DNA of 64,000 nt from Cyathus striatus (taxonomy: Eukaryota; Basidiomycota; Agaricomycetes; Agaricales; Nidulariaceae), in assembly GCA_025738555.1 (NCBI GenBank), contig JAOVFP010000001.1:6634001-6698000 (forward strand). Direction: 5' to 3'. The translations under genes were made by a program, and so were the position numbers. Positions 1 to 64,000 of the stretch are shown piece after piece; position 1 is the first letter of the stretch; every line of letters begins with the position of its first letter. The notes under the pieces are model-generated. The model was not told the DNA's origin. It made no database searches and worked only from the letters and a program-made list of their open reading frames with translations.

Positions 1-3824
<3,824 letters not shown>

Positions 3825-4092
3825 CGTTTGCAGCTCCCTGTTCAAAGGTACTCTCTGTTGCCATGGAATAGGGATTATATGTGGGCTCTGAAATACCCCA
3901 TTTTTCTTGTACAAATATTTTAGTTTTTATAAAAACCTGTTATGGCGAAACCGATTAATGCATTCAAATTGTCCGCTCATACATTTTTTGCGTTTTAGAT
4001 GCCTATTCTGTGAAACCGAGGTAAGTTATCCGCCTCACACAGGTCTAAGCCCTTCAACCATATTTATTCTGTTATTCTGGCTTTAACAGTAT

Positions 4093-4211
4093 GGTGAGAT
4101 GGCCGAGCGGTCTAAGGCGCCAGACTAAGGACCAGGACAGTTTCTGTCCTTTCTAATCCTACTTAGGGAATCTGGTCTTTCGGGGCGTGGGTTCGAATCC
4201 CACTCTCATCA
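4093..4211 (+). tRNA. tRNA-Leu(AAG) with a 39-nt intron
   Basis: The acceptor arms GGTGAGA (4093-4099) and TCTCATC (4204-4210) pair with one G-U, followed by discriminator A4211. The T arm is GTGGG-TTCGAAT-CCCAC (4187-4203). The anticodon stem CCAGA (4120-4124) pairs with TCTGG (4171-4175). The loop CTAAGG places anticodon AAG at 4127-4129. The canonical nuclear intron position, one base 3' of the anticodon, puts the intron at about 4131-4169. It contains CTTAG, which can pair with the anticodon region. The long variable arm (class II) fits leucine. Confidence 0.93.
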
Positions 4212-5300
4212 TCTGCCTGGATTGGAATAGTATAATATTTCTTTTCACCTCTTACTTTCCTTATTCTTTTTATTCAATCCCAGTTTTTTCGTGTGCACAA
4301 GGTCCCTGACTCCATGAGGCTGAAGCTTTTGTAAACTTTAAAGGCCCGCTAAACAATGGATAATTTAACCGCGGCGGCGGCGTTACTTGGGCGTTACCGC
4401 GTGATGTTTATTTTCTCTTTTTTCTTATTACTCTTCTCAAGCTTTAGTTCTACATACAGACCAGTGGTGTTATGTAGGCATTCGGATGGTTTCATAAGTA
4501 AGTATGTAAATTGTTTCTTTTGGGAAAGGGGTCAAGACATCCCAGCTTTGAAAATTGGCTACCTCGAGATTCTCTTCCTCAAGTGGCAAGTCTCATACCT
4601 TTGACCTTAAGCTTAAGCTTCGTATTAGATGACATCCCCATAATGGCTTACCTTGTGTGCTATTTAGTCGAAGCACTAGGGGAGTGGGTCGAGAACTAAG
4701 ACTCGACTCTATTGTCCATTATCAGCTCCAACGAAGCTTCATATTAGATTACTTACATTCTACTGATATCCGTTTTTCTAGGCTGAAGTAGTATGTACAT
4801 ACTACATTTTATACCTGGCCGTTATCCTTCAAGTATCCTTATTTAAAAGTGCTTTATCGCTCATCTTCGGGAAAACACAAAGTCTGTTACACTAGAGGCT
4901 AAGTAAAATTGTATGTAAGTAACTGGTTGCTTTAAATTACGTTGATCTGAAAACTCGACCAACCTCAGCCTGCACCGAAATTCCAAACGTTGCCAAACCG
5001 ACTAAACACCGAGGAGCATAGGCCTCTCCAGATCAGAACCAACTTAGTGCACTGGTGCATCATTGGAAGACTGAAGAAGTTTATCGACAAAACATGCCAC
5101 AAGAAGCAGATAGTAAGTAAACCAATCCCCCATGAATGGCAGCTTATACTCCCGCGTCGCCACAAGCATTCGATAAAATAATCCATATAGCACATGAATG
5201 AGGTTGCCATCGCAGCTAAAAAAAACCATTAGGAATGCTATAAAGCTTTGAAGTTTGGGCTTTGTAAGTATCGCCCATACCCTCGACACCGAAACGTGTA
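4212..5300. other. intergenic, no supported gene
   Basis: About 1.1 kb of AT-rich sequence between the tRNA and the first GMC copy. The short open frames here show no recognisable motif, and no repeat structure was seen. Confidence 0.5.
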
Positions 5301-7565
5301 ATGCCAACTTTACTAGCTCTAACTCTCTTGGTAACTATTCAGCTTCAAATTGGTCGAGGTGCGATTCATCAAAGCTTCAGCGAGATTGCAACAGCACTCC
5401 CATATGATTTCGTCGTCGCGGGAGGTGAAAATAAGTTCTATGTTAAATCTTTATTTCATTTTAATAGCATTTCAGGGGGGACAGCAGGATCTGTTATTGC
5501 AAACCGCTTGACAGAGAATCCGAAATTTAGGGTTTTGGCCATAGAAGCTGGTCCGAGGTTCGTACATACATAACATATGCTTCGGAAAGTTTATTGATGA
5601 GGATGTGTAGCAATGAAGGTGTACTCAATATTGAAGTGCCCGGTCTTTCATACAGTCTTCGGAACTCGTCATTCGATTGGAACTACACAACTGTTCCTCA
5701 ATCTGGTCCAAATGGTCGCACATTATCGTATCCAAGTGGCCATGTCCTTGGCGGAAGTAGTTCAATCAGTATGCCTCTTCCACCTTTGTTTTCTCTGTCT
5801 TGGCGTTTCTGATGATTTAGGTGCCTTGGCTTACACCCGTGGATCATCTGATGACTACAACCGATGGGCAGCTGTGACTGGGGATGAAGGGTGGAGCTGG
5901 GACCAAATGCTACCATTCATTCTCAAGGTATATATATATGACAAATAACTTGCTAATTAGTGATTAACCTGTTAATTCAGAATGAACATTTTTATTTACC
6001 TGTAGATGGACATTCGGCAGTTGGTCAATTTGATCCTAAATTTCACAATTTTACCGGAATGAGCTCCGTCAGTCTATCCGAATTTGAGAGGCCTCTTGAC
6101 AGCGTACACCTTCAAACATCTCAGGATTTAATCGATGAATTCCCATTCGACTTGGATGTGAATGACGGAATCCCACTTGGATTAGGTTAGTTAACCTAGA
6201 TCCAATTTTTGTAACTCATCTCCAACTTTGTATAGGCTGGGTGCAGTGTACAATCGGAAATGGGACAAGGAGTAGTGCTGCAACATCGTATTTAGGTCCT
6301 CAATTTATAAATCGCCCGAGTTTAGATGTTGTCGTAAATACTCGCATTTCACGAGTACTGGACACTGGACATGGGCGCAAAATGAATCTTAGAACTATTG
6401 AGTTCTTGTCAGGTGTGTTGTTTTAATATTAATTCTAAACAGTGTTTGATTATATCTAATTGTTCTCTATGTAGGAGAGAATCAAACACAGCATACAGTA
6501 ACTGCCCGGAAAGAAGTTATTCTTTCGCTAGGATCAATAGGCACACCTCATATTTTGATGAACTCAGGTATCGGAGATGGCAATGACCTAAATAAAATTG
6601 GAATAAAACCGGTGTTACATCTTCCTAGTGTTGGGAAGAACCTTTCAGATCATACGTACATGACCCTCAGTTAGTCTGCAGATTTGACGGCCAAGCCAGA
6701 GAATACTACAGATGAGCTTGAGCAATGGACTCGTGATCACAGTGGTTCATTTGCGAATGGCATAGTAAATTTGATGGCGTGGAGTCGAGTTCCAACGACA
6801 GCTTCCAACTTCACACTCTTCGCAGACCCAGCATCGGGGCCATATTCTCCTCATTATCAATTTATATTGGTAAGTTACACAATCATTATACAAGTTCTTT
6901 TGCTGCATACTTTGGCTGACTCAATTAATGTCAAAATTACGCAGGATGGAACTCCGCGTGTTTCGCCAGCAGGGGAACCCATTGTTAATTAAAATCTAGG
7001 AATTGTAGCTGTTGCTTCTCGTCAGTAAAATACCCAATACAATAATTGTATATGATTAATAATACGGATTACAGGTGGAAGTGTTTCTCTGAAAAGCAGT
7101 GACCCATTCGACATGCCTCTTATTGATCCTGCATCACTAACGTCGGAAACTGATGTTTTCATTGCAAAGGAAGCTATCTCGAGTGTAAAAAGGTTTTTCT
7201 CCGGACCAGCATGGCACAATATCGTTTTAGATCAACAGCCTCTGGAGCTATCATCGGCTGTTACCGAAGAAGAAATAGTAGATCAAATCATTCGCAACAT
7301 TAGCGGTACATGTTTTCATGCTGTTGGAACAGCTGCCATGTCGCCTAGAGGCGCTCCTTATGGCGTGGTAGAGCCAGATCTACTTCTAAAAGGAGCCGAA
7401 GCACTCAGAATAGTTGATGCCTCAATTATGGTGTGTCCCGATTAAACGGAACAGGCATATTTAAAAAAAATCATGCAGCCATTTATTCCTGCTGGGAACA
7501 CCCTGGCAGCCACTTATGCTATTGCAGAGCGAGGTGCCGAGCTTATTAAGCAAAAATGGGTGTAG
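5301..7565 (+). pseudogene. GMC oxidoreductase, copy 1 (nonsense-mutated)
   Basis: FAD-dependent glucose-methanol-choline oxidoreductase family, as in secreted aryl-alcohol or alcohol oxidases. The start at 5301 gives a hydrophobic signal-like N-terminus (MPTLLALTLLVTIQLQ). Splicing the intron at about 5424-5476 gives VVAGGGTAGSVIANRL, the dinucleotide-binding motif. Later landmarks are VLGGSSSI (about 5750), YTRGSSDDY, SDHTY, CFHAVGTAAM with the conserved His (about 7310-7340) and PFIPAGNT in the last exon, ending TAG 7563-7565. Two in-frame stops break it: TAG at 6672-6674 where copy 2 has Trp, and TAA at 6990-6992 where copy 2 has Leu. The full exon set is otherwise present, so decay appears recent. 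Copy 2 lies 1.25 kb downstream in the same orientation. Confidence 0.8.
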
Positions 7566-8809
7566 ATTTTCCTATGGCTGTAGTTCTGACATTTACAGCA
7601 TATATAAGTGTGTTCCAGCTCATATTTAAGGTCAAATGTATTCGTATTTCATGATGCTGCCCAAATGCTGCCTGTATTTACAGCGCCGGTCGGGAAAACT
7701 TGGACAAACAAATAAGGCCGGCTATCGCCGGCAAAGCCCACTAACTACACACAAGGAGAATAAGTAGATTCACTTATACTACTATAGCTAACAAGGAACT
7801 TTATAGTGAATTTAAATGGTAGAACTGATCTTCTGGTAACAAAGGCAACAATTAGGCAAGATAGCCTGTGGACTATAATTTGTCAAATTCTTAAGTTTAA
7901 GCCTGATAAGTAAGAACTTCTTAGCAACTTCAAGTTAGTTAAGTAGAACATTTTTACGAACGTAAAACCTGTGAGGAATATCAAGCACACTAGTATGTGG
8001 ACAGAACTTATTGTAACTGCCACGCACGTCTCACAGACGGTAACTAAGAAGATATATATAAGTGACGACAGTTCAAGACCACACAGACTTTAACGAAGCT
8101 GAACAAGAGAGAAGGCGGAATGCCGACAACGTGAGCAAGAACAAATTTATTGTAATTTACTACCAAAGGATTTCGAGCTCGAGCCCTACAGCTGTTGGAT
8201 CGCCAGATCCATTATAGAATACGAATGCGCGTAAGTATAACCCTGCTATTACTAACTAAAGTTAGTGAGAATATCACGTGAATTTGCGTGTGAGATGCCC
8301 ATGTGACTGGAAAGTGCTAGTAAGTACTAAGCATCAGCTCGTTACTAGTCAGCGCTTTAGATCAACTTCAGCTCGACTTATCGGTTCAATGGGAAAGCTT
8401 TGGGAGTCTGGGACCAAGATTTCGTTTATCGGTCGATCAGACCCCAATCACTGACTCATGAATAGCCTGCCTGGCGATCACTTGAATTATCAGCATGCAA
8501 AGGAGACAGCAAAAAAGTTAAACGATACTACATCTGCGATATATTTTGAATACATATCTGCTCGACATGTGTCAGTGATCTTGCTTGCACTAAGTAATAC
8601 ATATTAGTGTCCAGGGAGTTTCACTGAGAGCACAGTCTCAAAGCCACAGGACTCAGGAGTCAGGTATGTAAATCATTGCTCCATATCAACTCAAAATTCA
8701 GTAATGATGTCAGCCTTCCAATAGCGCCACACCAATCCATTTGGGACATAAAGAGGCATACATCAACGGCCAAAAGACTCCAAGGATTCTATAAAGGCTT
8801 CAATCCTTC
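7566..8809. other. intergenic between GMC copies
   Basis: No coding sequence recognised. It holds a GC-rich hairpin motif (7713-7746) that recurs at 42399-42430. The tail just before copy 2 may contain its promoter. A decayed mobile element is possible but no terminal repeats were found. Confidence 0.4.
7713..7746 (+). repeat. GCCGGC hairpin motif shared with 42399-42430
   Basis: AAGGCCGGC-TATC-GCCGGCAAAG followed by CCCACTA. The two GCCGGC arms can form a stem-loop. The same string, with loop TGTT, occurs inside the left part of the 13.5 kb transposon. It is probably a conserved end or subterminal segment of some repeat family. Confidence 0.5.
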
Positions 8810-8854
8810 GTGAGTACTACGGTATCATCAAAATCCAAGTACCTACAGGCTACA

Positions 8855-10364
8855 ATGATTTTTCTATTTCTAAGCTTCTCATTAGCAGTTCTTCAAATCG
8901 GCCAAGGTGCAATTCATCAAAGCTTTGAGGGGGTTACATCAACCCTCCCATATGATTTCATTGTTGCAGGAGATGAGATCCAGTCGTTTATAATCCATAT
9001 TACATATTAACGATGCGGAATAAATTTGCAATACTTGTATCATTTACTAGGCTGGATGCAGTCCACTATTAGAAACGGAACAAGGAGTAGCGCTGCAACA
9101 TCGTATTTGGGCCCTCGGTTTATAGATCGTCCTAATTTGGACGTCGTCTTAAATACCCGCATTTTCCGCGTGTTGGAGTCTACAAATGGATCTAGAATGA
9201 ATTTAAGAACCGTTGAGTTTATATCAGGTATTTTCTAATCGAAATGTTAAATGTTCAAGGATATATCTGCATTCGTTAGGAGGCGACCGAACCTTGCGCT
9301 CTATAACTGCCCAGAAAGAAGTAATTTTATCGCTAGGATCGGTAGGCACGCCCCACATTTTGCTGAACTCAGGCATTGGCGATGAGCATGAACTAACAAA
9401 GATTGGAATAAAATCCGTTCTGCATCTTCCTGATGTTGGGAAGAACCTATCGGACCATATATACATGCCACTTGTTTGGCCTGCGAACTTGAAGGTCATG
9501 CCGGAGAACACTACAGCTGAACTTGCGCAATGGCTTCATAATCACACCGGCCCATTCTCGAATGGATTAGTAAACTTACTGGCTTGGAATCGAGTTCCGA
9601 CGACGTCATCAATCTTCAAATCCTCCACAGACCCAGCTGCGGGACCACGTTCGCCACATTTTGAATTTCTATTGGTTTGTTACGCGATTGCATTACAAAT
9701 TCTGCATTTCTGACGAACAAAATGCATGTGGAATGGTACTCCGCGTGTCCTCGCAACCGATGAACCCGTCGTTTACCTAGATATGGGGATTGTGGCGGTT
9801 GCTTCTCGTGAGTGATTGGTATATAATCATGAATGTGCGTACGTCTACTTATAAAATGTAACACAGGCGGATCTATTTTTCTGCGAAGCAGTGATCCATT
9901 CGACATACCACTCATTGATCCTGCATACCTAACGACGGAAACTGATGTTCTTATTATGAAAGAAGCAATATTGAGTTCAAAAAGATTCTTCTCCGGACCA
10001 GCATGGACAGACATCATCCTTGATCCGCATCCTCGGGGAACATTTTCGCCTGTTACTGAAGATGACGAAATGATAGAGCAATTTATTCACAGCAATGCCG
10101 GTCCAGGTCTCCATGCTGTTGGAACAGCCGCTATGTCGCATAAAGGCGCTCGTTACGGCGTAGTTGAGCCAAACTTACTACTGAAAGGAGCTGAAGGACT
10201 GAGGATTATCGATGCATCAACAATAGTGTGTCTGTTCTGCTAGATACGTGAAACATATTCTGATTATTTTCATATAGCCATTTATTCCTTCCGGGTATAC
10301 TCAGGCACCCACTTACGCTATTGCTGAACGAGGTGCAGAGCTTATCAGGAAGGCATGGGTATAG
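8855..10364 (+). pseudogene. GMC oxidoreductase, copy 2 (internal deletion of FAD-binding half)
   Basis: Paralogue of the gene at 5301. It keeps the signal-like N-terminus (MIFLFLSFSLAVLQIGQGAI) up to LPYDFIVAG. The sequence then jumps from the first exon into the intron preceding GWMQSTIRNGTRSS (about 9050), so the FAD-binding GxGxxG, GGSSSI and neighbouring exons are gone. The copy-1 donor GTGAAAAT is ATGAGATC here. From 9050 to the stop TAG 10362-10364 the frame is open through all introns, including the conserved LHAVGTAAM and the last exon with PFIPSGYT. Without the Rossmann fold it cannot be a working GMC enzyme. Confidence 0.8.
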
Positions 10365-10515
10365 GTTTTTTATAGCTGCAAGTTTAAAATATTGGATTAA
10401 TAATTGTACGAGTTCAGTAGTTACTAATTGTCGAAATCAGTGGTGAATATGATAAACTTGCCATGATGGGCCGTTGCCAGCGATAGTAAATAGAACTCTA
10501 ATGTAAGAGCTCACA

Positions 10516-10690
10516 CTCAGTAAAAAGCGAAATCGAACCAAGTCAAATGTTAGTCAAAAATGGGGACGGATTGTCGAACATAGTCAAACAGCAGTCAGAT
10601 CACCTCTTTGACTGCTGTTTGACTGTGTTCGACAATCCGTCCCCATTTTTGACTAACATTTGACTTGGTTCGATTTCGCTTTTTACTGAG
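10516..10690. mobile_element. foldback MITE
   Basis: Two arms of about 80 bp are near-perfect reverse complements (one visible mismatch) around a loop of roughly 10 bp. The ends are CTCAGTAAAAAGCG and CGCTTTTTACTGAG. GCTCACA is present directly on both sides (10509-10515 and 10691-10697), consistent with a 7-bp or slightly longer target duplication. There is no coding capacity. Confidence 0.85.
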
Positions 10691-10697
10691 GCTCACA

Positions 10698-11404
10698 CTC
10701 AACTCACACTGCAATATACCTAATTTTACGACTAATATGGTATACTTAACAGAGGTACTAGCTCTCGTGCAAGACCAATTTTAAAGGCGTCAGTTGACAC
10801 AAGACAGTTTCAAATGTCTTCTGCGGAACCTTACTTTGGCGGGATGAGCTTTGGGTGAGCTGGTACTTCGTTAGCATCGAAGCTCGAAGACTCATACTCG
10901 CTATGGCCCCCGAGCGGAGGACTGTGATGCCAAATATGCACATACAGTACACGTCTGTAACTTAAGTTGGACTTCAGAGTTCAGTATGACTCTGAGTAAG
11001 TTGACGTAATGACATCGATGATCGGGTTTACCAGGGTCTGGAGCCGGGAGCTCGAAGCGCACACTTGCCAGTGCATCAGCAGATCTGCAGAATCTAAATC
11101 AAGCAAGTATTGCATGTGTTCAACTTCTTCCATGCAGTTTTGTCTATTTGTGGCGATATATGGATATATACCACTTCATAAAGTGGTCGTCGCAAGATGA
11201 ATTCGTGTTCATGATTCCCGCTTTCTATTCGCTCCTGCTCTCTAGTGGACTTTCAATGCCTTCTGAACCCGGTGCTGTTCGAGTCTTAGTACTTACGTCA
11301 GTGTGCTCTTGCACCCCAGAAGCCCCAATACATCTGCGTCTTCAATACTATCGCAAGCTTCAACTTCCTAGCATAATGCTTGGACTGGAATGCTTTGAAA
11401 CTTC
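10698..11404. other. intergenic, upstream region of esterase gene
   Basis: No convincing coding sequence. It is assumed to carry the upstream control region of the esterase at 11491. Confidence 0.4.
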
Positions 11405-11411
11405 TATAAAA
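11405..11411 (+). promoter_or_regulatory. TATA box of esterase gene
   Basis: TATAAAA, 80 bp before the ATG at 11491, at a plausible fungal core-promoter distance. Confidence 0.55.
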
Positions 11412-11490
11412 TCGCGAAGACTTGTCGCTTCGATAACAGTATCTCTGTCTTTCTCTTGAGTGCCCCCCAGCCGTAGGCTTCGTTCGAAAG

Positions 11491-12771
11491 ATGTCTTCTG
11501 TATACCTGCTCACTGCACTTTTTCTCTGTCTGTTGGGCCACGTTTGCTCTCAACGAAACGATGGTATTCATCTAGCAGTTTCCCCCGCATGTGGTCCTCT
11601 TTCGGGAGCTGTATCAGACGTGAACGCAGGAATCGACGTGAAACGAATCAAGACTATTGTTTCATTTGGGGTATTTTTCATATCAATGATAACCTACTAT
11701 AGTTAAAGATTCAAATAACTAATAGGATAGTTACACGGATGGAGGAAGAGATGACGGTGGACCGCTAGCACCTCCCGTCGTCATACCGCCCAACCCTCAA
11801 GCTGGAGGACGGTCTACAAATGGGTTCACTTGGATTGAATATGTCGCTAATGACATAGATGCTACTGTGAAGGATTACGCAGTGAGTCTGATTTTTCATT
11901 TTATTCACTGGTGCTGACTTACGATCGCTTATAGCAATGGGGAGCGTGCGTAGATCTCTCTCTATGGCCTAGTAATTCAAGGAAGGTCGATTTCATTGGT
12001 CAAAGTAAGCATTTATTGCTATGACTGATAATAGAAGACGCTGATTTTATATATCTTAGTGAAAACATTCCTTAATCAATCGAACCAACTTGACCCTGAA
12101 ACGACGTTGTACACTATCTTCTTCGGTATAAAGTAAACTTTACGCTATTCCAATTGAACAGTCACTAAATATTTAATATTTCAGTGATTATATTGCATCG
12201 CTCAGTAGGTTTTTGTCTCTTAAGAATGTCAATGAACAACTGGTCTCTGGATTAACTATGTCTTGGTTCAGCGGATGGCGATCACATGGAATCCGCAGCC
12301 AAAGCCCTTATAAACCAAATTGATATCCTGTCCAGTCCGCCAACTAACGCACGTTCCATTCTTGTAGTGGACAATTATGGTCGTGGAACCGTAGCAGAAT
12401 CTGGGGAAACATTCAAGAAAACGGTATTCTCAGCTCTTCACGAACTTCATTACACCGGGAAGAAGCTGGATGTCGCGTACGTTGATTTTGCCGGCATATG
12501 GAAAGGTGTGTTAGGACCAGTACCGGGGTATGCCGCCTTCGGATATCGAAGTACCGATGCGTGCACAGTATGTAATGCAAGCGGATGCACGATGGATGGA
12601 ATGTGCGATGATCCTGCCGGATATTTCTATTGGATCCCAGGGTATGTATGTCCTAGTTGCTTTGAGGTGATAAAAGTTCAATAGATTGTCAGACATCCTT
12701 CCAAACAGACGATGAGAATTATGGCTGACTACGTTCATGAGGTTCTTCAGTTTTGCAGAATTGTAGACTAG
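11491..12771 (+). CDS. secreted GDSL-type esterase, CE16-like acetylesterase
   Basis: Predicted extracellular carbohydrate acetylesterase (SGNH/GDSL fold, CE16-like). Seven exons, all with GT-AG borders: 11491-11670, 11726-11881, 11935-12004, 12060-12132, 12185-12204, 12272-12641, 12693-12771, giving 315 aa. The signal peptide is MSSVYLLTALFLCLLGHVCS. Block I GDSYTDGG is at residues 60-67 (nucleophile Ser62), block III GIND at about 158-161, and block V has the catalytic His in GYFYWIPGHPSKQT near residue 291. A cysteine cluster lies at about 12570-12606. The frame closes without stop or shift, so it appears functional. The pattern FYWIPGHPS is how I recall CE16; a general GDSL lipase is the alternative. 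Confidence 0.88.
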
Positions 12772-13423
12772 CTGTCAGCTGGCATTATTTTCTCTGACGA
12801 CATATTTATCGCTATAATACATAGTACATTGATTGTATGTAATGGGTTGTTACGGTCGTTTGCTTTTTAAACTGAACTTTCACGGTCTCGTAGAGCACGG
12901 TTCTCCTTTTGTGTTCCCCGCACTTGATTTTCTCAGTGCCACAGTACGTACTTTCATTACCAATATGAGACATCGTGCTCCAAATTCTAGCATCTTGCAA
13001 TCCATCACCCATTATTTTCCATTTTCGGCTCTTTTCAGCCGGATTCTCTGGGTTCGCTTCTTCTGCAGAAATGTGGATGTCAATAAGGGTCTCTCGGGCT
13101 ATCAGTTATATTTCAACTATATTTAGTTTCTAAAAGCATTTGAGTGTCGGAAGTGACTTACAGCGGTAGCTTTCGTACACCAAAAATCCACTGCAAGACA
13201 TGGTTTCTGTGACAATAGTCTTCCCTTTGAGATCAGGTCGAATCTTTCGAATACCCCTTTTAACTTTTTTATTCATGAACTTCTTTTCTCTGCCTGTGAA
13301 AAATACCATGCTTGCGGAGAACTATTTAGATGGTTTTCGTGACCAATAAATGGAGTACTCTGAGCTGATAACATTAAATCTACAGATGAAGGGTAGAGTG
13401 TCAGAGAATGATTCAAGTAATTC
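12772..13423. other. intergenic, nothing recognised
   Basis: About 650 bp of AT-rich sequence between convergent genes. No motif or repeat seen. Confidence 0.4.
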
Positions 13424-13988
13424 CTAGAAAACACACCTCATAAAACCCGAAGTCACATAATTAGGGCAAAGCAATAACAAATCACTTGGGGATTTCACTT
13501 GTACTTTCTCTAATTCATTGTTTTCTCTGATGCTCGGGATTAAATGACGCAGAAATGAGCTTCGCCAAGCTGATTTTTCGCCTTTGTCATCGAAGACCTT
13601 CTTAGCTACGGACGCCATATTCTCCTTGAGAAAAACCTCATCGATGCCTTCGCGTTTCAATGTGGATGGAAAACTGTCATCTGGCTCACAAGGGGTGTCG
13701 TTCACGACACGCATAAACTCGTTGTCGGTCTGTAATCCATAAAATGGGCTCGGAAATCCTGGAATAATGCTCCCATCGATAGCATTATAAATATTTCTTT
13801 CTTTCACAAACTTTCCATTGGAGTCGATGCGTCCGTAGTCACCGACCTAAGCATAACATAGATGAAAATAGAGCTATAAGTTAATGAATGTCTTAATCAT
13901 AGTCCAAGCATTATGAATACCTCGGGGTGAAAATGGGCTTCAAGGTTTACATGCAGTTTTGTCGTGTAGGGAAACGATCCATTTTCTA
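13424..13988 (-). pseudogene. hypothetical protein, 5'-truncated remnant
   Basis: Minus strand, two exons: about 13988-13921 (ENGSFPYTTKLHVNLEAHFH...) and 13846-13424, joined by a clean GT-AG intron. The second exon reads VGDYGRIDSNGKF... through IDGSIIPGFPSPFYG to stop at 13424. I do not recognise the family, though coding statistics and intron logic look real. Upstream the reading disappears into sequence next to the duplicated DJ-1 fragment at 14113-14279, so the 5' part was probably lost in that rearrangement. It could instead have further 5' exons that I missed. Confidence 0.45.
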
Positions 13989-14112
13989 CAGTATGTATCT
14001 TTGTATGAGCACAGTGTAGTAATCCTCTGAGCAATTCTTCCGATGTGGCATTAGAGAAGAATGACATCTTACAGTACAGCTGATGGATGAAGGAATCGTA
14101 GAGAACAGTACC

Positions 14113-14279
14113 TCTGGACTGCGGCCGGCATTACTGCTGGACTTGACCTCGCGGCTGAATTTGCTCGTGTTCATTTCAACCCAGAGGTCGTTGAACTCAC
14201 AAAGCTGCTAGCCGAGTACACCCCAAATCCCGACTGGCCAGACGTATTCAGTAAGATTTTGGAAGGGGTGTCAATATAG
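14113..14279 (+). pseudogene. duplicated 3' fragment of the DJ-1/PfpI-family gene
   Basis: The sequence from WTAAGITAGLDLAAEFA to the stop TAG 14277-14279 matches the last about 55 codons of the gene at 14968-15648 (WSAAGITAGIDLAAEFA and LAEYTPN are shared) with scattered substitutions. The upstream two thirds of the gene, including the nucleophile cysteine, are absent. It is a dead duplication remnant. Confidence 0.85.
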
Positions 14280-14886
14280 AAGGATTACGGAACTGAGGGT
14301 GTAAATGACTATGCGGCTTACCGAATGTCTTTACTACACGGTGATATAACATCTAGGAGATCATATAAGCCTTCGATATTGCCACATGTGACCGTTATTT
14401 CTGCTTCACCTTTGATATTTATATAGAGTAGTTTCTTAATGTCTGATAAAGATCAGCGTGCCTTCCACGAAATACGCACTGGAAACGGTGTTCGGAAAGG
14501 TCAGGAATGTGAATGCTTCTGGTTCTCACAAGTTGTTGGTTATTTCACACAGCAGTCATTTGATCTGACGACAATCACTGACTTTCAAAGGTACAATATC
14601 CCTATAATGTATTTGGTGCTACGCCTAACGGTATATAATGTTGAGCTGGGGAACATAATTTAGTTTTGAGACCATAGAAGAAGACGAAGTACAATACCAT
14701 GGTGTACCTTCAATACTGCCTTATCTTTGGAGCAATGTAAAAAATACTCGTACATACAGTACGTACACAAATGGCGTCGATGGTATGTAAGCTTCTTGTT
14801 CGAATGATGGTAATTTGCAGGGTTTCGCTGAATGCCGACAATGGTATATAACCCGTGTGAAATCAAGATATGGTGTGAGGAGAGGA
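14280..14886. other. intergenic / upstream region of DJ-1-like gene
   Basis: No supported gene. A short TATA-containing promoter lies at its right end. Confidence 0.4.
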
Positions 14887-14894
14887 TATATAAG
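14887..14894 (+). promoter_or_regulatory. TATA box of DJ-1-like gene
   Basis: TATATAAG, about 75 bp upstream of the ATG at 14968. The open frame extends upstream of this box, which supports starting translation at 14968 and not at 14815. Confidence 0.6.
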
Positions 14895-14967
14895 TATCAC
14901 AGACCGACAGCGCGATATTAGTACAAAACTCCACACTCACAGGATCCACTATTCTTTGCTACTCGAC

Positions 14968-15648
14968 ATGGCTACTTCATCACCTATTAGTTTTGGCGTC
15001 CTATTTCTACCAGGGTTCCAGCTTCTGGATGCTGTTGGCCCCATGGACTATCTCAACAGTCATGGGAAGGAGGAGCTTACCGTAGTCAAATCACCCTTGG
15101 CTGAAAAAGCCCCGACCATTAATTGGCATTTCATTTCGTACACACCCGATCTCACACCAATTAGAGCAAGTTCTGGCCCGCCGCTAGTCCCTACCTGCAC
15201 CTACGCGGACTGTCCTTCATTGGAGTATCTTCTTGTCCCAGGACCAGACGCGTATAATCCCCTTCCCGAAGGATGCGCAGACTTCGTGAAGAAGATATTC
15301 CCAACGCTGAAATTAATCCTTACCGTGTGCACTGGATCCGTAATGATTGCGAAGACTGGACTCTTTGACGGACTTCATGTCTGCTCAAACAAATACATGC
15401 TAAGGCAGCTCGCAGAAAATGGGCTGCTACGAAAGGAGGTGAAGTGGATTGGTGATCGCAGGTGGATTAAAGACGGGAAAGTTTGGAGTGCGGCCGGAAT
15501 CACTGCTGGAATTGATCTCGCGGCTGAATTTGCCCGCATTCATTTTCACCCAGATGTTGTTGAACTCACTAAGCTACTTGCCGAGTACACCCCCAATGCT
15601 GACCAACCCGACGTTTTCAGTAAGATACTGGAAGGAGTGACACTGTGA
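14968..15648 (+). CDS. DJ-1/PfpI-family protein (class I glutamine amidotransferase-like)
   Basis: Intronless 226-aa cytosolic protein of the DJ-1/PfpI superfamily. The N-terminal strand is ISFGVLFLPGFQLLDAVGP. The nucleophile-elbow cysteine is C121 in LILTVCTGSVMIA. The later AAGITAGIDLAAE stretch is typical of the isonitrile hydratase/ThiJ branch. Its small-molecule substrate cannot be told from sequence; isonitrile-hydratase-like or glyoxalase-III-like activity are options. The start at 14968 (MATSSPISFG) is chosen because it opens the domain directly and lies downstream of a TATA box. A 3' fragment duplicate is found 0.7 kb upstream. Confidence 0.85.
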   Translation: MATSSPISFGVLFLPGFQLLDAVGPMDYLNSHGKEELTVVKSPLAEKAPTINWHFISYTPDLTPIRASSGPPLVPTCTYADCPSLEYLLVPGPDAYNPLPEGCADFVKKIFPTLKLILTVCTGSVMIAKTGLFDGLHVCSNKYMLRQLAENGLLRKEVKWIGDRRWIKDGKVWSAAGITAGIDLAAEFARIHFHPDVVELTKLLAEYTPNADQPDVFSKILEGVTL

Positions 15649-15917
15649 TACGAGAGGATTAATAGCAGCTTATAATTGGGTGGTCAAGTGTGAAGGGTGA
15701 ATTACTTATCTTGTAGTTTGTAAACAACGTGGATGGTTTGTGGCAAGTTTGTGGACGCCGGAACGGCGGAAAGTACTTAGACAAAATCTTACATAAGTGG
15801 TAAATATGAACAAGCAGTGAAGGCTCTAGTGTTGTTCGTGGCTCAGCTAACAGCCGCGTAGCCACCGTAGCTGAGCCGATTTTTAGCTAGCCGTAGCCAC
15901 GAGAATGGCCGGTGATG

Positions 15918-17101
15918 AGTCCCCTGTTAAATCTCGCTTGGATCTTCCCACGTTCACGAGACCTGGTTCGCAGAGCTGAATGCGCATTAGCCAGTGATTC
16001 AGGCGCCTACCGTGAGCCAGGCGTGGGAATCGCGCGTTTCCGCTACACAATATTCAGTGTCCTGGTCGTCGTTTCAACCATTGTTGGGGGATCTACACGA
16101 GCACATAGCAATAATGTAATACGTCAATTATAAAATAATAAAGCGCATGCATAATTATTGTATGCATTTAAATAAGTTGCATTGCAGTCACTGATTGACA
16201 CTGAAGCCGCCAAGTAGTAATTATACTATACCTTCACTAAGTATACCCCACAGCCCGTGCTTTATTACTGCCTAGTATCAATCTAGTAGGCTAATTCTTG
16301 TAATTATTTTAGCCCATACATACTTACAATATACCAACAATATACTTAAATGGCTTTGTAGCGAAATTAAATCACGTAAAATAATACTAGTTACTTACGG
16401 CCTGTGCGGGGAATTTGAGTATATACCAAATGATTGTACTATACATACTTACCTCTATCCGCAACCGCTATCCGACATTTCTTGTTTACTTATCACTCAC
16501 CATTTCTTCTCCAATAAGAAACACTGGCACTCGCGCCTTAAAATCATTTTTATCGTGTTTCTTTTTTATTTCTACATATCTCTAATATAGTTTCGTTGTA
16601 CCAATGTGATGTGATATATATGCAGTGTTCACGAGTGCCTAGTGACTTCAGATGGCTGCTCCCACCCACCAAATACGTGCAGTGTACTCATTTGGTTGTA
16701 GCATTGCTGTGCTCATCGTGATATTTGTCTTATATATCATGAATTTGTTACTAATTACATTTAAAGTATGATCGAATTATTTGTTTGCTTCAAGCTGTAA
16801 GCCTGTAACTGTACTATGCACGAGCATGTTTATCATTTTTAATAACTACAAGTTGACTACATGTTTACAAGAGCAAACCAAGAAGCAAAATAATATCTCT
16901 CCTACAGTGTACTATATTTAACTACTTACTATGCATGAATGCGGTCGTTTGGGATGTAATTGTAAAGCAAATGTTCAACTACATACTTAATGCTGGTTCA
17001 GCTGGTTAGCGCCATTCTGAGCTGGTGTGGCACCACCCTGTTTCGGAACAATCCGTTTCCGCATTTGGTGCAGATCCGTAAACGAGATTTAACAGGGGAC
17101 T
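15918..17101. mobile_element. non-autonomous TIR element, copy 1
   Basis: The perfect 19-bp terminal inverted repeat AGTCCCCTGTTAAATCTCG is at 15918-15936 and its complement ends at 17101. Internal blocks near both ends (GAATGCGC, GAGCCAGGYGTGGGAAT, GAGCTGGTGTGG, CGGAACAATCCG) are shared, in the same order, with 58156-59111. It is AT-rich with no coding capacity. I could not see a target-site duplication for this copy. Confidence 0.8.
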
Positions 17102-17612
17102 ACAAACTCGCCGCATAGGAATGGTGACAACAGTGGGCGCTGTGTTTCGACTTCATGAATTGCCGAGGTTAAATGATCGCCTTTCCATAACTGTGCAGTC
17201 TCGTGCGCACTCACTGGCAGTTACTACGCATATGCATCGACGTGACTTCTTCAATTCTTGATATCGATGCCTCATTTCCAACTGATGGACAGTCACCGCT
17301 GGAGTCTGGCACAGGACTCCCTACATCAGCAACTACTTAAGGCCCAAGGGCGCCAATCGTGGAGAGAGTATCCCTGACGAACCTAAACCTGCTCATCCTT
17401 TACCCACCTCCTTCAACACTTACGAAAATGTTGCTGGCTATTTGAAAGAGAAACATGAAAGAAGCATGGCAAAGCAAAGAACCATGCCGCGTCAGGCCTC
17501 ACTGGCCTTATCATTTTCATTCAGACAGTCCACCTCCTGAATGCCAATATATTTTCGTATGAGAAATAAGCATATGAAGAAAACGGAGGAATCAGGGTTC
17601 GGTAGTAAGTAA
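17102..17612. other. intergenic, nothing recognised
   Basis: No coding motif or repeat seen between the TIR element and the small open frame at 17613. Confidence 0.35.
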
Positions 17613-17909
17613 GTGGTCAATGATACTTATTGGATGATAGATAACCTGGTGACAGATACAAGTTGGATACAAGACTATAGCACAGGCAGGAATTTGTGTC
17701 TACGGTGGACTTCGGAATATGAAGCACAAGAAAGTATAGTTGTCACCCAAGCTGAATGCCCAATTACGCGCAGCATGAATCAGCCGTTCCGTTCGGAGGT
17801 TGAGTTGTTCAACATTCCGATACGTCCCATAGGCTTGGACTTGAAGTTGCTGAGATATACTGCACCGTACGGAGAAGCACGGGGATATCCTGTCGATCCT
17901 TACGAGTAA
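17613..17909 (+). CDS. hypothetical small ORF, doubtful
   Basis: A 98-codon open frame (MVNDTYWMIDNLVTDTSW...) whose composition is protein-like (Trp, Tyr, Cys and charged residues well mixed). I recognise no family. It may be an exon of a decayed gene, since sequence on both sides gives no continuation with convincing splice sites. Confidence 0.25.
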   Translation: MVNDTYWMIDNLVTDTSWIQDYSTGRNLCLRWTSEYEAQESIVVTQAECPITRSMNQPFRSEVELFNIPIRPIGLDLKLLRYTAPYGEARGYPVDPYE

Positions 17910-18181
17910 GCAGTGATCAATGATCAACGTTTCAACAATTGATTCTGCTACATATTCTCAAACCACATACTCTCTTCTTCATTTACCGACATACCGGGAA
18001 TTGTGTATTATGATACACGAGATTAGTAAGTCATTATCTTACTCGAAGTCGGAAATTATCAATATTCACACAGATTCTATTCACGAATACTAAGCATTGT
18101 CGATGTAGAGGTTATAGTATAAGTATTTAAAGAACTTGAAGGTAGATAGTTCGAACATCAACAACAATTTGCCTCACAAAC

Positions 18182-19664
18182 ATGCCAGCCATCTAACCAG
18201 GTTCCAAAGTTCTCGTCACCGGTGCCAATGGTTTCCTCGCCATCTGGGCAGTACAGAAACTCCTTGAACGTGGCTATTCCGTCCGCGGAACGGTTCGCTC
18301 AGCGAGTAAAGGAGCATACCTGACCGAGTACTTTAAAAGCTACTGGGATCGCTTCGAGCTTGCTATTGTACCAAATATGGTTGATGTGCGTGCTCTATCC
18401 GACTGAGTTTCCAAGGTGTGGAGGTCTGACTATTTTGTAGGAAGGAGCATTCGACAAAGCTTTGGTTGGTGTCTCAGGCGTCCTTCATGTAGCCAGCCCC
18501 TTGCCAAACGAGAAGTTGGAAGATCCAGACGGTAAGAACATTAATACCTTCCATCACACTTAAGGTTACTGACAATGAATAGATTATATCAAGCCTGCAG
18601 TAAACGGGGCCGTAGGTATCTTGAGGACTGCTCTTAAGTCGTACGTGGTTCCCATACTGCTCTCGCATTCCAAGCCGCTGATTTGAAATCCAGACCGGAT
18701 GTGAAGCGAATCGTTTACACTTCTACCATTGGGACGATTATGCGCCAAGTGACCGAACCGACTACACTTTCAGAGAAAGACTGGAACGAAGGATTCGTAA
18801 AAATCATAGAAGAGCAAGGTGCCAAAGCTCCGAATGTCCTGAAGTACATTACATCCAAAGTAATAGAGGAAAAAGGTTCATTTGAAATCTTTGAGTCGTT
18901 GAGTCAAGTGTAATATATTTCGCCCACAGCTGCCTGGGAATTTTACGAGAAACACAAGGCATCCGCTCCGTACGATCTTGTCGTTCTCAATGCTCCTTGG
19001 GTGCGTAGTTTAAACGTGTAAATGGATTTAATCCTCCCATTTACACTCTTATACTGTCTAGATCCTTGGCGTAAGTACTCAACGAAGTCACGAAATATCA
19101 ATCCCTAACCATTTTATAATAGCCTCCTATTCACGAACTCGGAAGTGAACCCTCCTCCCTCGGATTAGGCTCTCTCAGTATTTGGTACAACAACTGCATT
19201 GCGAACCCAGATATCCCAAGGGCAGATGAAACGCTCTCTGAAGCCATTCCCTGAGCGGATGTCCGTGACCTCGCGGATGCCCATGTTAACGCGTTAGAAA
19301 AGGTTAAGGCTTCCGGGGAGCGAATACTTGTGTCCGCAGGTATGTTTCCTTATTCACGCTACATAAAGAATTGATGTGGAATGGATATAAGAATGTCGTC
19401 GTGGCAACAATGGAGTAAGTATTTTGATACTTTAATTTGGCAGCGGGGTGTCTCAATGGCAATTTTACAGTCGACGCTCTTAATAAAGCGCAGCCTTTAA
19501 TATCGTTATCTCACCATCTTCCTATAGGCAAGCCTGGCATTGAGCCGATATACCGAGACTTGTATGATACGAGTAAGGAAGCTCGTATCCTTGGTACAAA
19601 GTTTAGGGAGGTAGCAGAAACTGCAAGTGATATGTTGGAGTTCATATCTAAGAAAGATTGGTAG
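18182..19664 (+). pseudogene. extended SDR (dihydroflavonol reductase/GRE2-like), copy A, inactivated
   Basis: NAD(P)-dependent extended short-chain dehydrogenase/reductase family. Homologous to the genes at 55762 and 61372 through all exons: KVLVTGANGFLA (Rossmann), VKRIVYTST, YITSK (YxxxK), then PPIHELGS and the C-terminal FISKKDW. Inactivating lesions are TAA at codon 5 (18194-18196; CAA in both paralogues), TGA at 19252-19254 (TGG in both paralogues, in ADVRDLADAH) and an apparent 1-nt frame problem in the short exon near 19392. The 9-nt microexon is preserved at 19062-19070. C-to-T and G-to-A changes account for both stops. Confidence 0.85.
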
Positions 19665-19933
19665 GGGAGGGAGGGGATCGCCTGGAATAAACATATCTAC
19701 ATCGTGTATGAACTAGTGAACAATGAAAAAATCGCTTTTCTATAGTATATACAGGCAGTCCAAGAAATATTAACTACTAGTGGTTACTCATATCAGCATG
19801 AAAAAGACGAGAAAGGTAAAGAAATGTTTCTTTATGTAACACTTGTGTAACACACGATCTTTTAGCTTACGCATCTTTCTCATCCTCGTCTGAGGTAAAC
19901 CCATTATCACTATTGATATCATTGTCATTCAAA

Positions 19934-20650
19934 TTAAATCTGCGGTTGTTGAACTCCATACCTCATTTCCTCTACTACAGCTTGTAGAGGAGTCCAAGGT
20001 CCATCCAACATGGAGTAGATGTAGCCATTTTTCTTTGCTATGATCGTAACTGTATCATTTAAATTTCTCAATCCTTTCACTTGATGTATTGTAAATATAT
20101 CATTTATCGGCGTGAGTGTTACCAACCCATTAAGCGCTGACAATTCATGGAATCGCATAAAGATCTCCGGGTCGTTGAGGATATATACGCGACCGTTGAC
20201 CTTCGACTCCGAATCCTGCTGAGAACCATTCTCACTTCCTTCGTTGGGGGTATTCGCGTGGCATCGTGCAAGGAAAGAACTGCCGACAACTTTATATCCT
20301 TTCAAAAAGCCAGGGTAAGAAGTAACCGACGAACACCAAAAATCATGGTCCGTTCCATAGACGAATAATACAATCGGAAGGAGGGAGGTCAAAGACTTCC
20401 ATTCTGTGGCTGAATTGTTTGGACTGGTCTGAACAAGAACACTCCGCTCGTGCAGATACGTGAGAGCCGATTGTATCAACTTGATACGCGCCAATTCGGA
20501 CTTTTCCCGTACTTCCGCGTCCTGGTCAACCACAAGCTGTGCAAGGCGTCCTGCCGCAAATTGTGTCGTTAACGAAGTGTAGCGATCAGACATGTCCTCT
20601 AGTATGTCCATGTCCTCCTCCTGGCCGATTGTTAGGCTGTGTTGGCGCAG
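19934..20650 (-). CDS. hypothetical protein
   Basis: A long minus-strand open frame (225 codons from the internal Met at 20611, continuing upstream to a possible splice acceptor near 20650). The protein is globular-looking, with an N-terminal helical part (DMSDRYTSLTTQFAAGRLAQ) and a C-terminal part ending in GPWTPLQAVVEEMRYG. I recognise no domain. The 5' exons were not located, so the start is uncertain. It lies convergent with the SDR copy A. Confidence 0.5.
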   Translation of the reverse strand: MRQHSLTIGQEEDMDILEDMSDRYTSLTTQFAAGRLAQLVVDQDAEVREKSELARIKLIQSALTYLHERSVLVQTSPNNSATEWKSLTSLLPIVLFVYGTDHDFWCSSVTSYPGFLKGYKVVGSSFLARCHANTPNEGSENGSQQDSESKVNGRVYILNDPEIFMRFHELSALNGLVTLTPINDIFTIHQVKGLRNLNDTVTIIAKKNGYIYSMLDGPWTPLQAVVEEMRYGVQQPQI

Positions 20651-20651
20651 C

Positions 20652-21331
20652 TTCCTAATAATGAGTGTAGTAAGTTATGATGACGGTTTAGGATATTGCG
20701 ACGGTTTATATAATTTTGTACTGAATTGCACCACCGAAAATAACGAGTCATTCTAACTGTTGAATATGGTTAATTCAAATATCGAATAAAATGTCCAGAC
20801 AATACAGAAGCATATAATTTTGGGACAATTTATATGAATAGAGAGAAGGGACACACACCTTCCTCGGATACCTGCCTCTTGCTCTCTACCTTCACCACAT
20901 AGCCTCTGACAGGGAGCGACGTTGCTCGTCGGTATGTGGTGGTACGCCGGTAAAGGCTATTCATCTAGACACGGGCTGTGTGGGTTATTGAGGTGGGGTG
21001 TGCAACTTCGGACTCTATAAATGCTTTCACGGTGCATACAGACTGTACTATGAAGTCGATGAAACGTCGCGAACGAGAAAACATTTAACAAACACAGTAT
21101 GATTTGGGTCTGAATCTATGCCAAAGAAACTACACGCAGTGACTCGCGAGGGAAAACGTCCAGTCCGGGAACATCAACAGCTGATTGTACTAATGGATTA
21201 TTGGGTATACCTTCAAGAATGCTTGTCTTATCTATCGAGCGAAAGGACGGCCGGGGGCGCGATTACAAAATAATGAGATCCCATTGTACATAACCAAAGT
21301 GAAGTATACATAACCATGTAAAATACTACAC
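20652..21331. other. intergenic, nothing recognised
   Basis: About 680 bp between two minus-strand genes. No supported feature. Confidence 0.4.
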
Positions 21332-24209
21332 CTATATACTATCTTTGCCCTCCCCCAGATCCGCTTTCAAGGTCGACTTCTCGCTCTTAACCTCTCCCGA
21401 CTCCACCTTCACATCCCCCTCTTTCTTCCCCGCATCCCCATACCCAACTAACTCAGGATCAAAAAATACCCTTCTTAACCATCTCCTCCGCCTCGTCACA
21501 CTCCCTCCAGTGGACGTATATGGCGCAGGCCGTGGGCCGAGCCATGCATCATTTGTATATACCCATCCTTCTGCGCAATAAAGCATAAGAAATCGGAAGA
21601 GAAAAGTAAAGAAATAAGAAATATGCGAACCATCATCACCCCCGCATTCAACCCACGCAGCATCCAAATCCTTCCTCCAATCTTCGGTATCGACGAATGA
21701 CCAGCCAGGGGCAAGCGAAAAAGTGAGGTTGCTACTATTATCGTGGTTAGTAACATGTTATTTGAGTCATAAGAGTTAAGAGGAGAGCAGGAAGGGGAGA
21801 TTAGAGGGTGAAGAAAGAACGTAGAAGATGGCATGTCCCTAATGGGAAGAACCAGCACCTGCACGAAGGCGGCTAGTGCTGGTGGGGGTGTCTGAGAGCA
21901 GTATCTGAAGTCGAGCTGTAACCTCTCGACCTCTGAAAGAACGAATGCTGACACAAATGTCCAGGCAGCATGGATCAAAAACCTGATACGAGTGACTAGC
22001 CCAACGGGACCAGCGAGCACTCAGCCGCCAGCCACGTATAAAAAGTAAGAACAGGCGTAACTATCCCGCTCCCGGGACAGAAGGCCAACGATAACGCAAT
22101 CGTCCTCCCACATCACAGAGATACCCACCCAGCTACGCGCAGCTTCCCATCCGCCCACAGACACAGAAAGCAAATCGCAACCCTCCCTCTCCCCCCCTCC
22201 AAAGACACAAACAAAAGCTCAAAATCAAAAGAATACGAACCTAACCTCGCCAACATCCCCAACCCCAACCTCAGCCTCAACGCCCCCCACACCGAGCCCA
22301 CTCCACCCATCTCGCCCTCGTGTCCATGGACCGCGTTCGCCTGGTTTGAGGTTCGTTTTTGTCCACGTTCCTAGGTCGACTGTTGTTGGAGGACGTTAGC
22401 ATAGGCCGGAAAGAAGTTAGGAAGTAAGGAGGAAGATCGACGGGATGAAGGGAAGAGTAAAAGACGGGCAACGCATACAGAGCGGGGAGCGAAGAGGGGG
22501 CAACGAAGTGTGGGGGGGCGCGGGGTAGAAGGCGCGGGGTAGGTGTGGGTATGGGGAGGCAAAGGAGGGTGACATGGCGAGGGGTGTGGAATGGGGTGCG
22601 GGAAAACGGGCAGGGGAAAGAGGAACGACAACATCATCGTGTGCAAAGGAGGCGGTAGGGGATGGCAGGAGGAGGTATCGAAAAAGACTCATAGTGAAAC
22701 AACGTAGCAGAACAAAACTAGATGTCGTAGACAAACAACAAAACAAAGGTAGAACACTCACCAGTAAGTCGTTCATTCTCCCAAAGCTCAACAACCCTCA
22801 TCTCAGAATTCCAACACTGATCACTCAGTTTCTCATTATCCATCCACCGGCGCAGGGCCATCTTGACATGCTTGGCCGACAGAACCTTCTCGTCTACTTT
22901 CTTCTTCTCCCCTTGCCGTCCCTGCTGCGGTGGTGGAAGGGAGACTAACCAAGGCGCATAGCGCCGCATCCACTCCAAGGTCTTCTCTACAAACTCTATC
23001 GTGGAATTCGCAGCATGCACGACTTTTGGTCGTACATGTGACGCGATAGAACACAAATGCGGGATAAGAGCCTGGACCCACGGGTGCGTGGCTACGAACG
23101 GCGCCCATCCCACAAGTAGCGCTACTGTCCGTATCGGAAACGCAGGTAACGAGACGACAAAGGCGAGTGGGGGCAGAGTGAGCAGGAGGAGTAGGAGAAT
23201 GTGTGGGGTGTACAGTCCGCCTTGTTGCTGTGCCGCTGGCGCTGGTGACGCGGACGATGAAGGAGGGAGAGGAGGGGTAAATGCACCTAAGGGGCCGAGG
23301 TTGAGGTGGGCCAGGTAGGGCGTTATTAAGGCGTGCATGTCTGCGCTGAAAGTGAAGTCAGTGAGAGGGGAAGGAAAGGGAAGGAGGGCGCGTACTATAG
23401 GCCCATGAGATTCTGGATTGCTTGGATGTTGGCTTGCCAGTCTTCTGTTGTTGAAGCTACTGGAGGGGGTGGTGGTGGTACTGTGTAGGCTGAGCCTGAA
23501 GGCGAGAGAGGGGTTGAAGGGGGTGGGTATCGATATGTGCTTAGGATTATGCCGGTTAGGATGAGGTGTGGTAGGAGGAGGATCATCCTTGGGAAATAGC
23601 CTACACCACGCGTCAATAAGCAAACCGTAGAGCAAGAGAACAGAAACACGGACACAAAAATGCATAACCAGCCATCCAAACCCCAGTAATCCTCCACCCC
23701 CTCCTCCAAAACAACACCTCTTCAACACGATCCTGTAACCAAAATACCGGCCCAACTTTCGCCACGAAGCGCTTAAAGTTGCTCGTCATAATCGGTAGAC
23801 TGAGCGAGTCCCTGTTGCTCAACAGGACCAACTTCCCTCCTACACCATTACCGTTTTTCTTCCCTGGTGAACTAGCAGGCGAGAGCACCCCAGACGGCAA
23901 CGACGACGAGAGTAGAAGTTGTGGGAGAAAGGACAGTGTAGGGCTGGTTAAGCTCGATGGTATCGCCGCACTTCCTGGATACGAGGGTGACGAAGAGAGA
24001 GAGAGGGCTGCGCCTGCTGATGTTGTTCTTCTGCGTATGGGAGGAGGGGTGGATGGAGGTGAGGGGTTGGGTAACTTGGTGCTTATTTTGGGGAGGGGGC
24101 GGATATCCGTTGGTGAGCTGGTTTTACTTGAGGAAAATGAGGAGGATGGGGGAGGTAAGAGGAGGCGAGTTGCGCCGGGTGGTACTTCGATGTAGTCCAG
24201 TGTTGCCAT
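21332..24209 (-). CDS. Pex30-family peroxin (Pex24p/dysferlin-domain peroxisomal membrane protein)
   Basis: Integral membrane peroxin of the Pex28-32 group, which acts at ER-peroxisome contacts in peroxisome number and size control. Six exons on the minus strand: 24209-23654, 23600-23396, 23345-22762, 22370-22241, 21734-21631, 21570-21332, giving 605 aa. A Ser/Pro-rich N-terminus precedes the first membrane block (GVWMAGYAFLC joined to YFPRMILLLPHLILTGIIL). A second hydrophobic block is HILLLLLLTLPPLAFVVSLP. The dysferlin-type motifs are VVELWENERL, NLKPGERGPWTRGRDGWSG, EVSSNLTFSLAPGWSF and EGWVYTNDAWLGPR. Frames close exactly across all five introns, two of them unusually long here (391 and 506 bp). 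The coding exons are far more GC-rich than the flanks. Relics of its first exon occur at 40555 and 60630. Confidence 0.88.
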
Positions 24210-25690
24210 TGTCGCTGGCTGGGACCTGAGCGAGGAGAAAGACGTTTGCTTGATCTGGATGTGATTGTGGTCAGCTTTTCCTGTCTTGCTAATAGACCTT
24301 GAGTATACACACTAGTATCGTTCCAGAATATATATGGATATAAAATAGAGCACAAAGTTAAGCTGAGGTTGGGTTGAGTCTCAAGGGCGTCGTGGACGAC
24401 GAGGACAGCATCCGAGTAGAACGCGTCGAGCGGTTTCGCTGGATATGCTTATGTAATGAGTCCCGTGACTCTCAGTAAACACGAAAATTCATGCAATATC
24501 ATGTTTATTAAAGTTCAAGTTGTTAACTTGCACAAGACCCATGTCCTCTGGTAGCAAGACTCAGAAGTCCAAGGATTTGGTCAGATGGGCTCCACAGTCA
24601 GGGTTGTGAGCACTGCAAGGCACCACAACCTTCACTGCTGGAGAGGACTGGAGAGGAGCACTCACCAGTGCCATCCCTCATCACTCACCCACAGCTGGAT
24701 CCAGTGTCTTTGAGTCCAGTGGATGAGTGCCCTCAGGTGCCACCCCTACTGCTATTGGAACACCAATTTTTGGCAGTTCCTCTGCCAAAACATCTGTCTT
24801 TGGAAAAGACAACACCAACTTATCAAGCTCAGTTGCTTTTACTCCAGTGCCTGGCTTCTCTGCCTTCCCACCAGTCTCTTCATTCACAAACACTTCCCCA
24901 GCATTTCACAGAGACAAAGATAAGCATCAGCAAATTCTCCATTGACTAAATTAGTTAAGTTTGTAATCTATCTTGTGTGCACACACCATGTTTCTCTTGG
25001 TCTCTTTCTTGCAAGCACACTGTGTTACTCTCATTCTGCTTGTACTCTCTTGTGTGCATGCTCTCACACTCTTTCCCTTGCCACCTCTCTTGTGTGTGTG
25101 CTCTCCTGCTCCCTGTTTTTGTCATGCTCTCCCTTGTGCTCACTCTTGTGCTCTTCCTTGCTCTTATGATCTCTCTCACTCTCTCCCCTGCTTTCACTCT
25201 CTCACTCTCCTATAGTCTGTTGCTTACCATTACTCTCTTGCTTTTGTCCATTACTTCCCTCTGCTGCTTCCACAGCCTATCACTTTCCTGAAGAAGTGTG
25301 TAAAAATTGTCTTTGTGTAATAGACCACAGCAAATGTTAGTAGTTCCTTTATTACCTTGTTGTCACTCCAATTATACATACACAATCATTGCTACCTATA
25401 TTATAGTCATTATATTGTATTTAGATTAATATAAAATATTGAATCATTCACACAACCTATTTCTATTTATGTGCAACTTAAATGGTTAAAGCCTAACTAA
25501 TAGTTGTCTAATGATGTAATATAAGTGAGTCAACATGATTAAATTACACTAATTCATAATTTAAATTACCTAAATTCAAGCTAATGACTCCTTACCTTGA
25601 CCTTTTTAGTCAGAATAAGTACAGGACCTCAGCTTATTTACCTAAGATGCCTTATGGTCCTTTTTTTTTTTGACTAAGTTTACCTTAAAC
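24210..25690. other. intergenic and CT-rich low-complexity tract
   Basis: 24960-25290 is a strongly strand-biased CT/TG-rich tract (runs of CTCTC, CACAC and TCTTG). The long open frames across it are a composition effect. At 24690-24945 one frame reads GTPIFGSSSAKTSVFG, faintly FG-nucleoporin-like, but no start, splice sites or continuation could be supported. Confidence 0.4.
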
Positions 25691-26720
25691 CAAGCTTTTT
25701 CAACCTTAATTCTCTAAATTTGTAATGTGAGTATTTGCTGATGAGGCTCCTGCTTCTTCAGCAACTCAAACTCAACCTTCAAGAGCATCTCAACATCCAA
25801 TCCATTCACTCCACCCCCCAGGCTCTGGCTATGTATTCAAATCTGACTTATCTGACAAACTCAACAAGCTTGTTGAATGTGTTCACAATGGAAAGCTCTC
25901 CAAGCCTTATGCTTTGACAGCACTTGGGAAACTCCTCCCAGCCTTTGAACCAGGAGACAGCTCACCAGCTGACCAAGCTTTCACTGCCTACCTGGCTGAG
26001 ATCACCAACCATGAAGAGTGACAATCCTCAGCCACAGATATTGGAGTGTCCTTCCTTAATGAATCATTTGGGAAGCCCCCACCTTGACCTCAACCAATCT
26101 CTCCCCAACACTCCTCACAACCAGCTGCCATCTTCCATGACAGAGACTCTGATGATGAAGGAGAATCATGAGTCACCAAGAAAAAACATGTTTCTGAAGA
26201 AGACTTCCCATAGTTCAATGAGTATCTTGAGGAGATGAGCAAACTGCACCCTGATGTCATTGAGACACAACAACTCTTTAACAAGTAAACAAAGAAGACA
26301 ATCAGACTTCTGGACAAAAAAGGCAGATAAAGGCAAGTACAGAGACAATTCTATTTCAGAAATATTGTTTAACTTATTGCTATAGATTTTAAAACAAAAA
26401 GAGAGGCATGAAAATGCTGACATCATTCCTGAGCATCTCGCAAAGGCTGCATGCACAACACAATGGAGAAATGTAAATGGGAAGATGAAGAAAGCTTGTG
26501 CCATACAAATGCAACTGTTGATTGCATCCTTTTTCCAGGTACTAAATTGCCATAAATTGACTAACCAACATGTTACTTTACTTTCATTTTCTAGGCTAAA
26601 CCATTGAAATTCAAGATTTCTAAAAGTCTCAATGCACACCAGGAGGAAGAACTGACTGATTCAGATATTATGGAAATTGATCCACCCAGTGGATCTAATG
26701 TAGACAACACTGGTATGTAT
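25690..26720 (+). pseudogene. decayed coding remnant in transposon region
   Basis: Protein-like segments recur in shifting frames with several stops: a Lys/Leu-rich segment around 25850-25910, YLEEMSKLHPDVIE at about 26220, and HENADIIPEHLAKAACTTQW at about 26408-26470, the last flanked by plausible introns. I do not recognise the protein. Its position directly upstream of the Tc1-like transposase relic suggests it belongs to the same mobile element, perhaps an accessory gene. Confidence 0.4.
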
Positions 26721-27643
26721 TTATTCGCATTTTTACATATAACTTCAATATAACTAAGATTTTACTTGAAGATTTGGACTCAGGCATGCAGACCAAGGTT
26801 CCTTCTACTGTGTATGACTGGGAAGACTGTTCTAACATACTCTACAGCACTCTCTTCATGATTTACCAACACCAACACATGCTGATACACATGAAGAGAA
26901 ACCAGACACTGATGATGATGATGCCAGTAGCCACACTGACAATGAATCTGATCACAGGTCATTTACTAAGGAGATACCTGATGCAGAATTTGTTTGGCTA
27001 CATGCATGATTAAACAGACACATTGAGGTGCTCAAGAGGAACTACCATAAGAAGAGCAGTGTTCTTACCAAACACAATGCTGCTCGATGAATGTTAGACT
27101 TGGAGGCAGTCTCACAATATAATGACCTTCATCTCAAGCTCTGTATTGAAAGAGATGCCATTTCAAAAACAGTAAAGAGTGCACCATGAAATATTCAACA
27201 TCAGATTAAGATGTGGCTTTTGAAGATCCGACCTGAAACTGATGCAAGCAACACCATCTCTTTTTGTTGTGGATGAGGACCTTACTTTGCATGTACAGTG
27301 CACTCTATGGCACTTCATATCCTGAATACTGGAGAGCTTCCTGAGAATAACCAAGGCAAGGGAGCTATGCATCAGTCACATCTTCAAACTACTGAAGTTT
27401 CTTCTGCACTTCAACACTGGTTAAAGGGAGAAGTACCTTTTGATAAAGGTGGATATAATAGTAGAGTGCATAAATATTCCCCATTTCTTATTCATTAGCT
27501 ACTAATATATCCTTTTAATAGCTCTGTGCACCAAAGCTGAGGCACTATGTGAATAAATTTTTGTTCCCCAGCCTTAAAATACAAGACATGATTAGCCCTA
27601 CCACTTCTGTTGAGTGGTTGAAGAAGCTTGGATATTGCATGTC

Positions 27644-28413
27644 TGTTACATACCAATTCCATTCCTACTGGGAAACAAATGTGAAGACACCCAGAAGGCA
27701 TGGGAGAACTATAACAGAAACCTGAAGTGAGTATGGGTATGGGAATGGGAGCGGGAGTGTGGAAGTGAACCATGGCTTCAGCGTATGTGCTGCACCACCT
27801 GGATATCCCCAGGGAATGGTTCATATTTCACGACAGACAATATCCAATGTAAGGAAACATTCCAGAGTATGCGAGGGGCTTTGCCACTACACTAGGCAGT
27901 GGGAGAGAGACCCGAAGGAGAACCTGGAGCGGGTTTCAGAACTTAGAGTAGGAAGAAAGTGTACAGAGTTGATATGAATACTGAAGACTACCTAGTACAT
28001 TTGGAAGACTATTTATATGTACTAGTAAGACATAGATGTGAATCCAGAGACAGAATACTAAGTGTAAGTAAACAAAATAAAGACTGGGCAAAGAGGAGTA
28101 GTGGCGCAAATGACGTGCTCAGAATGAAGAATAAGAAACTAAACTACATTGACCATAATGAAACGTACAAGTGAGAATGGAAGAGAGGAGTAATGGTATA
28201 ATGACACAGTGAGGCTGTCATAAGAGAAACTACATATCTGAAGTATCTGATAGAAAACCCAATGGGTTCCGGGTACATTCCCAGGCAGGAATGTCGGAAA
28301 GTGTAAACCTGTAGTGGGTACATTCTGGGAATGGACCAGGTATGTTGGAAGGTCACATGGGAACCTTCGGTAATGTTGGCATGATATAGCTGGGCATGGA
28401 TATAACAATGTCA
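27644..28413. mobile_element. solo LTR inserted in transposase relic
   Basis: About 770 bp beginning TGTTACATACC and ending ACAATGTCA, flanked by CATGTC on both sides (27638-27643 and 28414-28419). Removing it brings VEWLKKLGY next to KKGVYVDGH, the expected order in the transposase (a small frame offset remains). The block GGCTTCAG-x-TATGTGCTGC is shared with the LTR at 30115, so the two belong to related families. The exact end is ambiguous by 1-2 bases. Confidence 0.65.
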
Positions 28414-28755
28414 CATGTCAAGAAGGGTGTGTATGTAGATGGACATGAGTGCCCTGATGTTCAAGTTGCTTGTGATGAATATGTAAACTACATACAAACT
28501 CAACTCCTTCCATAAGTAATAAATTTAATTGACTACTACATGTACTAATACTTGAAAACATCTAGGTTTGCTTATAGCTATGAAGGAGAAGATGTCATCT
28601 GTATTGAGCCAAAACTCTGTGATGGTCAAAAAATCCACTATCCCATATTTCATGATGAAACTTGTTTTCATGCTAATGACCTTGATAGCTACAATTGGAT
28701 GCAAGATGGACAACCACCACTTTGAAGTAAGAGTCATGGTGATGTGCTGAATTTG

Positions 28756-29629
28756 TGATCTGTATTTAAATAGTACTAATATATATTGTAATACTTAAAT
28801 AATCATTGCAAATCACAGGCTGTAAGTTCAAGGGAGAGATAACACAGATAATGTATAAACTAGTATAAAGGAAGTAAACTATAGATTTCAAAACCTTTCT
28901 AATACAAAATTACTCAGTTCAAATACTGTTCAGATTCATTTCTATTCCAGTTTATTACACTCCTAGAGTGGAAGAAGCCTAGGATTTCTACTGGAATTGC
29001 TTGCTTTTCCTCCTCCTCCCTGTCCTCCTTATATATACTTTACAAATAAAACTGTACAGTACCTATATATGGAAAAGAACTACTCTAGACTACTTTATAT
29101 GATGACATAATGATATTTCTAACATATTGACCCTGTGGGAGCAACCATACATGTGGAATTCCATGTGGTAGATTAAAACAGCAGGATATTCTCGGAGTAC
29201 CAAGTACAAAGTCACATGACTTGCTCCGGTCTATGTGTAACCGCAATAACCGGTTCGGAGATAACGGTTCTAACACCTCGCGTTTGATCACGTGACAGGA
29301 ATGCGGAATGCGTTCCTTAGCTAAGTTTCAATCAAGTACTGGGTGCATGTACATAGTCTTTTGGACTCTAGTAATTAGATAACACACATCTGGTTGTATT
29401 TCCTTTAGTATATATCAATTAGATATTTCTGCTGGCAGTGCAGGACTCAACCCCAGCTCTCAGATGTCCCATTCCCATAGTAATGTATTCAAAATAGAAC
29501 ACTTTGATTGGCAACTTGGGACTCGCCCCAACCCTTGTACTCATGATGTGCATTACTAATACTGAGTTCTAATATTATATGACAAATAAAGAGATTTAAC
29601 CATTAAATATTTTAAGATATATCAATGGT
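28756..29629. mobile_element. insertion of unknown type in transposase relic
   Basis: About 870 bp without similarity to the transposase separates the segment ending in the HDETCFHAND exon from the IVHVSEF exon, which are adjacent in the family. A short TGAATT occurs at both borders. The termini do not show clear LTR or inverted-repeat structure, so the class is unknown and the borders are approximate. Confidence 0.4.
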
Positions 29630-30114
29630 TGAATTGTTCATGTCTCAGAGTTTATTATAGAGGAATGTGGCTGGCTTGCACTGACTCCAGAAGAAATTGC
29701 TGCACAGATGCAATTGCCTGAGTGCCCTAAGCCACCACTGACTCCAACTGTTACTACCAGCACCACAGAGGGAAAAAATATACCAAATGCAGGTAAGAAG
29801 AAATCAAAACACTTGAAGAAGGTAGTTACTACAGGATGAACACTCAAAGAGCAAGAAAATGAGTGGACCCCTCCTCCTCCACCAGCTCCCTTCACATCAT
29901 ACTGTTTGACTGGTTTTGATGCTCATTGAATTATATATCTAGGATCAAATTACAATCCATGGTGGGACATGTCTCAGCTAATAGCTCAGGTATGCATTCC
30001 ATATTTCATGGTAGAAATAATATAATGCAATATTATTACAGACTAAAGATGCTATTGAAATTTTCAACACCAAATTTCCAGATGGTATCACAGTATTCAT
30101 TTTTTACTGCTCTT

Positions 30115-31148
30115 TGTTAGGATCTCGCCTTTTATCTAATCATTTATCTAATCATCATCTTATCTATGTCTGTCACGACCATGCCCCTAGCCTGACTTGG
30201 TGGCGGAGTATGAAAGGGTGACTACAGAGAAACGAGGGTGAGTACGAGATGAAAGCAGAGAATGAGAACTCAGGGGGTAGGACTTCGGCTTCAGCTTATG
30301 TGCTGCGCCCCTGGGATTCCTGGTCCTGGATTTTGGAGTAAGGGCAAGCCCTTCAGAGAAGACAAGAGATAGAAGACAAGAGGTGTAACTCAAGTCAGAC
30401 AAAAGGGTGAGGATGTAGTTCAATACGAAACTAAAGTCTAAGTACAAATTGAGTACTACTTAAATACTAGAGACTCGGAGTAAGTAAAGGCTGCTGGCAG
30501 GAGAAGTACAGTCAGGGTAGGCATATGTAGAATGAAGACTATAACTAATTAAACATAATAAAATGTGTCAGAGAAGTGAGCGCATATGGCGGTGTAAAGT
30601 AAAACAGATAGTGGTGCACTTAAGAATGATAAGTGACTCACTATGATATGTATACTACAATACTGAGAGGATAGCTCAGTAGAACAGAAGGAAAGGAAAC
30701 GAAAGTAATCTATGTACAGTAATCAATAAGTAATACTAAGAGCATAAGCAAGGTTTGGAGTAAGCAAAGGAAAAGGCGGAGTAAAGCATAGGAGTCCAGA
30801 GGTAGGCGATATGGGATATGACAATGTCATGTGATTAGTCACATGACTTACAATGCGGACACCATGCATATCAACATACATTACTCATCATGACTGTGGG
30901 CACAGTTGCACAGTTCGGCCATACGTAGTACATGAGTTTCTAATGTAATTGCACAGTAGAACATGCATTGTAGTGTAGGTTACTTACATGTGATCTCCTC
31001 ATGGATTCTTCCTATAAATATGGTCTTTCTTAGTTAGTATTCGCTATTCTTGTGCTAGTTTATTCCAGACAAGCAATAAGAGTCATATCTTTTTCTTATT
31101 CAAGTGTTTGAGTTTGACTTCAAGCGTTTAGCTTGTCTGTCGCTAACA
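30115..31148. mobile_element. solo LTR (1034 bp) with 5-bp target duplication CTCTT
   Basis: It begins TGTTAG and ends CTAACA, forming a short terminal inversion. CTCTT lies directly before (30110-30114) and after (31149-31153). Excising the LTR with one CTCTT restores an open frame through the transposase second acidic motif region (FYCS joined to SAHEAF). No internal retrotransposon genes flank it, so it is a solo LTR. Confidence 0.88.
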
Positions 31149-32030
31149 CTCTTCAGCTCATGAAGCTTTTGCTTCTGATGCTCTTCTTGCACATAAAATG
31201 GACTGTGGACCTGGTGGTCAACAGCCCATAATGCACGACACTGTTAACCCATTAACTGGTGAAGTACAATCCATGGTCTTTCCACTAAATTATATTGGGG
31301 TTGACAAAGAAGGAAATTCACTTGCTGAAAAGCCAAAAGGAATGGAACAGGTTCTGTGTGAGCATGGATTGCTTGCCTTACTTGAGCAAAAGCATGGATC
31401 TAACTTGCAGGGGATTTGTAAAACCTGTAAGCTATCACAGGCAGCACATGAAGCAGCACTCAAAGAAGCTTGATCAAAACAAGATGAAATCAAAGGTTCA
31501 GGAAATCCAGCAATGGGCACTCGTGGTGTTTCTGATATGGATGATAATGATCAAAATCAGCTAGTGGACTGTTGCATGCAGCAACTTCTGTCACTTCAAC
31601 CTGATTCTAAAGCTGAGAAGCCACTCCTTCAGCTTGTAATTGAGCATGCTGGCCATAAGTGTTTTTTCTTACCAAAATTCCATTGTGAACTTAATCCAAT
31701 TGAAATGGTATGGGGCTTGGCAAAGCAACATAAGTTATTCTACACATCAACTCAAATCTTTATAACATTTTTGCAGGATTTCATGAACTAGCTGATGGAA
31801 CATTCAAGAAGGCTAAGGAGCTTGTTCCTCAGTGTTTGGATTCAGTGTCTATTAATCACATCCGAATATTTTTTGACATTGTTGGTGCTACACAAGTGCT
31901 TATCAGTGAGTATTCTAACTACACTTCTATGGCTTACACTAATTTACACTCTACAGAATGGGTCTTAATCTATGACAGGCTGCATATGCTGTGAAAACAT
32001 ATACTTCTCATCATTGCATACCTAAAAGTG

Positions 32031-32337
32031 CATGGATGAATATCAATATTATTTCTCAAGCTTGAGATGTGCATGTGCCAATGGTATATTACATAATAAA
32101 TTTCCTTTTTTGGTATGCATATTATTATGTAATATTTCTTGTTTCACTTTTCCAAGGGCTGAAAAAAAAGTTTGCCCAAATGACTTGGAAAGCACACAAT
32201 CAGTAGAACTAGTTTATCATTTATCATTAAACATGGTTTTGAGTGAAAAAGAGTTGTTTTAAAATGGTAGTGGAAATTGCGCCAAAAGTGATGTTTCCTG
32301 CCACATCAGATGATGCAAGGTGACTGGTTGCACTGTA
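32031..32337. other. tail of transposase region, nothing further recognised
   Basis: Short sequence after the last transposase-like codons. No supported feature. Confidence 0.35.
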
Positions 32338-32339
32338 TA

Positions 32340-33739
32340 CATCAGGAAAAATGCACATTCCAAATTGTGTATCAGTGAGCTCAATTCTTCTCAATTCTTC
32401 TAATTATCCCTAAGCGGAGTCAATGATACATCATCATACCTAACTTTGCATTTTTATACATTGTTCTTCACATGACGTTTCGCTTAGGTATAATTTATAC
32501 TCATATCCTTGGGTGATGTATTCAGTTAGACATGAATATACCAACATTAAGTACTACTGATACCACTATGGACTAAATATGATAAATTACTTCTGGAACT
32601 TGTGTGATTCAGTTTTAATTGAATGTAGTGACCACTGCACTCACCATGGTGCAAGAAGCAGTGCTCACTTAAGTTGAAAGGCCTACAACAGTGCTGAACG
32701 CTGAGCGCTGAACCAGTTGTCCAGTTAGTATTGCAACATTATTAAGTTGGTCTTGAACAAGTACTTACTGAGTACTGAGTCTGTCGAGATTCTAGAACTA
32801 ATCTAGCAGACTTACACAATCTAGCTCTTGCCTATTGGCTTGTGTATCCTTGTTTACCTTCATTGTCCAATCACATGCATGATGAAGACAGGGTTCAGAA
32901 CTGTTGCCAATGAAATTTTTCTTCATCGTACCACCATCATGCCCCCCTTCTTCATTCCTGCTCCCTCTCTCATCAATCGTTCAGTCTACTGTGCTTCCTC
33001 TTTTTCCTGCTCTCATTTGAACTCATATTTTATATCTCAACATCATAACTGTTCCTCAATGTATCTGCAATACTCATTACCTGCTTAGACTACAGTCATA
33101 ACATTCAACACCAATTTCAACCCTCGCTCTTGAAAGGGAGATTTTAGTGCTCAGCTGGGAATACATGTATGTTATTAATCTCATTTAAACTACATGCTAA
33201 TGCTCTATTCTCATAGGATCAGGGTATGTATAGACTCTAGGTCGATGCACTGCATACATTTCTAGGCGAGTTCGAATGTAGCCTTTCTTTCCTTATTCCA
33301 ACATCAATCTTATACAGCATCTAGAAATGATATGTAACCAATTACTAGGCTGTAAGTGATTGAGCTGTGGGTGTCATATTGTGTTGAGTATGACTTCATG
33401 TCTACAATATATATTTTGTTATCCTAACTGTCTTTATACTACACCCTTTGTATTATTTTTAATTTTAATATATACTATTTGCTTGCATTCTTATACTTGT
33501 GAGCATTTTTGGGCATGTTGAATGGATTGTAATTGCTGCGAACCTGGGCTGAATTTGCTTCTCACTAATCGCTCACGTTGTCAGAATTATGCTGAACTAA
33601 AACAGTTCAACTCCGAATTATAAGTAATTATACAAATGCTCCGAATTCATGCTATTTGGACCAATCTTCCTAATTATGTTCAATTCAGACTAATTATACC
33701 AACATTATGTCAAATTTGGACATTGCATTTTTCCTGATG
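32340..33739. mobile_element. non-autonomous TIR element flanked by TA
   Basis: The left end CATCAGGAAAAATGCA and the right end TGCATTTTTCCTGATG are exact reverse complements. Similarity continues inward (CATTCCAAATT versus TGTCCAAATTT). TA lies on both sides (32338-32339, 33740-33741), consistent with a Tc1/mariner-like target duplication. 1400 bp, AT-rich, no recognisable ORF. Confidence 0.75.
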
Positions 33740-33741
33740 TA

Positions 33742-34435
33742 TGAATTACATGTGTCACATGTAACAGGCCTACATTAAACACTCTTCCTCTTTCTTTGTA
33801 GCCTTAACACACTGCATGTGTTATGAGGTGCAGTACCATCATGAAGACAAAATAAGTCTGTGTCAGAAGCAACAAATAAAAGGGGGCAGATTTAGAATAA
33901 TGAGAATGATTAGAGAGCAAAGACTCAAACACAAATACAGACACAAACACAAATGGGGAGGAAACTTTTTAACTACTTCAAGATACAGGAGGTTTATATA
34001 CTAGAAATCAACTAATTAGAATCTACTAAGGTCCTACCAAAGTCCCACTAAGATCCAACCAAGGTCTAATCAAAGTCCAACCAAAGCCCAATCTAGATCC
34101 AGTTGTGCAACCTACAATATCCAACAGTCTGAAGTTAACACAAAATTGGCTGATTTACAACTGCAGTACCATGTAAAATAATAGACACAAGGGAAATACC
34201 ATCAATCAACTTAATTTAAAAGACTATAATTTGAATGTATTGTACAGTAATAGATTGTAGTGAGCTGTGCCACTTGTTGGCCCTATTTCTTTATATCTTA
34301 GTATCACTATGTATATTACTAATACATGCTTAGAAATCTGAAAGATTACTACACTTATTTATAAACTACAAAACCTGAAAGCCCAGCACTTCAGCTTCTG
34401 TTGATTTCCCAAAGTTTTTATATATAATTGACATG
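33742..34435. other. intergenic with short degenerate repeat
   Basis: 34023-34105 is a run of degenerate 11-13 bp units of the type AAGTCCAACCA. Otherwise nothing recognisable. Confidence 0.4.
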
Positions 34436-34527
34436 TTAATCTTGCTGGTGAGTGTATGTGAATGATCCTTTCCCAGAATTCTGGTTGTCATCTCCAGAAC
34501 CTGAATCTGCAGCACTTCAGCTTCTGT
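34375..34527 (-). pseudogene. TPR units stranded beyond the NLR stop codon
   Basis: In frame after the stop, the DNA still encodes TEAEVLQIQVLEMTTRIL, HTLTSK and STEAEVLGFQ, clearly further TPR units. These were part of the protein before the Trp-to-stop change. Confidence 0.75.
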
Positions 34528-36860
34528 CTATCTGCTCATGTTTGTAAGTGTCCATGCAAGATTATTCATACTTGTGAATGTATAAGGGTGTTCCTTTCCT
34601 AGAATTCTGGTTGCCATCTCCAGAACCTGAATCTGCAGCATTTCAGCTTCTGTCCATTTTCTGTTTGTAAGTGTCCATGCAAGGTTATTCATACTTGTGA
34701 GTGTATGTGGGTGCTCTTCTCCTAGAATTCTGGTTCTCATCTCCAGAACATGAATTTGCAGCACTTCAGCTTCTGTCCATCTACCCATCTTTTGAAGTGT
34801 TGATGCAAGGTTATTCATACCATGGAGTGTATCTGGATGCTCCTTTCCCAGAATTCTGGTCATCATCTCCAGAACTTCAATTTGCAGCATTTCAGCCTCT
34901 GCCCATTTGCCCATGTTTGTAAGTGTCCATGCAAGGTTATTCATACTTGTGAGTGTAAGAGGGTGCTCCTTTCCCAGAGTTCTGGTTCTCATCTCCAGAA
35001 CCTGAATCTGCAGCATTTCAGCTTTTGCCCATTTGCCCAGGTCTTGAAGTGTTAATGCAAGGTTATTCATACTTGTGAGTGTATGTGGGTGCTCCTCTCC
35101 CAGAATTCTGGTTCTTTTCTCCAGAACCTGAATCTGCATCACTTCAGCTTCTGTCCATTTGCCCATGTTTTGAAGTGTAAATGCTAATTCATGCATGCTA
35201 TTGAGAGTATGTGAACTATTTATTCCATGTGTATCTTCATATATCTTAGATATTCTATGTCTTAGTATAAGTTCTATATGATATTGTCCATTCTTTTCCA
35301 TTATTTCAGCAAATATATGAAATATGTCATCATAATATACTATGTTGACTAATTTTTTATGTGATAGGTTTTGAGTAATGTGTGGATGAATAGAATTCAT
35401 ATATTTATATTCAGCAGCTGAATCTTCTTTTCCTAATGAGCTAGACAGTATTCCCCTAGCATTCAAAATCCATGAATTCTTTTCAGTCAATGATAGTCGA
35501 TCTTGGCACCATGTTTGTACCAAGGGATGTAATCCAAATTTTCCCCCATCTACAGTTCTTTTTATCAATGAGAATGACAATAGAAGTTCAATACTTTCTC
35601 TGTACTGCCACTCATTCCACTCATTATATTCCTTAAAATTGAATAATTCTTTGTCCATTATTGGAATTAATGCTGGAATTACATTATTCTTGTAGTTTTC
35701 CACATGATCTACATAATATTTTGCTGCTCTTTCAAATATCTCATCTGAAATATTTTCATGGTATAGAAATGCACTCATGTTTATCAATTTTATAGCATAT
35801 TTAGCTATCATTGCACTTTCTTCATCTTCTTCATTATTCACCATTTCCTGTATTTTTTGAAATGATATCTCCCATGTTCCATACACTGTTTTATTATACT
35901 TTGATGCCCCTTGGAATTTTTTATTGGTCATTAATTTCAGTCTATTTTCTTCATAAAATGATATGTATTTATCAATGCTGTATTTTCCAGCACTAATATA
36001 TGCTCCAGCTTGATCAATAGCCAAAGGAAGGAAATGAAATTTGACACAGATGTCTGTTGCCACCTTGTAATATTTCTCAGAATTATCACTTAAACCAGAA
36101 GATTTCAGTAGTAATTCAACAGCAGTTTCTTCACTCATTGCTAACACCTCTGCAGAGTTACTGACTGATACAACTCTTTTATGTTCTGGATTTCTGCTTG
36201 TTATTAGAATGTGCCCATTATTTCCAGGTGGAATAAATTTTTCTACTGTGTCAGGCAAGCCATCAGCATTGTCAAAAATCATTAGCCATTCATCTTTAAG
36301 ACTATTCATCCACTGTAGAATCATTGAAGCAGAGTAAGAGACCTCAGATGGGAATATCTTGACATTTGTTTTATATATATCCTTAAGACTTTGTTCAATT
36401 GTTGCTTCAGATGTTGCATCAATCCAAAAGATGTAAGAATAGCTATGAAAACAGGTTTAACTTCACTTATTCTAACTTTTTATAACTGATACAAACCTAT
36501 TAGATGATTCATCCATATATTTCAAAGTGATTTGAGTTTTTCCAATACCACCCATTCCATATAGAAGATACATCTTTCGACCAGGACTATCATTCTTATC
36601 CATGTGCATATGCAACTTTTTGAGATATTCCTGTTGTCCAGTAAAGCTTCGAGTAGTGCTGGGTTGAATGTTCTTAATTGGTGAAAGAGGTTTAGAATTC
36701 TCTTGATTTGTGATGTAAGTGTTATTCTGTAAATGTTATGAATTCAAAACAGTTAAGCACATACATGTCTCAGGTCTGATATGCAGTAAATCACCTGAGT
36801 ATTGATCTCAGTCAATATTTGTTTCTGTATGGCGAAATCATGGGCATATTTATAAGACAT
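34528..36860 (-). CDS. NB-ARC/TPR protein (fungal NLR-like STAND NTPase)
   Basis: Signal-transducing STAND NTPase of the kind implicated in fungal non-self recognition. Three exons: 36860-36795, 36726-36497, 36442-34528, giving 736 aa. The N-terminus is short (about 45 aa) with no recognisable effector domain. P-loop GMGGIGKT is at residues 79-86, Walker B LMIFDNAD at about 152-159, TSRNPEHK and a GLPLA-equivalent FLPLAIDQAGAYI follow. From about residue 508 there are five and a half 42-residue TPR units of the form TLTSMNNLAWTLTNMGKW. The units are almost identical in DNA (126 bp period), indicating recent array turnover. The array ends at TAG 34528-34530, where sister units have TGG (Trp); one to two more decayed units lie downstream to about 34380. 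An upstream effector exon cannot be excluded. Confidence 0.85.
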
Positions 36861-38520
36861 ATTGTTTCTCGTAACTTGTGTGAATAGATGCTTGAGCTAG
36901 AGCTATGGTGTAATTAAGGAGGAAGTTTCAAATGATTGACTACATTCACACTGACAATCCTTTATAGTTCAGCTGTTTGACACGCAGCTGATCATGAGAA
37001 CACTGATCCCAAATGATATGGTGAAATCTGGATTTAAGTCTTTGACCACCATTGTGGAGGGGGGGGGTGGTGGTGATTTGTGGGTGATAGTGTTCTATAA
37101 TTATAGTATCATTGATCAAATTTGAAATGATTACCATTAATTTTAGGAGAAACCATTGAGAAACCAGGGTAGTGGCACTGGATACTTCAAAATGGGCACT
37201 TGGACATCTGCTCTCACGAAAAGAAATCACGTACCCTTGTAACTCATATTACAGCCACATCATACAGATTCGACATACGATAGCTGGCTTTTGAGGCACC
37301 AATATCCACAGAACTTAGCAGGTGGTTAATCATTGATAATAGTGCATATTACATATATAGAATTTTGTAGTCGCTCTTGTTCTGTTTTCAGTCCTGCAGT
37401 TTTCTTGTAGTTTGCATTGATGCATGTTGGTGGACAGGTATAAGCGCAGGCATCGAATAATTGTCGGAGAACTAAAGCAGCGATCGTTGATACCTAACCC
37501 ATGATTCCTGAAAGTAGCCATACGTGTAAGAGCCTCGATTTTGACATCTCCGTCGCAGACGCTCAGTTTCACAAACGATTGGCAGCCTGAGACAGATCGA
37601 TCCGCCGCATCCCGTAAATTATCGCGTGACAGGCTGTAAGTTGTAACAGGACAAGTTCAATCCCCGCATAACCGATGTGCTGCGAAGCGTTTATCAAGTA
37701 ACGTTACCCGTCCAAACTACCACCTGAAAGCAATGACGGGGCACGAACTGATACTACCATCATATGCACACACTCAGATGCCTATCAGTTCATCATTAGC
37801 TGTACACACATTCAAGGCAACTATATTGCTGCTTGGCTGGAGCGAGGCTGTCATCTCATGCTCGCCGATAGTTTGCCCTCCACACTACCACGGACCACCA
37901 TCTCCCTCAACATGAACAACACAAATGTTCAGATACTATAAGGTGGAAACGATCATCGTCCTACACGTTTCGTTGTCTATATCCATCTCCTCAATGTTAT
38001 GTTTGTATCCTTGCTGTCGTCCCCCCTCTAAGCCTCCGTAACGCCATTGTGCGGGATATTCGCCGCCACTACAATACCATTGAGGACCTGAAGCCGCTTG
38101 TCCTTGTGAACGAAACTTGCTTCGTCGCCAACTACAAACGTGCTTGCTTGCCTTTCGTACAAAGCCTTATCAGCCTTCATTTACTCTTCGAGTATATCTT
38201 CTGCCTTGAAACTTTGTTATCTATCGTACTTCAGACTGTTTATCTATTCGAGGGCTGTATACGCCTCATCATTCGATATGATTATGGTACTTGCATTTCT
38301 ACATCATCTTCTAATATCTAGTACCCCCAACTGCCTGCGCGTTAGTAGACAATACGAAGACGCTGGGAGCCCGTAAGTTACTACTAGCCATGCCGCCGTC
38401 ACCTTTGCGTGCTAGACCGACAACACCCATCTATTAGCACTCCCTCCTCGGTACTTCGGATACACTCTCCATGCCAACCTAGGGCACAGATTCCCAGCCA
38501 TTCTAGGGTCGCCTCCGCTA
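36861..38520. other. intergenic, nothing firmly recognised
   Basis: It contains a poly-G run (about 37060) and AT-rich spacer. A frame at 38049-38180 looks protein-like (RDIRRHYNTIEDLKPLVLV) but no motif or splice structure supports a gene call. Confidence 0.35.
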
Positions 38521-40260
38521 TTCCAACACCGCACTCACACCTGCCGTCTTGAACCTACTTGAGGGAGCAGGCACTGCTATCGTCGAAGGATGAGCACAAG
38601 CGTAACCCTGTTCGAAGCGTGGGGAAGAAACTAGGAAGTGCGAGTGGATGGGTGTATGCATTTCCACGTCTCTCTTGTAGTTACGCTCGAAGAAGAGGAA
38701 ATCTGGGGGTAGGAGGTTGATATACAAATCACCTTCGCCTTCGGTTGTGCAAAACGAAATGTGGCACCACTGGAACGTTTAAGGATTTGTATCCACGAAA
38801 ACTCCCGCCACTGAAGCAGCCAACCTCTGCATCTCAAAAACGTTCGCAACAAGAAATGCGAAAGGGAGATCAAAGGGACGTCTGAAATGATAACTGGGGT
38901 GCACGAGCTTCCCTTCAGTGTGGAGAGGACTCAGGTGGCAGGGTTACGCGGGGTTGAAGTACACAAAACCATCCACCTCACGGCAACTGAAACCCGTATG
39001 CTAGGTGGGGACCTATCTCAATCTATTAGAAAAGACGAAGGGGACAGATAACGCACATCAGTTGAGTCAGTGGAACGTATGAGGCCTTTACGTAGCATTG
39101 CAACGACCAACGAAGCACCAGGGTGTAACGAGATAAACGGTTGTAGGATTGCGAGGGGGAGAGTGCGGGAGTCCCTGGGCGCTGGGGATGGGGTCTCGAT
39201 GGGATGTGTTCGCCTCATCCTCCAAGTCCTCTTCGTCCCAAACGTCGATCCCATCGAGGGGGGAGAGGGGGAACTTGAGAGAGCTGTGGAAGTACCATGT
39301 GTTGGGTATGTAGCCTAAGACGAACTGATGGATGTAAACACCAGGGGTACCCAGTCATGTCCAGCAGCATAGCTAGGGTTCCTAACGTGGATCCCACCGC
39401 CCTTGTCGAGATAAATCGGTACCAAAAGGCTACTACATATCCAATCCATTAGTCAATTCAAAAGCTTAAGAAAGAAATACGTTAAGAAGCGTACCAATAC
39501 ATCCGAGCTCTTCACCCTCTCCTCAATGTGACTCCGAATCCTCCATAGGCCAACAGCGAACATGTTTATCGTAATTCGTGCGATGATTATTGTCAATGGC
39601 CACCAGTGACCCAACGTCCTTCATCAGTCCAGTCGACAGCTTCGATAGCCGCAGGGAGCATGGCACAATGAAGCGTGTGCGGTCGTCGCGGTGCTTCATT
39701 CCGAGTCTTCGCGGCAGACAGTGGCACAGACCCCTTCGACCTCGCGTCTGGCTCTGAGCATAAGGGTAGCTTGATACGAAGCGTAGACACTGTACAATCG
39801 AACTCGTGTCCAAACCTTCAGGGAAAAAGGCAAGCTGCCATCCGATCCATCCACCGAGAAATACAAGTACGAAACGCGACTCTTCCAAGACTCTTCAGTG
39901 GCGGTTTACTAGTCGAAACTTCCTGGGAGCAGGCACTGCACTGCGTGGAAACAGCTTCCCCAGATCGAGAACGATGGTTCATCATGGTCCTGGTCCAAAT
40001 TTAAATGGTGGGGGACAGAAGAAAAGTTCGAGTACTTACCTCGTCTCCTCATTCCCATGCGTAGACCCAGCAGCAACCGGTGAAATCACGTCCAGCGACA
40101 GATACCACACCACCACAGACGCAGTACCACCATTACCACCAGAAGTGAGAGAAGCAACTTCCCCAACAAGCTTATTCTTCGCCATATCGAGCCGTGTCCT
40201 GCCCAACGTCTTCAGCCCACTCAACAAGCTACTTGCAACCTTCCATGCGGTGTTTGCCTA
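38520..40260 (-). pseudogene. eroded coding relics, family unknown
   Basis: GC-richer sequence with several long minus-strand frames that look like former exons: RPFDLPFAFLVANVFEMQRL (about 38880), DVWDEEDLEDEANTSH (about 39200) and WTDEGRWVTGG (about 39600). Frames are interrupted by stops and no consistent gene could be joined. The last segment is vaguely WD-repeat-like. It borders a degraded Pex30 exon copy and may be part of an old segmental duplication. Confidence 0.3.
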
Positions 40261-40554
40261 ATTGTGATCCCTTGTCCGAGAGGGAGGCGTGAACGTGTGA
40301 GCTGTTACTGGCTCTGGTAAAGGAAGAATCAGAGGCAGGCATTGAGGCTGCTGCAGTATCCCAAGCAAGACGGGGGGATGCAATGCACATTGACATTCAA
40401 AGGTCACGCTGTTGCAAAAACACTCCTGGTTGAAACCGTGAATAGTGTACCTCAGGTAGTCTACAAGGGTAGTTTAAGGCGCGTAACTGACCTCGAAAGA
40501 GTGTATACGCTTGGTGTGAGCCGATATTCGACATTCACCTCAGACCATTCAGGC

Positions 40555-40830
40555 GCGATGATATCGCCGCACTCCCTAGATGCAAATACGAAGAAGAGAT
40601 GGAGAGAACTGCGCGTGCGAATGTTGTCCTTCTGCGTAGGACTTGAGGGGTGGATGGAGGCGAGGAGTTAGGTAGCTTGTTCAAGTTGTAGCTTGGTGCC
40701 TATTCTAGGGAAGGGCTGGATATCCGTTGACGAACTGGCATAATCCATGAAGGTGTATAGGAAGAAAGGAGGAGAGAGTAGGCGAGTTGCGCCAGAGGTA
40801 GGATGTCGCCATTATCGCTGGCAGGCAAGG
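40555..40830 (-). pseudogene. relic of Pex30-like gene exon 1
   Basis: Colinear with 23958-24209 of the intact gene. Shared blocks include ATCGCCGCACT, GTTGTCCTTCTGCGTA, GGATATCCGTTG, GGCGAGTTGCGCC and the start-codon region TCGCCATTATCGCTGGC. Numerous indels destroy the frame. The 13.5 kb transposon starts 6 bp beyond its end. Confidence 0.75.
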
Positions 40831-41025
40831 ACAGTGTATGGAAAGCCGGAGCACCACGCTCAAAAGCATCAAAATAATTTGAGCTCCGAGCGTCGGCTCC
40901 TCGGCAGCTCGCTTGTGAACCGTCGTCCTCGCTTAAAGATGCAGGGCTTAGATTTATTAATTCGGTACCGAGTATGCTAGTAGTAAACTATAGTACTAAT
41001 GAGTTGACACACTGAGGATCGAACT

Positions 41026-42221
41026 AGGACCCCCCTTAATGCCTGCTAAGGCTGTTTGACTTTCCAGACAAATTTGGGCGAAATTTTGGGGTTAGGCTGT
41101 TTGTTTTCCAGACAAAAGTGACCAAATTAGAGGGTTAGGCTGTTGTAAATTTCCAGACAAATGTCAGTATAGTGGCTAAGGCCATTTGAATTTAGCAGAC
41201 AATATAGGCCAGTTGTTACTGAGAAAAATTTGAGAATATTAAGTACTGGCTGAGAAATCTGAACGTACCTTTAATTGGTTGTCACATTGATTGATATCAT
41301 TGATGCACGATGTACATGATACATGACGCATGATGGATGCATATGGTATGATACATTGATGTATGGCAACTTCAACACACATGTAAAACTTTTACCGGAA
41401 CTCTTATCGACATCTTCTCCAGGTCTTTGCTGTCAGTCTCGACTCTGCCTCTTCTTCTCCTAAGCTATTTGCAGAACTCTATCGTGATCATATCAACTGG
41501 AAAATGGCAGAATCTGTTATTGAGCTCATTACACTCCTAGTATTCAAGGAAAGCGAGTGGATTGGCAAGGGACATCTATACCCACATTACTTACAGTCAT
41601 CTCCCTTTACTTGAAAGGAGGAGGTAAATATGGAAAACATGATTCAATCGCAGAGGTATCCAATATCTGTACTGTTTCATACATGGCAGTGCAGATCTTC
41701 AAGCAAATGCACTTATCTCAGTTCCATGTTATTCCACAAGCAACATCTCTACTTCAAACTAAACAGTTTGTGCTGTTGCCTTCTTCAGCTTTTTTAATCA
41801 CTCTTTCATCACTTCCAACAGTTGCAGAGTGGTCACTGGAACTTTCTCGGGAAGATACTCAGTGCTTTAGTGAGATTAAAAGATCTTTCCCAGTTTTTGT
41901 AGAGGTGGCAAAAGAATTCAAGAAAAGGAGTAAGGCTGCTGTCAGTGTAGATAATGATGTTTAAGCTTCTTTCACTGTGATTATATACACTACGAAAATT
42001 CAGGCGCAATTTTTAATGCTAAAAAGGCCGTTTTAAAATTTCCAGACAAATTTGAACATAAAATAGGCCATTTTAAGTGTCCAGACAAATTTTGAAAAAG
42101 TGCTCCAATGCCATTTTTTTTCCAGACAAAACCGACGAATTTCTTTGATTTTTGTCCAGACAAATCCCACCCCAAATCGACTTTTTTTCAAACGGCCTTA
42201 ATAGGCATTAAGGGGGGTCCT
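41026..42221. mobile_element. hAT-like nested element with 8-bp TSD and subterminal CCAGACA repeats
   Basis: The ends AGGACCCCCCTTAATGCC and GGCATTAAGGGGGGTCCT are perfect inverted repeats. The target duplication is ATCGAACT (41018-41025 and 42222-42229), confirmed by the single ATCGAACT in the uninterrupted right TIR. Four CCAGACAAA-type motifs near each end, all in the same orientation, look like transposase-binding repeats. One open frame (41557-41964) has no recognised motif. An 8-bp TSD suggests a hAT-related superfamily. Confidence 0.88.
41557..41964 (+). CDS. ORF inside nested element, unknown
   Basis: 135 codons (MDWQGTSIPTLLTVISLYLKG... to EFKKRSKAAVSVDNDV). Open throughout and moderately protein-like, but unrecognised. 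It may be a transposase or captured-exon remnant, as no DDE motif is visible. Confidence 0.3.
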   Translation: MDWQGTSIPTLLTVISLYLKGGGKYGKHDSIAEVSNICTVSYMAVQIFKQMHLSQFHVIPQATSLLQTKQFVLLPSSAFLITLSSLPTVAEWSLELSREDTQCFSEIKRSFPVFVEVAKEFKKRSKAAVSVDNDV

Positions 42222-42398
42222 ATCGAACTCAAGACCGCTTGAATGGGTCGGGTAGTAAATTTAGAACGAGTTAATAATAGTTCCAAATATTAATAGCTTC
42301 TCAATTGAACTAGACGCGAAGCACTGATTATCATTGGTAGAAATGTAGATTAGTATTAGTAGTAATTATTGAAATTGACAACTACAGTTATAAACCCT

Positions 42399-42430
42399 AA
42401 GGCCGGCTGTTGCCGGCAAAGCCCACTACC
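42399..42430 (+). repeat. GCCGGC hairpin motif shared with 7713-7746
   Basis: AAGGCCGGC-TGTT-GCCGGCAAAG plus CCCACTA. Same string as at 7713 apart from the loop. Located just inside the left TIR of the transposon, upstream of the first cargo gene. Confidence 0.5.
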
Positions 42431-42633
42431 ACTTTATTGCTGTTACACGTTCTATTTCTATAAAGTAGTAAGGCCAACAAGTGGCAAGTCCTGTTACATT
42501 TAATAAAGAAATAAAGTGGAGTGACAAGCGGCAAGTCCCGATTTTTGTATCAAGAATGTGTGAATGTGTGAATTGATATCTATAATAAGAAGTCAATCGT
42601 TATTGATACTGTTGACTATTGACAACAGCCAGG

Positions 42634-45600
42634 ATGGCAGAGCCATTGATCATTCAATATGACTGTGTGTGTCATGCAGCTTCGCATTGCATATTTGTTG
42701 ATATCAACGACAAACTTCTCTTCAGTTCTCCTTGTCCCTCTGCCCTCTGTCCTTGCAAGAATGCCTGAGCTCGTTGAAGGAAAGGCACATTACATAACAA
42801 CAGTTTGGGGACTGGAACACTATGGAGCTGCCCCCTTCAACTTTGATGTGCTGGGTTTGTGGGCTGATCTGACAGTGGCTGAAGCAAAGGCACAAAAAAT
42901 CAAAATTCGTCTTTTGCAGAAGTTATCATGTACCTCAAGATTTATGCATGGTACAAATTCAGTACAGACTCCTCTGGTGGCAAAGGAACTTCAATTAACT
43001 GCACAAAATCCAAATCCTCTTCCAATTACTTCTCTCAAGATTTGAGGTATCTACTATGCTGTCAAGGCTTTGATCATTGATTTAGGAGAACTCTGGCTGA
43101 AAGTAAGTTTGCATATTATGGTGAATTGTGGTACATAACCAATCTTTGCTTTATAGCTATCCTACTTGACACATACATCGATCCAGATTTATTCTAGAAA
43201 TCATTGGGAGAGCTTGTTAAGAGTACAAAAGGATGTAAGTATTCAATGTTGAGTGCAATATTAAACTCTCTTTAATTTAACTACAGAAGCGAAAATTCTC
43301 TGTTGGACTAGCCATTGAAAGCAACAAATTTGTACTAGCATTTGTCACTCATGATATGTTATTTCAGGTATGAGTAATAAGTACTGTACACTAAATAATT
43401 CTAATTTTAAGAACAATTGTTATAGCCCATTTGGGCGACATCCAAGGAGAGTCTCAGGGCTGAACTGCCATATGTGTACTCAGAATATGACCAATTTCTT
43501 GAAGGTGTAGCCAGTTGGATTCAACATCGATGTGATACAGAATCTCGAATGGAAATAGCAGCTTCTGCTGTTCATGATTCGAAAACAGTGTGGGTTGGGG
43601 TGGGGTCCTACACTGTTAGTGAGATATTTTTTATGGCAGGTGCGATGTATATTGTGAACTTATAGTTAAAAATTACTGATAGCTAGCTCTTGTATAGGTA
43701 TACCTGCATGCCTTTGAGAATGCGATGTGTTTGACAGCCCTTCAAGAACTGCATGTCTATATGAAGCCTATTGGGCCTATGCCCACTGTGCAGAGAGGAA
43801 ACTTCCATAAGTTTGTCTACTTGAGCAAGTAAATATGAATCACTAAATTAATAACTGTTGCTTAAAGAGGTATTCTTCGTCCTGCATGGGATAGGGGCTT
43901 ATTGGCTCCAACAGCTAATGAACAAGTAAGATATCCAAAAAACTTTCTTCACATTTATGGAAAGGAGATTTTACACCTTCCATCTCAGTTGGTTTATTTG
44001 GCGAATCTACATAATGTAAGTTAGTCTTCATTATTATATTGTAAGATGTTGACATTATTTGTTTTTAGGAAAAGATAGAAGAACTGGACCAAATACATAA
44101 AGATGTATGGTACCGTTCTGATTACAACAATGAACTTTCCGATCCATTTGAGCCTTCATACCTCTGGGAAGCACTTAATATGCCATCCAAAGTACATCTT
44201 GGACATCTTATATTTGGGCATATTACATGGCAAAAGATACAATTGCTGTATAAGCTTCCCATTCCCAGTAATTTACACTCCCCCAAGAGGTCTGTACAGA
44301 TCTGTACAGATCCATGCGGATTCTGTGCAGATCCGTACAGACCTGTACAGACCTGTATAGATACCATACAGAATTTATATAGTGGCTATCATTATTATTA
44401 GAGGTGATTATTCTATATGGATTCCATACATATTCTGCATGGATTCTGTGTGGATTCATGCATTGCTGCCTTGTCACAGGTGTCAAGTGTGACACTACAT
44501 GAAATCTATGACACTACATGAAATCTGTGATACACTCAATATATAGTATCATGCTCAATGCATAGTGTCATGCTTAATGTATAGTATCACACTCAATGCA
44601 TAGTGTCACACTCAACACTTAGTATCACACTTAATGTATAGTTTCATGCTTAATGCATAGTGTCACACTCAACACTTAGTATCACACTTAATGTATAGTG
44701 TCATGCTTAATGCAGAGTGTCACACTCAACACTTCATGTCACACTCAATTCTTAGTGTCACACTCAACCCTTAGTGTCACACTCAATGCTTAGTATCATG
44801 CTTAACCCTTTAGTGTCACACTCAACCCTTAGTGTCACACTCAACCCTTAGCGTCACACTTAACCCTTAGTGTCATGCTTAACCCTTAGTGTCACGCTTA
44901 ACCCTTAGTGTCACACTCAACCCTTAGTGTCACGCTTAATGCAGAGTGTCACACTCAACCCTTAGTGTCACACTTAATGCAGAGTGTCACACTCAATGCT
45001 TAGTGTCATACTCAACCCATAGTGTCACACTCAACACTTAGTATCATGCTTAACACTTAGTGTCACAGTCAACCCTTAGTATCATGCTTAACACTTAGTG
45101 TCACAGTCAACCCTTAGTATCACGCTTAACCCATAGTGTCACACTCAACCCATAGTGTCACACTCAACACTTAGTATCATGCTTAACACTTAGTGTCACA
45201 CTCCACCTTTAGTGTCACACTCAATGCATAGTGTCACACTCAACCCTTAGTGCCACACTTAATGCATAGTGTCACACTTAACCCTTAGTATCACACTCAA
45301 CACTTAATGTCACAATCAATGTATAGTGTCATGCTTAAACCTTAGTGTCACACTTAACCCTTAGTGTCACGCTTAATGGAGAGTGTCACACTTAGTGCTT
45401 AATATCACACAATTTTCTATTCTAATTTTCTATAAGGAAATAAGTATAATAAGATTCTGTACAGAATCTGTACAGAATTTTTCAGGTCTGTAGTGCAGAA
45501 TTCTGCGGAATCCACATGGAATTTTTGATTCTGTGCAGAATCTGTGCAGAATCTGTACAGACCCAAAAAAACCTCTGCCAAAAAGAAAAAAATCTGTGCA

Positions 45601-46532
45601 GATTCTGCACAGATTCTGAAAATTCCGCACGGAATCCGTGTGGATCTGTACAGAACACCTGGCTAAGTGTAAAGAGCTCCCCATTCCAAACATGCAAGAT
45701 CCATTAACAAAACTGTTTTGCAATAAAGGTATGCTTCAATGTGTTTTTATTATTACAATTTTACAAATGACTACAGGATATTTGGAAACTCTACCAACAT
45801 ATCTTGCATTTAACATTCAGAACTCTTTAGAGTTTTCAGATTTTAAAGATAGATCTGATCGCTGGCCATTTAAACCTTTTGCATATTCCTCATCTAAAAG
45901 GGGTACTCTTTGGTCATTGATTAATGTCTATCCAGTGAATTCGAAGGCAGATGTAAAGTATGTCAATTTTTTACCCTTAAGTTAAATTTAATTATTTGTG
46001 CCTAATTTTAGTGATACATCTCGTGCTATTCTCAAGAAAAAAACCCCTAAAGCCCATTCCTTTGCAAAAAAGAGTACTAAGAATGGTGTTTCCATTGGAC
46101 CTCTTGAGTACTCTGGTAGTGGAAGAGTCTACAAAGCTGGAAGACGAACATTAAGGTAAATTTGTTCAATTTGATTATGGGCTGTTCTTCCTGGTTCTAA
46201 TTTACTGTGTTTAAAGATTGCCTGTTCATAGCTACTTAAATGCAGAGCTCAGGCCTTCAGATGTTGAGCGCATTGCTTGTAGTGAATGGAGAGCAGAGTT
46301 CAATGAACAAGAAAAGAAGAAAATAGTTAAGAAAGCAGAAAATGAAGGTCGAGAAGTTACTTCTACAGAATTAGAAGCCATTAACTACCTCAAGTTAACT
46401 AACAAGGCAAAACACCAACATGATAAAAGAATAGAAGCTGCACTTCAGGAGCACAGGGAGTTGTTTGGTGATCAATATCCCTCTCTGAATTCCTCTTCTA
46501 CTGATTCTTTGGAACCACCAACCAAAAAGTGA
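42634..46532 (+). CDS. unknown multi-exon protein carried by the 13.5 kb transposon (disrupted)
   Basis: The start ATG at 42634 gives MAEPLIIQYDCVCHAASHCI, followed by a Cys cluster (CPSALCPCKN). The frame then changes to MPELVEGKAHYITTVWGLEH, so either a frameshift or an unrecognised splice lies near 42760. Further exons with GT-AG borders encode KRKFSVGLAIESNKFVLAFV (43290), ASWIQHRCDTESRMEIAASA (43510), YLHAFENAMCLTALQELHVY (43700), RGILRPAWDRGLLAPTAN (43870), and after an insert DRSDRWPFKPFAYSSSKRGT (45850). The last exon has a charged coiled-coil-like region and ends PPTKK*. No family is recognised. It is a conserved-looking cargo gene, interrupted in this copy by 44266-45675. Confidence 0.6.
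44266..45675. mobile_element. minisatellite-bearing insert within cargo gene
   Basis: GCTTCCCATTCC (44254-44265) and GCTCCCCATTCC (45676-45687) flank it. Removal rejoins the coding sequence as YKLPIP-NMQDPL. The ends carry an imperfect inverted repeat (TTTACACTC...GGTCTGTACAGATC versus TTTACACTT...GTTCTGTACAGATCC) rich in palindromic CTGTACAG. The interior is a long 19-20 bp repeat array. A 12-bp duplication is unusual for a cut-and-paste element. Confidence 0.6.
44530..45411 (+). repeat. 19-20 bp minisatellite array
   Basis: About 45 tandem, degenerate copies of a unit close to TTAGTGTCACACTCAACCC, with variants (CATAGTGTCACAC, AATGCAGAGTGTCAC, ATCATGCTTAAC). Higher-order blocks of two or three units recur. 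No coding capacity. Confidence 0.93.
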
Positions 46533-46714
46533 AGGATTAGTGCAGATAAGAGCTTAGTTATATCTGCTATAGAGAATGGAAAGGATAACACAGATATGAT
46601 TCATACTTTATGAGTTCATAAATAGTACTACTTTTGGTAGATATTAACTTTTGTTTGTCATGTAACTATATGTGCATATACTTGCATGTTATTACTGCTG
46701 TCTGAATATAGTTT

Positions 46715-46990
46715 GGATATATAACTTTACTCTAGATGTGATTTTTCAATCAGCATAAGTATGAGGATGGAGCTGTAACATTTATTTCAATGTAATCAGT
46801 CTGTAAACACTGATGTACCAAAGGATATTGGTTTCAGTGAATTATTTCTTATTTCTAACAAGAATTGCTATGAAAAATGCATAGATTGGATACATATCTT
46901 TACCCTGGATGTGTTTTTTCAATCAGCACAAGTGCGAGGAAGGAGCTGTAACATATTTACTTCGATGTAATCAGTCTGTAAACACTGACA
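46715..46990 (+). repeat. direct repeat of ~105 bp downstream of cargo gene
   Basis: 46715-46816 and about 46884-46990 are diverged copies sharing TTTTTCAATCAGCA, GGAGCTGTAACAT and GATGTAATCAGTCTGTAAACACTGA. They lie between the convergent ends of the cargo gene and the transposase gene. Confidence 0.75.
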
Positions 46991-47227
46991 AACATCATCT
47001 TCAAATCATAAGGGGGGGGGTAGGGGAGAGAGAAGGCAGGAAAAACTAGCAAGAGAGAAAAAAGGGGGTGTATGTACAAGATCATACAAGGGGAAAAGCC
47101 AAAATTTTAAATCCCAAACAGGTTACAATGATGTTGTGTCGATTTTATGAAAATTCCTGCCATTTCCATTTCGTTTCACCCCCCAAGACCTTACTACCTA
47201 AAGGTAGTGGGAATAAGTCTATTTCAA

Positions 47228-50200
47228 TTACCATGTACCATCTCCATCACTGTTGTCATCCTCATCTGAAGTAAAGCTAACTTTGATTTCAGGTAAATTA
47301 TTGTCCTCAAAAGGAAGTGGATCGTCAACATCCATCATAGCATCCAGTTCAGCTGAATGAGTTTCATCTGAAATAAATTAATTTCAGCTGAAGAACAAAT
47401 AAAAAAATGGAAGAGATAAGTACTAACCAATTCCTCGGCCATTGTTAACACCTCCCATATAATAAGAACCATCTGATGTTGTATTTTCTATTCCACCTTC
47501 AAGTTCTCGAAGTCCAGGTATTAGTTCATTGTCCATAGTATCATCCTGCATTGATGATTGAATATTATCAGTCCATTGATTGTAATCATTGTGTGGGACT
47601 TCATTTGCTGCCTGGACATCTGTTAAAATCAACAAATAGATGTCCCATACATTGTGTCTTGTAATTTCTGGTGAGTTATGTTGAATATAAATTTCATTTA
47701 TCATATCAGAAAATGACTTGGGAACGAGTTCAAACACTGGGTGATCTGGTGGTGAAAACAAAGCTCATGCCTCTTCAACAGCCTCAGGTTGAACTGATAT
47801 CTACAAATAGTTAGCTGAATGAAGGTTATTTCAGTGCAGATATACATACTTTGAAGTCTAATATGCCATATTCACTAGGATTTAAACAGATGTCATTTGG
47901 AACACCATGTGGAAGGATTTTATTGCAGTCTGCACATTTTGCTGAGTTATTAACTCGATCCTTGTAGGCATCAAGCTCTCCCTGTAACCAAGGAATAAAA
48001 ACCCAACGAAATACCAATCTAAAAAATATTAGCATAGAATAATGTGTGTAAATGAAAGACTAACACCTCTAAAGTGTTATCAGGGTGATACCAATCTTCA
48101 TTAATACCATGATCAAGAATATCTTCAAATCCGGGAGTAAATCTGCGTCGGAGCTGTGACCATGTGATCTCAGGCTTTACATTCTTCTTCTCATGCATCC
48201 AGCAATGTTGGAGTGTTCCCTTGAGTGAAGGATCATGCCAGTGTCTGAGAAATGTATGCCCATTAGCAATTCCAAAATTTTCAGACCCAGGATCACTCTG
48301 AGTAACTAGTGGCATAGCTGTACAATATAAAATTCAATGAGATGCTAAAATAATTCATGAATAGAATAGTTACCTCCAATATCATTAATTGCTTCGAGGT
48401 AATAGCTAAATATTAGTTTTGGATTACTATTGGAGTGCCAAACCTTCAGCCAATGTATCTTTCCAGCAAATGGGTCGATGCCAGTGTGTAGTCCAAGACC
48501 AAATTTATATTTCCATTTATCATGCTGGTCCACCACAAAAATGTCGTTGTGGAGGGAGTAGTTGGTATGCTGGTATAACCCAGTTATATACTTATAAATT
48601 GACTTACTTCGTTCTTTCATCTCTTACCCCTTTATTAATTAATTCTATTTACTTTAATATTCTATATATCCATTTCCATCTTATTATTTTTCTTCTATGA
48701 TGCGCTGTTTGCACAGCGCATCAGGTTTATGTGTTCTCATTCCCTTGTGTAGACTTAGAGACGCGGCGCGGCCTTATCCAAACATTGGGAAGCCGATGCC
48801 AAACAACACGTGACACGTGTATGTGCTGTCACATCTCGCTTACTCTACAATGTGTCCCGCTTACTGCTTCATCGTAATACCTTCTGCTACCACTCTTCTC
48901 ATATTCTCTAGGCCTCCCGTATGTCTCCTCAAGGCCTTTTGGGGCGACGTTCGGACACTCTGGGCATTACATGCCCTTCGGACAGTTTGGAACGCTAGGG
49001 CTTAGGGTTACACCCCCTCTCAAGACCCCTATTTTTCGTCCTCAAGCTACTCGTGTGGTCCTCAAGACCGATATTTCGCCCGTCAAGATATGGTGACCGG
49101 GTCTTTACCCTCATCGTGCGACACTCTGATTGGTGGAAGGACAGGGATTTGGGTCGAGGCACTGGGCTGTTCGTTTTTCCATTCATTCTTTATTTCAAAT
49201 TTACTCTTGATCATGCTTTTCTTTCCTTTCTTTCTTTTATCTGTTATCACCACTTTTGTTTTCTATTACAATACTGTCTAGGCTTATTCATCATCCTTGC
49301 CCCCTCCGATTACTCTGACCGCGAGTGTCCGATGACCGAGCACCCCGCCACTAGTTACGTGTTGTCGAGCCGCAGCTTTGTCCACTGCACAGCTACCTCC
49401 AGGGAGGGTAGTCTTTCGTCATTTTGCTCCAACATAGTACCTGGTAGTAACATCAAGCGAGAGTCGCCATCATCGTTCGCTAGTGTTAGGACCGTCGAGG
49501 TGGTAAGTACTCGTTGACTTGTTTTCCTTAATACGGTCTTGTTCTATTACTTTACAATTCTTACCTTATCACTCTTTTTCTGATTACCCTTCGCTTCCAC
49601 ATTTCAAATTCACGTTCCTTCACGTACCTTACATTTTCTGGGCTCTGGTGACGTGAGAGTACGTGTGGCACTATCCTGTCTCATTGCTGCAAATGTATAT
49701 ACTCGAGGGGTAGAGACTTGAAATTCACCTCCCTTTTCTGACTTAACTTTGCATGCGCTATCGAGCCCCTCGAGCTACTGAGTCTATAGGAAGTGTCAAC
49801 AAAATCTGATTCTCATCCGCTAAGTCTTCTCTAACATTTCTAATTGCTAACTACTCTAGGGTTATCGTAGTTGTTTATTATAGTCAGGTGTGATGCCCGC
49901 CACGCGTCAATGAGTTATCTCCTCCACATCATTAACACCAGCAGACCACCATTTTTTTCTTCTCAGCCTTTGTGCTCGTCGCTGCCTCACAAGGTTGGCT
50001 TCATAGAGAGCAAAGTAAGTTGTAACAACTCTCCTAGATAGAGTGACAGCGATGTAGTTAGAATATAAGATAATTAGTTCATTGACAAACATACCTTGTG
50101 ACAGCCATATTTTCTTCATGAAATAGCAGACTGACCATCTCATGAGCACCAGCATTCGGATATTGAGTGCACAAGTGAATCATGGCTTCATGAATACTTT

Positions 50201-50543
50201 CAACATCGTGGTTTTGCTTCCATGCTTGATATAATCCCATTGTTTCATGAAGTTCCCTGAACCACATCAATCTGAATTATAGATATCTACTTAAAATGAA
50301 TATGACATATGATATAAATAGAAATACTAACCCTAGACCATAGCATGTAACATCCATATGTTGTGTCTGCAGGTAATGGAGTATTACTTTGTCAGAAAGA
50401 CACATCTTCCAGTACCTAAGTATATGCTGTGCAACATCATCAATGGGGGCTATAGAAAGTAGATAAATAAAAATTTGAGTAGAATGATAAATAAACATTA
50501 TGATTGGGTTTGTGTTGATTTTTTGCTTTTGTTCGTGCCATGG
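47228..50543 (-). pseudogene. integrase-like DDE transposase of the 13.5 kb element, split by an insert
   Basis: Minus-strand gene starting at about 50543 (MARTKAKNQHKPNHN) and ending TAA at 47228-47230 in an acidic tail (DEDDNSDGDGTW). The N-terminal DNA-binding-like part contains ESIHEAMIHLCTQYPNAGAH and RRAQRLRRKKWWSAGVND. The DDE core has VVDQHDKWKYKFGLGLHTGI (first Asp), LVTQSDPGSENFGIANGHTF (second Asp) and NVKPEITWSQLRRRF (candidate Glu), a pattern I relate to integrase core (IS3/rve-like) domains. The insert at about 48546-49930 separates WWSAGVND from IFVVDQHDKW, which should be contiguous. An in-frame TGA also occurs near 47768 in the C-terminal part. Confidence 0.78.
48546..49930. 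mobile_element. insertion splitting the transposase gene
   Basis: Its borders are inferred from the break between the two halves of the transposase. Imperfect inverted sequences GTGGAGGAGATAAC and GTGGAGGGAGTAGT sit near the edges. A second, possibly nested unit from about 48701 begins with the palindrome TGATGCGCTG-TTTG-CACAGCGCATCA and ends near 49907. It is more GC-rich than the surrounding element. LTR or TIR class could not be decided. Confidence 0.55.
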
Positions 50544-51315
50544 TATCAAAAAAGAGCAGCTGGTAGAGATAGACTTGTGTTCAGTGCATTACACAATATA
50601 TATATATTCTTGTGGCAACGAGCACTATCTGCATGAGTCAATACTATCATCATGATTACATGTACATAAAAATACTAACTATTCCTGTTAAGTCCAATAT
50701 ACCATATGTATACACATAATGTTATATGTCTTATTTGCATGTATCATTACATTTTTTACATGGTGTAATAATCAAACATTACACATGGTGTCTCAAGCAC
50801 CACAACACCATTGTCTTACCATATCGTTTAGCTAAATAAGTACATAGTAGATACTGAATGCTTATTCTATATTGTCTTCATGCTTGCTAAGGAGACATGT
50901 GCATCTAATTAATTACCAGAGGGATAATCGGTACATGTTCATGCAGAACCTCATGTTCTTATCTGATATATTCTTCTGTGTATTCAGCTCTGAATTCTCA
51001 AGTTTTGCATTGTCCAACAATGACTAATATTGCATATCTCTTGCCTTGCATCTACAAGATATTACTTACCAAACTCCCACAGTTCATTTTGAGACTATGA
51101 TTGTAATTTATACAGCATGTTTTTGATAATTGCGGTCTATGTCATAATTAACATTGATGTAGCTTTACATGTGACTAGTAGCACTATGTACATGAAGTTG
51201 TGTCTGAAATTATAGCATATTCTGAATGTGTAAGTACCATGAATATAAATACTGCGATACACATCAAGTGTATTGTACTTTAAGCAGTCGCTTTATTCCC
51301 TCCATAGTCCGCAAT
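50544..51315. promoter_or_regulatory. intergenic region between divergent transposase and alpha-kinase genes
   Basis: About 770 bp of AT-rich sequence separates the start of the minus-strand transposase from the plus-strand alpha-kinase, so it should hold both promoters. No specific control element is identifiable. Confidence 0.4.
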
Positions 51316-54049
51316 ATGAACATTGGTAATGCTGAAGCCATTGCTCAATTTACAGAGGATGCTCATGCAAATGATCCAGTTCCTTGTGGTAGAAGTAGCT
51401 GCTCAACTATCCTCCTTCCAGGTGACAACCAGCACTATGTTGTGGGGAGTGGTGGTTCTACTGGCAAGTTTGTGTGCAAATCATGTTTTGAGCACTATGC
51501 GAGAAAACCAGATACTATACTAAGTACCTTATATTTTTCTTGTTTGCTATTATGATACTTACGTCTTAATAAATTAGGATCTGACGTTGCCCATAGTTTA
51601 TCCAGTTCAAACCAACAGTCACCTCTGGATTCCATTCTTAGTATGTATAATTCATACATATTTCTATATTGTGAAGAGCACTAAACAATTGTAATTTCAG
51701 GTCCAGCTGTTGCTCGTCAGCGAGATGCTGCAAATAATGTTGACATCAATTCCATTAGAGTATCTGTAAATCGAGCACAGAGAAAAGGTTAGATCCAATG
51801 TGTATCATCTCAGTATAACTTAGCTAATATCATATTTAGATTCAGATTTTCTTGCATGAAAGGTAACTCCACTATTGAACGGATTGCCCACAATAGGAGT
51901 ACCAAGTGCATGGTCTTCAAGCAATAGAACTTCAACTACTTCACAGAGATTAATGGCCACTGGATATTCCAGCTCACATTCTCTCTACAATGCAGAGCAA
52001 GACAAGTATTGATGTCTTTGCTATCAGTCAAATAACCAGTCCAAAACAATTAGTATATTGATTCAGGTTGTATGTGAGGTGTCTGGAAAGTCAAAACCCG
52101 AATTAATTTTGGTTTGTTATTTAATATAACTTGAAACTATATTATTTTCTAAAAGACTTGTACAGAATCTTCAAGAAGGGCATCAAAATGTTCCAGCAAT
52201 GTTGACACCCCCAGAGCTAAGACAGCTGGTGGAAGACACTATGTACTCTAAACTTCGGAAGGAAACACATAACTTCCCATTTGAAAGACATATGCTTACA
52301 ATATGTGAGCTTTCTACTTGGACAGATCTTTCACTTGAAATACAGGATCAGCCATACTTCTATTCTCGCTGTTTTGCTGAAGGAAAGGGAAAAGACAAAA
52401 AGAAAGTCTTTAAAAAACCTTCTAAACCCTTCATATTAGCACTAGTTATTCCAGCGAAGCTGTGGGATAAATGCTTGGACTATATTATTGAAAAGGAGGT
52501 ACGATATTCATTTATTACTTCAGATCTTGACTGATATTAAATATGAATGATTATCTCAGGAGACTAAGGTATGTTTTGATTTTAAAATGCAATCTGGTAA
52601 TGTCTGACCAAGATAAGGATCAACAGAACGATTTTAATATACCTGCACAGTTCACTGAAATGGATATAAACTCAGTAATTAATAGTGCTGGTTCCATTAA
52701 CACACCTCATCAATCATCTGAGACAAGGAAGCGGGCACGTACAGTAAGATTTATCTTATGTTATTCAATTCATATTACTCATTTTATATAGAATACACAG
52801 GGCTCAGATTTATCTCCTACATCAACACCAGCAAAAAAGTGTGTCCAAATGTCAACCGTTTATGTATCACCTGATAGGGAAAAGATCTGGGAAGCACTGA
52901 AATCAGGTGGATTGGTAGCTAATCTTCAAACACAATCCAGTAAGTCAATTAAAATATTGTTCTATTTTATGCACTTATGATTTGACTTGCTTAAGTGAAA
53001 AATATTGTGGAGCAAATCCAGTTTTATGCAATACCTGATATCAGCTTAACAGAGCTACTCACTGACTCTGCTTCGAAGTCATTTGTGCTCTCTGATCCAC
53101 ATCCAGGTGTTCTATCAATTGATCATCTGGAAGCACTGGGAATTGGAGCCTGTAAAATGGCTCACAAAGGACAGCTCACTATCACTCCTTTAGCAAAATC
53201 GGGTCTTGGTGACATTTTAAATCAAGCTGTTGCTGTCAAGCGCATCTACTATCCAAGAGATTTGAAGGGAAGAAAGAAGAGTAGGAACGATTCTCAGCCT
53301 AGTTTTTCAATTGGGCGTTTTGCAGTCAAATCAGAGCTTGAAAAGACTCTAGTTGAAGCAAATGTTTTTTACTGGGCCACATTGCTGCTATCTCACACTT
53401 ACTCATACATCTCTCAGGTGATTTCAGCAAAAGGGTTGCCTTCATTTGAAATTCCTGAGCTCCGCTTCATAAAGGCAGGTGTAGCAATTGTTCATGATTC
53501 CACAGCTACCAAATCTGGGGGAAAAACAACAACAATGTGGAGAGTCTATCTGGTTGAGGAGTTGATTGAAGATGATGGAGGAAATACTGAATTCATCAAA
53601 TTCATACACAACGGTTCTGCAAAACCATTACTTGCAGAAGTGGACCCACTTTACTCTACTGCCAAGTTTTTATCTTTTACTCAACATGTGCAATACAATA
53701 AAACAGGTGGATTGGTGTATATTTCTGATCTTCAAGGTATGTACCTACAATTATGACAACTCAGTGGAATTTTGACACTGTGCAGGAAGCTTGACACTGT
53801 TCTGACCCACAGATCATGACTGCACTGTGAGTACATTTATGTACAAAAATTCAATGTTCCCCCTTAATAATTTTTTACTACAGACTTCTCGAGGACAAAG
53901 CAAATTTATTTGGTGGCAGAAATATTGGCTCTGCGTTTGATAAATTTTCATCGGAGCATACCTGCAATAGATACTGTCATTGGTTCGACCTTGATGAACT
54001 AAACTTAGATGTTACACATAGTATTCCAGTTGTAGAGTCCGATGCCTAG
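51316..54049 (+). CDS. alpha-kinase with Cys-rich N-terminal region, transposon cargo (probably damaged)
   Basis: Atypical serine/threonine protein kinase of the MHCK/eEF2K (alpha-kinase) family. The N-terminal exon (51316-51523) has CGRSSC and CKSCFEHY, a possible zinc-binding pair. Middle exons: PPELRQLVEDTMYSKLRKET, then an Asn/Ser-rich linker. The kinase domain (52995-54049) shows AVAVKRIYYP (ATP-binding Lys), KSELEKTLVEANVFYWATLL, ELRFIKAGVAIVHD, YLVEELIEDDGG, NKTGGLVYISDLQG, DPQIMTA, NLFGGRNIGSAFDKF and the closing metal-site motif EHTCNRYCHWF. Two lesions are suspected: a TGA near 51860 in a short exon, and a 2-nt deletion near 53790 between DLQG-SLTL and DPQIMT. The stop is at 54047-54049, 24 bp before the right TIR. 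Confidence 0.78.
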
Positions 54050-54072
54050 ATACTGCATTGTTTCCTTTCGTC

Positions 54073-54375
54073 TACCTATGACAATCAGCGAGTACTTTGC
54101 ATCTAGTTCAATTGAGAAGCTATTAATATTCAGAGCTATTATTAACTCATTCTAAATTTACTACCCGACCCATTCAAGCGGTCTTGAGTTCGATCCTCAG
54201 TGTGTCAACTCATTAGTACTATAGTTTACTACTAGCATACTCGGTACCGAATTAATAAATCTAAGCCCTGCATCTTTAAGCGAGGACGACGGTTCACAAG
54301 CGAGCTGCCGAGGAGCCGACGCTCGGAGCTCAAATTATTTTGATGCTTTTGAGCGTGGTGCTCCGGCTTTCCATA
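54073..54375 (-). repeat. right TIR of 13.5 kb transposon
   Basis: Uninterrupted counterpart of the left TIR. It contains the sequence GATCGAACTCAAGACC (as reverse complement), which is the empty target of the nested element in the left TIR. It starts about 24 bp after the alpha-kinase stop codon. Confidence 0.9.
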
Positions 54376-54381
54376 ACAGTG

Positions 54382-55761
54382 AGCACTGAGCACGATGCGC
54401 GTTGTCGCCGTCCATGGGTTACGTAATAAGTCGCATGACCATCATCGTCTGAATGGTTGTACTTTTCTCAGCAAGTCACTTTGCCGGAACAGTCTGAGGA
54501 CAGCTATTGCATCCTGATTAGTAATTACTAAATAATCCACTTCGTCGTTAGCTTTTTGCAGATTCAAATTTAAGTTGGAATTGAAATTTTGAGCTCATAA
54601 AGCTGGCTGAAGTTCGGGTTTTTCCCCAGTAATTTAAAGATTTATCGTCACCAACCTCAGTCTTTCAAAGCGTGAGATCATTTCAAGGTCATTTGGACAA
54701 GTTGTAAATTCTCATGCGAGATGAACCACATGCCAAGTTACCTTTGCTATTCGGACTGACTCATTCAGATCTATTTTGAGTGGTTACCGGTAATCCACTG
54801 TGTATAGAGTTCTTGTATGCGAGTAAAACTTTCACTTTCCGTCTCATTCAACTGAGAACGTTCAATTCCTTTCATCGAAAATTAAAAGCTGAGCTGTATA
54901 TTTCTACGTTGAATTTGATTCAAAGCAAATTAAACATCGTAAGTTCTACACCAATTACACAGTTACAATGATCGGTAATAATTATCAAGATTTCACAGAG
55001 TATTTCGAGGCCACTTGGAAGAACAGTAGTACTATGTACTCATTGAGTCAAATCCAAGTGATTCCCATGGTCCGCGTTCTAGTCAATATTTTTCATGAAA
55101 TATTTATAGTAAGTACCACACATTCTAATCTTCACCTAACATTGGCCTTTGATCAACATGGTACTATGCTGGACTGTATTAGTAGTATCATGTAGGTGTC
55201 GTCAACAGTTCCACTGTGTTTATTTTGAATTAAGGAGTAGGTAGAGGTGAGGAAATAGAAGACAGCTCTGTACACAAATGAAGCGCCTTAGCAGACGGGA
55301 TTCGTGCACGGTTGTTTCATCATCGTTGGTCAACATAATTATTTTTTATAACTCTATATTTTCCATCATACATAGCAGTTCCCAACGATAGAATATTGCG
55401 TTGAACATACCCTCCCGCCTCCGGTCTGCTTCCTTGCTCGTCGCTCTTTATTTCTAGCCAGTGCCACCACAATCGAATAAACTTCTTACAAATAATATAT
55501 TCCACTGACCGAAAACAGTATATGCTCCGAGCGAATAGAATGGCCTACGCTCCAAGTACCCACATTAAATGATGATTCACTTCCAACTCCTCGCTAATAG
55601 CAGGCTACTTAATGGTATAGTATTGAAACAGTGGAATCGTAGGGATAAACTTAAGACAGAACACAATGTTTCATTCATATTCTCACATATATTGTTTATA
55701 TTCTACGACCGCACACACTGAGCCGGGTCGTTAACCCTGCTGGGCTTTCCTTAAATCTATC
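54382..55761. other. intergenic, nothing recognised
   Basis: Flank of the transposon up to the SDR B gene. The short frames here (for example 54780 and 54968) show no motif or splice logic. Confidence 0.4.
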
Positions 55762-57263
55762 CTACCAGCCATTCTTCAAAAATAGTTCCAAACTATCTTT
55801 CGATGTCTGATAGATATCCCTAAACTTGATACCTAAAATATGTTTTTCCTTACTTCCATCGTATGATGCCAAAGCTTTCCGTTGAATACCGGGCTTTCCT
55901 TTCGGCAGACGGCGAGTCGGCGAAATAGAAGACTGAACGTCATTAGCAGCATCAACTGATAGCGATTCATCGTTGAGTAATGTAATCCCGAACAAGATAA
56001 GAAAAAGTCTTACTCCATTGCTGCCACGTTGGTTCTCCTACAAGCAACTACAAGTTAGATATATAGCTTCATGAATGATACACGAAGAACATGCCTTCAG
56101 ATACAATAATTCGTTCGCCAGAGGCAGCTTCCTTCTCCAATGCGGTAATATGCGCATCCGCTAGATCACGTACGTCCGCCCAAGGAGTGGTGCCAGCAAG
56201 AAAATCGTCTTCTCTAGGACGATCAGGATCGGCAACACAGCTATTATACCAATTATTAAGAGATATTCCCAACGAAGAGGGGTCTGCTCCGAGTTCATGA
56301 ATAGAAGGCTGTTCGAACATCAGCAAATTACTCGTTCATAAATTCAAGGATCAAGTACTAACGCCAAATATCTGGATCAAACGTAACCTAAATCAGCAAG
56401 TTGGTATCGTTTTATCATTAAGTAACACAACTCACATAAGGGGGAAGAATGACAGTATAGTCATACGGTGAAGTCTTCTTATGTTTCTCATAAAAATCCC
56501 AGGAAGCTGAGCAAAAATCGTGATAAGCACAGTGACGCAAAAAGAATATCTTCCATGTACCTTTCTCGGCAATTACTTTAGATGCAAAATACTTTATACT
56601 TGCGGATGCATCCTTCCCTTGAACTTCAACAGCTTCAACAGCGTCATCGTTCCAGTCCTTCTCTGATAAGATCGTCGGCTCGGATACTTCTCTCATAATC
56701 GCCCCGACCGTAGAAGTGTATACAATCCGCTTGATGTTCGGCCTAAGATGAACGCAAGTTTAAAATGATTCGGTGGTAGACAAAAACCACGTACAATCCA
56801 AGAGAACTTTTCAAAATACTAAGAATACCCTCCACGGCAGGTTTGATATAATCTATTCAATATTCGTTCAATTACTAATAACTCTAACGTGTTGTGATAT
56901 TTACTCACCATCTGGTTCGACAATCTGAGCACTCGGCAAGGGTGCAGCAACATGGAGGACAGCAGATACGCCAACTAAACTCTCGTCAAATGCTCCTTCC
57001 TACAAATCACCAAACTCATCAGATTGAAGCACATTGGTAATAGTGAACCAGTGACATACCTTAGTAAAATCGGATACAATGACAATTTCAAAGCGGTCAC
57101 CGAAGCTTTTAAAGTATTCTTTTAGATAAATCCCTTTGCTTTCAGAACGAACCGTTCCGCGAACGGAGTAGCCACGGTCGAGCAATCTCTGGACAGTCCA
57201 TATGGCGAGATATCCGTTTGCACCAGTAACAAGGACTTTTTGACCGGGTTGTACGATTGGCAT
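55762..57263 (-). CDS. extended SDR (dihydroflavonol reductase/GRE2-like), copy B
   Basis: Cytosolic NAD(P)H-dependent carbonyl/ketone reductase of the extended SDR family. Nine exons: 57263-57060, 56999-56909, 56852-56795, 56742-56561, 56506-56436, 56371-56363, 56308-56095, 56037-56014, 55955-55762, giving 348 aa with frames closing exactly. Landmarks: KVLVTGANGYLAIW (nucleotide binding), VLHVAAPLPSA, IKRIVYTSTVGAI, the catalytic YFASK, and DVRDLADAH. Exon 6 is only 9 nt (Ile-Phe-Gly). Intron 7 uses a GC donor (56093-56094, GAAG|GCATGT). Copy C and pseudogene A are paralogues. The substrate cannot be deduced; methylglyoxal/ketone reductase or dihydroflavonol-type reductase are options. Confidence 0.88.
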
Positions 57264-57318
57264 GTTTGTAAGATTGTCGTTAGAATTTGAATACCAGGCT
57301 CACCCTAGGCTCGTTCAT

Positions 57319-57326
57319 CTTATATA
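57319..57326 (-). promoter_or_regulatory. TATA box of SDR copy B
   Basis: TATATAAG on the minus strand, about 55-60 bp upstream of the ATG. Copy C lacks this sequence because homology between the copies stops just before it. Confidence 0.55.
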
Positions 57327-58145
57327 TTCAAGGCAAATGATAGTACGCATCCCTGCTCCACAATGGTTTGTAAGACGACTTACCAATACTCAGGTTACAT
57401 GAGGCTCTTCTAATATTTGTAATTAGGAAAGTAGTCATTTTCCGGGTTCCGGTACTTATGTGGGGACAGATTTGTATCACAGGTACTTATTGTGTTATCA
57501 GTTATGTTAACTATTGTTCTTTGGTTCTTCTCAGGATATCGTACGTTGGCAACAGACCTTACTCAGCAATCACTTCGAGATTATGGATGAATAAGTTGAG
57601 CAACTAGATCCTGAGAAGTTTGTGAGACCTGGAGTTACAGCCTTACAGGGTATCAAATGATCCCTGGAGACCCCTCTCAATGGATGTCCCATTCAAATAC
57701 TGGGTTTTATTTCGATTTCGTCTTCTCATTCCCTGCCTCCATCCGCAGGACTGTCCAGCGTCGAAAAGACATCTTTGAATACATTGGCACAGCCACCCAT
57801 CTGTCCTAGATTCCTTACCGCAGTAACACAAAGACAAGGTTTCGCACAGGTGACAGATGTACTGAAGTAGTATTATGCCGATCGACAACACACGAATTGA
57901 AAACTGGAATGATCTATCTTAGAGACATTGCATCTATCACCGACGAGCAGCCCTTCCCACGCCTCATGAATTCAGTCAAGGGGTGACGCCTAGTGGAGAG
58001 CTGATGTGAGTCAGGAGACGTCTTTGATTGCCGTAACGACAATTGAAAGGATACCAGCAGGTACATATCACCCTCCCTTCCCAAGCTCCAGTAACCTTGA
58101 GGTTAAGCGTGGCGTATCCGACTAGCATCGTAACAAACAAAACGC
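57327..58145. other. intergenic; degenerate GC-rich repeat begins
   Basis: No gene supported. From about 58006 the sequence is about three quarters identical by eye to 59450-59600 (shared GATTGCCGTA, CCTTCCCAAGCTCCAG and ATCGTAACAA). Confidence 0.4.
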
Positions 58146-58155
58146 CCGCGGGAAG

Positions 58156-59111
58156 CGGTCTTGTATATCATGTTATATCTCGATCAGATCTCCCGATATA
58201 CACGTGACCTTCTGCAGGCTAGTTTGCAGAGTTGAATGCGCGTTTACTACTGGTTCAAGCGTCTATTTGTGAGCCAGGTGTGGGAATTGTGCGCTTCCGC
58301 GACTGATTCAGCTCCCTCAGCGGCCGCCAGCGTCGCATCGACCGTTCTTGGTGAGGTTCCTATGCATAAGTACTACGCACATAGAACCAATTGACGTAGA
58401 TTAAATAAAACTATTACTTAGTCATTTTAATATCGATGAAGCTTGCAATTTTTCTCAAGTAAGTAGCGTTATTGAAACCCCACGGAACACTCAGCTTAAC
58501 GCACTAAAATATTGAGAGAAAGACAAAAATAGGTCGAATATGAAATAATTTATCACTAAGTCATTTTTAGATATTTTTAATGGCATACCAGCGGAGGAGG
58601 CAAGAGAAACGATTATTTAGAATACCATACATTAAAAATGTGAATATCTTCAACGATTATTGCTTAAACGACAATTTTTAGTCACGGGGTGGAGCGATAT
58701 TGTAAGTAGATTCAATTATTATTGCATTATAGATTTTAAACTGAAGCAGCATACCAGTTCTTATTTATATAGTACTTTTACTCGCTACTACTTTACTAAA
58801 ATGAATAACTTGTGCCTACATAGGGTAATAGCTAGGTATTACTTTATTCTTGTCAGTTCTGACTTAATGAAGTTGATAGTGCACTTTTATTTATGTCATA
58901 CATTATTTTCCATAGTCTATTAAGTACATAATTCACAATACATGAAAGCGGACGGTGATTGGAGAGGCAAGGCGGGGAGCGCTGGTTCAGCTATCATTGG
59001 CGTGGCTCTGGGAGTGCTTCTGAGCTGGTGTGGTACGACCCTGACCCGGAACAATCCGCTTCCGCATATGGTACAGATCTGTTATCGAGATATAACACTA
59101 TACTACAGACT
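58156..59111. mobile_element. non-autonomous TIR element, copy 2 (possible 10-bp TSD)
   Basis: GTTATATCTCGAT near the left end matches the reverse complement near the right end, with similarity outward to the ends (GGTCTTGTATAT versus AGTCTGTAGTAT). CCGCGGGAAG is found on both sides (58146-58155, 59112-59121), suggesting a 10-bp target duplication as in Mutator-like elements. The interior shares blocks with 15918-17101 (GAATGCGC, GAGCCAGGTGTGGGAAT, GAGCTGGTGTGG). No coding capacity. Confidence 0.75.
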
Positions 59112-59121
59112 CCGCGGGAAG

Positions 59122-60629
59122 GAGGGGCAAGATGTCGGAATGGAGATACGATAGTAGTGTCAGAAGAGCTGCGAGTAATAGGACACCGTATGCCAGGGGA
59201 CGTCGTCGAGAAGCGTTGTGTAATGGTAATGGTCGAAGATGCACCATACTCTACGTCTTCCCCGTCTGCCGAATCCATATTCGCCCCGTCCCTTACATCC
59301 TGCCTACATTCTCCTCATCTCATCGGGGTTACCGAAAGCCCACGACAGGTAGCGTATGGCGTGGGGTGGATGTATAGCGTTATAGCAGGCAACGAGACAC
59401 CGGCGTGTAGCGAGAGGGAAGATTGCGGAATTGCGAAGGTGAGCTAATAGAGAGTTGGAGAAGCCCAGGATATCTCTTCGATTGCCGTAGCGACGACTGG
59501 TAAGAAAGCAGCAGGTGCATATCATCTCTCCTTCCCAAGCTCCAGAACCGTGAGGTCTAGCGTGATGTATCCAACTAGTATCGTAACAACACATAAAGCG
59601 CCAGCGGGAAACGAGAGGGAAGATGGCCGGGTGGAGCCTGGAGGGGATGCGATGGTGGTAGACGAAGAAAAACAGTGAGGAATAGGGCACTGGGGACCAG
59701 GAGGTGTCATAGAGTAGTACTATGATGGGCGATGATACATCAGCGGGAAACGAGAGGGAAGGGTGGTGCGATGGTGGGTATGATAGTAGCAGGCGAAGGA
59801 CATTGCTAGGGGTGGGACACCTGATTCGCCTCATCCACTGCGTCCCGATTCCCGACCCCCCATGTCTACCACAAACCCCACATCCTCATTCCCATCGTCC
59901 CCTTCATATCCCTCTTCCCCGTCCTCTGAACCCACGTTCGCTTTGCCTTCGTCTCGCCCCCTACATCTTCCATATCTACCACGTCCTCGCCCCCACGTTC
60001 TCCTTATCTCATCGAGATTCCGGCAAGTGCACAGACAACGTAGTGGTTGGCGTGGTGTGGATAGCGCCTTCGTATAGCGTTGTAACAGCGAGATACCGGC
60101 GTGTAACAAGAAGAGGGAATATCGGCTTGGTTGCGAAGATGAGAGAGCGGTACAAGTGAAGGAGAGTCACAGGGATATGTCCTTCGTTCGCTTTATCCCG
60201 TCGTTCTCATCCCCCGCATCTTTCTCGTTCCGACATACCCCCGAGTATCGTTCTGGTGGAGGATGAGATGTTGTGCTCGGGAAGGAAAACGGAGCCTATT
60301 AAGGAGTAGGAGGAGAGGTATCTATACGAATGTAAATTACTGCAAACGCATGATCAATAGACACGAACCTATGTATTCGCTTAGACGCAGACCATCCTAA
60401 TCAACGACGATAAAGGGCCCTCAGGAAGGCCACGCCATGGTAGATGCATGCTGGTTGGAAATATTCACATGCCCCAGGATGCATACACATTATGACGCGC
60501 ATTTAACTTGAGTAGAGGAGGGCATGAACTTGGTATGAGGTGATGATCAACGTTCTTGCGGTAGTTGGATTGGGACCTGGGATTGATCAAGTGCAATGAT
60601 AGCAACGCACTCCCTTCATGAGTAGGCAA
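59122..60629. repeat. GC-rich degenerate duplicated segments
   Basis: Segments 59160-59520 and about 59820-60180 are diverged copies sharing CTCATCTCATCG, GTATAGCGTT, GAGATACCGGCGTGTA-type blocks and CGAGAGGGAAG runs. 59450-59600 also matches 58006-58150. The many open frames on both strands are due to composition. Nothing supports a gene. Confidence 0.55.
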
Positions 60630-60740
60630 CGAAGAGGGGGGGAGTGGTTTGCCTGCGGATGTTGTTCTTCTGCGTATAGGAGTAGGAGTAGATGAAGGTG
60701 AGGTGTTGGTAGGGGGTGGATATCTATGGAAAGTCTAACG
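60630..60740 (-). pseudogene. second relic of Pex30-like exon 1
   Basis: The block TGATGTTGTTCTTCTGCGTAT of the intact exon (about 24018-24038) reappears as GGATGTTGTTCTTCTGCGTA, followed by GGAGTAG, GATGAAGGTGAGG and GGGTGGATATC. It is too short and shifted to code. Confidence 0.6.
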
Positions 60741-61371
60741 ACCGCTCAAACGCATCAAATTTAATTGGTCTCCGATGCCCGGCACCACGGCTCTTCGGTT
60801 AGATATGTACGAACCTAGACCAGTCACGTGGCTTATGACTAACTAGACCTAGGGCTATATTTATCTTTACATTAGATGTGCTCGTTTGTGTAAGTCTATA
60901 AGTAGATATTTTAGGTACTGTATAGTAGGAGGATAACAAGCACCGCAGGTAGCAGTACTTCCGTTCTCCACAGACAGGGTAGCGTACTGGCTTAGGAAAT
61001 AAATTTGATACCTGACAGACAACACGCGCACTTGAGTAACACCAGCAATTAGTATCTTTTTGAGGTAGTAAAATATATTCTGCTGAAATATACTGTTAAA
61101 AATATACAAGCTGTTTGAGCCGCTAGCACCCTTGACCTTATACAAGTCTATTTTCTACATTCACAGTGTTTTATTGGAAATTAATTACTCTTACAACAGT
61201 AGTAGTTAGATTGTTCAGTTCTCTGTTTTAGTAAGCAGTAGCATCATCAACATTGAAATAGAGTCGTAGGGATAAACCTAAGTCAGGACGCAATGTGTCA
61301 TTCATGGCTAATAAGAACACCGCAGACCGAGACAGGCCGTTAACCCTGTCGAGCTATCCGTAAATCCATCC
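60741..61371. other. intergenic, nothing recognised
   Basis: AT-rich spacer with no supported feature. Confidence 0.35.
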
Positions 61372-62867
61372 CTACCAGCCATTTTTCGAAAAGAATTCCA
61401 AACTATCCTTCGCTGTCTGATGGATATCCCTAAAATTGGTACCTAAAATACGTTTTTCTTTACTTCCATCGTACGATGCCAAAGCCTTCTTTTGAATACC
61501 GGGCTTTCCTTTTGGCAGACGACGAGTTGGTGAAATAGAAGACTGAACGTCATTAGCAGCATCAACTGATAATCCATCGTTGAGTAACGTAATCCCGAAT
61601 AAGATAAAGAAAGTCTTACTCCATTGCTGCCACGTTGGTTCGCCTATGAATCATAACATTTAAACGTTAGATATATAGCTTCATGAATGATACACAAAGA
61701 ACATGCCTGCAGATACAATAATTCGCTCTCCTGAGGCGGCTTCTTTCTCCAATGCGGTAATATGTGCATCCGCAATGTCACGTACATCTGCCCAAGGAGT
61801 GGTGCCAGCGAGAAAATCGGCTTCTCGAGGACGATCTGGATCGGCAACACAGCTATTATACCAATTATTAAGAGACAGTCCCAACGAAGATGGGTCGGCT
61901 CCAATTTCATGAATAGAAGGCTATTCAAACATCAGTGAATTACTCTTTCATAAATTCGGAGACCAAACACTGACGCCAAATATCTGGATAAAACGTAAAC
62001 GTAATCAGCGGGTTGGTATCGTTTAATCACTTATCCAACTCACATAAGGGGGAAGAATGACAACGTAGTCATATGGTGAAGTCTTCTTATGTTCCTCATA
62101 AAAGTCCCAAGAGGCTAAACAAAAATGTTAGGCTAAGGACAAAAAGAAATGGATATTTTACAGGTACCTTTCTCGGCAATTACTTTAGATGCCAAGTATT
62201 TTAGGCCTGCTGATGCGTCCTTCTCCATATTTTTAACGGCTTTAACAGCGTCATCGTTCCAGTCCTTCTCTGATAAGATTGTCGGTTCGGATACCATTTT
62301 CATGATCGTCGCGAACGTGGAAGTGTATACAATACGCTTTATATCCGGCCTGAGAGCGAAGCAAGGTTAATGGGATTAGCTGATAGACATAAATAAAAAC
62401 CACATACAAATTAAGAGAACTTTTCAAGATACTAAGAATACCTTCAACGGCAGGTTTAATATAATCTATTCAATATTCGTTCAGTTACTGACGCTAGCGT
62501 GTTGTAATATTTACTCGCCTTCTGGATCGACAACCTGGGCACTCGGCATGGGTGCAGCAATATGGAGGACACCAGATACACCAACTAAACTCTCGTCAAA
62601 TGCTCCTTCCTGCAAATCACCAAACTCATCAGATTGAGGAACGCTGGTAGTGAACTGACATACCTTAGTGAAATCGGATACAATAACAATCTCGAAGCGG
62701 TCACCGAAGCTTTTAAAGTACTCCTTCAGATATGTCCCTTTGCTTTCCGATCGAACTGTTCCGCGAACAGAGTAGCCACGGTCGAGCAATCTCTGGACAG
62801 CCCATATGCCGACATATCCGTTTGCGCCAGTAACAAGGACTTTTTGACCGGGTTGTACGATTGGCAT
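61372..62867 (-). CDS. extended SDR (dihydroflavonol reductase/GRE2-like), copy C
   Basis: Tandem paralogue of copy B, about 5.6 kb away in the same orientation, with the same nine-exon layout. Landmarks: KVLVTGANGYVGIW, VLHIAAPMPSA, IKRIVYTST, the catalytic YLASK, DVRDIADAH and the C-terminal FSKNGW with stop TAG 61372-61374. The 9-nt microexon is at 61975-61983. Two introns have GC donors: intron 2 (62517-62518, GAAG|GCGAGT) and intron 7 (61705-61706, GCAG|GCATGT). No in-frame stops were found, so it is probably functional if the GC introns are spliced. Its 5' flank diverges from that of copy B within about 45 bp of the ATG and lacks the TATA box. Confidence 0.85.
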
Positions 62868-62909
62868 GTTTGAAGATCGTCGTTAGAATTTGAGAACCAA
62901 GCTCACCCT

Positions 62910-63185
62910 AGTTATATCGGGCAGGCGGAAGTTTCCGTGTACGCTCAGACATGAGCGTGAGTTGAGCGGGAATAATTATAACATGTGTGTGTGAGTATTC
63001 CATATGCGAGTGTGAATATTCTATACGTAAGTGTGAACAAAATGGCTATCATAACTCAACCTGTATCTTAATTAGTAGTACTTAGGTACTACTCCTCTCA
63101 CATGTGAGTGAAATAAAATATAAATGTGTCATTTAATCTTATAAAATGAACGATAGACCGCGGGCGTGAATTAAAGACCTCAGTG
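62910..63185. other. intergenic
   Basis: Diverged upstream region of SDR copy C, with runs of related TGTGAGTATTC/TGTGAATATTC motifs (62990-63035). No gene. Confidence 0.35.
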
Positions 63186-64000
63186 AGGACCCCCGAAAAT
63201 CTCTACCACACTTAGATGCCAACCCGGACAAAAACCGGGGCCGCAGGCCCTGGAACTCAGAAGCAATCCGGACACTTTTGGGGGCTTGAGACCAACATTC
63301 TTTGATCACCTATCCGGACATTAGTGGTCAAACTTTTCGGAAGTATGATCCCTGTCCGGACAAAAATGACCCGGTAAGTGATATCAACATTACTTAATTT
63401 TTACCACGCCGCTGTAAAAATTTTGGGCACATAGAAAATTCCGGGCACGCACAAAAGTGAGCGTGTCACGCTCAAGGAATTTGGTCCTTTTGTTACATAT
63501 GAATTGTTATATTTGCTCTGCAGAAATTCAGTACTGTCTCTCATACTCGACTTGAACTTTCTTATTTCATTCTCAATTTGCGAAGTGCTCAAACTTCGTT
63601 ATCGCTATTGTGTCCACCCTGCAGATTCCTTTGACATTTCACATCGCTCTATCCAAAATCTACATCGCTAACACGTATTTCTTTGTCTTAGAAATCACCT
63701 GCTAGCTATATCATCACTTTGGATTACCAACTCAAAGTCTCGAACTCGTCTTTTCACTATTTTGCAATTTGTTATGGACAACAATTGTATTGTAATTGAC
63801 GAAGATTATCGAGAATATCGCGAATCTGATTGGATTGATTGTGGAAAGCCCAGTACTTCATATGTAATGCTCATATACATTAAAACTGATATCTATGTAT
63901 GATACTAGACTTTGACTAAATGGAAGAATGCATTCAAAGCGGCTCATATTTCTCATAACGTGCTTGAATGTATTGACGGGGCTTGCGTTACCATCTTGCG
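63186..64000. mobile_element. left end of a second AGGACCCCC element (continues beyond window)
   Basis: AGGACCCCCGAAAATC at 63186 resembles the terminus of the nested element at 41026. It is followed by four CCGGACA motifs (about 63226-63365) in one orientation, paralleling the CCAGACA repeats there. A gene begins at 63774. The other end is outside the window, so the call rests on this resemblance. Confidence 0.5.
63774..64000 (+). CDS. unknown protein, first exons, truncated by window
   Basis: The ATG at 63774 opens MDNNCIVIDEDYREYRESDW. The exon ends at 63863 before a GTAATG donor. After a short intron ending TACTAG, the frame continues as TLTKWKNAFKAAHISHNVLE to the window edge. The family is not recognised. 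Its position inside the edge element makes a transposase or other element-encoded protein plausible. Confidence 0.5.

What the first reader, a model, noticed from the sequence alone, without database searches (positions are those of the whole stretch)
40837..54375. A 13.5 kb DNA transposon carrying an alpha-kinase and an unknown protein beside its DDE transposase
Sequence shows ~300 bp terminal inverted repeats (outer 180+ bp identical), TATGGAAAG...CTTTCCATA ends, and ACAGTG on both sides. Between them are three multi-exon genes: unknown (+), integrase-like DDE transposase (-), alpha-kinase (+). The alpha-kinase stop lies 24 bp from the TIR, so it is an integral part of the element and not a bystander. 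A protein kinase as standard cargo of a cut-and-paste transposon would be unusual and might link transposition to host signalling, and could help explain alpha-kinase expansion in mushrooms. The IS3EU assignment (6-bp TSD, 5'-TAT, IS3-like core) is my inference.
Basis: partly seen in the sequence, partly recalled or inferred. Interest (0 to 1): 0.9.

Follow-up and report, generated by a model that had tools for sequence, protein, structure and literature searches.

The report
Mushroom transposon carrying kinase and glycosylase
This is a worn-out copy of a mushroom jumping gene whose family carries, beside the gene for its moving enzyme, a gene for an alpha-kinase relative, and this branch has also picked up a gene predicted to make a DNA-repair-type glycosylase that would probably help the element escape silencing by DNA methylation.

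The parts
40831..40836 (.). left target site duplication ACAGTG
40837..41024 (+). outer left TIR, TATGGAAAG end, 100% complementary to the right TIR
41025..42222 (.). nested insertion splitting the left TIR: TAGGACC...GGTCCTA ends, TCGAAC on both sides; absent from the C12 copy
42223..42325 (+). inner part of the left TIR, 93% complementary to 54091-54194
42761..46532 (+). gene 1, predicted Fpg/Nei-type DNA glycosylase homologue (starts MPELVEGKAHY); broken by an in-frame stop and by an insertion
44266..45674 (.). nested insertion rich in 19-bp tandem repeats inside a gene 1 exon; flanked by a 13-bp near-identical repeat; absent from this place in the C12 copy
47228..50541 (-). DDE transposase gene, PF24764 (rva_4) integrase-core family by its homologues; interrupted
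48548..49927 (.). 1.38-kb insertion in the transposase gene, absent from the C12 copy
51316..54049 (+). alpha-kinase gene, head to head with the transposase gene; by my reading this copy carries a stop and a small frameshift
54091..54375 (-). right TIR, CTTTCCATA end
54376..54381 (.). right target site duplication ACAGTG

Best explanation
The 13.5-kb stretch is a decayed copy of an IS3EU-like cut-and-paste DNA transposon whose core is two head-to-head genes, a DDE transposase and an alpha-kinase homologue, to which this subfamily has added a gene predicted to encode an Fpg/Nei-type DNA glycosylase. Shown by calls: the borders, the 6-bp duplications, the unoccupied paralogous sites, the divergent pairing of transposase and kinase at most loci of this transposase clade in this genome, and dN/dS well below 1 for the kinase between families. 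Inferred: the transposase (invariant D, D and E in its relatives) cuts at the TIRs and inserts with a 6-bp stagger; the kinase is a second gene of the element, probably made from the shared intergenic region at the same time as the transposase, and likely phosphorylates the transposase or a host factor so that transposition happens in the right place or phase; the glycosylase would excise modified cytosines (5-methylcytosine products) from the element's DNA and so slow silencing and C-to-T decay, the part proposed for TET/JBP in other IS3EU elements. The window copy can hardly do this alone, because nested insertions split one TIR, gene 1 and the transposase gene.
For: Borders; exact 6-bp TSD in 10 of 13 elements and in three more. 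Unoccupied sites. Kinase as core gene: 36 of 43 transposase loci with a kinase within 15 kb, 36 of 36 upstream and opposite, median gap 3.2 kb; TIR-bounded families with transposase and kinase and no gene 1 match: C21 (7,321 bp), L045 on C10 (about 7.2 kb), C12b (gene 1 hits are listed). Other mushrooms: for 6 of 15 kinase relatives a listed transposase relative comes from the same species and a contig of the same length, in Tephrocybe rancida with adjacent locus tags DXG01_005695/005694. Selection: catalytic-exon kinase dN/dS 0.10-0.19 in 15 of 15 between-family pairs. Kinase identity: PF02816 precomputed for 11 of 15 relatives, 5 of 7 tested here over cut-off, DLQG / DPQIMT / HxCNxFC segments kept, profile hits to eEF2K, TRP-channel kinase and MHCK-A, best E 9e-10 to 1e-8. 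Glycosylase fold; M1-P2-E3-x-x-E6 invariant in the 6 of 14 members that I picked for a complete start, as in MutM MPELPE. Methylation-type decay: 166 of 208 differences between window and C12 copies are transitions in CpG-type context. Published precedent for the pairing: PMC12730594 (passages, discussion part 1 of 2).
Against: Seven of 43 transposase loci lack a listed kinase; rechecked, C19 holds kinase sequence and C17 an N-terminal kinase exon, C13 and C3 show none within about 6 kb, three were not rechecked. A second set of 27 PF24764 loci has no kinase near (0 of 27), so the pairing is clade-bound. Gene 1 sits beside this transposase at 2 of 15 loci only (a third lies 10 kb from a transposase of the second set), and both copies are broken. 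Sequence support for Fpg/Nei is weak, and the H2TH profile finds nothing in this genome although it rings in 9 of 14 controls. Element C17 gave no TSD; L023 none. A shorter kinase segment gave between-family dN/dS of 0.06-0.35 with some pairs undefined. No activity was tested.
Confidence: 0.75

Rival explanations
1. The kinase is passenger cargo captured from the host once and carried along without a role in transposition.
For: A kinase-only derivative exists (L034: TIR-bounded, TSD GATTCG, only the C-terminal half of a kinase), and short derivatives exist without any of the genes.
Against: Same position and orientation in 36 of 36 pairs, dN/dS 0.10-0.19 between families with dS 0.84-2.6, and the same pairing in TET+ IS3EU.
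Confidence: 0.15
2. The kinase acts on the host rather than on transposition: as an eEF2-kinase-like enzyme it changes host translation or stress signalling so that element-carrying cells fare better.
For: The closest solved structures by profile include eEF2 kinase.
Against: Near copies show relaxed dN/dS, 0.37-0.73, so no sign that the host keeps single copies; kinases sit beside transposases family by family.
Confidence: 0.2
3. Gene 1 keeps an Fpg/Nei-like fold but is only a DNA-binding protein (for example a TIR binder), not an active glycosylase.
For: By eye, the residue where MutM has Lys57 is variable after the conserved R-G (alignment A3); the four Exidia/Auricularia members read M-S/C-P-E.
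Against: The N-terminal Pro-Glu used in the chemistry (recalled) is invariant in the 6 picked members.
Confidence: 0.3
4. The region is a chance pile-up of unrelated mobile pieces between two inverted copies of a short repeat.
For: The stretch does hold three nested insertions, and the outer 78-81 bp are shared with many short elements.
Against: A collinear full-length copy on C12 with its own 6-bp duplication and without those insertions at those places; [15 protein letters not shown].
Confidence: 0.02

Closest known systems
TET+ IS3EU transposons of fungi (Kojima 2025, PMC12730594; passages, discussion part 1 of 2)
   Same: 6-bp TSD, TAYGG..CCRTA ends, TIRs over 30 bp, transposase and alpha-kinase genes in opposite orientations
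   Different: No TET/JBP gene seen here (own-genome TET search silent, but silent in its controls too); mushroom host; an Fpg/Nei-like gene on the far side of the transposase, not between it and the kinase
IS3EU/GingerRoot superfamily in general (PMC10045372, passages)
   Same: TA..TA termini, usually 6-bp TSD, integrase-like DDE core
   Different: The passages seen name no alpha-kinase; no Repbase sequence was at hand to place the transposase on their tree
Alpha-kinase family (PF02816: eEF2K, TRP-channel kinase, MHCK-A)
   Same: C-terminal catalytic segments match by Pfam and PDB profile
   Different: Extra N-terminal C..C / C..C segment and a conserved middle region for which Pfam named no domain in the 7 relatives scanned
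Fpg/Nei DNA glycosylases (MutM, NEIL1)
   Different: About 640 aa against 269 for MutM; identity 11-17% in the rows shown; not reached by family HMMs at cut-off

Membership tests
IS3EU/GingerRoot | 6-bp target site duplication | tested here: met
   Exact in 10 of 13 elements (L022 has 5 bp, L023 none, L024 an eroded end), plus CTAACC, GATTCG, CATTCG; C12b 5 of 6 bases and C17 none; C2 and C11 not resolved
IS3EU/GingerRoot | TA..TA termini, in fungi TAYGG..CCRTA | tested here: met
   TATGG...CCATA in window and most copies; the C12 right end reads CCCTA, L024 is eroded, C17 ends otherwise
IS3EU/GingerRoot | TIRs longer than 30 bp | tested here: met
   189 bp perfect, about 285 bp in all
IS3EU/GingerRoot | transposase falls in the IS3EU clade of a transposase tree | not testable with these tools
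   No Repbase sequences held; homologues carry PF24764 and invariant D, D, E (24 sequences)
Alpha-kinase (PF02816) | family profile over its curated cut-off | tested here: met
   Homologues P0001, P0003, P0004, P0009, P0013 over cut-off; P0002 no hit, P0005 below; the window exon alone below cut-off, 16.6 against 21.3 bits
Alpha-kinase (PF02816) | kinase activity | not testable with these tools
   Only segments such as DLQG, DPQIMT and HxCNxFC were read in the alignment; their role is recalled
Fpg/Nei DNA glycosylase | two-domain Fpg/Nei fold | tested here: met
Fpg/Nei DNA glycosylase | N-terminal Met-Pro-Glu with catalytic Pro and Glu | tested here: met
   M1 P2 E3 E6 invariant in 6 of 6 members picked for a complete start; of the other 8 of A3, P0138 has it, the rest are cut, differently annotated or M-S/C-P-E; MutM MPELPE; window MPELVE
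Fpg/Nei DNA glycosylase | H2TH motif by sequence | tested here: inconclusive
   hhalign to MutM E 0.0064 but probability 5.9%; Pfam H2TH E 0.12 in 1 of 14; TIGR00577 fpg E 0.036 in 1 of 14; no H2TH hit in the genome, split by introns or too diverged
Fpg/Nei DNA glycosylase | base-excision activity | not testable with these tools

The most novel reading that the evidence does not exclude
Mushroom IS3EU elements run a private signalling and anti-silencing kit: an alpha-kinase that switches their own transposase on, and, in this subfamily, a MutM/NEIL1-type glycosylase that cuts methylated or oxidised cytosines out of the element, an independent answer to the TET/JBP cargo of other IS3EU elements and a direct counter to CpG decay.
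Probability: 0.3. Interest if true: 0.88.

Novelty: new variant of a known kind. Interest (0 to 1): 0.64.

Why it matters
It turns a passing remark about TET-carrying IS3EU transposons into a near-rule for one transposase clade of a mushroom genome: the alpha-kinase is a core gene. It could explain where many fungal alpha-kinase genes come from: 35 of the 52 loci found with a mushroom transposon-kinase homologue lie next to such a transposase. Alpha-kinases are reported as highly expanded in rusts (PMC4469406, passage). It also offers a testable example of a transposon with a base-excision-type gene in a lineage whose relatives carry TET/JBP enzymes.

Tried and rejected
Window exons alone in Pfam gave almost nothing, because introns cut the domains. 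A simple spliced-gene script gave wrong models, so I read exons by eye. The kinase structure model is poor (pLDDT 59) and was not searched. TET/JBP in the own genome: no match, but the control was silent too, so nothing follows. Transposase relatives in viral contigs: 77 pattern matches, none confirmed. The transposase profile hit no PDB chain at E <= 1. Among the 11 PDB hits of the kinase profile two are designed proteins, taken as noise. Gene 1 copies outside the element (L035/L038, L036/L039) are duplicated segments with sharp edges but no TIR that I could find in the stretches fetched; their carrier is unsolved. The VIA list covers only model residues 1-466; the rest of gene 1 is barely tested. 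A pile-up of unrelated pieces was rejected by the C12 copy.

Literature. Searches (alpha-kinase with transposon, transposase, basidiomycete expansion, mushroom) listed 2, 3, 3 and 2 papers; PMC12730594 is the only one that I saw describe the pairing. Of PMC5295586 and PMC4469406 I saw one passage each; two others were judged by title. One search (IS3EU, fungi) listed 17 papers; I opened PMC12730594 (outline, passages, legends, discussion part 1 of 2) and PMC10045372 (passages) and left the other 15 unread. Searches (11 listed; none; 3; 3) were judged by titles and abstract starts and showed no paper on an Fpg/Nei gene in a fungal transposon. Of PMC5566547 I saw title and abstract start.
Full report
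What is there. The window lies at C1:6634001-6698000 of a 107-Mb genome in 24 contigs. The closest database proteins to kinase and transposase come from the bird's-nest fungus Cyathus striatus (86% identical; 72%), so the host is probably a relative of it (inference). The left TIR looks shorter only because a 1.2-kb element with its own 6-bp duplication sits in it.

Other copies. The outer TIR found 40 matches, 40 of 197 candidates having been scored. A full-length copy on C12 (11,831 bp, TSD AAAAGG) is collinear and about 97-98% identical in most shared parts; it lacks the three insertions of the window copy at those places but has a tandem-repeat insertion of its own downstream of gene 1. 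C19 (7,508 bp, TSD GATTAG) has transposase and kinase but no gene 1 match; C11 has transposase and kinase, rearranged; C2 has a left end and a kinase piece. Ten short elements (1,966-4,920 bp) that share the outer 78-81 bp match none of the three genes. The flanks of the window element, joined without the element, match five unoccupied paralogous places on C1.

The kinase is a core gene. I searched the own genome with the transposase (150 of 184 matches were printed; 43 loci after merging) and with a Mycena kinase, P0004 (75 matches, 52 loci). 36 of 43 transposase loci have a kinase within 15 kb; two of these are pieces beside the same kinase, so 35 kinase loci are involved. Each lies upstream of and opposite to the transposase; the median gap is 3.2 kb, and about 1.5% of the genome lies that close to a kinase. 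Of the seven without, C19 does hold a kinase and C17 an N-terminal kinase exon; C13 and C3 show none within about 6 kb; C1:2234201, C7:1253374 and C11:309137 were not rechecked. The core form is TIR, transposase, kinase, TIR: C21 (7,321 bp, TSD CTAACC), L045 on C10 (about 7.2 kb, TSD CATTCG) and C12b (TSD 5 of 6 bases); gene 1 has no match at these places, and I did not search them for further genes. C17 has long inverted repeats but I found no TSD. Of the 17 kinase loci without a listed transposase I fetched one (L034): a 4.3-kb TIR-bounded derivative with TSD GATTCG and only the C-terminal kinase half.

Limits of that rule. The Pfam model PF24764 finds 27 further loci, none among the 43, and none has a kinase within 15 kb, so the rule holds for one transposase clade. 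PF02816 finds 35 kinase loci, 19 of them beside a transposase of the 43. Eleven of the 35 are not among the 52, so 35 of 63 kinase loci found by either query are linked to this clade.

Other species. The database search returned 15 kinase relatives and 479 transposase relatives, of which 120 were listed. For 6 of 15 kinases a listed transposase comes from the same species and a contig of the same length: Mycena belliarum, M. galopus, M. capillaripes, Tephrocybe rancida, Suillus cothurnatus and Pleurotus pulmonarius; for 9 of 15 none of the listed ones does. In T. rancida the locus tags are adjacent. I could not fetch fungal DNA from other species.

Selection and decay. In the catalytic exon, kinase dN/dS (Nei-Gojobori) is 0.10-0.19 in 15 of 15 pairs between families and 0.37-0.73 in 6 of 6 pairs among window, C12, C19 and C11; the latter include frameshifted copies. 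A shorter middle segment gives 0.06-0.35 between families, some pairs undefined. The three transposase segments give 0.03-0.20 between families, a few undefined (all). So the kinase is kept while families are active and decays in dead copies. Window and C12 differ at 208 of 9,493 aligned sites; 199 are transitions and 166 are in CpG-type context; for window and C19 it is 338 of 5,623, 293 and 193. This fits deamination of methylated cytosine (inference).

Gene 1. It is not standard cargo: 15 loci in the genome, three of them short fragments, two beside this transposase, a third 10 kb from a transposase of the second set. Its 14 database relatives carry no Pfam domain at cut-off. A model of P0136 (pLDDT 75.8) matches Fpg/MutM and NEIL1, and the members with a complete start begin M-P-E-x-x-E as MutM does. 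NEIL1 is reported to excise 5-carboxylcytosine directly (PMC5566547, title and abstract start). Kojima's paper argues that TET/JBP cargo of fungal transposons counters methylation (PMC12730594). Together these make an anti-silencing glycosylase the most attractive reading; it is not tested, and both element-borne copies here are broken.

How it compares. IS3EU features tested here (6-bp TSD, TAYGG..CCRTA, long TIR) are met; tree placement is not testable here. The divergent transposase and alpha-kinase pair is in print for TET+ IS3EU. New here, as far as searches show (limits under Tried and rejected), are the near-constant pairing in a mushroom genome and, by searches, the Fpg/Nei-like cargo.

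Noticed in passing
41025-42222: Nested 1.2-kb element with TAGGACC...GGTCCTA ends and a 6-bp TCGAAC duplication; by TSD length and TA..TA ends it may itself be an IS3EU-like non-autonomous element.
   Followed up: no
44266-45674: Insertion made largely of 19-bp tandem repeats; similar arrays occur in or near other copies of the element at other places (C12, C11, C2).
   Followed up: partly
48548-49927: 1.38-kb insertion in the transposase gene, TG start, possible 5-bp duplication GTCGT/ATCAT; may be a solo LTR.
   Followed up: no
L035, L036, L038, L039: Fpg/Nei-like gene 1 relatives in duplicated segments (pairs about 98% identical) away from the listed IS3EU-like transposases; one pair differs by what looks like a lost intron. 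Their carrier is unknown.
   Followed up: partly
L034:4255-8568: TIR-bounded 4.3-kb derivative with TSD GATTCG that keeps only the C-terminal kinase half; five other kinase loci begin at the same residue (414) of the query, so it may be a multiplied kinase-fragment family.
   Followed up: partly
own genome, 27 loci: A second group of PF24764 transposases without alpha-kinase nearby; ends and cargo unexamined.
   Followed up: no
C1:6736170-7230189 (L040-L044): Five diverged copies (76-83%) of the sequence in which the element inserted, spread over about 500 kb of C1.
   Followed up: partly
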